From: Thuidium tamariscinum
Taxonomy: Eukaryota > Streptophyta > Bryopsida > Hypnales > Thuidiaceae
DNA: 64,000 nt
NCBI GenBank assembly: GCA_947034885.2
Contig: OX344749.2
Span: forward strand, 19,731,501-19,795,500
Direction: 5' to 3'
Below are positions 1-64,000 of the stretch, one piece after another. Within the stretch, counting starts at the first letter, position 1, and each line of letters begins with the position of its first letter. Under the pieces are notes generated by a model that did not search any database, was not told the origin of the DNA, and saw only the letters and a list, made by a program, of their open reading frames with translations. A program made the position numbers and the translations under genes.

Positions 1-470
1 ATGATTTCAATTTTTTATTGCTACTATTAGATTAGTTTGAGGAATTTATTCAACTGAAGCAATTTTAAATTTCACAACAATTAAGGTGTTTACAAAGTTT
101 TTGAGATTTACAAGTTTTTTTTTTTCAATTTTTCAATTTAGGTTGCCATTGTTTGTAACAATTGAATCAAATTTTTGATGCATATTAATGTTTATGTATC
201 TTTTACAGTATTCACCATTGCATATATTTCATTCATCATTTAATAAATTCCTATTCTACATTTCAATATATGCTTACTTATTAAAAAATTATACAAAGTT
301 TTTTGTAATTTTTATCTGAAGATTTATTGAAGTATATGTTTCACATTCTATCTAATACATAAAAATTCTTGTAAAATTTTATGACAAATGTGTAGCATAG
401 CAAGCGTTAACAACTAGTGTAGATACTAAACATATAACCCTTGAAAGAAACAGAGGCCAAAAAGTAGTCA
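1..470. other. AT-rich intergenic DNA, no gene seen
   Basis: Very AT-rich sequence with poly-T and poly-A runs and no reading frame of note. I see no repeat boundary or RNA gene here. Confidence 0.6.
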
Positions 471-844
471 CATAAGAGGATTTTCTGGGCCTCTGGAAGA
501 CTGTTTCGGGATTGTTCCCTGAAATTGTTCCCAGTGCTGCAGACCAGCCCCTGCTGGTCTGAAATTTTGAATTTCGAAAAAAAAAAATTAAAATTTTATT
601 TTTTTCGAGAATTTCAGAATGTCTTAAAAAGCAAAAAACTGATTTAAAAAAATAATTTTTTTTTCAGAAAAATATTTTTTAAATATTTAATAATTAACTA
701 ATTAAATTAATTAAATAACCTTATCTGACGTGGCAGTCGCTCGACCACATCAGCATGCTGATGTGGCAGCGTTCCCAGCGTTCCCACAGCGTTCCCAGCA
801 TTCGGGAACTCGCAGTCTTCTAAACGGCCAGAAATCCTCTTATG
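471..844. mobile_element. Non-autonomous TIR element (family A)
   Basis: The two ends are imperfect inverted repeats of about 35 bp. The left begins CATAAGAGGATTTTCTGG and the right ends CCAGAAATCCTCTTATG, both followed inward by an AAGACTG motif. The interior has no coding capacity. It holds a perfect 22-nt palindrome at 745-766 (around CAGCATGCTG), a smaller hairpin at 541-562, and short GTTCCCAGC repeats. The ends resemble those of the elements at 12379-12657 and 12728-13074. I found no clear target-site duplication, so the superfamily is open. Confidence 0.6.
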
Positions 845-986
845 ATTTATGGCTTCATGGTTTATTGCAAAAACAAAGAATACAATTACTAGTTCAATAA
901 TTGGAACAATTTTGGTGACTGCCTTGATCATTGGGGTTGCATCCTGTAATGCCCAAGACCTGTTTTGAGCTTTTTGGAATTTTCTC

Positions 987-1400
987 CATTAGATGAAATT
1001 TGAGGCCTCGGGAGGGCCGTTTTAGATCTGTTCCCGAAACATTTCCCAAATTGCTAGCCACTATCAGGTCAGCAATTACCTCCCCCCCCCAAAAAAATGT
1101 GGTCCTAAAATGTTAAAAAAATTCAAAAAAAAATCAATGATATGGCCATTAGATGTTTTTTCTACTAGTTAGAAGACTACGAGTTCCCAATTGTAGGAAT
1201 GCTGGGGAACTCTGCCATGGCTGCAATCTAATGTGGCCAAGAGACTGCCACATCAGATTTATAATAATAATAAAATTTTAAAAATATTATTTTTTTGAAA
1301 AAAAATATTATTTCATTTTTTATTTATTTTTATTCTGACTATTCCTAGCATTGGAAACAGGTGTCAAACACTCTTCTAATCCCTGAAAAAACATCTAATG
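987..1400. mobile_element. Degenerate TIR element (family A relative)
   Basis: The sequence starts with CATTAGATG and ends with CATCTAATG, which are inverted. Inside are the same GAAGACT, GTTCCC and CCACATCAGA-type motifs as the element at 471-844. The arms have diverged, so this looks like an old copy. No ORF. Confidence 0.4.
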
Positions 1401-2886
1401 ATGGTCTTGGCCATGTTAGATTCCCCTGATTTTGGGTTCTTGGAATAGTTTACGTGTTCCTGCGGTAGTTTCTATGTTTGCGTAGCTTGGAAACTTGTGG
1501 CTCTCTTGAAGCCTCAAATTTAATGTAATGTATATTGAACAAAATGCCAACATTTCGATAAGTTGTATCAATTTTTTTTTGCATTGTAATTGTACAAACT
1601 CAAACTTGACACGTTAGAGATCACATAGAAAAAAACAAACAAAAACAATATCACTTATGAAATGAAAGATTATAATGTTTGACCATGAGGGTATTAAAAT
1701 TACAGAAGTGATGTGAAGTCTTTATATCTTCTTTTTGCAAGTCAAATTTAAAAAGTTGGTGACCAAAAGAATATGACATTAAAGGGCCTAACATGCATAA
1801 CTCCAATCAATCTATAGCTTCTCAAAATCTATTCTACAATATTTGTAAATAAATTTTAAGTGTGATTTTTTCTCCGAAATCTAGAGTATTTGAGGCTCAT
1901 TTTCAAGAACTCTCAATACTACGGAAAGTCCAGATTGCAATGGGTATCCTAATACAAAATCTTGAATTGAAAAATCACTATCATTCATTTTTTAAATCAG
2001 ATTTTTGACACTAAAACTAGACTTCAAAAAGAACTTTCCAAAAATACAAACTACTAAATAGGAACTTGGTTAGGTTTTATATAACTTCTAAATTTTGCAA
2101 ACACCAATTTTTGGTGCCTTAGGCATTTAGGGGTTAAGAATTAATAAACAAATTAGAAACATTCAAAATCTTTCCACTTGGCCTAATTAAGGTTTAACCC
2201 CTAAACGTTGGCGGTACCATTTTGTGGCATTTGGATGAGTTGGATAGTCTTTAGAGAGAGACTAGAAGTGTTTTTTCATCCATTTCATGGAAGGTTATGA
2301 AGAGTACCTAATTGATTTTGTAGTCTTGCTAGTATTTGTCTTCACATCAATAAGAAGTAAAGTAAAAAAAATGGATGACAAAATTTGCTATTTCAATGTA
2401 TTTTATTCTTTGCTTTAAATCTGAATTTTTTTTTATGAAAATGACATTTTTTGAGTTTGAGCCCAACTAATGAAATGAAGGCCATGTACTCTAGTTTCTA
2501 ATCCAATTGGAATTTTTGAAAATTTTGTAATATTGAATATTTTATTGCAATTTGAATTATAGATATATTTTTAATGTCCACTATACTCTATTTATAGAAA
2601 GACATGGAAATTGAGTTTACACCATGGTGTTTGTCACTGTGATGTACACACATGGTGAGATTTTCAAATTTACAGGAATGATTTTCTAAGTGACACGATC
2701 TTTTCTTCATTTTTCCTTCAAAAATTCTTAGAAAAATCAATTTTCCTACTAAAAAACCTAATTTTCTTGGTGAAGTACAGAAGATATGTACCTTCATCTC
2801 TGAAAAATAATTATAAAAAATTTCATATTCAAAAATAGCAATGATCTGAATGACGAGCTTTGAGGCCTGAAAGCAATGGTTCTAAA
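1401..2886. other. AT-rich intergenic DNA with two family B termini
   Basis: No gene seen. At 2126-2139 the sequence reads ATTTAGGGGTTAA, and at 2192-2205 TTAACCCCTAAACG. These are a right and a left terminus of the TTAA-flanked family B elements described below, standing back to back about 50 bp apart. Their partner ends were not located. Confidence 0.4.
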
Positions 2887-3268
2887 GGCAAAACACCCAT
2901 TCTTGTGCCTGTTCCTTGCAATAGACAATAGATTCATCTAAATGTGTCAATAGATTTCCTTAATGTGTTTGCCACATGTGTGATTGAAATTTGCTAACAC
3001 AATTGAAGGACACATAGAAAAATCTGGTTGGCTAAATGCTGATTTTTGTAGGGTTCAATTTTAGAGGCACCTAGAGGACGATTTCACAAATCTAGGGAGT
3101 CAACACTTTGAAAATTTGTAGAAATTACATACTGTAGTCGAAAAATCTATATTTTTTTAATATTCATGATTTTCACTCACTAATACTAGAAAAATATCAT
3201 TTTTAGAAAATGCTGCCTCCAACTATGCTCAATTCCTTATTTTGACAATTTAGGGTGTTTCCACTGTA
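2887..3268 (+). repeat. Dispersed repeat, copy 1
   Basis: About 382 bp, beginning GGCAAAACACCCATTC and ending GTGTTTCCACTGTA. It is closely similar over its whole length to 10971-11354 in the same orientation. No coding capacity. The sharp shared ends point to a transposed unit of unknown class. Confidence 0.7.
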
Positions 3269-3338
3269 GGCCAAGCATTTCAAGATTAAATTTAATCTCA
3301 AAATAGAAAAAACCTTTCAATATCTTCATACAATCTTA

Positions 3339-3490
3339 GGCCCTGTTTACACCAAAAAACTTTGGGTTGGGGCCCAAAAGGATGGAGTATTTTGATTGGA
3401 AGATAGCTATGATACCAATCCAAAGTTCCAATCAAAAGACTCCATTCCTCTGGGTCCCAACCCAAAGTTTTTTTTGGTGTAAACAGGCCC
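3339..3490. mobile_element. Tourist-like MITE (PIF/Harbinger-type)
   Basis: A 152-bp element with TIRs of about 35 bp. The left begins GGCCCTGTTTACACC and continues through CTTTGGGTTGGG; the right end is the inverted match. It is flanked on both sides by TTA (3336-3338 and 3491-3493), the 3-bp target-site duplication typical of PIF/Harbinger-derived Tourist MITEs. There is no transposase. High arm identity suggests a fairly young insertion. Confidence 0.82.
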
Positions 3491-3493
3491 TTA

Positions 3494-4725
3494 CTTTGAC
3501 ATCAGTTATTCCCGAAAAACTAAAGTTGACGTTTTTTTCTATTCATTCTATCAATTTGTACTCGGGAGAAAACTCCACCACAAGCACACAATTAAGTAGT
3601 TTTGGGCCGCCTATGGGAAGTTTTTATTTCTTACTACCTCCGTGCTTTCTTTCACGTCCAGGTTTCAGGTCTTCATTCCAGGTCCAGATCAATGTAAATT
3701 CAGTCCAGTCATGATTGAGGACCCTCCCACACTGATGACTGTATTATTGTCCAGCTTGTCCATGTCCACCTCAACGTCCGTGTGACGGCTGGCAGCTTCC
3801 AGCCAGCTCTCATTCAAAAAGAGGATTTCCATCAGCTTAATCTAGAGTGTGGACTCCCACCTTCAGGTACTGCAAACTCATGCATCCCAGCAATAACTTG
3901 AACAGTGAGACTGAACGGCACAGTTCGAAACGAGCAGGAAAAAAAAGAGACACGAGAATGATAAAAGCAAGTTCTCCAACAAACCGCCTCATTTGGGGGG
4001 GCTGCCTTCGAAACATGACAAGTTACATCAACCATAACATCAACATCTGCAATATCTTTCGATATCGTCTCCTGGACAAAAGCAAGCCAACGAAGACACT
4101 AAAGAACAAGCTAAATTAAAATGAGCTAATTTTCTAAAGAATGGAAACGTTGAGGTCAAACCAGCAACAAGAAAGCGCAAATCTCTAAAACAATGGCTAC
4201 AGTATGAGGGAGTGAAATCTCCCATCCTGTTCAAACATCGACCCACTTGCATTTTATTACACGTCGCGTTCACCTTGCGATGGATGCTGGTCCACGTTCG
4301 TGAATTCCTGAAATCAATGGAATGTTATCCTTTGGAGTGGTAGAAGAGTCATAAATGGTACACGAGCAGCTCCTCAGCTGCAGCCTGTAAACAGCGACCA
4401 GTGGCACGATGAGAGGCACACTTTCATTCGGATGAATCTCTACTCTATAGACAGCATGATGTAGTATCACAAAAGGCATAAAGATATGATTGAGAGGCCT
4501 TACTTGAGACCTTACAATACAGGAGACAACGCGTGCAGTCGCTTCAGCTTCAAGAAGTTCCTTCCCCTTGAATATCCAAAGCTGTGCTCAACTTCGCCTG
4601 CTGTAATTTTAAAAGCCATGGCACGAGACAGAAGGGTAGCCAAAACAATGAACTAAATTTACAACCACAATCAGTGAATCTCCAGGAAAGAGGTTCCAAC
4701 TCTTCAAAAACTAAACAAATCTGCC
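3494..4725. other. SHMT 3' flank and intergenic DNA
   Basis: No independent gene seen. The part next to 4725 should be the SHMT 3' UTR, transcribed leftward. A minus-strand AATAAA (plus-strand TTTATT at 4253-4258) is a possible poly(A) signal about 470 bp past the stop codon. Short reading frames here lack recognisable features. Confidence 0.4.
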
Positions 4726-7506
4726 TCAATGTGGCACGTCAAACCCAGGCATTTCGAACGCTGATGCGAACTCCTCCACTTTGCCCCTCAACTCCAGAAT
4801 CTCAGCGTTGCTGTAGACCTCACCCTTGATCTGCGCCTGTATATTCCCTTTATATATATTTGCAGTAATTTGCACGGCCCTGTAGAGAAACTCTGCAATC
4901 ATGTCAAAGTCTCCTTCATTGCAGCCACGAGTTGTCATAGCCGGGGTTCCAATGCGCACACCACCAGGCTGCCAAGAGCTGCCGTCTCCGAAGACGGCAG
5001 TCTTGTTCACTGTGATGTGACAAGCTTCACAGACATCTTCGAAAGAGTTCCCGGTGATGCCGAAAGGCCGAAGGTCCCAAAGTAGTAGATGATTATCGGT
5101 TCCATCTGTGACCAGCTTGCACCCTCTCCTCTTCAAAGCTTCTGCAAGACTCTGAGCATTTTTTTTCACTTGTTGAATATACTCTTTAAACTCATTCGAG
5201 CATGCTTGTTTGAGTGATACTGCCAAAGCTGCAATATGGTTGTTGTGAGGACCTCCTTGCAATGTAGGATGGATTGCAAAATTAATGTCCCTCTCGAAGG
5301 TGTAAACGCCGTCGCCTAATCTGCCGAGAGGCTTTACACCTTTTCGAAAGAAGACCATGCCACCCCGAGGTCCACGAAGAGATTTGTGAGTGGTTGTCGT
5401 AACCACGTCACAGTAATCAAATGGGCTGTCACATTCTTGAGCGGCCACAAGTCCACTTATGTGAGCCATGTCACACATAAGAACAGCATTGATTTTGTCA
5501 GCCACTTCACGAAAACGAGCGTAATTCCATTCTCGGGGGTAAGAGCTCCCGCCACAAATCAATACCTTGGGGCGGTAGAGAAGCGCTATTTCCTCCATCT
5601 TGTCATAATCGACAAGACCCGTCTCCGGCTGAACCTTAAATGGTAAGGTCTGAAAATAGATGGAAGCCGCCGAGATCTTCTTACCCCCCTGCGTCTGATA
5701 TCCATGACTGAGGTGACCTCCAGATAAAACATCCAATCCCATGATGCGATCATTCGGTTGCACAAGTGCAGTGAAAACAGCAAAATTTGCTGAAGAGCAT
5801 GAATAGGGCTGCACATTGACACCCCATTTTCCTGAATCGAGATGAAACGCTGCTAATGCCCTCGAGCAGCAGAGAGTTTCGATCTGATCAATGTATTCAT
5901 TCCCCTTGTAGTACCTACTGCCGGGCAAGCCTTCCGAATACTTGTTCGTGAGGTGACTGCCAAGTGCTTCAAAGACCGCCAGCGACGTGAAATTCTCTGA
6001 AGCAATTAGCTCAATGCCTCTCCATTGTCTGTGCTTCTCTCTCTCCATCACTTCCCATAAATCTGGATCCACCTCGGAGAGAGATCTGTTCCCCCAATCC
6101 CGGACTCCTACCCTCCGAGCTTTGCGGTCTTGGTACTGATATGGGGTGTGGTTTCGACCCCCTCTCTGTCCCAGCGTCGACGGGTGATTTGGCATCGGCC
6201 TCGAAATGCCATTCTGTACATGATCTGGTACAACCACAGCACGAAAGGCGCCAAGAGACGAACCCTGCATCAGAGGTTGGGAATTCCGAGACGAACTCTG
6301 ATACATAACAGGCGACTGCTGGCCGCAGGATTGAGAAGAAGAGCTTCGTCCCCCCATAACCTGAGTCGCTGGCGATGAAGGAGCTCTGAACTGACGACCT
6401 TGTAGAGACGACGCCTTCCTTTTCACTCGCTGAGAATTGTTCACAGGAGAAAATCCCAGCGTCCCGCCCGTACTCTGAAGGAGATGCTGCGCACCGTCCC
6501 TACTTGTAACTTGCATGACCGTCTCTCCCTGTCAAATTCCATCAAATCACAAATCAGAATAAACAAAAAATTAAGACTCCGCAGGAACAAACCTCAACCT
6601 CAACTTGCTGATGAACATAATACTGCAGTTACAGTCTAGGCCCTTCGCGTCCGCTGACTCCAAGTGCTCCCCAAACTCGGTAGAGATGCACGTCCGCTAC
6701 GCTCACCGGGGCATTCATTCGAAGACGGCAGCATGAAGCCAGCTCTCAGGATTCGCAATGGTCAGAGGCGCAAAGTCTTAAAGGGTACTCTCTTCCAGCG
6801 TTACTATATTTTCACCATGGTGGAAGATCAATTTGGGACTACTTAACTTGTCGAGATTCCCCTACAGATATTTTCGTAAAAATCTCTTTCAGTTACCAGG
6901 AAGAGCTTTAATAACATAGGAGGGATCTAATTTCCAAGCTCTGTGCATAGTTTCTTCGCTTCCTTCACATAAAGTAGCCGTTAGAAGACCAGTTTCTCAT
7001 TGGTTCAAAATGACCAATTTGATTGGTTACACTGTTTAATATATATACTTCAGATGGAGCTAAATCCTATTCGAAGAAGGCAATTACATGCGGTATTCAA
7101 AAAAATGTAAAATCGAACTAAAGAAAGTGCTAAAAGTGCTAGAAAAAGAACGCATTCAGGGTGCTAAAAAAACGCAAGACTTGGTTCGGGCGTCTTGGTC
7201 ATTAGAAAAATTGTGTTGCAGAGAGCAAAGAGATTTCCCTCTGTACAGCTCCCGAAGTCATTCTGTCTCCCCACTAGACCCTACTTCCGTCGCGGCTGCG
7301 TCGCTTGAGCACCACTAAAGGACGAATTAGAACAATTCCACAAAACATTTCATCCATACCTGAAGATCGCAGGTAACATTCCCACTGGACAAAGTAGGTT
7401 GAACGTTATTGACTTGCTCCAACGAAGAATTCATCTGCTGCTGCTGCTGCTGAATCATTTGCACCAATCCCAGCGACAAGCTCGGCTTAATTTCTCCAAC
7501 ATCCAT
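4726..7506 (-). CDS. SHM7-like: Serine hydroxymethyltransferase, plant SHM6/SHM7 subtype
   Basis: A PLP enzyme that interconverts serine + THF and glycine + 5,10-methylene-THF in one-carbon metabolism. Two coding exons join in frame: 7506-7360 (49 codons, ending CAG before a GTATGG donor) and 6528-4726. The 831-bp intron ends TTTGACAG. The product is 649 residues. The catalytic domain (about residue 194 onward) shows IELIASENF, the PLP-binding DMAHISGL segment, the Schiff-base lysine K431 in [14 protein letters not shown], and [11 protein letters not shown] with substrate-binding R574. All are intact. The N-terminal extension of about 190 residues has no organelle-targeting look. It has an LSLGL motif at residues 10-14, six glutamines at 19-24, and a basic VKRK near 84-87. 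This extension and the [19 protein letters not shown] segments place it with Arabidopsis SHM6/SHM7, which lack a clear mitochondrial presequence. A start at the exon 2 methionine (6516) would lose the conserved MD...LSLG beginning, so I chose 7506. Confidence 0.93.
6529..7359 (-). other. SHMT intron 1
   Basis: On the minus strand the donor is CAG|GTATGG and the acceptor TTTGACAG|GGAG. Both flanking exons are in phase 0. The intron is 831 bp, long compared with the NAA15 introns. Confidence 0.85.
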
Positions 7507-7832
7507 TTTCCTCTTCGAAAAAAAACCACTCCAACAATCACCTCAACGGTTCCAAACTCTCCGTCCCGCCAAGTCTTGCAACAAGGACCAGAACTCACTC
7601 CTGACAGTAGCACCTCCACCAAGAAACCACACAGTTTCGCAAACACTCAACGATTACACGACTTCAATTCCTACAGCAAGCTATTTCCGACATCCACAAC
7701 AACAACAAGTCTCCACCTCCCATGAGAATGCTCTCTCTGTCTCAACCAGAAGCTCTACCGAAGCACACATGTCCAAACTCAAATTTCCGAAAGCTCAAAA
7801 CTGCCACTGTCGCAGAACGCAATTCGAAGAAG

Positions 7833-7841
7833 AAACCCTAA
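7833..7841. promoter_or_regulatory. Telo-box in the SHMT promoter
   Basis: AAACCCTAA lies about 330 bp upstream of the SHMT start codon. Telo-boxes of this sequence are known plant promoter elements, common in growth- and translation-related genes. Whether this one is active is inference. Confidence 0.45.
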
Positions 7842-8332
7842 CTAGCAAGCTGAAGGGTTTATCTTATGGAACAACAGGAAGGGCGTCCCCTCCACTACTA
7901 ATAAAAGGAACGACAGAGAATAGGGTCCATTCCGAAATTGCGACCAGGTTCATAGGTGGAGGTTAGTGGAGCAACTTTCGCTGTAGATGTTTGCCACTTG
8001 AGGTTTGCAAGTTGAACCTAGTGTAGATGGATACTAGGGACTGACGCGTAACTTACTACTGTAACGTAGTCAGCTTAATCTGCATTTGCGGCGGGTGCTG
8101 CCAACCCACGCGTGGCATCAGGTGCATGCATCTACTAAAGGTAACTGCTGATTGAGAACCTGGTTGGGTTGATGTCCGGTCGGGATAAGGGCGAATGCTC
8201 AAATTGGTGCCCGGCAATACTCGGTATACAATCAGTAGTTGCAGCACAGGATTGGTAGAAAGTAATTCTGAAAATTGGTCATGGAAGTTATACGGTAGAA
8301 CCACCCATTGTCAACCCAATCTGGAGGTGTAA
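7842..8332. other. Intergenic DNA upstream of SHMT
   Basis: No gene seen. The segment is less AT-rich than the repeat regions further right and has no supported reading frame. The GGTAGAACCACCC motif at about 8294 resembles the terminus of the family D element at 39054. Confidence 0.4.
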
Positions 8333-8412
8333 TTAACCCCTCACAGCCCAAGGGGACGAAATGTGTCCCCTTTTCAGTGTATTTCAAGATACCCGGGGCG
8401 GTGAGGGGTTAA
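8333..8412. mobile_element. 80-bp TTAA-flanked hairpin (micro-MITE)
   Basis: TTAA CCCCTCAC at the left mirrors GTGAGGGG TTAA at the right. A second inverted pair, GGGGAC and GTCCCC, lies inside. The terminal CCCCT plus the TTAA flank match family B (for example 33847-34793), so it may be an extreme internal-deletion derivative. Confidence 0.55.
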
Positions 8413-8509
8413 TTCCAACCAAGACTAAAATAGATTTTCAATCAAAGCTTGGATTGTGTTTTTTACTCCATTTTCAGATTGAAATAAATAAGTTCGTGAC
8501 ACATGTCTC

Positions 8510-9085
8510 GAAGTATGGTAGGAGGCTCAGAAACTACTCATTTAAGAGCTGATCTGCCTTTTGTGTGTATGTCTTTGGAAGGAAATATTTTTAGTTTATT
8601 TTTCATTCAAGGAGAAATAGATGAGGAATCTAACACAAGTCGTTTCATATTTTTTGAAGCATTATTGAATTAGTTATGAATTTTCAAACACAATCTGCCA
8701 TAGGACCCTATTTGTGATCAGTAGGCCTTGAAAACCCATTTATGCACAACTTCAAAAAAAATCTGGCTTGGTTCAAAAACTAGTAATGCAACACGTAAAA
8801 AGTACTAGAAATGGTTTCTAAATGTGTCCCTTTCAAAAAACTGAAATGAATTCTTCAATTAATCATTATTTCAGATTTTTTTTAACACTTGAAAGAAGAT
8901 AGTTCAACAACCGTTTTTTATTTTGAATAAAATCAGTAAACACCTACCTACTTAGTTAGGATTGAACCCATTGTAACTTTGAAACCATCCATTCAAAAAA
9001 TAAATATCAAATCTTAGCATGCTTCAATATAATTCACAATTCATATTCTCACAATGAACTATCCATTTCAGACCCTACTACTAGG
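8510..9085 (+). repeat. Dispersed repeat, direct copy of 61008-61585
   Basis: About 575 bp of strong similarity, including a nearly identical core that contains TCTAACACAAGTCGTTTCAT and the TTTTTTGAAGCATTATTG block. Same orientation as the copy at 61 kb. No ORF. Confidence 0.7.
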
Positions 9086-10320
9086 CATGTGCAAAAGCCT
9101 ATATGGTTTATGAGCCTCCTATTATAGTCAGTCGGAATGTAGTTCTTGAATGGTTGGAATTGGAAGACTCAATATATTGGTAATAGGTTCACGTCAACTT
9201 CTAGCTTCCAAAACTCATAGTAATTTGAATTCAAGGAGAAAAATCACAAAATTGACAATCTCTACAATTTCTATCTTCCTAAACAACAAGAATTTTACAT
9301 GCTTTGTATTGCTCAAGGACATGTGCAAAATTGCTTAAATGGTCAACTATAGGTGGTTCTACTATAAGTTCTACGGAGTACTTTAAAGGTTGAATGGATT
9401 GAAAGAGAATTGTGTATGATATTCCTATTATTAACATATATCATTCTAAAAAGAAAAAACTTATTGAAAGGTCTTTAACTTACAATTATTTATTCTCTAA
9501 GAAAGTTGGCATCCATTTAGTGAATAATAAGAGTTTTTCAACCCATACATATATACATACAATTTTTGGAGGTTACTACTCTCTAATTGAAATAAAATAC
9601 AAGCATCAAGTGACCAATCTTCTTCACCCTAATTCAACACATCTCATGAGTTTTATATTGATTTCTTTAAGGTTATGTTTTGTGCCTAGTTCCACCTATG
9701 ACACTTTAGAGAGGTTCTACAATAACATCAAGATGTTATGTTTGACATAATTGTGAATATAAAAACAAGTAGACATTCACAAAGATCATTAAGAAAATTT
9801 ATAGGGTATTAATAGTGAATTTCTCAACTAAATCAGAATATTTATCTTCAAAATATGTGTTAACTTCCAAATTTGTTTTTTTAACACATAAGAATATAAC
9901 TAAATTATAGCTCACATTGTATTCCCCTTTGGATACATTTTGACATTCAAAGAAGGAAAGGAGGGTACAAAAATTCATGGGCTTAAGAAAAAATTCAAAA
10001 TATAACAAATTTCAAGATAGATGTCATTTCCTAGATTGATTGTTAATTTATGGAAAAGAAAAGAATGCACTATGTAATATCTAATAGAAAGTAAGGAATG
10101 TTCAAATAGACTCTATCCTTTCTATTTCCTTCCAACAATTTCTTTTTATTAAAGATTATAATCTATGAGGACAAATTATAACCTCTAGAAACATGTTGTA
10201 TGCACCATGTCAAGGCCACATTAGAATAGGCAACAATTTTCCTATCGTTGCAAATGCTTATTTAAATGTGAAATATTATTTTCTTAAGATTCAAATTCTC
10301 TTTTATGATGTGAATATATG
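9086..10320. other. AT-rich intergenic DNA, no gene seen
   Basis: A 112-codon frame at 9412-9750 (plus) and other short frames have lysine/asparagine/isoleucine-rich composition, as expected from AT-rich noncoding DNA, and resemble no family I know. Confidence 0.5.
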
Positions 10321-10473
10321 CACTACAAAATAAACAAGGGATTAAATGACTCATCCATAGAGTCATTGTGGACAACAATAGTTACAATACTGTCATTTTA
10401 TAGTCACTTTATAGTCATTGCTGTCTACAATGACTTTATGGACAAGTCATTTATTCCCTTGTTTTTTGTAGTG
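10321..10473. mobile_element. CACTA-type MITE
   Basis: A 153-bp element with termini CACTACAAAA...TTTTTTGTAGTG and long subterminal inverted arms (AAACAAGGG, AAATGACT, GTCATTG motifs on both sides). It is flanked by ATG on both sides (10318-10320 and 10474-10476), the 3-bp target-site duplication of CACTA (CMC) elements. Non-autonomous. Confidence 0.85.
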
Positions 10474-10476
10474 ATG

Positions 10477-10970
10477 CCTACTTTATATTAAAACCCTACT
10501 ATTGGCTCTAATTCAACATTACCAAAATCAACCAATAGGATTCTATAAATTTTTAAATTAGACCATTATCCAAGTCAAGATTAGTAATGAGAGCTAATTT
10601 AATTTGTCTTTTCATGACATGAATGATTCTAGTTGTGCTTATGTGATAATTTCTTAGCATTAAAATATCATCCCAAATGGAAAAATCAAGTCACTAGAGT
10701 TTTCAATTGAATTTTAACTTAACCTCAATTTGAGATGGCTTGATGGATTCCTAATTTGGAACCTTTCGACAATAAAGGGTGAGTTACAATATCTATAATT
10801 AATCATATATAATTTCAAGGAAACCTTACTCATCTCCAGATGTAATTATAGGATTCTTCAATGATTAGAAGGAAAGATTGTTCATTATCCATTCATTCCC
10901 TTTGATGTATAATTCATCATGAAGAAAATGAGGGCTCCCAACAACTACTTCTTTTAGTATAAAATTTAAG
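10477..10970. other. AT-rich intergenic DNA, no gene seen
   Basis: I see no coding region or repeat boundary. Confidence 0.5.
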
Positions 10971-11354
10971 GGCAAAACACCCATTCCCACACTTGTTCCT
11001 TGCAATAGACCATAGACTCACCCAAATATGTCCCTAGAGTGTAGTTAATGTGTTTGCCACATGTGTGGTTGTAATTTGCTGACACAATTGAAGGACATAT
11101 AAGAAAATCTAGTTGGCTCAGTGTTGATTTTCGCAGGGTTCAGTTTTGGGGGCACCTAAAGGACGGTTCCGCAGGTCTAGGGAGCCAACACTTTGAAAAT
11201 TTGTAGAAATTATATATTGTGTCCGAAAAATCTAATTTTTTTTTAATATTCATGATTTTCACTTGCTAATACTACAAAAATATCATTATTAGAAAAATTT
11301 GCCTCCAACTATGCTGAATTCCTTATTTGGACGTTTTTGGGTGTTTCCACTGTA
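10971..11354 (+). repeat. Dispersed repeat, copy 2
   Basis: Direct copy of 2887-3268, about 384 bp, with the same terminal sequences GGCAAAACACCCATTC and GTGTTTCCACTGTA. Confidence 0.7.
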
Positions 11355-12378
11355 AAGAGAATGACATGATTTGCAAACATCCTATGTAATTATAGGAAAT
11401 GATCATATTGTCCCTTTTGAATATATAATGACAAATTGCCAATAACTCACTTCATTCATTGAATAAGTGAATAATTTTTTTTGATACATATATTTTTTAT
11501 GAAATAAATGATTATCTCTATTTTTTTTCTTTCTAAAACCTCTTCAATTGCAATTGATATGGAATAACAATTATATCCTTGTTGCATATGTTTATCCATG
11601 CCCACATGTCGTATAGTATAGTGTAACTTCATATTTCATATTTCATTATTTAGTATCTATACCCATATATTTCATTATGTAGCCTCTAAATGTCTAAACT
11701 ACATTTTTGTTGGCAATAAATCAATTTTGGACAACTCATTATGAATGAATTTTTATTTTATTTCTTTCAATATTCATGTAGCATGTGCCCAAGGAATAGC
11801 TTTAAGGCCCTACAATTTTCATAACTTTTGACTAAATGTTTAAGAAATTATTGAATGACGCGTAACTTTTATTAGTATGCAAGTACTTTAGGTGAAACAA
11901 AAAAAATCTAGAAAAATCAATTTAAGAAAAAAAATAGAAATTTGGAATTTTTTTCTAGATTTATGTAAATGTAGATAACGTTGAATTATTTCATTTCTAT
12001 TATTGAGATGAAAGTTATGAAGAGTTTTAGTTTGCAAGCCAATGTTTTTTACTCTGCAATAAACTTTGAAGTCCTTTATTTAACTCAATTTTCAATATTT
12101 TTGAAAAACTAAAGACCTTGGATGTAGATTGTTTGCTACAACATTGTTACCATTAGGATTGGTGTTTTCAATTTAATAAATAAACTCTTACCAATTTAGT
12201 ATTTTGAATCATTCCCTACTTCTTTCTACCTACAATTTTCTTCAAAATGTTGTACAGTTCTAAATAATCCAAAAAATTTCAAGTATATAGGCAATTTACT
12301 TTAAAGATTGAATCCTAAGAAAACACCACCATTTTAGACATTTTTTTCATACAAATGTGACAAGGTGAAGTTGCTTAG

Positions 12379-12657
12379 CATTAGATGAGATTTGGCTATA
12401 TAAAAGACTGTGAGTTCCTGTGTAGTGGAGAATTGCGGGAATTGTAGAAAGCTGATGTCGTTGGGCAATGACTACGTCAAATTTTTTTTAATTTAAAAAA
12501 AAATCAATTTTTTTTTTCAATTTTAGTGGCCCAATTTTATTTATTTGTTCTATTTGTAATGGTTGACAGCAATTAGCCATTCCCTCATTGTTGTAGGAAC
12601 AACAAAAAGAATTGGTCAGAAACAGCCTTTTATGGAGCCAAATCTCATCTTATGGAC
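12379..12657. mobile_element. Family A TIR element nested in family B
   Basis: Imperfect TIRs: left CATTAGATGAGATTTGGCT followed by ATAAAAGACTG; right is the inverse, ending AGCCAAATCTCATCTTATG. Removing this segment restores co-linearity of its host with the copy at 33847-34793. No ORF. Confidence 0.6.
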
Positions 12658-12727
12658 AAAAGATGAATTTGTATCAATTCAAATGCTTATATTTTGCAAT
12701 CTACATAGTGGAGATTTTTGAATTTCT

Positions 12728-13074
12728 TACACATTAGATTTTTTTTCCAGGCCTTTAAAAGACTACAAATTCTTGATTTATTATAATTCTTTAAGAACTT
12801 TGGAAACACTACCACATCAATAGTCTAATGTAGCTTAGAGATCTCCATATCAAATAATATTAGTTAATTATTAAAAAAATTAATTACTCAATGTTTTTAT
12901 AAAAATAGGAAAAAAATACAAATCAAATTTCAATTTTTAAATATTTTTCTAAAATATTTTTCAATTATTTTCAATTTTTTCTTAATTCAAAAATTCAGAC
13001 CAATAATAGCTAGTTCATTGTATAAAGGAAGGTTTATGAAATAGCCTTTTAGAAGGTTGAAAAAATATCTAATG
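12728..13074. mobile_element. Second nested family A TIR element
   Basis: The left end reads CATTAGAT, then CCTTTAAAAGACTA. The right end is the inverse, with AGCCTTTTAGAAGG before ATCTAATG. Its removal again restores the host family B element. No ORF. Confidence 0.55.
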
Positions 13075-13222
13075 CATTTTTTCAAACTAACTCACTACAA
13101 GATCCTACGATTACGTGTGTATCAAAGAGTTTTTATTTTTTATTATTTCTAAAATTTGGTACTTATATTAGAATTGATACTTTTGGAGTGTTTTTAGTAA
13201 GAACTTAGTGAAAAACATTTAG

Positions 13223-13991
13223 GGGCTAATATTTTGTTATAGGAATCTATACTCTATATGTATTCTTTATGAGGTAGAAGGTAAAAGTGTTAATTTTCTA
13301 ATATTAGCTAACTCTAAAAATGTGTAATGTTTGTTCACGTTGCTTTTTTGTGGCCTTGAGCGATATGTAAATAGTGTACATTTTAGGAGGTGGACAATTT
13401 CAAAACCTTGTGTCATTTCATCTTTCAAGTTTCTTAATTAATTCAATAAATCTCAAAAAAATGAAATGATTTGGATAAGATGTCAATTCCACTTGACTTT
13501 CAAGAAAAACTTACCAAATTTGAGTTATTTGTAAAATCCCCTCCACTTTGGGCATGACTTTTTTTGAAGTTGAGAAGACAACTATAGTTGAAGCGTCAAA
13601 CTTGTTTGTAAGATACTTATGTCACACGACTTCAAAAGTGGGGACCAAACTTTTTTAGGCACCATTTTGATGGAAAAATAAGTTTCATATCCACTTTTAT
13701 TCCGACTTTTTTTAACTCAACTGGCTTTTTCACAAAACTCATGGGTTTAAACCCCGGTTTAGAGTACTTTATGAATAACTCAATTATATTTCAAGAGTTT
13801 TCACCTCTTCAAAATTTAGTTTCACCTCTTCAATGAGCTATTTATGGACCTCCTACCTTAGCAAATCTGGGTAGAAGATTTTTTTTTAGTTTCGATTGGT
13901 GTGTGTGCAATTGTGGATCAGATTTTTTTAATTTATTTTTAATTCAGAGGATGGGGGGAGTGAATGTATCCTGATGCGCTCTCTTTTACCC
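13223..13991. other. AT-rich intergenic DNA
   Basis: No gene seen. CTCCTACCTTAG near 13850 resembles a family D terminus, but I could not pair it with another end. Confidence 0.4.
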
Positions 13992-14123
13992 CATGCATGC
14001 ATTTACGTACCGTATGCACGCACCTCATCTCAACCCATGCATGCATTGACGCACCCAAGGCAATTACCTCACCTAACCCCATGCATGCATCTGAAGACCG
14101 CATGCAGCCGACTATTGGGATTG
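13992..14123 (+). repeat. 44-bp tandem repeat with RY motifs, NAA15 promoter
   Basis: Three units start at 13992, 14036 and 14080, each with CATGCATGCAT and exactly 44 bp apart. The rest of each unit has diverged but keeps GCAC/CCTCA-like stretches. CATGCA is the RY element bound by plant B3 factors of the ABI3/FUS3 group. The array ends about 380 bp upstream of the NAA15 start codon. A regulatory role is inference. Confidence 0.65.
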
Positions 14124-14503
14124 ATATCCTGGATCTAATGATATCCGATACTCAGGGTATGTTCCGGACATCATCTTCTCATCCCCTGTCAGCCCTAAAG
14201 AGAATTACGTCCCAAGCGTCGGTGGTGCTGGCAGAGACGAGCGGTAGGCAAGCAGGCAGGCGTGCGTTTCATCGTCGAGAGTGAGAGACTAGGGTTGGCG
14301 GACCTCGCGGCGAGCCCGTCAGTCGGCGGAGAAACAGAAACTACGACGGCCCCATTCCAATCCGGTGGCCTCTGCGGAATTTGATGTCTCGCAGGATAGG
14401 AACTGATAGATAAGTCTTATTCCCTCGATCTTTGGTTCCTTCTTCTTCCGTCCCTGGATTGCGGAGCCCGTGAGCCCGGGAATAAGCAGCAGCTGCAGCA
14501 GCA

Positions 14504-17500
14504 ATGGGCGGCCCCGTCTTGCCTCCTAAGGAGGCGAATCTCTTCAAGCTCATTGTGGTATGTGGTTGCAGAAATGATCGATTTTGGATGTTTTCGATTT
14601 TTGGCAATATCTGATTTTTTCTTTTCTTTTTCTCCTTTTTCTGTTTCTGTGGAGGATGTGTTGTGGAAGTGATTTTGATTATGGAGGATATTCGGAATTT
14701 TTCTTACTTAGAGGAGTGTAGTGCAGCGTATGGGGTTTCAGGCTGACTGGTTCTTGTTGTAGGTTTGGAATTTTGTCAATTGTCGCCAGTTATGAATTTC
14801 ACCAGCTGTAAGGGGAATTGTTACTAATTTGAAACTTAATTGGATTGTGACTACTGAGATTTATGTTCTAGCAATTAGTGAAGGAGGGAAGTGTGAGGGC
14901 TGCCGGTTTGCAGTGTGAATTGAAATGCCATGTTCTGGCGTTGGATTGCACATTTAGAGCACGCCCTTGAGTTTGGAAAGTTTGGATAGGGTACATCGTG
15001 ATACCAATAATTTGACCTAATTTACGCTTTATCGATAGAGCAGGGACTCCTGTGTGCCGACTACCACGTTTTTTAATATTGGAATGAGCTCTGTTAATAA
15101 GGATGCTTCTTTATGCACTCTACTGTGTCAAATCTCAGAATACTGGTATGCCAGGTCAAGTGTCAATAGTTTCCTGAGCCTTTAAGCACTCATCTTATCT
15201 TGGCATTTAAAGAAATTTTAAGTCGAAACTTGAAATGCTAGCGGACGCCCATTTTTGGTCCGAGTTTCTCATCACCTGCGCATACTTTTTCTCGTCACGG
15301 GTATTTGGAGGAGCTGTGAAGTTCAATTGTTTTGCCCCCCAAACGCTGGAAGTGGAAGAATTAGGGTTTAAGGATTAATTTTGGCGGTTAATAATGGGTA
15401 GATGGTTTGTCACTCGGCGAGTAAATTTTGGATACAAGGAAGTGTATTTCGACACATTACCCCTTACGATAAGTTTTTTTAATAACGGTAGTCACATTTG
15501 AAGTACTGCATCATTGTGCAATTGATGAGGTATGTATCTTTTGTGCGATGTGCTCAGAAATCGTATGAAACAAAGCAGTACAAGAAAGGGCTGAAGGCCT
15601 CTGATCAAATTCTCCGAAAATTTCCTGAGCATGGAGGTAACCTCTTATGATCTAAAAACATTTTGGAAACTCGAGAAGGTCGTATATGTATTTGCTGGTT
15701 GTGCTTGAGATTTTAGGTTTTGTACTACTTCAGCTATACTCTCAAGTTTGATTGCTCATAATTTGAGCGTGTGATGTATGCAGAAACCCTTGCGATGAAG
15801 GGTTTGACTCTGAACTGCATGGACAGGAAAACAGAAGCTTATGAGCTTGTCCGTAAAGGTTTAAAGGTAGGTGTAATTTAAAGTTCGAAAAGCTTTCCTC
15901 TTAAATTTCTTATGAATTCTTGACGTTGAGCTCAATTTCGTCCTTCCAATCATTTTATTCACTCAACTGAATGTTCATTTCACGGCCTCTGTTTATGCAG
16001 AATGATCTGAAGAGTCACGTGTGTTGGCACGTGTATGGACTTTTGTATCGGTCTGATCGGGATTACCGGGAGGCTATCAAATGCTATCGAAATGCTCTCC
16101 GAATCGATTCAGAGAATATTCAGATCCTTAGGGATCTGTCACTGCTTCAGGTATGTTGTATTGCGCTGAATCATATTTCTTCATACTGGGCAAAAATAAA
16201 TTGAGCTTTAGTGTAATCTTATTGTTCTCTACATAGTTGATGAACTTGATGTGTAATGAATGGGATCATGAAATTTACAGGCGCAAATGCGGGAGCTACT
16301 TGGGTTTGTTGAGACCAGGAGACAGCTGCTAACATTGAAGCCCAGCCATCGCAACAATTGGATCGGCTTTGCTATTGCTCATCACATAAATAATGAGTAA
16401 TACCTCTACATTTATTAATTTGTTCATATATGCAAATCTTTTTAGTCATTTATGGTATCCGAATTTTTGTGACGAGTTATTTTGTTGTATGAAGTAATGC
16501 CAGGCACAATCAAGTTTATTAATTGTAACAATCAATTGGTTTGTGTTATACATTAGACCTGGGATGGCCGCAAACATTTTGGATGCTTATGAAGGGACCT
16601 TGGAAGAGGATTTTCCCCCTGAAAGTGAGCGCTATGAGCACAGTGAAATGCTACTGTATAAGGTAATGGACATCTCTTCTGTCAAACTGGGATTTTTGAT
16701 CATCTGATACAGCGGGAATGAAATACCGTCTCATGTATATCCCAGCTAATCGACTTCTTACATTCATGATTTTGTTTATGCTGATTACGTCTGTTTATTT
16801 TTTGACGTGGAAGGAGACTACTATAGTTTTGGTTTGCAAGTTGTTTTGTGATTAAGTGATCTCAGTGTTGACTCTGCATGTGCGTCTTTTACCTCTTTGT
16901 TTGTAATCTTGGAAAGAGAGGAAGAGATGTAACAAGCTTGATATAGTTCTCATAATAGTTTTCCGTTTTTGTTTGAAGTTAGGCCACTGTGTTGGAAGAA
17001 GCAGGACAACCCGAGAAGGCATTGGAAGAGCTTGCGAAGAAAGAAGGAAAAATTGTAAGTCAGCTGCTGTGATGCTTTCATCGGAATTTGTCGTTCAAGC
17101 GCACGAGGAATCACGGAGATTGTATGTGTAGTAAATATTTCTTTTATACTGGGTGTCATTGAATTGATTTGTGACATAGGTGGACAAGCTGGGACTTCAA
17201 GAGCACCGTGCATCCCTGTACTTGCAAACAAATCGTGTAGCTGAAGCAGAGGAAATCTATCGGAAACTTCTTGACGTTAATCCTGACAATTACTAGTAAG
17301 TTGTGTCTCAGCTTACGACTTAGCTTGTCAGCATGTTACAAGTGAAGGATCAACTCTCTATATGTGGTTGTTATCATGTGATGAAACCACACAATGGCTG
17401 CTTTGAGAATAATTTACTTGTTTAACTTTAATCGGCTGTTTTGATCACATGAAAGTTCCTCCTGGATGCAGCTACTACGAAGGCCTGCAAAAATGTCTTG

Positions 17501-20500
17501 GATTGGTGGCAGATGGAAATGTTTACACTTCAGAGCAGGTCAAGAAGTTAGTGGAACTTTACAATGACCTTCGCACAAATTATCCTCGCTCTGCTGCCGC
17601 TAAGGTCAGGCTTCAAATCTTATGCAATTCTAGTATTGGGGAACATTCATGCTTCAATAATTCATCTTGGCGATATGGAGATTGTTACCTAGCTCCTAAT
17701 GTCTATTTAATTTTTTCTTGGCATTGTATGCTTCATCAGTATGCTTATCTATCTTCTAATTTTGGATCATCATTGATTAACAGCAAAGCTTTCCCAGACT
17801 TTCTGTACTGTAGGTACTCATGCTCAATATTGAATAGCAGGTTTTGGCGAGTAACTAGGCATTTAGTTTGACTTAAATATATGAGTTGGGCTGTGTGCAG
17901 CGTATCCCCTTGGATTTTTTGGAAGGTGATGCATTTAAAGAAGCAGTTAGTTTGTATGTTCGCCCATTTTTGAAAAAGGTTGGGTTCTTCCCTAACGTTT
18001 ATCTGCTATTGATCGGAAAGTTTTCTGTACATGAAAACTTCTGCGACTTTATGGGGATTCATGTGATATGAATGAATCGTTTGTGTCATTTTATTTCATG
18101 CTTGCTGCTAAGTTTATGCTGATGTCTATTTCCAGGGTGTACCCTCACTTTTTACGGATCTTCGTCCCCTTTATAGTCATCCCGGGAAGGTGCGACGCTC
18201 TTTCTTTCTTACTTTCAAATTTGAATCAAGTCCGCCAGGATTTTCTGATTACATAACATTCTCTGCCAACACATCGCTTAAGTATACTTATAGATAGATT
18301 TATTTTTATTGTCTGTAATAATTGAAAGTAATATGTCAGATTGGGACAACCGTGCATCATGGCACTGTAATTTTGCACCCTTTAATGTACTATAGCTCTG
18401 AGTTAACTCAGGGGGCTTTACCTGTTAAAATCTGTGTTGATGTTCATTCCCCACTATTATCTTGACTTCTGTTTGCAGGTAGAGATTTTGGATGAAGTTT
18501 TTCGTGAAGTCTTGTCTTCCCTCGAGGCTTCAAAAACTTTTCCTGGCAGGTATTTTGTGGATGTTTTTTCTTTCTCTAAGCTCGAGCTAGTGATTAATGT
18601 GGTTTGCTTGATGCTAGTATGATGTCAAACTAATTACTTGGTTTGGAGAATCCTTCGAGGATGAGGAAAGTTTAGTCGGTTACAGGATGACAATCGACTT
18701 GGAAGTCCTTCGCATCTTTCTGATAATCCCTGTTGTCAGACGTGCTTGTTTTCAAATTAGTTACAGCTTTATCAAGTATACGTATGGCATTAAAAGTTTG
18801 AACAATTAAGACTTTGTGGGAGTTAATTGACCACTCTATGTCTATTTGCAGTTCTGACGTCGAGTTTCCTTCAACCTACTTGTGGACTCTTTATCTCCTT
18901 GCTCAGGTATGCTGTTCATAGGCTTTCTACTTTTGTTTGGGTCTTTTGATTTTGATCGACAGCTTCCTCGTTTTCAATGAGCGACCCTCACATCTGTTTC
19001 TGGTGGTGAAACCTGCTGCAGCACTTCGATCAAAGACGACAATATGAAAAGGCTCGTTCCCATATTAATCAAGCAATTGAGCACACTCCAACAGTTATTG
19101 ACTTGTACCTTGTGAAGGTACTTTTATTAGTGTTGGAATGACTACTTGAGGGCAGTTGGTCATGCTTCTACCCCATGGCTGGAGTACGTTCAAGTGTGAA
19201 TGCTGTTTACTAACATGTGACTCTCAGCAGATAACTTTGAAGTTATGTGGGTCTAGGTTGGATCCTGTCACAGCAGTTTGCCGTATTCTAGATTGTTCTA
19301 CCTGTTTTTTTTGACATACTAGTGTTGTGCTGAAAGCGTTAATAGTATCTGCTATATTGCACAGGGAAGAATATTGAAGCATGCTGGGGATCCCGTGGCC
19401 GCTGCAGCTTTAGCCGATGAAGCACGAACTATGGATCTTGCTGATCGATTTTTGAATAGTGAATGTGTGAAACGCATGCTTCAAGCCGACCAGGTATTTT
19501 GGTTGATTTTTATAATATTCTCATTTGTAGGAACAGTATACCGTACCCGGTCATCAGGGTCGTCATTTTGTGCTGAACATTTAATTAAATTTGGGAAATC
19601 CAATTTTGCAGATGCTTCACTAAGAACATTCCTTCGGAATTCTTGTTTTCTCCATATCTATTTTATTTTTTGACAAAATAATTTCCCTAAAATTCCGGAA
19701 CCTTTTTTCAGAATTATTTTTTTGCCGAACCCGATAGCTGGGTACAGTAGTAGCTTTCTTTGCATCTCTGCTAGTATTAATCTCAGCATATTTGCCTGTA
19801 TCGGTGTTTAAATATTGAATACTGAACCAGTTACAACGGGTTCACCATAGGTCGAGCTTGCGGAGAAGACTGCTGTATTGTTCACCAAGGATGGTGATCA
19901 GCATAATAACTTATTTGACATGCAGTGTATGTGGTAAGTAATTGATAAGTTTTGAAAATGTGGGACGCAACTTTTTCGAGCTGGTGTATATTTCAAATCG
20001 TCTGATAGAGTCCAAGAGACCACTAATCTGTGTCATGTCTTCCAGGTACGAGCTGGCATCGGGTGACAGTCATTTCCGGCAAGGGAACATGGGTAAAGCT
20101 TTGAAGAAGTACTTGTCTGTGGAGAAACACTACAATGACATGGTTGAGGATCAATTTGACTTCCACACTTACTGCTTACGCAAAATGACTTTGCGAGCAT
20201 ACATCAGGATGCTGCGGTTCCAGGACCATCTTCATTCTCACCGTTTCTTTTTTAGGGCTGCCACTTCGGCCATCAGGTATTCTCTATGGTTACCTCGTTG
20301 TAACATTGATGGAATCTCTTAGTTCATCTTCTTTTCTGCTTCGTTGCCTTGCAAGATGTGTAGGATATTAACTTTTGTGATTCTTGGTATTCCTTTTACT
20401 TTTTATGTCATTTTGTATGTACTTCGGTTGTGTACTGCCACCGATGGTCTGAGTGGCGTGATATTTTGCTTGATCTCAGTGTTTTAAGATTGAGGACACT

Positions 20501-22833
20501 TATCTTGCCATTCAGGTGTTATATTAAACTCTATGATTCACCCCCGAAAGCAGCTGCAGAAGAGCAAGAAGCAGCTGTAGCGAGTTTACCTGCCGCAGAA
20601 CGAAAGAAGATGCGGCAGAAACTACGCAAAGCTGAAGCGAAAGCTAAGAAGGCATGTGACGAACTTTGATCTTAAAGTTGGAGCTGTTAAAAATCGTTAG
20701 TTCTCTATATATTCAAAACAGCACGATTGGTTCCGTTTGAGCATTGTGCCTTGTAACATTAGTTTCTTTTTTGCACTATGCCAGGAGGCTGAAGAAAAGG
20801 CAAAGGAAGAGGAAATTGCTGCTACTGCGGCAAGCAAAGGAGGGAAGAAGAGCACACAGACAGCTCGGCCTGTAGATACAGATCCAGATGGTGACAAGCT
20901 GATGCATGTATGTGCATTCTCTATTCGCTCCTCTTACATGCGATTTTGCAGGAAATTCAAATTTGATGCATAGCCACAACATTGTTCTCTTCTCGTGATT
21001 TAATGCTAAATTATGAAGTGGTTGCTTGTAACTTTCCAGACATGGTAATTCGTGTCAATCAATTGCGGTCATTAAGGTCGTGTTGAATTTGCTCAATTGT
21101 ACAGGTTGAAGATCCTTTGAGTGAAGCACTTAAGTATTTGAGGCTTTTGCAAGAGCACTCATCAGACGCTCTGGAAACCCATGTGCTTGCCTTCGAAGTT
21201 TACTTTAGGAAAGGCAAGAAACTACTCGCTCTTCAGGTACGCCAGCTGTCTTCCATCTCGCAAGTAAAATACTCCTGACCAATTGCAAATCATGACACCG
21301 GCCTGACAAGTTTGTCCATATTCTGTATCTTAGCGCTTAGCACTCAAATAATTCTCGTAATTGAACCAAGTTGGTGTGGGTTCTTAGGCTGTGAAGAAGC
21401 AGTTGGCTTTGGATTCAAGCAGCCCTGATGTACACCGTTGTTTGGTGAGTTGATTTCATCGAATTTTTTTTCTTAATGCCCTGTAGAAACCTGATGACAT
21501 CTCCTGAAGAGAGACGACAAGCGTAGGCACATGTGAAGTACATCTTGACTACAATTGTTGATTCTGAGATATTTTGTGAGAATTTTATTCCTGCTAGCTC
21601 TTGTTTTTCCTTACTGATGGGATATTTTTGTGTTATGAAATCCAGATAAGGTTGTTTGAATCCTTGGACAAGCTACCAAGCCCAGACACTCATGCTGACA
21701 ATATTATTAATGACGTGATTGTCATGGAGAGAGCATCCTTGAAGTAAGATTTCAAGGGCTTTTATACTTGTAATTTTTAGATTATGAGACTTTCTTAAAG
21801 CCCAATTGCCAGCATTTCAACTATAGTTGATTTGAAAACCGATTGATCTTACTTCAAGTTCTGAATATATCTTCCTTGAGAGTGTATTGTTTTAACTTTG
21901 AGCTGAATATGTTCCTTCTACAGAGAAATTGGAGAAAAATCTCTGCTGGATGCAAATAGAGAATTTCTTGAAGTTCATAGTGGTTGGTCTCATTGTCCTT
22001 ACTCATTTTTAATTTGACAGCTTTTCTATGCTTGATTTAGTTTGGCACAAACTTTAATTTCTGGTTTTGTATTTCTCGATTGTTTCACCTGTAATAGTCT
22101 TATTATTAGCCCGTTTTGAAAGCCTGAACTATACTGATATGTATTCCATAATTCGTGAATGGCAGATTCCTTGAAACACAGGGCTGCCGCAGCAGAGATT
22201 TATCTTCTTCTCTGCCCGGATGGGAAGTCTGATGCAATCAAGATTATTGAAGACTCAGTTGATAACGAATGGCTTCTGAAGGATTGTGTAGCTGTTCATC
22301 AATTGCTGGAGGTTTCTTTCAAAGACGCTGAAGCTGCATCAAGTAAGCCAACTGAATCTTTGTCAGGATCTTATGATGGTCATTGTATCAGGAGTACTGA
22401 GCGCTTTAAAATGTTTTCTGATCGTCTATCTACATTGCAGAAGGCTCAGATTCTATTTATTCTCATAAGTTTCATACATGCTCTGCTACCGATTCAAGTA
22501 TCAGATTTCTGACTTCCGACCTCGGTTAAACATAAGCTTGTAAACTCTGAATATGCCAATCCTTTTCTTGTACCGAACGTCCAAGCTTTGATTTTTCAAA
22601 ATGTGCGATTCGGTTTTGACTTTTCTGTATTTGATATTGCAGAGTGGACATCTCGTTGTGCAAAGTTGTTCCCTTATTCAACGTATTTTAAGGGCGCCAA
22701 AAGCTCTGTGACATTAGGAGTGGCAAACACTAAGGATTCAAATCACGCAGACAATGGAGAGGTTGAATCTTGTAATGTACGGGAGAAAGTTGATACGCAC
22801 ATGGTGAATGGCGGACTTAGAGACTTAGTTTGA
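14504..22833 (+). CDS. NAA15: N-alpha-acetyltransferase 15, NatA auxiliary subunit
   Basis: Ribosome-anchoring scaffold of the NatA complex; it binds the catalytic subunit NAA10 and acetylates nascent N-termini in the cytosol. I joined 25 coding exons in frame: 14504-14557, 15558-15636, 15784-15866, 16001-16150, 16281-16396, 16557-16662, 16983-17054, 17180-17295, 17472-17604, 17901-17978, 18136-18189, 18479-18549, 18852-18906, 19022-19117, 19365-19493, 19851-19933, 20046-20276, 20516-20651, 20785-20907, 21105-21236, 21388-21444, 21646-21743, 21924-21982, 22166-22342, 22643-22833. The total is 2679 bp, or 892 residues, about the family's usual length. Family landmarks are [16 protein letters not shown] at the N-terminus, TPR-type helices ([20 protein letters not shown]), DYHAR-like [26 protein letters not shown], a charged Lys/Glu/Ala coiled region near residues 600-650, and [11 protein letters not shown]. 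No broken frame. All introns are GT-AG except one GC-AG. Confidence 0.95.
20652..20784 (+). other. GC-AG intron in NAA15
   Basis: The exon ends AAG and the intron starts GCATGT; the acceptor is TATGCCAG. Phase-0 joining at 20651/20785 gives the conserved charged stretch (AKAKK then [10 protein letters not shown]). The nearby GT at 20656 would bring a stop codon straight away. GC donors with a strong AAG upstream are a known minor class of U2 introns. Confidence 0.85.
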
Positions 22834-23768
22834 ACTAGAGTGCGAAGGTCTTTTAGGTTGTGTGTCCATCTTTCGCCTAATGATGTCGTCTGGCTGCTAA
22901 CCCTGGTACAGGCAGTAGGGAGGAAACCAGATAGATTCTTTTAGAAGGGTGTTCACACGAGTCACAGTTTTGGTAAGGGAGATATGCAAGTGGATAACCT
23001 GTGCCTGGTTCAAAGTCACTGTGAGTTAGCACCAAGTCTTCTAGTTAAAGTTAAATTGTTGGGTTTATGGAGTTGTAGTTGACCGGAGAAGTAGAACAAG
23101 GTGTGAGTTCAAGTATAAATTATTGTAGACATATTCTCGAAATCCGATGAAATCATGTTTTGTTGCGTCTCGCCAGGGTGGAACGTGATGATGGATGCTG
23201 AAGGCAAGTGCATCCAACGACATTTCCCGCTCGGCACCACTGCCGACTGATGAGTTTGCTACTGAAAACTTCTCTTATGGATGCGAGAATGATTGCTTTG
23301 TAATAGAAGCTCATTGGCGCTTGGTTCTTACTAGACATTTGTGTGCTATTTGGCCTCTAATTTGAAGCTTTTGAGTAGTATCCCCGGAATCCTTCGAGGC
23401 TATGAATGATTTGTTATAAAATTGTCTTGGAACTCACTTGTCTTGCAACCAAGGAGGAGTTAAAAGGCATGTTGAACAATGGTTAAACTCTAAACCCCAA
23501 ACCCAAGGGCTTGTGATTAGTGCTATTTCAAATGAGCTTTCTGTGCTCCTACTTCCATTTTTGACGTGAACTGAAAACTAATGCAATTGTTTGTTGACAA
23601 GTATTCTGCATATCAAACGACTTTCGTTGGTTTCACACGTCTTATGAAGCTACCTTCAGGAGGGTATCTGAGGTCTTGTATATGCTGTCTCGTGCAGCAG
23701 GAGTTGCTGCACCAATTCTCTTCAATTGTTCACAAGAAATTACGTACTGTGGGTTTCTTGAATCAGGG
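22834..23768. other. NAA15 3' flank
   Basis: The 3' UTR of NAA15 should lie in the first few hundred bases, but I could not single out a poly(A) signal. No further gene is supported. A 105-codon frame at 23581-23898 runs into the repeat arm that follows and looks fortuitous. Confidence 0.45.
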
Positions 23769-25399
23769 GTTAACCCTGAAGTGTGCGGACGTCCACATTC
23801 TGGATGATGAACAGAGGGCTTCAAGGCCCTATTTCATCCAATTAGCCTCTCATTTGTCAAATGTAATATTTGAATCTAGAAAAGACAATCTTTTTTAATG
23901 ATCAAATTCATTAAATTCTGGAAAATTATATATTTGTACAAAGCTATAAGTGAAAATGTGCAGAAATTCAAAAAAGGATTGAGATGCTTAAGGTAGAAGG
24001 CTCTTAAATGGAGCAGGTTCTAAAATGGTGCCCTATCTTAAATGTATAATAATTGTACATGTTGCTTTTTCATAGCCTTCAGCAGTGTATTGACAGTGTA
24101 CATTGTAGCTAGGGCACCATTTTACAGCCCTATGCCCTTTCAACTTCAAAATTTGATAACTAATTCAGAAAAGCTCAGAGAAATATGCACCTAAGGGTTG
24201 ATCATGCCTTCCTTTCGTAAAGTTGTTCGATTGGTTTCTCTTCATTTCATTCTTCGAGACTTCACACCTGACACCGATTGGCAATGCCTTCAATGATGAA
24301 GGTAGGCTTACAAAACTTCCAGCCCATGATCATTTTGGGCTAGTCAACGGGGCCTGAAATTCACTGTTAAAAAATTTCATGTTGATTATTGTATCAGTGA
24401 CCCTTGTTTGTAAGTAGTCGATTTAATTATAGAATGCAGAAATTGGAATTTGCATATTTCTGACCCTCGAAGCTAATCTGCTCTCAAAGCGACTTTTTAA
24501 GAGCTGATTGCATTTTGGGGAAGCTGAATTGGCATCTAATCTAAGTTCATTCATCATAACATTTTGTAGTCACACCAACTTCTATCTCCTCCTTCATAGA
24601 ATGATGAAATGGTTTAGAATATTCTACACCAAATCAATAACTATTGATGTAGATGTGGATTTGGTTAGAAGTCTAGGCACAAGAGTTCATTTTCAAGAAG
24701 TTCATAATCTTGAAATTTGTAGTTGAGGTAGGTAAATTAATGGAAGATGGAATTTAATTCAATTAGTTAAGGATTAGCTAATGGAACTAAATGTTTAAGA
24801 TCGAATATGAGTAATGAATTTTTTTTGACAAAGTACAAACTACGTGATGTAAATCAAATTGTTAGGCAAGTGGGTAGTGAACTCATTAGTGTCCTTCATC
24901 AAAAAAAGGGTTTGCCCAATAACATATTTTCTATATGTGGAAAGAAAACATGGACAAATTTTTGAATGAAAGTCACAAAAAAAGCAAAGCAAAGCTTGAT
25001 CTAGCTATTGAATGATATTTATTGGATGTTTAGGGGATATGAATTTGTGAAGTTGAAATGCAATGGTCACTTCCGATGACCACCTCTTGAAATGTATACT
25101 ACCAATTCATTGAAGAAAGAAAAATGTAGTTTTGTGTTAGTAGGCACTTTTAATTAAAATAAGGTAATTTAAACCCTTAAATGCCTCAATCTTTTTTTGA
25201 ATTTTTGCACATTTTTGCTTATAGCTTTGTACAAATATATCATTTACCAAAATTTAATGAATTTAGGCATTAAGGAAGGTTGTCTTTTTTAGATTCAAAT
25301 ATTGCATTTGATAAATGAGAAGTTAGTTGGATGAAACAATGTTTTGAAGGCCTTTGTTCATTGTATAGAATATGGATGTCAGAGCGCTTCAGTGTTAAG
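23769..25399. mobile_element. 1.6-kb unit with about 220-bp inverted ends
   Basis: The arm at 23769-23990 recurs inverted at about 25183-25399. Shared blocks include GAACAGAGGGCTTCAAGG, TTTCATCCAA, ATTTGAATCTAGAAAAGACA, TTAATGATCAAATTC and the CAAAGCTATAAG run. A third, direct copy of the arm stands alone at 37905-38124. The 1.2 kb between the arms holds no convincing ORF, so this looks like a non-autonomous long-TIR element or two opposed copies of one repeat. Confidence 0.6.
24021..24124. repeat. 104-bp hairpin-ended insert
   Basis: TAAAATGGTGCCCTA at 24021-24035 is mirrored exactly at 24110-24124. It sits inside the 23.8-25.4 kb unit. Probably a small MITE; no target-site duplication identified. 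Confidence 0.5.
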
Positions 25400-26115
25400 G
25401 CACCTACCTTAGCAAGCTAGGTCTTGTCGTAAAAAGTGATTTCATCTTTTGAAATACACGTGTTGTTGCTCACATATGAAATGTATTAATCATATAGAAT
25501 TGTACAAGTCTTGGAGATGTTTCTATTACAAATTTTTCTTGATCTTCAAAAGTGCATCATAGAGATCATGCTATTTTGAACAAAATGTATTCTAAATGAA
25601 GAAAATAAGTTCTTTAGTGGAGTATTTATTTAGTTAGTGAAAATTTCTAATGATATTGATAATTCGTGGTTAATTAGAATGTAAGGTGCATTGTAAAGAA
25701 ATATATAGATAACAACTACTTGCAAGCAATTTAGAATCAAGATCTAGATATGAAAAACTAAAGATATGACAATTTGTAAAAATGAAATGGACATTTTATT
25801 TGGCTTTGAAAAACCAATATATTGTATTGATAGATATTTGATGAGTGGATTTTTTGTGACAATTCCAATCATGAGTATTCAATTTATCTTCTTGATTGCT
25901 TAAATTAGACTAAATTTTGTTTCTTTCACATAATCACATTTATTTTATATTGTTTGTCACTTTCTTTATCATGACAATATATAGGCTATACAAGGTAGAC
26001 ACTTCAATATTGTAGCATGTTCTAAAAATTCTAAAAATTTGATTTATAGAATCGTGACTTGATTTATACATCACTACTAGTAGATGGTTTTTTTAAGTGA
26101 GTTTATAATATATTC
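25400..26115. other. AT-rich intergenic DNA, no gene seen
   Basis: It starts with GCACCTACCTTAGCAAGC, a family D-like terminus without a partner. Nothing coding. Confidence 0.5.
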
Positions 26116-26254
26116 TTAGTAGTAAGAATTATAGTTAATGACCTTTATAGAGTTTTTTAGTAAATATTTCAGAGAAATATATACAAATCTATTTGTCTAA
26201 TAGATTTTCACTAAAATTCTTTTTAAAGGTCATTACTTATAATCTTACTACTAA
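26116..26254. mobile_element. Palindromic MITE-like hairpin
   Basis: TTAGTAGTAAG at the left is mirrored by CTTACTACTAA at the right. Pairing continues with interruptions through AATGACCTTTA and TTTTAGT for about 50 bp per arm. No ORF and no clear target-site duplication. Confidence 0.5.
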
Positions 26255-28917
26255 CAACTCTTGAAGATTCTCAAAATGCACTACCATCCTTACAATTTGA
26301 AAAAAACAAAAAAGCTTCACTATTAACTTGATGACTTGGGTGGCTAGCATAAATAATGTAGATTAGGAATTGAAGATGAAAAATTCCTTCAAGTTTATCC
26401 CCTCTTTGTTATTATATAATTTATTGTACATACATTCTTATCTATTATAGGTTGATCAAGGGAAGGGGGGGGATATGGTATGTTTTTTGTATTTGTGATT
26501 TCAAGGATCATTAAGTAGAAGACTAAATTCCAAACTGCATTGTATAAATGTGAAATGGTATGTGAAAATACCTTGTGACATTTCTATAAGAAACCCATCA
26601 AGGTTAAAGTCTATTTATTGTGTTTGATGATGAGATGACCATGGTGATGGTGTTATCATTTCAATGTTAATGCAAATATTTATTTGGTTGTTTCAAGTCA
26701 AAAACTAACCCACACCACCTTTATCTAAAACAATGTTAAATACCTTTTTCTTTGATACTTCTTTTATTCACTGCATAGAGTCTCTTAGCTTACTTTTTGA
26801 TGGTTAATCTTTTAGAGTAATAAACTTATTGATTTGTAAGACAATAACATGTGAATTAGTTAAAAAATAAGCAACTTTCAATACATTGTGAAGATGAAAT
26901 TTCATCTTTTGAACTTTTCATAAAAAAAAACCCATCCATCTTGAATCTTTTGATAAAAATCACATGTTGAAGATATAAGTTTAAAATAAATGATGAAACA
27001 ATGAACTCTCCTATGGAGCTAATTAAGAAGAGAGCCTTGGACTACAAGCCTTAGAGTATAGGGTATATAGTGAGCATACAAATAATGAGCTCACACCAAA
27101 AGAAAAGTATCTACAATTTTTTATAAACATAAGGGCATATAATTGTAGGCCTATTTTTCATTATTGTGGTTTTGAATTGAAATATTGATGTGGACCTATC
27201 TTTCCATCATAGGAATGAAAACATTCTATAACAAAAATCTAGCACTAATGAGAAAGGACTATAGGCAACACTAAAAAAATTTCAACATCTTCATATAGCA
27301 AATGAAAATTCAACTCCAAATGTATTTGCCTACCCAAGTGAAGTTAATTCCACAAGAATTATAATGCTAGTAAGATTATTTTACTTATTTTTTATTATTT
27401 TTTCTTGTTTTTCTTGTTTTTCAAACCAAATATGAGCTCTAAAAGTAATGTACTTCCCTATCTTAGGATAAGATATAAGTATATAGTTTGCATTTTTTCT
27501 TGCATTGTTATCATTTATCTTACCAAAATAAAGGGGTTGTTACTTCTATTGTAGTGATGTATATCCTAGCAATCACAATCTTATCTATATGTATGTGTAT
27601 GCTTTTTAATTATACAACAACATGTAACCCTATAATTTCCTAAAAATTTCTTTACAAGTAAGCATTTGTCAACCAACATATATAGGCCTTGAGTCTACTT
27701 TATTTCCTAAGAAAAGGGCTTATAGTCTCTCCTTGAGGCAACTTTAATAACTTCACTATTCACTAAAGCTTAATATTGATTATATTAACAAGGAGCAGTA
27801 GATTTTCAATCTAATGGATGAGAATGTAACAACAGACTTTAAATATTTAATGATTTTGTTATTTTTCAAAATTATTAAACATTGAGTTCAAAAAATAAAT
27901 TAAAATTTGATACTTGTGATGAGGTCCCACAATTGCTTGGAAAATTCAAGTAGTCAATTTAATTTTAATGTCATCAATCAAAATAAAATGAATCAAAGCT
28001 TTCTACCCAAAATCCTTTTGAAAGTTTTAAATACTTATTAAAATTGGGAATAATAGAGTTCGATATAAATTTAAAAAGTTACAATGAAAATAGGAAAACA
28101 ATTATTTACAATATAGAAGTCAATAGGTCTCCAAAGGCAAAAATCCACTTTAGTCTATGAAAGACTTATACCAAGGTTAGATCCTATAATTTCTTTGTAT
28201 TTTGAACCAAAATATAGAAAAAATGGTCATTTGGGGGTTAATATTGTAGATGGAAACAAATGTAAAAAATTATTGTAATTTTGTTCAATAAATTTTATGT
28301 TATATGATCAGCATGTATATCTTAAATTTCAAATTATTTTAAATGATTAAACTATCAATTTTAATGTCATACTCTATATTTCAAATGAAGATAAAAAATA
28401 TTTTGAAATATATAAAAAACTATTTTAATTTCAAATTACTTTCAAATAATTTTTTTAGTAGATTGAATTCAATATTAAAAATGTAGACTTCAAAAGAAGA
28501 AGATGTTTATTATATATATATAATTTATTTTTCAGTTAGGATTTTCATAATTGTATTTAATTATATATTACATATGATTGCAAAAGAATTTCAAAGTAAT
28601 TTATCACAATGGAGAGACAAAGTTTTATATGCACTTTAAAATGGTGATGGTCACTCCATTGCTTGCCTATCTTTTCCATTTCCTTTCATGTCTACGTGCT
28701 TGAAAGGGGTATTGATTTGAAGTGTCATGATTTGAGTTTTTGGAAAGCTAATAATAATAAGTTTTCTAAAGACATTTAGTAGAAAAAATAATAGGTCTTT
28801 CAAATGATTTGGATTAGGCATTTTTGAATATGTTTGTATTGGATTGAATACACTTTAGATTAGGAATGGTAGCAATAATCCCAAACATATAGAAGAGAGG
28901 TTGTAGCATTTAGGGAG
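26255..28917. other. Long AT-rich intergenic DNA, no gene seen
   Basis: More than 2.6 kb without a reading frame over about 60 codons, an RNA gene or a repeat I can delimit. Confidence 0.55.
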
Positions 28918-29155
28918 TGCTAGTATGTGAGTATAAAATCTATGAGCCCATGACCTTAGGAGTTTATATTATAAACACTTTCTAAGGTTACAAGTGTCTA
29001 TGTTATAGGTACCTATGTTATAGACTCTTTCTATGTCATAGTGTACCTATATTACAAGTACATGTGTTATAAACACCTTGAAATGAATGTAGGTACATAC
29101 CTATAATTAGGCTCAAGACCTCTAGGCTAACATCTCTACACTCATATGCTAGCAT
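28918..29155. mobile_element. TIR element with internal short repeats
   Basis: TGCTAGTATGTGAGTA at 28918-28933 is mirrored at 29140-29155 with two mismatches. The inside has several short repeats built on GTTATA, GTACCTA and CCTATGTTATA. Non-coding. Confidence 0.5.
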
Positions 29156-29235
29156 TTTTGTTTAGCATTGTACCTATAGAGTAGTTTGCATCAGAAAAAT
29201 TTCACTATTTTGGTATTTCACTAGAAATATATATC

Positions 29236-29799
29236 TAAGGTAGGAGGCTTGAATTGTGGAGGGGCATTATGAATGGACCCTACAAAAGGGCTAAAAAGCA
29301 TGCACCTTTAATTGCAAATGGATGATGTTTTTTGGAGTTAGCATATGCTATTGTCATTACATTATTTTAGGACTATATCAAAGTGACAATAGAGATTGTA
29401 ACGAGCATAATTGAGTTGTTTATGCAATTAGTGTAAAATACAAGCGTAGCCAAGGAATTTCTATATTTATTGATTTATAGTGTAGTGCTCACTTTTACGA
29501 GTGGCATGAAGAAGATAAGTACATTATAAATTTATTTTTTGCACAAACTAAGTCAATTCAAAGGCATGATTTGATTTGCAACTACTACACCTATAAGCAG
29601 GAATAGTGACCTAGGGATATGTCACTTTGAAATTCTATTTCTAATTCTAGTTCATCCTATTAATTTCCCAAAAAAATTCCTACTCATTACTTTTGCATTT
29701 GTTTCTCTATTATATAATTTTTGACTTATTTGGCCCCAGTGTTGAGCCCACAAGCCTCTATTTCTTCTTAGTTGCTTGCTTTAAGAGCCTCCTACCTTA
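29236..29799. mobile_element. Family D TIR element (TAAGGTAGGAGGCT ends)
   Basis: The left end, TAAGGTAGGAGGCTT, is mirrored at the right as AGAGCCTCCTACCTTA, enclosing 564 bp without coding capacity. The TAAGGTAG terminus recurs in the elements at 33143-33420 and 39054-39475. Confidence 0.6.
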
Positions 29800-30976
29800 T
29801 ATTGATCCAAATTTTAAACTTCTTTTGCAAAATTCATAAATGTCACTATTATGGGGGTCATTATTTGGACCAACTTAATGAAATTGTGGTGGTGAATCAA
29901 TGTGCCATATATTACTAGAATTTCTAAATAACAAAATCAATGATTACTATTGTCTTGGATATTTGATTGGTCATTATGCAATCCTTACACAAATCATCCT
30001 AGAATAATTTAGTTGCTATAAACCTAAATACAAAACTAAGAAAATAATTGAAGAGTGTATCACATAGTATGTCATTTTAGCAAACTTTACCATTTTTTGC
30101 ATGCCAATTGTGCAGTTTAGAGAAAGCTAAAATTTTGTTTAACCTAAGTCTTTGCTCGGCCTAATTCATTGCTTGGCCATACAATCAATGGCAAAGAATC
30201 CTTCTACATAAGACAAAAGTGTATACACTCATCCGTGGAATTTTGAGTGAAAAAGGGAAGGCCTTGCACAATAGTTTGACCTCCAAAAGTAGTCTTTTTT
30301 TTTAAGTAGATAATTCATTTCATGCCAAAACATAATGACTTTTATAGTGACCAGCCCATCTTTATAGGAATAAGTAGAAGTAGACCATGCATACTAGTCC
30401 AAAGTAATTCATAGCTATGATAAATAGTTTCTAAGTTTGTTTATAAGATGAAATTGAAGAACTTTGAGGGCTAATGTTCACTTCTATTCCATCCCTCTAG
30501 CATCCCTAAAAATGCAAGTTGTTGTACATTGGGGTTAGATTTGTTCGGCCCTATACAAAATCATTTCTTTTTTTAATTTTAATTTTCATTCATTTCCTCA
30601 ATTTATATTGTTTGGAAGTTCTTTTTACAAGGTTCAAAATATTTCATGACCTATAGCATAGCTCAATTCATTTCATAACCTTTTGTAGTACAATTATAGC
30701 TTTACCAATGCTTAAGACTTTACCAATACTCATAGCTCTAGCTTTGTGGTTTTTTAATACATTAAGACTATTTTCATTAGTATTTTCTATATCTTTCACT
30801 TATGCCACTTTCTAATTTTTGAAAAATTCATTGGATGACTTATTTAACTTCTAAAGGATTGTTGTCTCTTCAAGGAACAAAATGGATTTTGGATAGATTC
30901 GTGTGACCTCAATTTTTGGTGAAACTTTTTGAAACGTTTTCATAAGATAGAAAAATTGAACAGCTTTGTGTTAGGG
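29800..30976. other. AT-rich intergenic DNA, no gene seen
   Basis: No coding region or delimited repeat recognised. Confidence 0.5.
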
Positions 30977-31700
30977 TGATTGCAAGAAACACTTGTCCTA
31001 TTTTTTGTCCCCTTGACCTCCAACATGTAGTTTTTTGCTCATAACTTTTGCATAGTTTGCCATATCAACTTAAAATTTGGAATGAAGATGCACAAAAAAG
31101 TTTAATATGTTGTGTAATTTTTTCAATTTCTTAAAAATTAGTTTACTATTTTTAAACTAACCCCGATTGGCTGTCTACCTTAGCCATTTTGGGAGGGGTT
31201 TAGTCCTATTTTTGACCCCAAAATGAAAATTTTGAGCTGAAAATTGGCATGCAAGGACCTCAACTAAAGTTACACAAGACCACGAAGAGATTTTTTGAAA
31301 ATACTATACTGTTCAACCTCCACATGTTGTCAAAGTGGATGACTTTGCACAAGTGTAGAGAATAGAATTAATTTTTTTCAAAGATGAAATTTGTTGGAAA
31401 AGAAATACCTTTACTTGAAGAAAAAATGCATTTTCCATTTTCGTTTTTTGAATTTTTTTACTATTTTTACCAAATTAATGAAAAAAAAGTTATTTTCATT
31501 GTATTTTCCATTGTCTATAACATTTAGAGAAAAAATTTCTTAGGTCTGAATTTCAAGAGACATAATATTCTCATTGCTCTTTAAATTATCCATATTTTTT
31601 TCAATTTAAAAAAAAATTATTTCAAAGGGTCATAGGACTCACAGGACTCATTGATTTTGAGCCATTTTGAGCCAAAACCGGTAAGTGTTTCTTGCAACAA
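30977..31700. mobile_element. Family C TIR element (TTGCAAGAAACACTT ends)
   Basis: TTGCAAGAAACACTT at 30980-30994 is mirrored exactly at 31683-31697. The interior shares phrases such as CATAACTTTTG and GGCTGTCTACCTTAGCC with AT-rich repeats elsewhere but has no ORF. A family B fragment follows directly on the right, so this copy may have inserted into one. Confidence 0.6.
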
Positions 31701-32153
31701 TCCATTAATATAATTTTTATTTCAATTGGTGCTTGGGAGCAAAAGTTATACCACAAAAAGTCCATAATTGAACTTTGTAGGCAACAAAAAAAAATTTGCA
31801 AAAAGATGAAACTAATTTTTTTTTAAATTTCCTAAAATAATATGTTTTTGTTTACATGTGAAGCTTTGATTCATTCTAATTGGATTAGTAATGAGAAAAT
31901 TATGGACAATTGATATAGTTTTTTCGAAAATTTCAATATCTTCTCGAAAAAATAACTTTGATTGTTCATATCTTCCAACCTTTTTGGTCAAACTCCATGA
32001 AAATTTTTACTGTATGATCTCTAAAAACAAGTTAAGTACAAGATCCTATGGTGATATTCTAAAAAAATGTTTTTTTTGTTTTCTTGGATGAAAGTAGTAG
32101 AAATGGCAGTTTTGAGAGTGTTTGATAGAAAAATGGCTTTAGTCCTTGAGGGG
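31701..32153 (+). mobile_element. Family B fragment (right end)
   Basis: Similar to the right half of 33847-34793: shared ACAAGATCCTAYGGT and GAAATGGCAGTTTTG, then a terminal GAGGGG before TTAA at 32154-32157. Truncated or interrupted on the left. No coding capacity. Confidence 0.5.
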
Positions 32154-32399
32154 TTAATTATATTCTGAACTATTTCTTAGCGATTTTGGCCGTGGCTAGC
32201 TTTGGGTATCACATTAGTTGCTTCCATTTCCAATGCAAGTCCTCGCCACTTTTCTTGCTATTGTTATCCATTTTTAACTTCTACAAGTTTAACCTTGTAT
32301 AGACAGTGCAGACTTGAATGGTCTGATGAATGACAAGGAATTCTCCCATGTAGGACAGAAATACAATCATTCATCTTCACTTTTAGGAGTGGTAAGTAA

Positions 32400-32764
32400 G
32401 GGGTGTCATGGCACTTTCGAAGTCCTCAAAATTCTGTGAGAAAGAGTACGTGGTGCATCGGAAGCGAAAGGCGGACGTGAAATTCTCAAAGAAAACGGAG
32501 TGCCATTTCTTCTCCTCCGCAGGTGAAGAAACGGCATTTTTGAAAAATTTCTCACGGAATTTCTTGAAGCCCTTGACTTGGCACAAGTATCGGAGCTCCC
32601 AACCCAGCTGTGCGAGCCATAAATTCTTGCGGAATTGTTGCAAACAGCAAAAAGGGATGTCACGGCTCCTCCATTCCACGGCAGTTTTCATTGGCTCCCA
32701 AAAAATCTCACCAACTTGGGTTTCCCTGAGAAATTGAGTTTCTCTGAGGAGCCGTGACACCCCC
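32400..32764. mobile_element. TIR element with GGGGTGTCAYGGC ends
   Basis: The left end GGGGTGTCATGGC is mirrored by GCCGTGACACCCC at the right. A third, internal GATGTCACGGCTCCTCC lies at about 32655. It is GC-richer than its surroundings. Reading frames on both strands are mirror-related and not convincing genes. The GTCACGGCTC core is shared with the element at 54451-54829. Confidence 0.6.
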
Positions 32765-32895
32765 TAGTGAAGATCTTCTATAGTTATTTGACTTCAAATG
32801 AATTTTTTTTTTTAAAATTTATTACCAATGATTCCCACGGTTTTAGAAATGATGAATTCCATAGGGACCCCATGTCCTTCTAGGGTTAACGTATA

Positions 32896-33010
32896 GGGCA
32901 ATGGCCGAAGAGGAGGGTGTTTTGGGAAATAACGGGTAGACGAGGAGGGCGGAGCCCGACGAGGAGGCCTATTATTTCCCAAAACACCCGACAATGAGGA
33001 GTCATTGCCC
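32896..33010. repeat. GC-rich imperfect hairpin
   Basis: GGGCAATG at 32896-32903 pairs with CATTGCCC at 33003-33010, and the 17-bp GGTGTTTTGGGAAATAA at 32916-32932 pairs perfectly with 32972-32988. GAGGAGG-type repeats lie in the loop and arms. It may be the core of a MITE, though I found no outer boundaries. A 14-bp direct repeat (GATGAGAAATCGAG) follows at about 33032-33060. Confidence 0.55.
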
Positions 33011-33142
33011 GACGTAAATCACGAACAAAAGGATGAGAAATCGAGGATGAGAAATCGAAGTTGGATGAGTAATGTATAATGCCCAATTACGCAAGAAAAC
33101 CCGCGCAATCAGGCATTACGCCTCACAACCCTCCCTGCAAAT

Positions 33143-33420
33143 GTAAGGTAGGTACACCCAAAATGGCACCTGACCTTAAAGCGCTCTGTACAACGTGCAT
33201 AGATTTTCAAAATCAGTCATGTACCCAGACTGTAGATGGCGCTTTCAGAAACACACTTTGACTGTTAATAACTTTTGCATAAGGTATCCGAATCCACTGT
33301 TCTTTGGTGCGTTGGAACATGCTTTCACTCACCAACAAGACTGTAAAAAAATTTGAACAACATAATAACAGGAACTAGGCACAGTAGAGAAACTGGCGCT
33401 TTTGGGTGTACCTACCTTAC
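33143..33420. mobile_element. Family D TIR element (perfect 21-bp ends)
   Basis: GTAAGGTAGGTACACCCAAA at 33143 is part of a 21-bp terminal repeat mirrored without mismatch at 33400-33420. The element is 278 bp and relatively GC-rich, with no gene. Perfect ends suggest recent mobility; flanking duplications are not obvious. Confidence 0.65.
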
Positions 33421-33846
33421 GGGGAAATTCCTGCGAGTGGTTTATGTCTGCTGTGAGCCCAGCGTGGAATTTAGAAGCGGCAACAATTCCATTTGTTTCA
33501 ATAAAAAAAAGGGAGGGTAACAATCCAGCACCTGCGTTTCTCACAAAACACCGAATTGAGCACCCGGGTCATTCCGTTGCTGTCCGCCCTTTCTATTTAT
33601 AACTTATGGCCGGTGTTTTCCACATTCATCACGAACTTCCCAAACCCACTCACTGCCTCCCAAAGTAACGCTTGTGAGGATCTGCACATCCAGGGGGCAG
33701 TTAGAGAATAAAATGATATGCACTTATTAGGAAATGGTTTAAGAAACCGATAGAATTGGTTTCATATTTTTTTGAGCTTGTATGAATGTAATATGAATTT
33801 GTAGAAACAATTGCATAGATGTACCTACTTTAGACTCTACACTTAA

Positions 33847-34793
33847 CCCCTAAACCCCCGGACAGCGTTTTTTGAGATTATAGATTTTTTGGGCAGCTCA
33901 CTACGGATGGAGTTTTTATTTTTTTTCTTTGAAATTTTGATACAATGTGTGTCCGAGGAGTAGCTTTAAGGCCCAACAATTTTCATAACTTTTGACTTTG
34001 TGGATAAAAAGTTATGGCATGATATGTTACTTTGTTTGCTCGGCGGGCAGACCGGGCAGCTGAAAAAACTTTTTCAAAAAAACTTTTTTTTGAAAAGTGA
34101 AATTTCAAATCGGTTCTTTAGGTTTATACAGACATGTGAAGCTTTGAATCAATCCATTCCGATCAATGAGTCAAAAGTTATGAAGATTTTAAGTTTGGGG
34201 TAGTTTGCAGCCAGTTACAGAATCTGCACAGCACAAAAAAAGTTTGAAATTCTTCATTTAATTCAATTTTTTATATTTTTGAAAGAAAATAAAAACAAAA
34301 AGTGTAGATTGTTTATTTCAACATTTTAACCATTGGGATTGAAAATTTTCAATTCCATGAATAAAATGTTCACAATTTAGTATTTTGGCTCATTTTTTAC
34401 TTCTTTCTACTTACTTATTTTTTCCTATATGTTGTACAATTCCAAATGGTTTGAAATTTTTTGAGAATGTAGCCAACTTACATTGAAGTAAGAATTCAAA
34501 GAGTAACCACCATTTTGAATTTTTTTTCACACAAATGTGACCTTGTGAAGTGCAGCTGCCCGGATTTTCGCTGGGATAAAAAAACAGTTTTTGTCAATTC
34601 AAATGCTTATATCTTGCAATCTACATGGTGGAAATTTCTGAAATTTTTTCCACATGTTTACAAACCACCTTACTACAAGATCCTACGGTTACATGAGTCA
34701 AAAATGTGTTTTTAAAAAAAAATTGCTCTTGTATTAGAAATGGCAGTTTTGGAGCATTTTTTTTGGTGAAAACGCTATCCGGGGGTTTAGGGG
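33847..34793 (+). mobile_element. Family B TIR element, intact, TTAA target site
   Basis: A 947-bp element with termini of about 25 bp, one mismatch between arms: left CCCCTAAACCCCCGGACAGC, right GCTATCCGGGGGTTTAGGGG. It is flanked by TTAA on both sides (33843-33846 and 34794-34797). TTAA targets with C-rich ends recall piggyBac-type transposons, but no transposase is present, so the superfamily is inference. Copies or fragments lie at 11780-13222, 31701-32153, 38787-39001, 42534-43457 and 59158-59374. Confidence 0.7.
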
Positions 34794-34797
34794 TTAA

Positions 34798-35539
34798 CAC
34801 ACAAGTGATGGAAGAAACACCCGAAAATAGTAGGTTGGAAGCTTGTATGATGTATATTGCATAGGAAATTGGCCAATGCAAAAACTACCTACATCAACCA
34901 TCAACACATTGATGGTTGCCCCACCTATCAGTTGTGGGTCCACTTGTGTGTTACCGTAGGGCTAATTCTATTCTAGGTATTAACCTTTAAACGCCAAAGA
35001 GGATGTTTTGTGTCCGTTGAATGGGAGAGAATCTTCCCTTGTAGAATGGAAGTGCAACTACTGGTTCTCAGTTTTAGGAGTGGAAAGGGGAAATCTTGTA
35101 TAGGGCTTTGATTTTGAATGAATATATTTGGCTTTTCCAAAGTAGATGATGTCACACGGAATCAAAATGCATGATTTCCACAGTCACGAGTCCATCGTTC
35201 AAGGGCTAAACAAATTCAGTTTGTGAAATTGGGAATTACTACCTTGCTTGCCATACAGTATAGTTTTGTTGGATTTTCAAAGATTGTTCATATGGAGAGA
35301 TGGATGAAGACACTATTTATACTATTTTGAAGCATGCCTTCAATTCATTCGTGTTACATAGGCTGCTATAATAATAATAAGGGTTTGTGATTCATTTGCA
35401 CCCCCGCCACAAAATTAAAAACAAAACACTGAAAACAGCTACTAAGTTGTAGTTATGGCAGTTACTGCCACTTCTGGGTACAGTGTAACACAATGTACCC
35501 AGATTTGAAAAAAAAATTTAATTTAAATTTTTTTAATTC
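34798..35539. other. AT-rich intergenic DNA, no gene seen
   Basis: Nothing recognised apart from a TTAACCTTTAAACGCC phrase at about 34980 that resembles a decayed family B terminus. Confidence 0.4.
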
Positions 35540-35620
35540 AACACCCCCTTTCCCCCTCCCAAATTTTTTTTAATTAAATTTTAAATTTTTTTGGAAGGGG
35601 GAAGGGGGTGTTGAATTAAA
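35540..35620. repeat. Palindrome with C/G-tract arms
   Basis: AATTCAACACCCCCTTTCC is mirrored about 40 bp later by GGGGGTGTTGAATT, with A/T-rich material between. Homopolymer-like tracts of C and G continue to 35690. Low-complexity origin is likely. Confidence 0.5.
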
Positions 35621-35739
35621 AATTTTTTAATTAAAGTTTTTAAATTTGGAGCGCCCCCTCCCTCCCCTCTTGTAATTTTTGGAAGGGGGGAGGACTCCAA
35701 ACAATATGGGACAAATCCAGTGTACACCTGTGTACACAT

Positions 35740-35910
35740 CCAACTGTATTCGTATTCATATTCAAACGTATTTGTATTTGAGCCGTATACACATCAGACG
35801 TATTCGTATTCGTATTCAGACGTATTTGTACTCATAGTGTACATATCAGTCGTATTCGTATTCGTATTCTGCCATATATACATTCAGCCGTATTTGTATT
35901 TGATCCAACG
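35740..35910 (+). repeat. GTATTC-rich simple repeat
   Basis: Irregular array of GTATTC and GTATTT hexamers in clusters of two or three, separated by CAGAC/CAGTC/ACATCAG spacers. The reading frame through it is a product of the repeat. Confidence 0.6.
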
Positions 35911-36145
35911 GCTGTAAAAAATTGTTTGAAGGGGGGGGTGCAATTTTTTCCCCCCAATCCAACAGCTCACAATTTTTTGAAGAGAGGGGGCCTATTAATT
36001 AATGGCAAAACCCTGGTTGTCACTTTTCAGTACATTGAACCCACCTTCTGATTGAATTAGCAAACCATTCTGCATCGTCTCCTTTGCAAACTCACATGTG
36101 AATGTCTTTGCACGGTAGAGTAATATGTTGTAGGCTGTCTTTTGA

Positions 36146-36179
36146 GTGGATAGTGAGGGACAGCTCCCTCACTATCCAC
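36146..36179. repeat. Perfect 15-bp stem hairpin
   Basis: GTGGATAGTGAGGGA, loop CAGC, then TCCCTCACTATCCAC. No flanking oligo-T and no gene beside it. Probably a hairpin-tipped repeat. Confidence 0.55.
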
Positions 36180-36350
36180 CAAAAAGAATTTAAAATTAGA
36201 TGTTTTTAAAATTATTAACTCCCCCCCAATCCCTACTAATTTTTTTTAAAATTTTAAAATTTAAAATTTAAAATTTGTATCCCCCCCCACTTCTTATAAT
36301 TTTCAGAAGGTTATAGGATGGACAATCAATATGGGATTTTACCCATATAT

Positions 36351-36480
36351 GTATTTAGTACATGTATTTAGTACACGTATTCAATATACATATTTAGTAC
36401 ATGTATTTTATACACGTATTCAATACACATATTCAGTGCAAGTATTCAGTACACGTATTCAGTATACGTATTTTGTATTG
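36351..36480 (+). repeat. 13-bp minisatellite
   Basis: About nine units of the consensus GTATTYAGTACAC from 36351 to 36467, then decayed units. Because 39 bp is three units, an open frame with a 13-residue period runs through it, but this is a repeat artefact and not a supported gene. Confidence 0.65.
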
Positions 36481-36681
36481 TTTGTGTATTTTGTACTGTA
36501 TCCGTATTTGGACGTGTACTATATCTGTATCCGTATATATGTTTGGACGGTTGAGATTAAATCTCACAAGATTAACAAATTGGGATTTTTTGAGAAATCA
36601 ATGGTGATTTCGAAGGTCACCATTTAAAAAAAAATATCAACGGCTTGTAAATTTTTGGAGAAGGGGGGAGGCAACTAATAG

Positions 36682-36705
36682 TATCTTCTGTAATCACAGA
36701 AGATA
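36682..36705. repeat. Perfect 10-bp stem hairpin
   Basis: TATCTTCTGT, loop AATC, then ACAGAAGATA. Isolated; function unknown. Confidence 0.4.
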
Positions 36706-37532
36706 GTATCTGACCCATTTCCAACCACTTAAGCAATCTGCATATTTCAAGTGTAAATTTTTTGAATGTAAAATTTTTCCCATATAGAGAAATAGAGTTT
36801 AAAAGGACTGTATATTTTTTCAGAATTTTATCACACAAAATGTAATTACTGTGAATTCTTTACTGAAAGATTCTCTATGACCTGTAATAGTGATATAGAC
36901 CTTTCTATTTCTGACTATAGGCTGATTGCAAAATCTAACAAGGGCTGATTGCATATATAAGAGGCTTGCAACCAATCATAATGTGCCAAAACTACTCCGG
37001 ACTTTGTGCCACAACTTCACGAAAAGAGAAGAGTCTATAGATTGGAAATAGGGTGGTGGTTGGAAATAGGTCGGATACTCTAAATAAAGGGGGGGTTGTA
37101 TTTGACTTGCACCCTTGAAATGACTTGGCATAACATTCAGTAGCCCATAGAAGGACTGCCTTTCCCTTTGTGAAGTCCCCATCACCTAATTTCATCTGAC
37201 ATATCTTGAAGTTTGCAACTTTAGTTACTGGGAGGCAGTGTGACAGGCTGCTACTGAATGTTATGGGGCTTCGCATTTGCATTCCATTTGTGCACCTTAA
37301 ATTTACTTCCAACATGCAATCTTGTATTTTCATTGGGTAGATGAAGGCAAGTATGTGCTGCATTCAGTTGTTGTATCACAAATCTTTCAGTTCAGTTCAG
37401 TGCAAATCTCCGTCCGGATATCATTGAACGGGGAAACTGACAAGAGCAGCCAAGATCGACACTTGGCACCCACATCTGATTCCACGAATCTCATGAGTCC
37501 TTCCACTTCGAACTTTCGAGGACGGAACAGAC

Positions 37533-37814
37533 ATGAGTGATTGTCCACTGCGAGCTCCGCTTCGGCCGCGGCGGGCGTTCCGGAGAGAGCTGGTGGCGGC
37601 GATTGCCACACAGTTCTTCGCGCTTTCCATTTCGCTTCACTCGAAGGCCGCTCAACCCATGTTCATGTTCCCGAATGCCGGGACGAAGATGAGGTCGACC
37701 ACTGGCAGCTCGGGAATCGATCAACTGTCAACGAAGACACTGGTGAATGCTTTTGGAATGGCTGGGCTGCCGTGGGAGTTTTTAGCTAGCTTCACCAATA
37801 ATTTTGAGGGGTAA
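37533..37814 (+). CDS. Possible small gene or exon in a GC-rich island
   Basis: A 93-codon ATG frame lies in the GC-rich stretch 37400-37860, unlike the AT-rich surroundings. The predicted peptide starts with an arginine-rich segment (RAPLRPRRAFRREL), then a short hydrophobic stretch (VAAIATQFFALSISL), which resembles an organelle-targeting start. I do not recognise a family. Overlapping frames on both strands are also open, so GC content alone may explain it. No splice partners were found. Confidence 0.25.
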   Translation: MSDCPLRAPLRPRRAFRRELVAAIATQFFALSISLHSKAAQPMFMFPNAGTKMRSTTGSSGIDQLSTKTLVNAFGMAGLPWEFLASFTNNFEG

Positions 37815-37904
37815 GCTGGTACGAGGTCCTTAGATGGAGCATCGAGGGTCTGGAACTGAATTTGGGGGAGGAGAAACACCTTGAAATATTTTTCAATAAA
37901 CTCT

Positions 37905-38124
37905 TCTTAACCTTGAAGCGCACTGACGTCCATGACGATGAACAAAGGGCTTCAAGGCCCAGTTTCATCCAATTAACTTCTCATTTATCAAATGTAATAC
38001 TTGAATTTAGAAAAGACAACCTTCTTTAATGACCAAATTCATTAAATTCTGGTAAATGATATATCTGTACAAAGCTATAAGCGAAAATGTGCAAAAATTC
38101 AAAAAAGGATTGAGATGCTTAAGG
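37905..38124 (+). repeat. Solo copy of the 23.8-25.4 kb terminal arm
   Basis: About 220 bp closely similar, in direct orientation, to 23769-23990 and inverted relative to 25183-25399. It has the AACAAAGGGCTTCAAGG, GAAAAGACAACC and AAAAGGATTGAGATGCTTAA landmarks. The rest of the unit is missing. Confidence 0.65.
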
Positions 38125-38786
38125 ACAAGAGGAATTGACATCTTTGAAGACCATGAAAGGCCAGGAGGGCGGTGCAGCATGCCTCCTTCACATTACATTA
38201 GAGAAAATGTAGACTCTCTCCAGGGCCATCAAGCTTTGATGAGCCACTCTGTATGGAGAGCCCTGGGGAGCTACAAAAAGGACAAAATCACTAACACATA
38301 TGCCTTTCAACTTGTGTAAACATTGTGAACATTTGTTAGTTTCTCTCCTTTTTTAATTTTGGATTTGTCAGGGAGAGATGACAAGCTCTCACTTTCACGG
38401 TCCACTCTGAAGATGGTAGATGCAACTTGAATTTTTTTTCCATTTCCTTCGTGATTAAATATTCTAATACTTGCAAAATAGATATGAACGACAACAAGGG
38501 GAAAAATTGTCAAGCAAAAATAAATGTTATCAATGGATCCCCTCCAAAACTTCTTAGCGGCCCTACAGAGAGGCCATATTTTCTCTTATGAAATGAATGA
38601 GCAACAAAATCAAAGAAAGATGATAGGCACAATGAAGTGCCAAGTTCCACCTCTTGAGTTATAGGAATTGACATCTAACCCAAGTTGTTTCATATTTTTT
38701 GGAGCTTGATAGAATTAGTTATAAAAATTTGTAGTTGAATTTGTAGAGGGATTTGTGTTGAAATGGAGCACCTCCTAAAATATCCG
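38125..38786. other. Intergenic DNA, no gene seen
   Basis: No supported feature; moderately AT-rich. Confidence 0.4.
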
Positions 38787-39001
38787 GGCAGTCCAGGCAG
38801 CCCACCATCGAATGAAAATGACATATCATGCAATAACTTCTTAACCATGTACTCAAAAGTTATGAAAATTGATGGATCTTAAAGTTACTCATCGTGCACA
38901 CATTGTGTGAAAATTCCAAAGAAACAAAATAAAAACTCCATACGTAGTGAGCTGCCCAAAATTGCTATGTTGCCAAAAAATGCAGCTTGGTCCTTTAGGG
39001 G
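38787..39001 (-). mobile_element. Family B fragment
   Basis: Inverted relative to 33847-34793 and limited to that element's first roughly 220 bp: shared AAAAGTTATGAAAATT, AAAACTCCAT, GTGAGCTGCCCAAAA, and the terminal CCTTTAGGGG before TTAA at 39002-39005. Confidence 0.6.
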
Positions 39002-39053
39002 TTAATATAGAAAACTAAAAAGATTTGATTATATAGGAAGTTGAATTTGTCAT

Positions 39054-39475
39054 TTAAGGTAGAACCACCCATAACCAATCATTTAAGGTATTTTAGATAT
39101 GATTTGGTGTAGTGCAAGGCAAAACAATTATTTCTAGAGGTGTAATGATAGAAATGATGCAGATTGCAAAAACTTTGGTAATTTTATTGCATGAATTGAA
39201 ATTACTATGAATTTTGAGAGGCAAAAGTTAGGCTTGACCTACAACTAACATCTAGAGTCATTCGATTCTAATCATCCAAGAATTACTTTTCCACTCATTG
39301 CTTCATATTTTCTTGCTCACTTATGTGTCATTAAGTTACTGGTCCAAACCTTGAAAAAGTGCAAAACACGCATTCCAAGGAGAAAATAGAAATCCATTAC
39401 AACCTTTTTTGGATATATGGTACTCTCATTGATTGGTTATGGAATAGTGATAAGAAATGGGTGGTTCTACCTTAA
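39054..39475. mobile_element. Family D TIR element (TTAAGGTAGAACCACCC ends)
   Basis: TTAAGGTAGAACCACCCAT followed by AACCAATCA at the left is mirrored at the right, which ends GGGTGGTTCTACCTTAA. The element is 422 bp and noncoding. The first bases match the TAAGGTAG terminus of other family D elements; the rest defines a subgroup also hinted at near 8294 and 9347. Confidence 0.6.
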
Positions 39476-40315
39476 TATGGGTTAACTACATTATTAACCA
39501 AAAACATTCCATCAAGCTTTTTGAAAACCCTACTAATTGTTGTTCTTTTTTCCCCTTGAAATTTTTTGAACTTTAAATGGAAGGATGGCGAATTTTGTTA
39601 AAATGGGAGCATTCCATTAGTTTGACACTTTTGATAGCTCAAACTGTGCGGTTTGAAATCTAAACTTGCTATAGATTTTTGAAATGTACATGTGTTGTAG
39701 ATGTCTAAAATCTATACTTGTCTAAGATGTTTCAAACCGCATAGTCTGAAATCTAAATTTGTCTTAGATTTTAGAAATATATAAATGTTCGGGATGTTTT
39801 GAAAATCTATACTAGTTTTAGATGTCAATTTTCAATTCATTCACACTGCACAGTTTGAAAATGGCATTTGGAATACCGCCAATTTAACAAAATTCACCAT
39901 AAGGTTACCATTGTACTAAATATCATTATGAGGGTGAACTTCTATACAAAGAAGAATAAACTCAAACTAATACATTACCGTGAAAGGAATTATCCCAATT
40001 TTTGGCAAGTTTGTCTACAATAATTATTTTTGAAAATTAAATCTATTGTGGGACATTTGATGATGCCAATCTTTAATATCAAAAAAATTATTTTCAATAA
40101 TAAATTTGAATAATTGGTTGCTTATAGTTTAACAAATTGTTAAAGCCACTTTTGAAATTTTGTTTCTCCTCACTTACTTAGAAATGAAAGCATTCATAAA
40201 CCTAGCAAAGGCAATTCAAAGTTTAGATAGAAAACATAAAAGCTATTTTTTTTTTAAAACTTTACATGAAATTTCATCCTTACAAGGGCATTTAAGCATA
40301 TTTGCTATTGAGCTA
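39476..40315. other. AT-rich intergenic DNA, no gene seen
   Basis: Short imperfect repeats of a GAAATCTAAA/ATAGATTTT theme at 39650-39830; nothing coding. Confidence 0.45.
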
Positions 40316-41061
40316 GGGTGAATGCAAGAAAGACTTGTACTATTTGGCGTCACACTTTGAGTGACGGAGTTGTCATGAGCTATAACTTTTGAAGCATTAA
40401 CTCTTTGAACTTGAAATTTTTATTGGACATGACTGACTTGATAGTTATTAAAACCCTTATTTTTCAGAAATTTTCAAAAATCATTTTATATTTAAATTCT
40501 AATTTCTCTAATTTGTCACACTTTGCGATTTAGGGTTTTTTAGTACCGGGGAGTACTTTAAATTAATAATTTAGAGCTGAGATTTCTAGGGTCTATTCCT
40601 ACACTAAGTAGGCATGTTTCCACTGAAGGAAATTTAAAAAATCATTATTCTCTTTCCTCTACATGTGTGCTAACAAGCCTCCCTTGCGCGCACATTTTTG
40701 AACAATCAAGATAATTTTTGGATCATTATTTTGGTGAAATACCTTTACCATAAAGTCTTCCCAAATGGACAATTTTTAGTTTTAAGAAAAATTACTTTAC
40801 CTATTTTTTACAAATTAAAATGTAAAAATATAGTGAAAGTTACAATTTTCACGAAATTCAACACTTTTCTAGTTCTCCTACTTAGAGAATTTTTCTATGC
40901 TTTTCCTTCCTAGGGTATCTTCTTCTTAAAGGTATATACATCAAACATATTTTTTTACTTTTAAAAAAAATTGATTTACTATTTATACAGTACTCCCAAA
41001 GAAAAAAGTGAGTACTGTGCAAAACGGTACGCTTTGCCGCAGGTCTTTCTTGCAATGACCC
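40316..41061. mobile_element. Family C TIR element (TGCAAGAAAGACYTG ends)
   Basis: The left terminus TGCAAGAAAGACTTG at about 40323 is mirrored at the right, with CAGGTCTTTCTTGCA ending near 41054. The interior is similar to 57255-58050 (shared GTGACGGAGTTGTCATG-like start and CTCCTACTTAGAG near the end). It has no transposase. Confidence 0.6.
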
Positions 41062-41614
41062 GCTAATGAAAAACATCATCTCGAAATTTAGTATATCAAA
41101 TTTATAGCCACTATATAAAAGAAACTAACCACACAATGATGAATTTGAGCAAGCTCTAAGCAAGGTTGCAATAGAGAGTCTAGAATTTTTTTTTAGCGGC
41201 CTATATAAATGTCTTTTTGGAAAGTATTTTACTACATAGAATAATACTAAATGCGGCACATGGTTGTAGTAGGCAAAATGGAGTTTGGAGAGACTTCTTT
41301 AGAAAGTTTGCCACCCATGAGTATATAGAATTAAAAAAAGATGAATGCATATAAACCCAAGTAGAAACTTCAAACTTGCTCCCACCTTTGCCACCAATGC
41401 TATTTTGTCTTCTTCATCCTAACTTGGAATTTGGGTTATATTGTAATTCTTTCTTTCTTTGCCTATTAGAGACCATTTGTATACCCTCAAAAAAAAAAGA
41501 TACTAGCCTAGCCATTTGCTTATGAATATCATACTACTAAAACAAAATGTTTGTTTGTTTGTTAGAATATGTGTGATGTTCCTTGATATTTACTACACCA
41601 CCATCCACTTGGAG
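41062..41614. other. AT-rich intergenic DNA, no gene seen
   Basis: No feature recognised. Confidence 0.45.
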
Positions 41615-42440
41615 GGTGGCTGTAAGAAACATTGTTCACTTTTCGTAGCATTTTATTGGGGACTACATTTTTGATACATAGTACTGCCAATACTATGAGT
41701 ACTATTAGCAAATTGCCAATGCATTGTGCTTTTAACACATATAATGCAATCAGGAGTTAATGTGGCCATTGAATGACATTGTCTTACATATTACATCATT
41801 TAAAAATTTGATAGGTAGACAAATGTGGGATTAAAGTTAGATGTGGGAGTGCTATATACTACTATGTCTATGCAACAGTATTAAGGAACAAAAGACTGTA
41901 GTTTTCTTTAGAAAATACAGGGATCCAATTTTAATCCATAAAAAATCAAAAGTGACTTTTATATTTATTTATAATTATGCCCATTTTTCCAAAGCTCCTT
42001 GTAGTCACTTTCATCCAAAAGAAATTATAGCCAAAGTATTTTTAGAATTTGTAAATGTGTGTGCCATTGAGCTATATTATCTAGCATGTAGATCATCCAA
42101 AAATAATGAAAAATTGGATTCCAAACCATATTCATAAGTCTACTAAGTAGAGGAACACACCACCAATATATCAAGTCAAAAGCATTCTTTTTTATTACTA
42201 TGAATGTAATGAATCCTTCTTCATCCAATTTGTGACAAGAGGACAAAATTAATCTTTAAATACAATTTTTTTTCTTCCAAAATTTGGAAAAAATATGGAA
42301 CCCTTGAGCATGAAGTTAGTTATATCCAATAAAAATGTCAAGGCCAAACCTTTTTGGATTCAAAAGTTATACTACAAGAGATGAAAGTCGTTTCCATTGT
42401 GATACAAATAGGACTGGTGTTTCTTGCAATGATCCTAGAC
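41615..42440. mobile_element. Probable degenerate family C element
   Basis: The left end has GGCTGTAAGAAACATTGTTC at about 41627 and the right has GGTGTTTCTTGCAATGATCC at about 42418, which match the inverted family C termini imperfectly. No ORF that stands out. Confidence 0.35.
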
Positions 42441-42533
42441 AAAAGAATATTGAATTTTCAAAGTTTTAGTTAGATCAAAATTTATAAAATTGGTTTCAAA
42501 GAGCCAGAGAGCCATTGGGACATCTAATATTAA

Positions 42534-43457
42534 CCCCTTAAATTCTTTGACAATGTTCACTCTAAAAATGGTCAAAAATTGCCATTTCTAGTACCAATGC
42601 CAATTTTTTTTCTTAAAACTTTTTTTGAGATTTGTAACCATAGGATATTGTAGTGAACTAGTTTAAAAACATGTGCAAGAAATTTCAGAGATTTTCACCG
42701 TGTAGATTGAAAGATATTACAGTTTGAATGCTCAAATATCATTTTTTCTACCCTACAGAAAACAGGGCAGCTGCACTTCAAATGGCAACAATCATATGAA
42801 AAATGGTCCAAAATGGTTGTTCCTCTTTGGATTCATTGTTGAAGCCAAGTAGGGTACTTGCCTAAAAAATTTCAAATTTTTTAGGATTGTACACCATATA
42901 GAAAAGAAATAGTAAGTAAAAAGAAGTAGCAAATGTTTCAAAATACAAAATTGTTAATAATCTAACTGTGGAATTGAAAAATGCCAATCCCAATGGTTGG
43001 AATGCTATATTAAACAATCTTCATCCTATAGTTATATTTATTTCAAAAACTATTGAAAATTGACTAAAATAAAGGACTTCAAAGTTTATTTTAGAATAGA
43101 AAATCCATAACTACCAACAAACAAAAAAACCTCATAACTTTTGACTCATTGATCAGAATGGAATGATTCAAAGCTTTCCATGCATACATAAATGAAGAAT
43201 ACTAATTTCAAACTTTTGTTTTTGAAAAAACTGATTTTTTCTGAACTGCCCGAACTGCCCAGTTATGAAAAAAAGTAATATATTAGGCTGTATCTTTTGA
43301 CTTGTATTTCCAAATGTCCCGATTTTTGTATATATGAAAGATATTCCATGTCCCCACCTTCTATTAAAATTTCAGTCCAAAATATGAAAATCTCCGCTCA
43401 CACGTACCTACCCAAAATTGCTATATTGCCAAATTTGGTAGCTTGGTCTTTTAGGGG
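42534..43457 (-). mobile_element. Family B TIR element, second near-full copy
   Basis: A 924-bp element between TTAA at 42530-42533 and TTAA at 43458-43461. It is the reverse-orientation relative of 33847-34793, sharing the GCAGCTGCACTTC segment, the TGCCCGAACTGCCC-like segment and the terminal CTTTTAGGGG. The TIRs have decayed to about 10 bp. Confidence 0.65.
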
Positions 43458-43563
43458 TTAATAGTTGTTGGATTAGAGAATGCTATAGCTATTGCAACAT
43501 TTAGATGATACTTTTATTTTAAAAATGTTTATCAATATTTTTGTTGTTTTCATATGCCACATT

Positions 43564-43726
43564 CACTAGAAGAAAGTTTGAAGCCTTTAACATGACTTCA
43601 ACACAATCTAGATGATGTTTTGTGATGACTGCAACACAAAATTTGCATATTCGCATTGTAGTTAATGCAAAACATCATCTAGATTGTGTTGAAGTCACGT
43701 TAAAGGCTTCAAACTTTCTTCTAGTG
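43564..43726. mobile_element. CACTA-type MITE, near-perfect palindrome
   Basis: A 163-bp element whose arms of about 60 bp are almost identical. It begins CACTAGAAGAAAGTTTGAAG and ends with the inverse, with one visible mismatch over most of the arm. It is flanked by ATT at 43561-43563 and 43727-43729. The high arm identity makes it a likely recent insertion. Confidence 0.85.
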
Positions 43727-43729
43727 ATT

Positions 43730-44690
43730 CTTTTTGAAAAAATAATACAAAATTAATAGCAATATATGATTATAGTAAATGTGAGTGCTACAAATGGTTT
43801 ACTATATTTAAAGTATAAAAAAATAGGCATGAAAAAAGATTTAAGAGGGCTTAGTTGTTACATGAGAGAATATTTACACTATTTATAGGTTCGTTCCCCT
43901 ACTGGACACATGTGTAGATACAATAATAAGTAGAAAGGAAAAATTTATAGAAGGTGATTGCAAGAAACACTTTAGATTTTTGTCTCAGAACCGCAGTTTT
44001 GGGCATTAGATTGGCAGTACTACCCTATACTATCAATACCACGTGTTAGCACAACACCTATAAACCTAAATTGTTGATTGAGGGTGCCTATGGATCTTCA
44101 CTATCAATTGAGTATTATGTAGTACTATGTAGTTTTATAGAGTAGTACAAAGGCCACTTGTAGCAGAAAATATTAGAAAAGGGGTATGTGAACCTTTTCA
44201 TTTTTAGTGACTCAAAAAAAAAAAATTTAAAATTATTAAGAAAAAAATCCATTTCTCTAGAGGAGATTGTGCTCACATTGCAAATTTGCAATGAAGAATT
44301 CTTCTATAATTTTTTTCCCTCTTCATAGCCTTTGCGCAAAGGAAGGTCACTTTTCCCATGTGGGCAACAAACATGTTGCTATTTTCATAAAAACTCATCA
44401 ATAATCCTTGTAATGTTAGTAGACCTCCAACTTATCCAATTTGTGGCTTCAAAATTCGAATTTTTGGATAAAAAATAGGATTAAAACCTTCCAAAATAGC
44501 CAAAGTAGACACCCAATCAAGCACAAGTTAAAAATAGTAAATTGATTTTGAATTTTATTATTTCTAATTTTAATTTTATGCCATAGTGCATATATGTCTT
44601 TATATGCCACCAAGTGAATGTCTTTATCCCATTAAAGTTTACTTAGCCCACTTTGTCTTTGGTAAAAGCTTATTTTAACTTTATCAATTA
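43730..44690. other. AT-rich intergenic DNA, no gene seen
   Basis: A family C-like terminus, GATTGCAAGAAACACTT, occurs at about 43951 without a recognised partner. Confidence 0.45.
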
Positions 44691-45257
44691 CTCCCTCCAT
44701 CCCAAAATGATCTTCATGTTGGCCTTAATTTTTTGTCCCAAAATGATCTTCTTGTTCCTTTTGTGACATGAAAATTTGTCAAATTTGGATTTTAATTCTT
44801 ATCCGAGACTAGTAAAACAACTTTAAGCAATAATTTCCCTTCCATTTATAAAATCATCAATCAAAAGACAAAAGAAATGACTAAAGGGGTTAATCAACAC
44901 TTTATGTTTGTATTTTTTGCATCTCTTTGAATGTTGCCTACTTGAAGGAGGTGAAGCTTTGGTAGGTGGAACAAAGGTTCACACATGGTTTTAGGCCCAT
45001 ACTAATCACCAACAAAATAACAACCTCAAATTCAAAATTTAAGTGCTCATTGGTGCTTTTTGAAAATGCCTCCAAAATTCTACTTTTCTATATTCTAAAA
45101 TTACATTTTGGAAAAGGCTTTTAAAATTCAAAGTTTCAAAGATACTAAGAGTGAACCAAGCTTTGCTTACAAATCCAAAGGGGACTTTAAAATGTTCTTT
45201 TTGGCCTTAATCCATAATATTTTGTTAAATAGGAAGAACATTTTGGGACGGAGGTAG
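44691..45257. mobile_element. Stowaway/mariner-like non-autonomous element
   Basis: The ends read CTCCCTCCATCCCAAAATG at the left and the inverse of CTACCTCCGTCCCAAAATG at the right, flanked by TA (44689-44690 and 45258-45259). These are the hallmark terminus and target of plant Stowaway/mariner elements. At 567 bp it is longer than a typical Stowaway MITE, but no transposase motif is visible. Confidence 0.8.
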
Positions 45258-45385
45258 TAGTATTCTTAATTTTAATTTTTAAATTTAAAAGAGTAATTTT
45301 TTCAAAATTCAAATCTAAACAAGTTTTGTGTTCCTACAACTCTTGTATATGCCTCATAGATTTGATTTTGTACCTATTTTACTAA

Positions 45386-47630
45386 GTTTTCAAATTTTGG
45401 AACCTCTCAAATCTAGATAGTTTTTCTTTTTTCTTTTCCAAACTCCAAATTTTATTAATTGATGAAACCATCATGGAGTCTTAAAATAATTTAAAACAAG
45501 GCAAACATGGTACCAGTAACCACCACAACAACTAGGGGTGGCGCCTTTTTAAAATTTTCTTATCAATCATGGGACAGGTAATTATGATTCACTTACATCA
45601 TTAAAGCACTCAACTAAGTGTTTTCCCTCCCATAGTTTAAACTTATATTGAGCTTCCATCTCCCAAGCCACACATCTTCTTTTGTGATTGTGGTGGTCGA
45701 TTGTGGTTTGAGGCGTTGGAGATTTTTGTGTGCATATTCTTGGGCAACTCTTGGACTTCCATTGTGAAGTGGGAATGGCAAAGGTCTTTGGCTTTGCAAA
45801 TTGTGTGGGATTTTATTGCTCTTTAGCTTATTGTTTCATTACTTTTGTGATTGAGTTGACTCTTTTTTTGATTTGTTGGATTTGTGACATAGATAGCAAT
45901 TGGCTTTTAGCCGAAGACACCTTGTGCATCTTCACTAACATTACACTGGTTTGTTTTGTGTTTGGAATGGGCACAGGTAAGGCTAGGCCTTCAAATCTAT
46001 CTTTTCCAATTTGGAGTTTATAAGACACTTTTCAAGCCCATGGATTCTTTTAAGGATTCATCTTTTGACTTTGCTTAGAATTTTTTAGACATAGATGAAA
46101 TGGTTGCACTTGAGATTTTATTATTTTGGTCATTGTATGATCTTACAATAGATCCTTTATATCTCTTTGGGATATTTTCATTAGCCTGTGATGTAATGTA
46201 ATGGTCTATTTTTATATCTTGGACAACACTGTAAAATCTCAATTGAATTTAAGTGGAACTTATGACAAGGTATAGCCTTGTTTTGGGATGATTTTGTCTC
46301 AATCTCTTTTTCGACAATTTATAGGTTTTTTTAGGGCTCTTTCCCTTTTTTGCTAAAAATATTGCCACTTGAAGTAACCTCATGTAGACCTCTTTGTTTA
46401 CATACATGCCATTATTTTCTTATATCATTAAGATCCCACAAAGATATAATTTTTATCCCATTTTGCAACATTTTCCTTGTTTTATTATTTATCCTCTTAT
46501 TTATCCTCTTATTTATCTATTTAATTTTTTAATTATTTATATTTTACCTACTGGTACTTCATGGAATTAATATAATTTTGGGTTCATTTTTAGATCCCTT
46601 CCAACTTGTATAAAATCAGTTTAACTTCCATGACACAATTATTTGATTAAGGCTTGTTTTTCATACATACCTTTTAATAGTACCTTATAAGATTTAATTC
46701 CAAAATTTTGGAACCTCTCCAATTAGACAAGACATGTTCCTTTCTCTTTTTTCCTATTTTTTAACTGGAGGTTACATCATGGAGTCTTAATATTTATTTT
46801 AATAAGGCTTGAATGAGACTAGAAACCACCTACTATGGGTGATGCCTTGTTTTAATTTTTTAACAATTATGAGTTGGATAGTTATTACTAACCCATTCAA
46901 TACTCGACTTGGGTGTTTTCCCTCCACAATTTGATCTAGTAGTGGGCTTCCATCCCACAGACTATACATATATTAGTCTTCTAAAGTTTACTTGTAAGAC
47001 CTCTTAAGTTTAGTTGTGGTTGTGGTGGTTCATTTGTGACTAGAGCTTTGGGGATATTTTGTGTACTACTTTGGGGCAACTCTTGGGCTTTCATTAAGAA
47101 GTGGGAATGGCAAAGGTCCTTGACTTTGTGGATTGTTTAGGATTTTTGTTGCTCTATTGTTTATTTGCAATGCCTTGTGACTTGTTTCAACTTCTTTTTT
47201 TGATTTGTTGGATTTGTGACATAGATAGCAATTGGCTTTCAAAGACACCTTGTGCATCCTCATTAACATTTCATTGGTTTGTGGTGTGTTTGGGACGGGC
47301 ACAAGTGAGGCTGAGCTTTCAAATCCGAGTATATGAAACAATTTACTTTCAAGTACATAGATTCCTATTTTGGACTCTTATTCTTACTATGCTTAAAACT
47401 TTGTAGACATAGATGGGATGGTTGTAATTCTCAAATTCATGGAGATTTATGATCTTACAAAGATCCTATATTACTTTTATGCATCCATACATTTATAAAC
47501 CTATAATGTGATCATTGTGATGTGATGGTCAATTTCATGTATTTTTTGGACACTAGTTGGAGATAAGTTTAGTCTTGATAAAAGTGTAGCTTTGTCTCAG
47601 AGGTGTTTCTATCTTAATCTCTTCTTTTGA
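45386..47630 (+). repeat. 1.3-kb tandem duplication
   Basis: Copy one (about 45386-46320) and copy two (about 46703-47630) share the same blocks in order: TTTTGGAACCTCTC, ACATCATGGAGTCTTAA-like, GGGCAACTCTTGG, GAAGTGGGAATGGCAAAGG, GATTTGTTGGATTTGTGACA, TAGACATAGATG and GATCTTACAA. The offset is about 1.31 kb. Reading frames in both copies differ and carry indels, so I do not call a gene. The unit may be a degraded element. Confidence 0.65.
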
Positions 47631-48449
47631 ACAAATGGGAAGAACCCATTGCATTAAAAAAAAGACACATACATGATAGCCAAGCCCGAGAGGTGGACAA
47701 CGATGGAAACCGAACACTAGCCAAAAGAACCAAGAAGACCCCTACAGGGAGGCTTGGATTGTACCTTTCTTCTCAAAGAAGATGCACCTCCCCCTTTTTG
47801 ATGGTAGAGAAAATGAGAAGGGCTCATTTGAGAATGAAAGTTATAGGTGCAAAATGCATAGAATTGGGGATAAGGGGATTGAACTAGAAAGCGCAAAATT
47901 AGTGTTGTAGATCTTGGGATGCAAACCATGAATGAATGTTCAAAGCATGTAGATCACAAGATGAAGGTGTTGATTATATCAAATGCACAAAACATTGTAA
48001 ACCCAAGATGTTACAAGATGAAAGTAAGAACTAAGTAGTGAAAATTTCACTCACTAAATCTCCTTCATGCACATTCTTCACCTCCAAAAGAGAGGGATGG
48101 GCAATTTTCGATTTCCAAAGAATAGGACCTCTACAAGCCAAATAGAGACAACAAGAGAGTGCCATGTCCCTATTATTTAAAGATTGAGAATGGGGTGAAG
48201 AAGGTGTGGCTATCCCTAATAAAAGTGATGAAAGTGGCAAAAACAGCAACATAGTGAATCGTGGTTGGGGTGAAAGAGGGGTGAAATAGGCTGGGGTGAA
48301 ATAGGGTTGAAACATTTGTATGTAAGAACTTCTTCTTGCTCATTCTTCACTTCCAGAGGAGAACAATTCTCATTCTCAATGTTTAGAGAATGGACCTTAT
48401 AAAAGTGCCACGTCTCCATTCTCTCAAAGCCATTGAAATAGATGTGAGA
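47631..48449. other. Repeat-derived DNA, no gene seen
   Basis: It begins with GGAAGAACCCATTGCATTAA and GCCAAGCCC, similar to the LINE-like tail at 55216-55400. Two loosely similar blocks of about 120 bp follow (48040-48190 and 48310-48420; shared CATTCTTCAC and GTGCCAYGTC). Confidence 0.4.
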
Positions 48450-49100
48450 ACCCTAATTCCATCTCCATGAAGAGTCAGTCCAGCGTATTGTGGTCCCGTC
48501 CTGTATGCAAATGATGAATTGCAACTCCGGTTTAATTAGTCTGTGTTGCTGAACAGAGGAGCTCCGAGCCTGTTCGGGACGGGATGCAACGCCCACGCTC
48601 CCGCACTGCAGGAACTTAACATCCCGTGCAATGAGCGCGCGTGACGATGGTGGAGCGCGCGCGGACAGCTCACAGCTGCCAAGGCGAGGCTTTGGTCTGG
48701 ATCCTTCAATGCCTCTCCATTCGAAGACCCCTTGCTTGCTCGAACCCCTTGTAAGAAGTCCCTTTTCCAATGAAGACAACCACTCATGCCGTCGCTTCTT
48801 TGCATTGCAAAGCTCCATTCGAATTCGATAGGCAGCTGTCCTGCATGGCTGGCTGGAATGGCTTCCATCATTGATAACTTATTCCTCTCCGAATGCACAC
48901 TCCATCGCCCTTCACCCGCCTGCCGTGCGCTGGCTCGGCGTTGACTTGGGTCGATCACATGATGAGGCCCCTTTGCTCGGCTGAGTTCCGAACTTCCGAT
49001 GGCCGTGGCGGCAAAAACGTCGCATTTCTTTCACGCCGGCATCTTTTGAGGGGCTATTTTCGAACGTTACGTCCCGAGTAGGTCGCGCAACAGATCTCGT
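48450..49100. other. GC-richer island with open frames, unassigned
   Basis: Base composition jumps relative to both sides. Minus-strand frames at 48536-48958 and 48453-48818 and a plus-strand frame at 48631-48831 are open, but none shows a domain I know. The longest minus-strand frame is open upstream of its first ATG, as an exon would be. It could be a gene fragment, a non-coding transcript or a decayed gene. Confidence 0.3.
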
Positions 49101-49593
49101 GCGAAGGAATCCACTTTGAAAAGTTAGAGACGACGGATAATGAAGGACTGATGAGGCCCTCTTTATTACACCAGAGGAGAGAAGGGGTGAGGGAAGTGTT
49201 TACGCAATGGGGTTTCCGAAAAGTGATGAGAAAAGCGCAAGGGACTTCCGTCGCACTTGGCATCACTGTATTATTCAGTTGAACCTGGGAGAGAATCATG
49301 ATGTGAGAAATGTTTTTATTTTCTTTCTCAAAAAAGGGCACAGATTTTTTAGTCTCTTAGAGTCTTAGCTTGCATAGAATGGTCTCTATAATGGTCATCC
49401 AAAATCGAAATTTTTTGAGTACTTTTGTATCTATTTGAATTTAATGAATGAGTTTTTTGTGATTTCAATTATAGAAATTTCAAGTTCTATTTCCATGCCA
49501 TTTGAAAGATCATGACCAGTAAAATATTTTCAGAATCGCTTCCAATGGCCCATGGATGATGCTCTCAAAGCTCCAAAATTATTATATCGAACT

Positions 49594-49941
49594 TCACATA
49601 GAGGTTACCAAAGTAGGAATTGAATGGATACAAGGTTCTAGGTGGGTGCATAGGTGCATTCTTAATTTCCACAGTTTCTCAATTTCTACATTCATCCAGC
49701 CACTGTGTGGCTGTTCAAGTTTATCAAGTACGATGATATCAGACAAACGGAAGTCACCTTCAGTCGTCACCTCCTCCAGCAACCCACATCCACTCCTGCC
49801 TACTCCCTTCAATTTGAAGCCATTCAACAGTTCCGCAATGCTGAAAGCTCCTTCCAAGTATGCCAATGGCCATGAATCTACTCCCATTATTCCCAAGATC
49901 ATGTACTCCCATTTAATAATGTAAGCGGGATACGTCCCCAA
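49594..49941 (-). CDS. Unrecognised coding-like fragment
   Basis: A minus-strand frame with believable protein composition: hydrophobic and aromatic residues alternating with glycine, for example YPAYIIKWEYM, GVDSWPLAYLEGAF and LLEEVTTEGDFRLSDII. It remains open upstream to an in-frame stop near 49970, with a possible splice acceptor just inside. No neighbouring exon could be fitted and I recognise no family. It may be an exon or a pseudogene remnant. The opposite strand is also partly open. Confidence 0.3.
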   Translation of the reverse strand: MGTYPAYIIKWEYMILGIMGVDSWPLAYLEGAFSIAELLNGFKLKGVGRSGCGLLEEVTTEGDFRLSDIIVLDKLEQPHSGWMNVEIEKLWKLRMHLCTHLEPCIHSIPTLVTSM

Positions 49942-50349
49942 GGAACCTCCGAAAGCCTGACAAATCCACGGATTGTCTCAAGTGCAATGCGCTATTTACC
50001 CGCCCCCTCCCCCGTACAGCTCACATACACTTCAGATAGCGAAACAGAACTGTAGAAGAGGCTCTCAAGCCAGTCACTAATGATAAGGTGTCGTCGAAGC
50101 CAGGGAGCATGCATGCAACGGGGATCCAACGCCAAGTTTAAAAAACTATTCTCGGGGATAAAGCGGTCTAAAATTAAAGAGTTCACCCACTCCAATCCGC
50201 CTGGGAGTGCTCGAAAAAGAAGCCTGGCCCGGGGAAGAAAGCCGTTTACCACCGTAAAATAGCTGTCGTAGCGATCTACTCTGCTGAGTATGAGTTGGAT
50301 CGGCGAGAGTCAACAGGGCGATACCCGCGTTGTTACTGTTACTCGAACC

Positions 50350-50386
50350 AAGTTTAGCGGAGCCACCCGATCCTTCCGCTAAACTT
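50350..50386. repeat. Perfect 12-bp stem hairpin upstream of the oxidase gene
   Basis: AAGTTTAGCGGA at 50350-50361 pairs with TCCGCTAAACTT at 50375-50386, loop 13 nt. It lies about 420 bp upstream of the start codon at 50807. No known role. Confidence 0.5.
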
Positions 50387-50806
50387 GTGAACGGGACTCT
50401 CAAATTTTGGCTCTTTCGCTTACACAGCCTCCAACGTAGGAGTACTTATTTACTTGTGTGATCGCAGCCTCTACTCCACTCTCTGCTACCGTCTGTTTCT
50501 CAGACGGCGTTTGAGTGCGGGACCTCCCGTTACCATCCTGCTCAAATTTTAATCGACACGCAATTGTTGAATAGCTATCAGGTTTTGTTTCGAGTTTGGT
50601 CTCGAGTAGTATGTCATTGCTATTTTTTTGTACGTACTAACTTGTGCAGATTCTTGTATTCTTTTCAATCTGTTCAAATATTTTTTCCCGCTCTCGTGGA
50701 ATACCGAGTGCGTCGCTCGAGTTCCAAAGTCATACGATCTATTGAGGGAGCTTGAAAAAACTGCGATTCTGAGAGTCTGGTGGCAAGTGCTGAGAAGGAA
50801 TCGACA

Positions 50807-52698
50807 ATGGGGTCGATCAATGCAGCTCTCCTGGTTGCGGTGGTGCTGCAATGCTTGACGCTGGCAGCTGGGCAGGGCACTTGGCAACTTATTCAGAAGA
50901 ATGCGGGCATTGCCACCATGCACGCCGCGATCACGCACTTCGACACGGCTATCCTATTGGACCGGACCAACACTGGCCCGACTCAGATCAAGCTCCCGGG
51001 TGGGCGATGTCGCAAGCAGCCCTTGGAGCGAATCTCCAAGACGGACTGCTACGCGCACTCCGTGATGATGAATCCCGCTAATGGCGCCGTGCGCGCTCTC
51101 TACATATTCACAGACACCTGGTGCTCCTCCGGTCAGTTCTTCGACAATGGAAGGCTGGTGCAGACGGGTGGGGACTTCGAGGGGAACAAGAAGATCCGGA
51201 CACTGACGCCTTGCCCCGCCAATGGCAACTGCGACTGGGTGGAGCTGGGTGAGAATTTGAACTTGGGTCGCTGGTACTCTTCCAACCAGCTGTTGCCGAC
51301 TGGGATTCGACAGATCATCATGGGCGGTCGTGGAACGGCGACTTACGAGTTTTACCCGAAACGGAAGGCTGGCGAAGGCTCCTTCAATCTGGCCATGCTG
51401 GGCGGGTCAGACAACCTATACCCTTTTGTGTTTTTGCTTCCCAACGGCGACTTGTTCGTGTTCGCGAATATGGACTCCGTGCAGTTTAATTGGAACACGG
51501 GAAGAATCGTCCGGAAGTATCCGAGGCTGGGTCCCAATCCTAGAAACTACCCGTCGGCTGGGTCCGCTGTGATGCTTACCTTGAACTGGAACCAGAACTT
51601 CGGCGTAGCAGAGATCTTGGTTTGCGGAGGCGCGAGTGCGGGCGTGTCGAGGTCCGGGAACGCAAACGCCCCGGCGTCGGCGAGCTGCGGACGCATTGTG
51701 GCCACGGCGGGAGCTCCGAAGTGGGCGAACTTCAACATGCCGTTCCGGCGTACCATGGGCGACATGATCAATCTGCCAACGGGAGATGTGCTCATCATCA
51801 ACGGAGCCCAGAACGGGTACAATGGATGGGGGCTAGCAAGCAATCCAGCGCTGAACCCCGTGCTGTACTCTCCGGGAACCGGCCGGTTCACCACGTTGGC
51901 CAAGAGTGGCATTCCTCGTATGTATCACTCCACCGCGAGCTTGCTCACAGATGGGAGGATTCTCGTAGCGGGAAGCAACACGCACCAGTACTACACTTAC
52001 ACTGGAGCGTTCCCCACGGAGCTGCGTGTTGAGGCTTTCTCACCGCCCTACTTGCAAGCTGGGTATGTTTAAATGCATCCCAAATCTCCTCATTCCTTGA
52101 TCAAAGTACATTTCGTTGCATCTAAGTATTCCAAAACCGTTCTACTCATGCAGTCATGCTTGAATCGAGATCCGACATAATAGCGTTCCCACTTTGTCTT
52201 GAATGTATCCTCGTCTATTACTAGATTACACAGGAATTGAAGTTCTTTCAGTGGAGATTGTCGATGTTGGCAGTCATGTACTTGGATTGACTCCTGGATG
52301 TTAATTTAGGCTACGAGTAAGCTGTTTGAAGTGTCGTGACCGGTTGGTTTCTAACGATTCTCCTTACGAATGGTGAATGCAGAAATAGGCCCGGCATCAC
52401 AAACTACCCCAGGGCTCTCAAGTACAGGCAGGTGTTCACGGTAACCTTCAATGTCGGAGCCAGGAGGGGCGGTGTCGATGTATACCAGAAGAGCGCTCCC
52501 TTCGTCACGCATGCGTTCGCGCAGGGCCAGAGGCTATTGAAGCTGAAGACGAGCTTGCCTGTGAAGGTTGGCGGCGGGTATTCCGTGGTAGTCACCGCTG
52601 TTTCCGGCAACACGATCGCCCCTCCCGCGTACTACATTCTGTTCTTGGTCCAGAACGGTGTACCTTCCAAGGGTGTCTGGACAAAGCAGAACAATTAA
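50807..52698 (+). CDS. Glyoxal/galactose oxidase-like copper radical oxidase
   Basis: Secreted copper radical oxidase of the plant GLOX group; relatives oxidise aldehydes or primary alcohols and release H2O2 in the cell wall. Exon 1 is 50807-52062 and exon 2 is 52383-52698; a 320-bp GT-AG intron splits a glycine codon. The product is 523 residues. Residues 1 to about 23 form a signal peptide (GSINAALLVAVVLQCLTLAAGQ). The seven-bladed Kelch-like Glyoxal_oxid_N domain follows, then a C-terminal DUF1929 Ig-like domain from about residue 420. Predicted metalloradical residues are all present: C106 (TWCSSG) for the Cys-Tyr cross-link with Y157 (GRWYSSNQ), Y373-H374 (RMYHSTASLL), and H462 (FVTHAFAQGQR). 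The first in-frame ATG gives the signal peptide at once; upstream codons are open but have no ATG. A short 5' UTR intron ending near 50649 (CTAAC, TGTGCAG) is possible. Confidence 0.93.
52063..52382 (+). other. Oxidase gene intron
   Basis: Donor GCTGG|GTATGT, acceptor GAATGCAG|AAAT. Joining restores the GNRPG reading across the Kelch/DUF1929 boundary, where the family is conserved. Without splicing the frame stops four codons past the donor. Confidence 0.9.
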
Positions 52699-52833
52699 GC
52701 GCAGTCTTTCTTGATGTGCTTCGTTTTTTGCGTTCAAGTTGGGGTTGTGAAATAATTGATGCAGGTGTGGTGGTCCATTGCTGAGAGTGTCGATCGCGAG
52801 CGAACTTTGGTCAGGCCTTTAGTGTTTCCAACT

Positions 52834-52880
52834 TCCGCCAAGTCTCCTGAGATTTGTGAAGTCTCTTGAGACTTGGCGGA
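52834..52880 (+). terminator. 13-bp perfect stem-loop downstream of the oxidase gene
   Basis: TCCGCCAAGTCTC at 52834-52846 is mirrored exactly at 52868-52880, with a 21-nt loop containing a further GAGATT/AAGTCTC pair. It starts about 135 bp past the stop codon and so probably lies in the 3' UTR. Plant 3' ends are not hairpin terminators; the type is only a placeholder for a 3'-end structure. Confidence 0.35.
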
Positions 52881-54450
52881 TGTTTGACGTGGTCCCTGTA
52901 CTGTACATTGAGTGCGTTCGAAGCTGCTATCGTCTGGTAGGAGGGAAAGCGGCTGAGAGAAAGTTGGAATAATTTAGTAGTGTAGACGATTGATTGAATT
53001 CTTTGGTGGTCAGGATTTTTTGGCCATGGTACGTAGTCGATTTATTTGGTTACCCTGCTCCCTTGTAATTTTTTTTGGTGATCCAACCGTAGATCGAGTA
53101 GTGCCAAGTAGAGTAGGATTGGGTCGGGTGAATAAGAATGCAACAGCTGGCAATCTGAGGCAGTGCCCTGTTACAAGTCGAATGGGAGGGAATTTGTTTT
53201 AAATTTGATTCTTGAAAGTTTGAAGATTCCGGTGATGGGCAGCAGTTTTTATAATTTGGCTGAATGGGTGTCTGAATTCTGTGAGCGTGGTTTAAGTGTC
53301 ACGGGTCGCACAGCTTTCGGCTCGGCAGCCGTTGTCCAGAGGGCACAAAATCCTTCGACGTTGGTTACTGATGAATGACCTGGAGCGGTTACAAACTGGA
53401 ATCCGGACTGTTGGGTTTCGGAAACGCTTCTTAGGCGCCATTTATTTTGGCTGGAAGCATTGAATTGCATTTTTTTCCGAAAATAAAAATGTCCTCATGC
53501 GCAACACAAGTTTGAGTACTTAATGTTTCATGTCCTTCATCTCTTGGTTATGAATGACTGGTTTTACGCAAGGCTCATGTCTCGCTTTCATTTATTTGGC
53601 ATGTTCAGTCGTGCAAATTGTTATGGTGTGATCCATGTTGGTGTTCAGCTGGAAATGCCATTCTGCGTGACGAAGCTTTTCGCCGAGGAGATACGCAGTC
53701 CATCAAATCTGAAATCCGAATGGAATGTGAAATGATTGAAATGCAATATTCGTAAAACAGTGATATAAAATGCCTTCTGGAACATGGGTTTCTGTCTCCC
53801 AGATCTTATCCATATTCACATCCTTCATGGCAAATTTATTTGAAACAAGAGTGCATGTATGATGTCGTTATAGCACTTCGAATGCCTGGCAGCGGGAAAC
53901 ATGGTTCCCTACTTGGCTATCATTACATGTAGCTCGTCATTTTCGTAAAATCCCAGGGTTGTGGAACTCAATGCTTGGTTTGTTTAGTCTACGCAGACAC
54001 TTGTAATTCCAGGACATGGCTTTCTTTCATCTTCTTTCGTAAACATTTGAATCTAGAAATTTGTAATGATCAATATGCTGAAGCGTTTGCTCTGTTAGGA
54101 AAAAGTGTTAAAGTAATGTAGACCTACAGTTTATTTGAAATTGAACCATTGACGTGTATATTTACATGGTATCGTCGACTTTGTGAATGAACTTCTGAAC
54201 CACTTCGCGTGAGTGTTTCAGAATTTGGAAAGTCAATCAATTGACCAAGCCCTTTCAAACTAGGAGAGGTGTAGCTCTGAAGGTCCACGCCAAACTAGCT
54301 TTGGGAAAGTGCCATTTTAACGATTTTGACGATATGGATATACTGTATGATTGCGTGTGTTCAATGAATTTGGTGTCGAGAGATACATCACGGCAGGACA
54401 GTGACCCCCAATTAAAACAGTAATGTTCTAAAGTGTACGCAGTGTAGTAC
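52881..54450. other. Intergenic DNA downstream of the oxidase gene
   Basis: Moderately GC-balanced sequence, not obviously repetitive. Short frames (for example 53523-53735) have no recognisable features. An AATAAA at about 53482 could be a distal poly(A) signal. No gene is supported. Confidence 0.4.
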
Positions 54451-54829
54451 GGGTAGTCACGGCTCCTTCGAGCACCCAGATTTCGCAGAACAATGAGGGC
54501 AAACAGGGTCCAATGAGGGGTCGATTAGCATGAAGGAGCTGTGACACCTCTGTCGAGTGCGGTGAGCGTGTAGAATCGGAATTGTGCAAATGCGTTTCCA
54601 GCTTTCACTTCATTGAGACCGGCAACTTCGACAGTGCGATCGGCACCTTCCGGTAACAACTTTGCTCACTAACGGTTCTTCACACCGCTTATTCACCTCC
54701 GGAGTAGAATAAGCGACGTGGTGAAGTCTTCGATGTCGAAGAATATTTTGTCTCGCAAGAGCCAACCCTAAGCTGCCACGACGCTTAATGGTGGCAAAGT
54801 TCGGCAGGGAGGAAGAGCCGTGACTACCC
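54451..54829. mobile_element. TIR element with GGGTAGTCACGGCTC ends
   Basis: GGGTAGTCACGGCTCCTTC at the left is mirrored by GGAAGAGCCGTGACTACCC at the right; an internal GAAGGAGCTGTGACAC lies at about 54532. The element is 379 bp and GC-rich against its flanks. It shares its GTCACGGCTC core with 32400-32764. Flanks do not show a clear duplication. Confidence 0.7.
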
Positions 54830-54849
54830 TTCGTATATCTTCCATTTTG

Positions 54850-55090
54850 TAGTACTATTAACTTATGTCTTATTGCTCATTTTAAAGTAAAGCTTTGATT
54901 TTAATTAAAAATTGAAGTTGAAAGTAATATTTTCACTTGAAAATACTAGATATTTATATCTTATTGCTCTTTTTAAAGAAAAACTTTAGTTTCAATTAAA
55001 AATTGAAGTTGAAAGTAATTATACTTCCACTTAGAAGTGCTAGTTACTTTTATCTTATTGCTCTTTTTGAATTAAAAGTGAAAGTAAGAC
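54850..55090 (+). repeat. About 92-bp tandem repeat, 2.5 units
   Basis: TCTTATTGCTC begins at 54868, 54959 and 55053. The first two units continue with AATTAAAAATTGAAGTTGAAAG and the third is truncated. AT-rich and noncoding. Confidence 0.6.
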
Positions 55091-55215
55091 ATTGAGTTTC
55101 AATTGAAAACTCAAGTTCCAAAAAGGGCCCTCAAAATATTGGCTTCATGTCCGCAAATGGAAGAAGCTTTTAATCCATCATTTTGTATAACATTGTTGCT
55201 TAAATTTTACACTTT

Positions 55216-55400
55216 TTAAAAAAAAATTTTAAGACAAATGGGAACCCATTGTATTAAAAGAAACTCAAAACACAAAAAAACAGCCAAGCCCACATAGGCT
55301 AGACACGAACGAGGAAATAGAATAGAAAAAGGAGCAAGCCAAAAGGAAAAGAGTCCTAGAAAAAGGAATAGGAAGGCAGAAGGCCGTTCTTGTTCCACAC
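55216..55400 (-). mobile_element. LINE-like 3' tail remnant
   Basis: Read on the minus strand the segment is a T-rich, coding-like tail leading to TTTTAATACAATGGGTTCCC and then an A/T tract. This style of ending is typical of 5'-truncated plant L1-type LINEs. A related sequence is at about 47631-47760. No reverse transcriptase remains. Confidence 0.4.
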
Positions 55401-56081
55401 TATACTATCATTAACTCTGTTGGCAAATAAAGGAGACAACATCCACGTTTGGTTGAATTTAGCCCGTAGTTTGTCCTTAAGTTAAGGCTGAAAGGAAATC
55501 TGGCATTGTATCTTCAACATTGCTGCACGACCTGAATCCAAGAGACTTTTCCACAAGGTGATCTTGAAATTAAGTTTTGTCCAGTGATCATTGGCGAAGA
55601 CCTAACTGTTCCTCGACGTCCATATGAGCTATAAGGCTAACCCTCTTAACAACAACCAAATATTCTTGAGAGCTCAGAATTTCTTAGGAATTGGGGCTAT
55701 AAAAATGCATTGTTGGAGGTTGAAATGGCGATGTGGGCCCATGATGGCATGATTGGCAAGGATATTTTTAGCATGGCAAATAATTGATTGAGTGTATTCC
55801 TACACCTCACCCGCTTTTTCATATGTGTAAAATCTATGGGTTGGAGTCTCGACAAGTCCTACTACACCACACATTTTGCACTGGTTTAGGACGTAAGCAT
55901 CTAAGTTGTAGAATTCTTTCTTCCTTTGAACTCTATTGGACTATAAAAAAAACTCCATAGTTACATTGATTTCATATGTGCCATATATAGCGTTTTGCAA
56001 TTTTGTTCATAGTCATGTGATTCTAATTGTTTATGTATATTTGCAAGGCAATATTAGGTGTACACACATCAAATTGTGAAT
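55401..56081. other. Intergenic DNA, no gene seen
   Basis: No supported feature. Confidence 0.4.
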
Positions 56082-56570
56082 ATGGGGGATGATAATATAT
56101 CCAAACCATCTAAAAACTACTATAGTAGCGACAAAAATCAATTATGTAGGAGTTGGATACACATCAACCAAGATCCTGTTGCGGGGACTAGACAAAAGGT
56201 AGGTAAATTTTTGGAGAGAATATTGAAGCATTAAATGGACGCAATTGGACAAGGTAAGTTTCAAATAATTTGTTTTATAAGTTTTATAAATATTATAGCA
56301 ACAACATCAAAATTGTATTAAAGTTCACTTCTAATTCATTAATGGTTAATTAGGTGCAACTAAAAGATCCATCAAGTCACTGGAGACAAAGTTCAGTACA
56401 ATTAAGACTAAGACAATGAAATTCAATTCATGTGTCTCAAACATAAGATACTTTGATGAGTTTGGAACAAGTGTAGGTGACATAATGGAAAAAACTTTGA
56501 AGCTTTATAAAAACAAGCATGGGAATAAGAAAAAAAAATTCATTCATGAATGCATCCAACAATGCCTGAA
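56082..56570 (+). pseudogene. Myb/SANT-like gene of a PIF/Harbinger-type transposon, broken
   Basis: The start at 56082 opens a frame with NQLCRSWIHINQDPVAGTRQ and FLERILKH. These match the start of the Myb/SANT-like DNA-binding proteins that accompany PIF/Harbinger transposases and their plant homologues (typically QLCRSWL-VSQDP--GT and FWERI--HY). Codon 51 is TAA (56232-56234) where a tyrosine codon is expected. After GGACAAG comes a 100-bp intron (56254-56353, GTAAGT...TTAG). Exon 2 then gives RSIKSLETKFSTIKT and a KF...FGTS...LKLYKN segment, which is the second half of the same domain family. The frame fades at the centre of the inverted repeat near 56560. No transposase (DDE) gene lies nearby. 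In the intact proteins the domain is thought to bind element ends. Family assignment rests on motif recall, not a search. Confidence 0.6.
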
Positions 56571-56877
56571 TGAATATTTTTTTCTTATTTCTATGCTTGT
56601 TTTTATAAAACTTCAAAGCTTTTTCCATTATGTCACTTGCATTTGTTCCAAACTCATTAAAGTATCTTATGTTTGAGACACATAAATTGAATTTCATTGT
56701 CTTAGTCTTAATTGTATTGAACTTTGTCTCTAGTGACTTGACGTATCTTTTAGTTGCACCTAATTAACCATTAATGAATTAGAAGTGAACTTTAATACAA
56801 TTTTGATGTTGTTGCTATAATATTTATAAAACTTATGAAACAAATTATTTAAAATTTATCTTGTCCAATTGTGTCCA
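56236..56877. repeat. 642-bp inverted duplication of the Myb/SANT-like fragment
   Basis: The left arm (56236 to about 56556) and right arm (about 56558-56877) are highly similar inverted copies, roughly 320 bp each, with almost no spacer. Each arm carries the end of exon 1, the whole 100-bp intron and exon 2 of the broken gene. Because of this, near-identical frames appear on both strands (56416-56676 plus, 56437-56697 minus). The duplication starts inside the gene rather than at element ends, so it is not an ordinary MITE. Transcribed through, it would fold into a long near-perfect hairpin. Confidence 0.85.
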
Positions 56878-57254
56878 CGTTGTTGTAGGATTGTGTGTGC
56901 TATCCAAATAAACACAATATTTTTGGCTGTAGTAGATGTTTCAATATTTCCAATCAAAAATTCAAATATAGATCCTTATTCAAAATATCAACCTCACAAA
57001 CCACCACCAATATATTAAATATAAAAAAGGGAGAGCCTCAAAGATGAGAGGCAAGTCTTTAAATACTACAAGTTTAGTTAGCTAAAAAAGTAAAAAACAA
57101 ACTTAAAAATAAAAGTCAACCAACTTATGAATTAACTAACCTACAATTATAGGACTAAACTAAAAATGTATAGATGTCTACTTTCAACAAATAGACAACA
57201 CACATCATATGCTTTAATATTGTCTCCCATAATTTACCCGCCTTTTGTCCAATT

Positions 57255-58050
57255 GGAGTGAGTGCAAGAAACACTTGTATTATTTGGTGTCATACTTTGA
57301 GTGATAGAGTTGTCATGTGCTATAATTTTTGAAGCATTAACTCTTTGAACTTGAAATTTTCATTGGAGATAGATAACTTGATAGTAATCAAAACTCTTAT
57401 TTTTCAGAAATTTTCAAAAATCATTTTGTATTTTAATTCTAATTTAGCTAATTTGTCACACTTTGCGATTTAGGGGTTATTAGTATGGTACTATTTTCTG
57501 TCACATGTCACATGCTAATCTATTTTTTGGCCATAACTTTTTCATTTTGGCTCCAAATGACTCAAGATTTATAGAAAAGGTATTCATCATTATTATATAG
57601 TTGACCTAATTTTTTCATAATTTTCAAAAATAGTATATTATCCAAAAATAAACCCCAATTGAATGCCACAATTGCCAATTTGGAGGTTTTTAGTACTATT
57701 TAGTACCCAAAAAAACAAAATTTGAGGTGAAATTTGGATGAGGTGGTCTTCTTATAGACTTGTAGTTTATAGCTAAAGAAATTTTAAAAATAATGAATTT
57801 TGTATGGTGTGGAAGCCTATAAATTGAGCTTCTTTTACTTGTATTTTGAAACATATAAAATTTTATTTTGATGTTTTTTTTGGTGAATGACTATTTCTAT
57901 AGAGTTCTTACAAATGGCCACTTTTTATTTTTTGTATTCACTTATTTTAACTATTTTTAACTAATTTAAACATCCAAGTACCTATTTTCTTGAGGTTTCA
58001 AACTTTTCAAGTTTTCCTACTTCGAGACTTTTTCTATGCATTTCTTTCGA
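57255..58050 (+). mobile_element. Family C element, third copy
   Basis: It starts GAGTGCAAGAAACACTTG. The body follows 40316-41061 in the same order (GTGTCATACTTTGAGTG, GAAGCATTAACTCTTTGAAC, TGTCACACTTTGCGATTTAG, and CCTACTTCGAGA near the end). The region around 57480-57960 differs, possibly from an insertion. No ORF. Confidence 0.55.
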
Positions 58051-59157
58051 TAGGTACCTGTGGGCTCTTTATTTCCACCTTTGGAATAAAGTGTACACAA
58101 CCAAGTTCTACTACTTTGTTAATGATTCCTAGTGGGTGTCTAACCTACGTGTAATCCGATCACACCTTCCAAGTAATGAATCTTTCTAAAGTCCTACTCC
58201 TAATTGACCCGCTTTCAAATGCTAGATTGAAATTTCACGCTAAGATTTAGATGATTAAAGCTACCACAATCCAATTAAGTATTGCTGAATGATACTTGAC
58301 GATCAAGCAAATTGGATTAGATTTGGAGAGCTTGTATTGCTCTTTCCAACTTGTTAAAGAAAATCTATGGTTAATCTAATTCCCTACTGGATAATTGCGG
58401 ATGAAGTTTGGACTTTAGCCTTTAAAACTTCATCCGATGATTGCAAGTGTTCTAACTATCAAAATTGAATAAGTATTTTTTAGTTATTTTCTATTTTTAA
58501 TCTCTATCGGAGTTCAAAGTTTCACTTTGATTTGGTCAACTATAGTTGACTTTCATCCAAATGAACAAAGCTTTTAGCTAAAACTTTGATCTACTCTAAC
58601 TTCTTCAATGTTTGATCAAATTTAAAGTAGATTTGAATTTTTTCTGTTCTAAGCTATCTTTTATAAGATTCTATCCATGACTTGTTTGTTGGTTGCTTTT
58701 TAATCTTAATTAATGTGTTGCTAAACTACTCTTTCACTATTTTGACTAAATATTGGAATAGTTAATTTGAATTTTATCTCAAAAGGAATGATTTTATCCC
58801 TTCAAAAGTAAAAACCTCAATCTTTGACTTTGGAGTAAATGCGAATTTTTATGGTAAATTTAGATCGTTGACTGGTTCACCAAAATTTTATCCAGTTAAA
58901 TTCTTTTTACCTAAGGGGTCAAATTCTTTTGGATTTATCTTTTACCTTTTCCTTTTAATCAAAGTCAAATTCTGCTTTTCAACCCTTGAATAAAATTAAT
59001 CATAAGTAAATTCTGACGGTTATCGTTCACCAAACTTTACCTATTAATTACTTTTCCCTTAGTAGTGCTTTTGGTTTTTAACTTTCCACTTCTACTTCTA
59101 ATCAAAAGTCTAAATTCCAAAGGTCTAAATTCTACTTTTATTTTGGAAATAATTTTT
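58051..59157. other. AT-rich intergenic DNA, no gene seen
   Basis: No coding region. Repeated short phrases such as TCAAAGTCAAATTC, TTTGACTTTGGAG and AAATTCTACTTTT occur, with no delimited unit. Confidence 0.45.
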
Positions 59158-59374
59158 TCAGCTGCTTGGGCTGCCCTCCAAGTAAAGAAAACAACATATC
59201 ATGCCATAACTTTTTAACCACAAAGTCAAAAGTTACGAAAATTGTCAGGCCTTAAATCTACTCCTTGGGCACATCTCGTGTAAAAATTTCCTAGAAAAAA
59301 AACAAAAACTCCATTCATAGTGAGCTGCCCAAAAAATTTAGGTTGCCAAAAAATGCAGCTCATGGCTTTAGGGG
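59158..59374 (-). mobile_element. Family B fragment
   Basis: The same terminal part of family B as at 38787-39001 and in the same orientation: AAAGTTACGAAAATTGTC, GTGAGCTGCCCAAAA and GGCTTTAGGGG before TTAA at 59375-59378. Confidence 0.6.
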
Positions 59375-59378
59375 TTAA

Positions 59379-61007
59379 GTATACTTGTTTTTGAAAAAAA
59401 TAGTAAAGTAGAAGATGATACTAAATGAAAGAAAATACTAAACTATAATATATAGATTTTATTAAAAAAATTGAGCATTGCTAATCCGGCCAATAGTGAG
59501 AATGTTTTTGTAAAATATAAATATGCTTTGTTTATTTTTTATTTGAAAATTTTCAAAATTGACTGCAAAAGATAAGTTCATATGTTTTTTTCTACCCTCA
59601 CTACCTACAAACAAGTGAAACTCTTCATAACTACTACTCATTAATCAATTGAATCATTGAAATTGTGTTCTTTTCATTCAAAGTCAAATATTCTTTTAAT
59701 TTCTCTACATTTGCATTGTTGGTCTAAAGTCAAAAAGCCTTTTCAAGGCCCCATTTTTTCTCCTAATGCTTGACTTTATTTACTATGATAATAGCATCAT
59801 GAATTGTTCCTATTAGAAGTGGTGTGTAATGTACATTTAGGTGTTAGATCCAATGTCATATTTGATGGCAAGAAATGCCTAAGTAGGAGAAGAGCCAACA
59901 TGATTTTCTTTCATGTGATAAATTTTGTCCATGAGAGCTTTGTGAAAAACCATTGCCCATTGACATCTACGCCTATATTTATTGACATAATAATTTTCAA
60001 ATGATTCTCACAAATGAATTTACATTTGTTTTAGAAGAAAATTGTAGCGAGGATGTCAAGAACTTGCAACATTGTCTCATTTGCCTCACAAGCTTATCCT
60101 ATGTAGTGTCAATTAGGGAATTTGACTCTTGTATCTTATCTTTGATCTAATTTGAAATGTTATTGAATATTTGTAGTAGGAATCCATTCAACTAATCCTT
60201 TAGAAATCCTCTTGTATATACTATATATGTAGTCAAAAAAATATATGAAGAGTGGTGACAAGGGAGGATGAAAATTGAGCAATTATGTAAATAACAAGCA
60301 TGAGAAATAGAGGGCTTTTTTTCATGTATAGTAGTGAAAGAAGTGAGAGATGTTAGGACTTGGTGGTATTCAATCAAGTATTTTGGTTGAAATGGATGAA
60401 GTAGGGATGTAATGATGGAAAAATTTGAGTTGGGTATGAAAACTAGATTAGATCATTAATACCAAGATACATGCTTTTATCATTTTAGGAGAAATTTGGG
60501 GGTAAGTAGAGGTCTTTAGACATTTTGGTATTAGATGATTGGTTGTTAATATATATTAACTTGGTTTGAAATTAGATTAGGAAAATAAAAATTTCTTAAT
60601 TAAAAGCTTTAGAGAATAAAGTAGTTTGAGTCAAAGTCAAAATTCTTTTAGTTGTGAATTGTATAGAGAGTGTAAGGTGTAAGCAAAATCTCACAAGTGT
60701 AAGAAGTAGATGAGAGGGTGTAAAAAGTATACAAAGTATATAAAAATTAATCATCCAAAATTGCTATATTCTAAAAATCCAATGGTCAAAATTTTCCATG
60801 ATTAATTCTATGCATACTAGATAAAGTAGTCTTTACTTTTGTATTCTTAAAATTAAAAATTTCAAGCACTACTAAGTTTATGTGCCCAAAAATATCAAAG
60901 TAGTACAATTCATTGAAAAACTTCATTGTCTAAAAGTCATTGGGGCTTGAGGGGTTAAAAGTCGTAGTGAAGTGCTTGGCATCATTGTATTTCTCATATG
61001 AAAACTA
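59379..61007. other. AT-rich intergenic DNA, no gene seen
   Basis: A decayed family B terminus (TTGAGGGGTTAA) at about 60944. A plus-strand frame at 59804-60004 has no recognisable similarity. Confidence 0.45.
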
Positions 61008-61585
61008 AGGTAAGAGGCTCAGAAAGCGAGCATCTAAGCACTGATGTGCCTTTTTCGTGTATCTCCTCATATGGAAATATTTTTAGTTCATTTTTCAGTG
61101 ACAGATAAATAGATGACGAATCTAACACAAGTCGTTTCATATTTTTTGAAGCATTATTGAATTAGTTATGAATTTTCAAACACAGTCTGTTATAGGTCCC
61201 TATATGTGATCATAGGCCCTTGAAAACCCATCCATGTATAGTTTGAAAAAAAATCAGTCCTTGTTCTAAAACTAACATTGCAACATGTGTAAAGTAATTG
61301 AAGTGGTTTCTAAAACTGTCCCTTCCAAAATCTGAAATGAATGCTTCATTTAATCATTATTTCAGATTTTTTAATACTTGTAAGAAGGTAGTTGAACAAC
61401 GGATTCTAATTTGAATTATATTAGTTGACACCTAGCCACTTAGGTAAGAATGAACCAACTGTGGTTCTTAAACCATTCATTGAAGAAGTTAAAGCAAATC
61501 TCATCAAACTCCATGTAATCCAGATTAATCCAGAGTTTTTTTTCCCAAAGTTCACATGTCCGTTTCAGAGCCCCTACTGGATGGT
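61008..61585 (+). repeat. Dispersed repeat, direct copy of 8510-9085
   Basis: See 8510. The core from TCTAACACAAGTCGTTTC to GTTATGAATTTTCAAACACA is nearly identical between the two copies. Confidence 0.7.
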
Positions 61586-61648
61586 TGAAAATGCCCGCTC
61601 GGTTTTAGAGCCCCCTCCTATATAGTAGTTTTCTCTAGAAGCAACCAC

Positions 61649-61720
61649 ATTAGATGTTTTTTGAGGGATTGGAAGGTTGTTTCACATCCATTTCCAATGC
61701 TATAAACAGTCTACAAATAG
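61649..61720 (+). mobile_element. Solo family A terminus
   Basis: CATTAGATGTTTTTTGAGGG followed by ATTGGAAGGTTGTTTCACATCC resembles the inverted right end of 987-1400. No partner end found. Confidence 0.35.
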
Positions 61721-61872
61721 ACCCTACAATTTAGAATAAAATGGACATGATGTAGTTTTTAAGTCAAATTGTAATGGATAGTGAATGGGCTAGAAAAGAA
61801 GTGAAGGCACATTCAAGTGGGTCAACAATGTATTTGGGTTGTTATTTGGCTTAACATGCAATGTGGTCCATT

Positions 61873-62052
61873 TCCTACAAGAAAACGGGGTGGGGGTGGG
61901 GGTGGGGTGTATAAATGACTTGTCCACAATGACTGCTCTAACAATAATGATTGCAAAGACTACAAAATGACTATGAAATGATTGTTTTGCAATGATTGTT
62001 GTTGATGCAGTCATTGTAGATAAATCATTTATACCCTCATTTTCTTGTAATG
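61873..62052. mobile_element. CACTA-type MITE relative
   Basis: The termini TCCTACAAGAAAA and TTTTCTTGTAATG are a decayed version of CACTACAAGAAAA. ATT flanks both sides (61870-61872, 62053-62055). Subterminal TATAAATGACTTG and CAATGACT motifs are shared with 10321-10473. A (GGGGGT)-type tract lies in the left arm. Confidence 0.65.
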
Positions 62053-63360
62053 ATTTCAAAAAGTTGTAACATGTGCACATTAATGTATTTAAAATCACAT
62101 TTGGCTAGCCAACAATGTCTTAAAAACGTATATGGAATTTAAAACCTTAAAACTGCCATTGGTCACTTTAAAGACCCCCTCTTATTCTTCATTGTAAATC
62201 AACAAGCTTCTTCTACATTTTACCATCTTTCTTTACATTCCACATGTGTTTTCAGTTTGTTGAACCTATAGTCAAGAATAGGTATCTAAGGTTGACATCT
62301 TAGATAAATCATAACTAATTCAATATTTCTCTCAAAAATTATGAAACTACTTTCGTTGCATGTGGCATCCATTTCTTTCTATATCTCTCTCTCTCAAAAA
62401 TAAAAAATAAATTTTTTTGTCTACATAAGCCCATGAAAAATGCAACCAACCCTTAAATGGTTGCTTTTCAAGTGGATTATCTTACTGCATGTTTACTAAT
62501 GTGCCTTGTGCTATTGTGATAATCAAAGTCAAAATCAAAGTAATTTATAATTTTCCAATCTATAAAACTTTGAAATTCAATAACTTTCTCTCTATAAATT
62601 GAAATGCTACAAAACAAAGCTTGTACACCCTTCCTAGTTGAGAGCTTTCCAATGGTATCAAGAACGCAATTGGGGGGACAAGAGATTTGGGAGATTTCAA
62701 TGTAACAAACAAACAAAACAACAAACAACTTGTCTTAAAGTATAGACTTGTGTGCCCTGTGTTGTTGCCATAATCAAAATTGAAGTAAAAGTAATTTTTT
62801 AATTTTTTTAAAACAAAAATAGTTCAAAATTTCATAACTTTCCTACTGTAGGTCGAAACGCCATGAAACAAGGGTGGAAGCATGTTAATAGGAGCCAACT
62901 TGGATGTAATGCCTCCTTTTTTTGGGGTGAAATTGCTATTTGTAGTCACACAATTTTGAATTCTCTTAAATTTTTTTGACAATCTTGTACAAATATAGCA
63001 CATGTACCTTGGCTAAATTTTTTTTTTGTATTGTAGAATGTTTATAATTGAAATAACCACACAATACCACATGTAACGGGTCCTTTTTGTCCTTACTTGC
63101 TATAAAACTTGGATGGATGTCGTTGGAAAACTGTGGATGGAAGGAACAATTCGTCAACATCATCGCTGGAACCCCAAATCGCGTATCAGTGGGTCAGAGA
63201 TGGATTGATCTTCTCTTTACTACCAAATCCTTGAATTAGCTGTTGAGCTTTGGGTCCGATTTTTCCTGGTGTTTGTTGAATTTTGAATGTTGGCGGCAGT
63301 TAGGGTTGAGCGCAAAATGTTCGTATAGCTTTGTGAACGTTGGCAAGACTCCTGCGATTG
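62053..63360. other. AT-rich intergenic DNA
   Basis: No gene seen. Two loosely similar blocks of about 200 bp follow each other (from 62496 and from 62743; shared GTGCCYTGTG, ATAATCAAAATYGAAGT and ATAACTTTC), which suggests an old tandem duplication. Confidence 0.4.
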
Positions 63361-63466
63361 AGGGTTTAGGGTTTGATGTTGTCTAAGTGCACCTTGCAAT
63401 TTTACAACAATGTGTACTTTGATGAAGGGTTCAAGCATGTACGATAATGTAGTTTCGATTTAGGGT
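63361..63466 (+). promoter_or_regulatory. Telo-box-like motifs before a possible gene
   Basis: AGGGTTTAGGGTTT at 63361-63374 and TTTAGGGTT at 63458-63466 are telomere-type repeats known from plant promoters. They lie 125 and 33 bp upstream of the ATG at 63499. Further copies occur at 63975. They could also be interstitial telomeric residue. Confidence 0.4.
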
Positions 63467-63498
63467 TCTAAGTAAAAAACAAGGTTTTGGGTTTGATC

Positions 63499-63873
63499 AT
63501 GAGCACTACTGCCTCCACAATTGTGTATGGTGGCCCCAGTTCAAGGCGTCCAGGTGCGGTGTGGCAACGAGTTAGCACTACAGTGTGGAAAACTTTGAAG
63601 TGGATCAAAAATGACGAAGAAGAAAGCTTATGCAAGGAATCTTTTTGGACACCACCTCAGAGCCCACGGCATTTAGGTTTAGAAGATTCACAGAGCAATT
63701 GTAGCAATAATTTGAATTCCATTAGGAAAGCAGACCGCCTACTTGAAATGCATGATAGGGTATTGGATCAAGTTTTGTGGGAACCGTCTGTGCTTCCGTG
63801 TAAATCTAAGTTGAAGGTGCGGAGGTGTCGTTGGCGCCAAACTACGGTCTGTTTCTCTCCAGGTCCTAAATGA
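63499..63873 (+). CDS. Hypothetical protein or first exon
   Basis: A 124-codon ATG frame in GC-balanced DNA. The predicted protein has a Ser/Thr/Arg start (TTASTIVYGGPSSRRPGAVW), an acidic patch (NDEEESLCKESFW) followed by TPPQSPRH, and a basic end (KLKVRRCRWR). There is no signal peptide or membrane segment, and I do not recognise a family. The composition and the upstream telo-box motifs favour a real gene. It may continue past the window through an intron; a CAG|GTCC site near the end is a weak donor candidate. Confidence 0.4.
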   Translation: MSTTASTIVYGGPSSRRPGAVWQRVSTTVWKTLKWIKNDEEESLCKESFWTPPQSPRHLGLEDSQSNCSNNLNSIRKADRLLEMHDRVLDQVLWEPSVLPCKSKLKVRRCRWRQTTVCFSPGPK

Positions 63874-64000
63874 ATCGTCCAAAACAACAATTTGGAGTTC
63901 AATCCAAAGAATTTGGAGAGCGATCAGGTATTCATTTTGGATTTAGGTGCGTTTAGGATGGCATTAGGAGTTCCTAGGGTTTAAGGGTAATGGGTGACGG

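Follow-up and report, generated by a model that had tools for sequence, protein, structure and literature searches.

Among natural transposon inverted duplications that initiate heritable silencing, the usual example is Mu killer (Muk) of maize. The available portion of the Muk source paper describes an internally deleted transposon that duplicates ~1.3 kb of the transposase gene in inverted orientation, has two TIRA ends and silences MuDR, and from which a hairpin transcript is expected; it also states that the centre was not sequenceable, offers an antisense model besides the hairpin, and proposes that transcription arises via read-through from a flanking gene (PMC3440606). For the MtPH elements of Medicago, PIF/Harbinger transposons with a transposase and an ORF1, the published model of decay is mainly abortive gap repair, and in the part of that paper available inversions, nested insertions and tandem repeats are mentioned rather than head-to-head gene palindromes in most members (PMC2213677). 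Palindromes that turn at a short inverted sequence near a break are described, in the extracts available, for fold-back inversions in yeast, with stems of 4-15 bp (PMC7467729), and for human inverted duplications, where 13 junctions show 2-8 bp of microhomology (PMC3907307).

Here we describe a palindrome inside a transposon gene of Thuidium tamariscinum, within a 64-kb stretch of DNA (the window; C1:19731501-19795500) of a genome of 363.2 Mb in 19 contigs (Table 1). In our reading the locus arose independently, by break repair, as a Muk-shaped derivative of a low-copy PIF/Harbinger lineage and has since decayed; we give this reading a probability of about 0.72. Like Muk, it is an internally deleted transposon with an inverted duplication within a transposon gene, for which a hairpin transcript is expected, a structural likeness that a preliminary description of this DNA had pointed out and that is upheld here. 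Unlike Muk, the duplicated part belongs to ORF1, the arms are 316 nt long, one outer end is cut, the genome search found no intact target in the subfamily, and any silencing effect is putative. With respect to read-through, the same strand carries upstream a gene for a glyoxal oxidase (50756-52698; PF07250, PF09118), which ends 3.4 kb before the ORF1 start. The yeast and human events are chromosomal, whereas the present ones span a few hundred bp inside transposons. As in MITEs and in MIR genes born by inverted duplication, the inverted repeat can fold as RNA, yet its arms are internal parts of a gene and not terminal repeats, and with six loci only it lacks the high copy number of a short, multi-copy MITE.

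Table 1 Positions of the features discussed, in the window unless a locus name precedes them
Feature	Position	Strand	Remarks
Upstream block common to sister PIF/Harbinger loci	54839-55211	+	between divergent transposase and ORF1 genes; ~91-bp tandem-like repeats
660-bp dispersed repeat	55213-55872		inserted between upstream parts contiguous in L010 (L010 4238-4447 and 4440-5119 flank)
Upstream sequence adjoining ORF1	55873-56081	+	
Exon 1 of degenerate ORF1	56082-56253	+	ATG at 56082, 50 codons, then TAA at 56232-56234
Intron	56254-56353	+	100 bp, GT...AG; from splice-like ends and alignment
Left arm of inverted duplication	56236-56551	+	last 18 bp of exon 1, then intron, then most of exon 2; sense
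Spacer	56552-56561		10 nt; with neighbours forms hairpin tip GCAT-CCAACA-ATGC; native loop sequence antisense to left arm
Right arm, inverted copy of left arm	56562-56877	-	antisense on +; tblastn 56572-56763 minus
327-bp dispersed TG...CA repeat, solo-LTR-like	56881-57207		LTR label by eye
Old repeat copy	57488-58062		also in L011, L013 and other survey loci
C8/L009 palindrome	L009:4293-5519		Myb gene, 613-bp arms, 96%
C4/L013 palindrome	L013:4409-5545		Myb gene, 273-bp arms, 88%, 584-bp spacer
C10/L010 palindrome	L010:3356-4099		transposase, 90% over whole, loop included
C6/L011 palindrome	L011:7263-9092		transposase, 915-bp arms, 97%
Older palindrome in more distant relative (C1:29.50 Mb)	L034:2230-2710		transposase, 73%

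The preliminary description had read here an exon, a 100-bp intron and an exon with a premature TAA, together with head-to-head arms of about 320 bp, almost without spacer, and a break inside the gene, and each of these points is confirmed. In the alignment to the sister copy L010 the TAA corresponds to a tyrosine codon, the second exon of the window matches sister exon 2, and amino-acid identity of the two exons to L010 ORF1 is 65% and 72%. The label Myb/SANT-like for ORF1 is one we presume; Pfam gave no family for window exon 1, and for one piece of L010 ORF1 a sub-threshold match to the NAM-associated family PF14303 (15.6 bits). The arms, consisting of internal ORF1 sequence, are gapless and identical at 295 of 316 positions (about 92-93%) across a 10-nt spacer, the 21 differences (17 transitions, 4 transversions) amounting to 6.6% divergence. 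Palindromes are a recognised class of artefact in long reads, which would favour a fold-back read as the origin of this structure. Such a read should give near-identical arms, whereas these differ at 21 sites, with polarised changes on both of them, and other palindromes in the genome have arms diverged by about 3-27%; an artefact of sequencing or assembly is therefore extremely improbable. Under a rule of arms of at least 150 nt, identity of at least 75% and a gap of at most 100 nt, this is the sole palindrome in the window. Two smaller or looser structures also occur there: a short palindrome with 82-nt arms (87%) at 43563-43727, possibly a fold-back MITE, and an inverted pair at 34235-34725 and 42601-43091 (491 nt, 74% complementary), whose members are separated by 7.9 kb and probably represent a single repeat present twice.

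Genome searches with positions 56082-56877 (8 of 8 candidates scored) and with the Myb region L010:4240-5181 (9 of 9 scored) gave the same six loci, namely the window on C1 and sister loci on C8 (L009), C10 (L010), C6 (L011), C9 (L012) and C4 (L013). The sister copies are 73-87% identical, and L010 diverges from the other loci by 6-33%. In L009-L012, a transposase of the IS5/PIF-type DDE class, or parts of one, lies beside ORF1 in divergent orientation; it is absent from the window copy. Positions 1624-2019 of L010 match Plant_tran (PF04827, 101 bits), which we take to be a PIF/Harbinger marker, and, below the cut-off, DDE_Tnp_4 (PF13359, 23.2 bits). The combination by which we recognise PIF/Harbinger, a Myb/SANT-like ORF1 beside a transposase, is thus found, with weak Pfam support for the name, and the PIF/Harbinger origin supposed in the preliminary description gains support from four sister loci that pair the same ORF1 with a PF04827-like transposase. 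The window copy itself would belong here by the ORF1 and upstream sequence that it has in common with the sister loci: in blastn the upstream block is 74-87% identical to L009-L012 and 68% to L013. The ORF1 gene on C10 additionally houses a high-copy repeat of ~730 bp (L010:5182-5914), mostly 95-96% identical among the 40 scored of 4880 candidates, and the window seemingly holds a relative of this repeat around 30967-31709.

The window copy, at least one end of which is lost, is also interrupted and abutted by dispersed repeats. The 660-bp repeat upstream has 20 further matches, nine of them starting at query position 15. On the other side, the outer end of the right arm lies 3 bp from the TG...CA repeat, which has 37 further matches, several of them extending from at most 6 bases from the junction to query positions 315-331. 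The 5-mers flanking this repeat (CACGT, TATGC) do not match, and therefore a deletion or recombination at the boundary is likely; the palindrome may once have been longer, its right arm now ending at the repeat.

No intact transposase or ORF1 was seen among the other five loci of the Myb-region search. The L012 transposase consists of shifted pieces with an early end, those of L010 and L011 are broken by their own palindromes, and that on C8 contains stops and extends beyond the fetched stretch. A DNA search with the C9 transposase (25 of 25 candidates scored) returned the query itself, then C6, C8 and C10 at 79-89%, a fragment on C2 at 78%, a relative on C1 at 70%, and otherwise matches of 67-85% over about 50-300 bp. 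A genome search for PF04827 gave at least 151 matches (150 of 279 candidates scored), some with open frames of more than 370 codons, and other PIF/Harbinger lineages may be live. A lack of related intact elements, which the preliminary description had named as counting against a silencing locus, is what these searches give, within their limits, for the subfamily; more distant PIF/Harbinger-like elements with long open transposase frames do exist. Two scripted searches for TIRs of 14-25 bp with TTA/TAA 3-bp duplications found none in 14 and 15 fetched loci, the window copy lying outside their scope; they were blank even for loci with full transposase genes, and thus had no working positive control. 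Separately, two equal-scoring PF04827 matches lie in opposite orientation 13 kb apart on C1 (47237032-47237517, plus strand; 47250424-47250909, minus strand), possibly a large inverted duplication.

Internal inverted duplications recur in this subfamily: of the six loci, all but L012 on C9 have one (five in all), situated in the Myb gene in three cases and in the transposase in two. The proportion has to be read with the caveat that the window was chosen for its palindrome, and that the first query itself covered the stretch containing three of the five, the two transposase palindromes lying outside it. From a survey list of 64 loci, 20 were covered whole (L014-L033, the best PF04827 loci) and L034 and L035 as 5-kb stretches. 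None of the 20 had the same gene matched on both strands, although having been picked for their best transposase scores they are expected to lack such breaks, and we accordingly set aside the contrast of 5/6 with 0/20 (Fisher 9e-5) as biased. L034 carries an older palindrome, while L035, the C2 relative, has none over its transposase fragment.

Near-contiguous palindromes of other content (same rule of arm length, identity and gap) occur in four of the 20 loci (L016, L021, L022, L027), those in L016 and L027 being copies of another repeat and that in L021 being low-complexity. The L016 (3015-4102) and L027 (2048-2746) palindromes have arms of 544 and 349 bp at 85-86%, and their repeat is related to window 57488-58062. 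The five fetched sister elements hold 3 palindromes in 21,299 bases and the background 4 in 288,166 (Poisson P 0.0035), under the same rule, applied post hoc and with element spans drawn after viewing. This comparison draws on 26 sources (the window and L009-L033), leaves out the window palindrome, L001-L008, L034 and L035, loses L013 to the gap rule, and uses a non-random background that combines the window with the 20 transposase loci and with the sequence flanking the sister elements. The pattern is therefore partly background, long palindromes being found outside the subfamily as well (the 4 in 288 kb).

The palindromes look independent of one another, because each Myb palindrome has arms that cluster with one another and because the palindromes differ in place: in a maximum-likelihood tree of nine arms and single copies, the arms pair within the window, L009 and L013 with supports of 98, 92 and 100, and about 90 bp of the gene separate the turnarounds of the window and L009. 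Palindrome arms are able to convert each other, so that a palindrome ancestral to the subfamily, its arms since kept alike by gene conversion, might account for presence in five of six loci. Such an ancestor should not be located in different genes (three Myb against two transposase), nor have centres displaced as those of the window and L009 are, nor be missing from C9, and we consider it very improbable. Rather, the five separate events probably took place in situ, after dispersal of the copies, since arm divergence is about 3-12% and divergence between L010 and the other loci 6-33%; that the palindromes are younger than the copy splits speaks somewhat against their birth during the family's spread. 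In the literature searched, mostly outside subscription journals, we found no recurrent internal inverted duplication in PIF/Harbinger, which is weak evidence of novelty.

The centres of the palindromes suggest fold-back or strand-switch synthesis in break repair. That of L009 reads CTACATC-TACAAGGGT-GATGTAG, and because single-copy L010 carries ACATC-TACAAGA-GATGT at the same place, the L009 turn occurred at a short inverted repeat that was native there. The L010 turn appears by eye to join, through 2-3 bp of microhomology, two sites separated by ~95 nt. At the tip of the window palindrome, GCATTGTTGG is native in L010, L011 and L012, unlike the other half of the stem. The stem of the window is not demonstrably native, the ancestor sequence past the centre being gone. 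The loop was read in three centres, those of the window, L009 and L010, and in each it runs inverted to the arm that is still attached to the upstream half. This orientation fits strand-switching or later flipping of the loop better than a retained end that simply snapped back, and strand-switching in the course of gap repair explains the centres no less well than simple snap-back does. We infer that a low-copy PIF/Harbinger transposon suffered a break within its ORF1 gene, that during repair the repair strand reversed course at a short inverted motif and ran back for about 320 bp, and that the new end was then joined to other DNA, the same type of event having presumably befallen four of the five known sisters.

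A further observation counts against break repair followed by decay. Polarised with seven outgroup rows, 20 arm differences divide into 17 changes of the right arm and 3 of the left, with 1 more ambiguous (binomial p 0.0026, uncorrected, five palindromes examined), an asymmetry not expected of two arms that aged at the same rate. Ten of the 17 right-arm changes replace G with A when read in sense. Error-prone copying was considered as the source of this split and rejected, as the faster arm keeps the native loop and the four other palindromes give 5:2, 11:10, 9:8 and 6:4. A longer count for L009, 26:11, was set aside because it took in about 20 bp outside the homologous arm.

The plus-strand RNA of the palindrome is predicted to fold at -453 kcal/mol (z -58), leaving 24 of 642 nt unpaired. 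Of 20 shuffles, which average -113 kcal/mol, none folded as well, and this excludes chance; the minus strand gives -428 kcal/mol. A transcript over both arms would fold into a hairpin of ~320 bp, cleavable in principle by Dicer-like enzymes. The idea of silencing is reasonable because, as the available part of a study of maize Teosinte Pollen Drive reports, PIF/Harbinger elements took nearly 60% of ectopic 22-nt siRNAs there (PMC11390486). An active Muk-like silencer, whose hairpin transcript would yield siRNAs that silence PIF/Harbinger relatives in trans, could draw on this long, near-perfect hairpin in either orientation and on the 44 of 296 distinct left-arm 21-mers that occur in the C6 relative (L011). 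Pairing differences between the arms (12 G.U against 5 A.C, p 0.14) favour a sense transcript, without significance; the plus-strand ratios of nine other inverted pairs are mixed (9:5, 6:7, 21:9, 14:28, 12:10, 7:10, 4:4, 3:4 and 9:7), a tenth has no such sites, and we rejected selection on RNA pairing on these grounds.

Such a silencer would nevertheless have little to act upon. The remaining sister loci share 8 (L012), 4 (L009), 2 (L010) and 0 (L013) left-arm 21-mers, and the right arm shares 5 with L011, 7 with L012, 1 each with L009 and L010 and 0 with L013; between the arms and 20 more distant PIF/Harbinger-like loci there is no exact match of 18 nt or more. The preliminary description had envisaged a present-day target and proposed weighing arm divergence against that of the family: the target finds no support, given these few shared 21-mers and the lack of an intact transposase or ORF1 in the other five loci, and the comparison gives 6.6% between the arms and at least 13% for sister copies in aligned stretches. 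With an insertion of 660 bp upstream and an LTR-like repeat abutting the right arm as well, active silencing in trans is distinctly unlikely. The C8 palindrome, whose 21-mers match 176 L010 positions, would be better placed to silence than that of the window, and together with the C6 palindrome (arms 96-97% identical) appears the better candidate for hairpin siRNAs.

A self-acting hairpin, whose siRNAs would maintain methylation of the locus itself and a few relics only, or else an early-stage MIR gene, is unlikely but deserves consideration. In the parts of the sources available, inverted duplication is the proposed first step of MIR genes (PMC10004981), and in maize TEs structures resembling miRNAs are correlated with small RNAs, although fewer than half of the maize PIF-Harbinger elements are structured (PMC10760457). 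Against it, pairing bears no significant sign of selection, and an Rfam search of the 64-kb window at gathering thresholds gave 0 matches, which a new miRNA could still escape. Functional silencing by the window palindrome is thus possible but unsupported, and a Muk-like function is likewise unsupported and unlikely today. Judged from sequence, the decayed derivative most likely does nothing now beyond perhaps supplying, at a low level, siRNAs that maintain its own methylation and that of a few relics, because its arms differ by 6.6%, its sisters by at least 13%, and no intact subfamily member was found.

A bolder and unlikely possibility is that this PIF/Harbinger lineage extinguished itself, repair of transposition breaks having repeatedly given birth to hairpin killers of the Muk type (ORF1 gave rise to three, the transposase to two, and a distant relative has an older one) until the last active copies were silenced and lost. 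If true, hairpins would arise routinely as cut-and-paste elements transpose. What deserves following is the recurrence within the subfamily. If such duplications arise repeatedly in one subfamily, as five of six loci suggest, hairpin triggers may commonly result from transposon repair. The genome offers a dated series, with arm divergence from about 3% to 27%, on which the onset and loss of siRNAs can be tested; and if no siRNAs are made, the series would still document a recurrent outcome of break repair inside plant DNA transposons.
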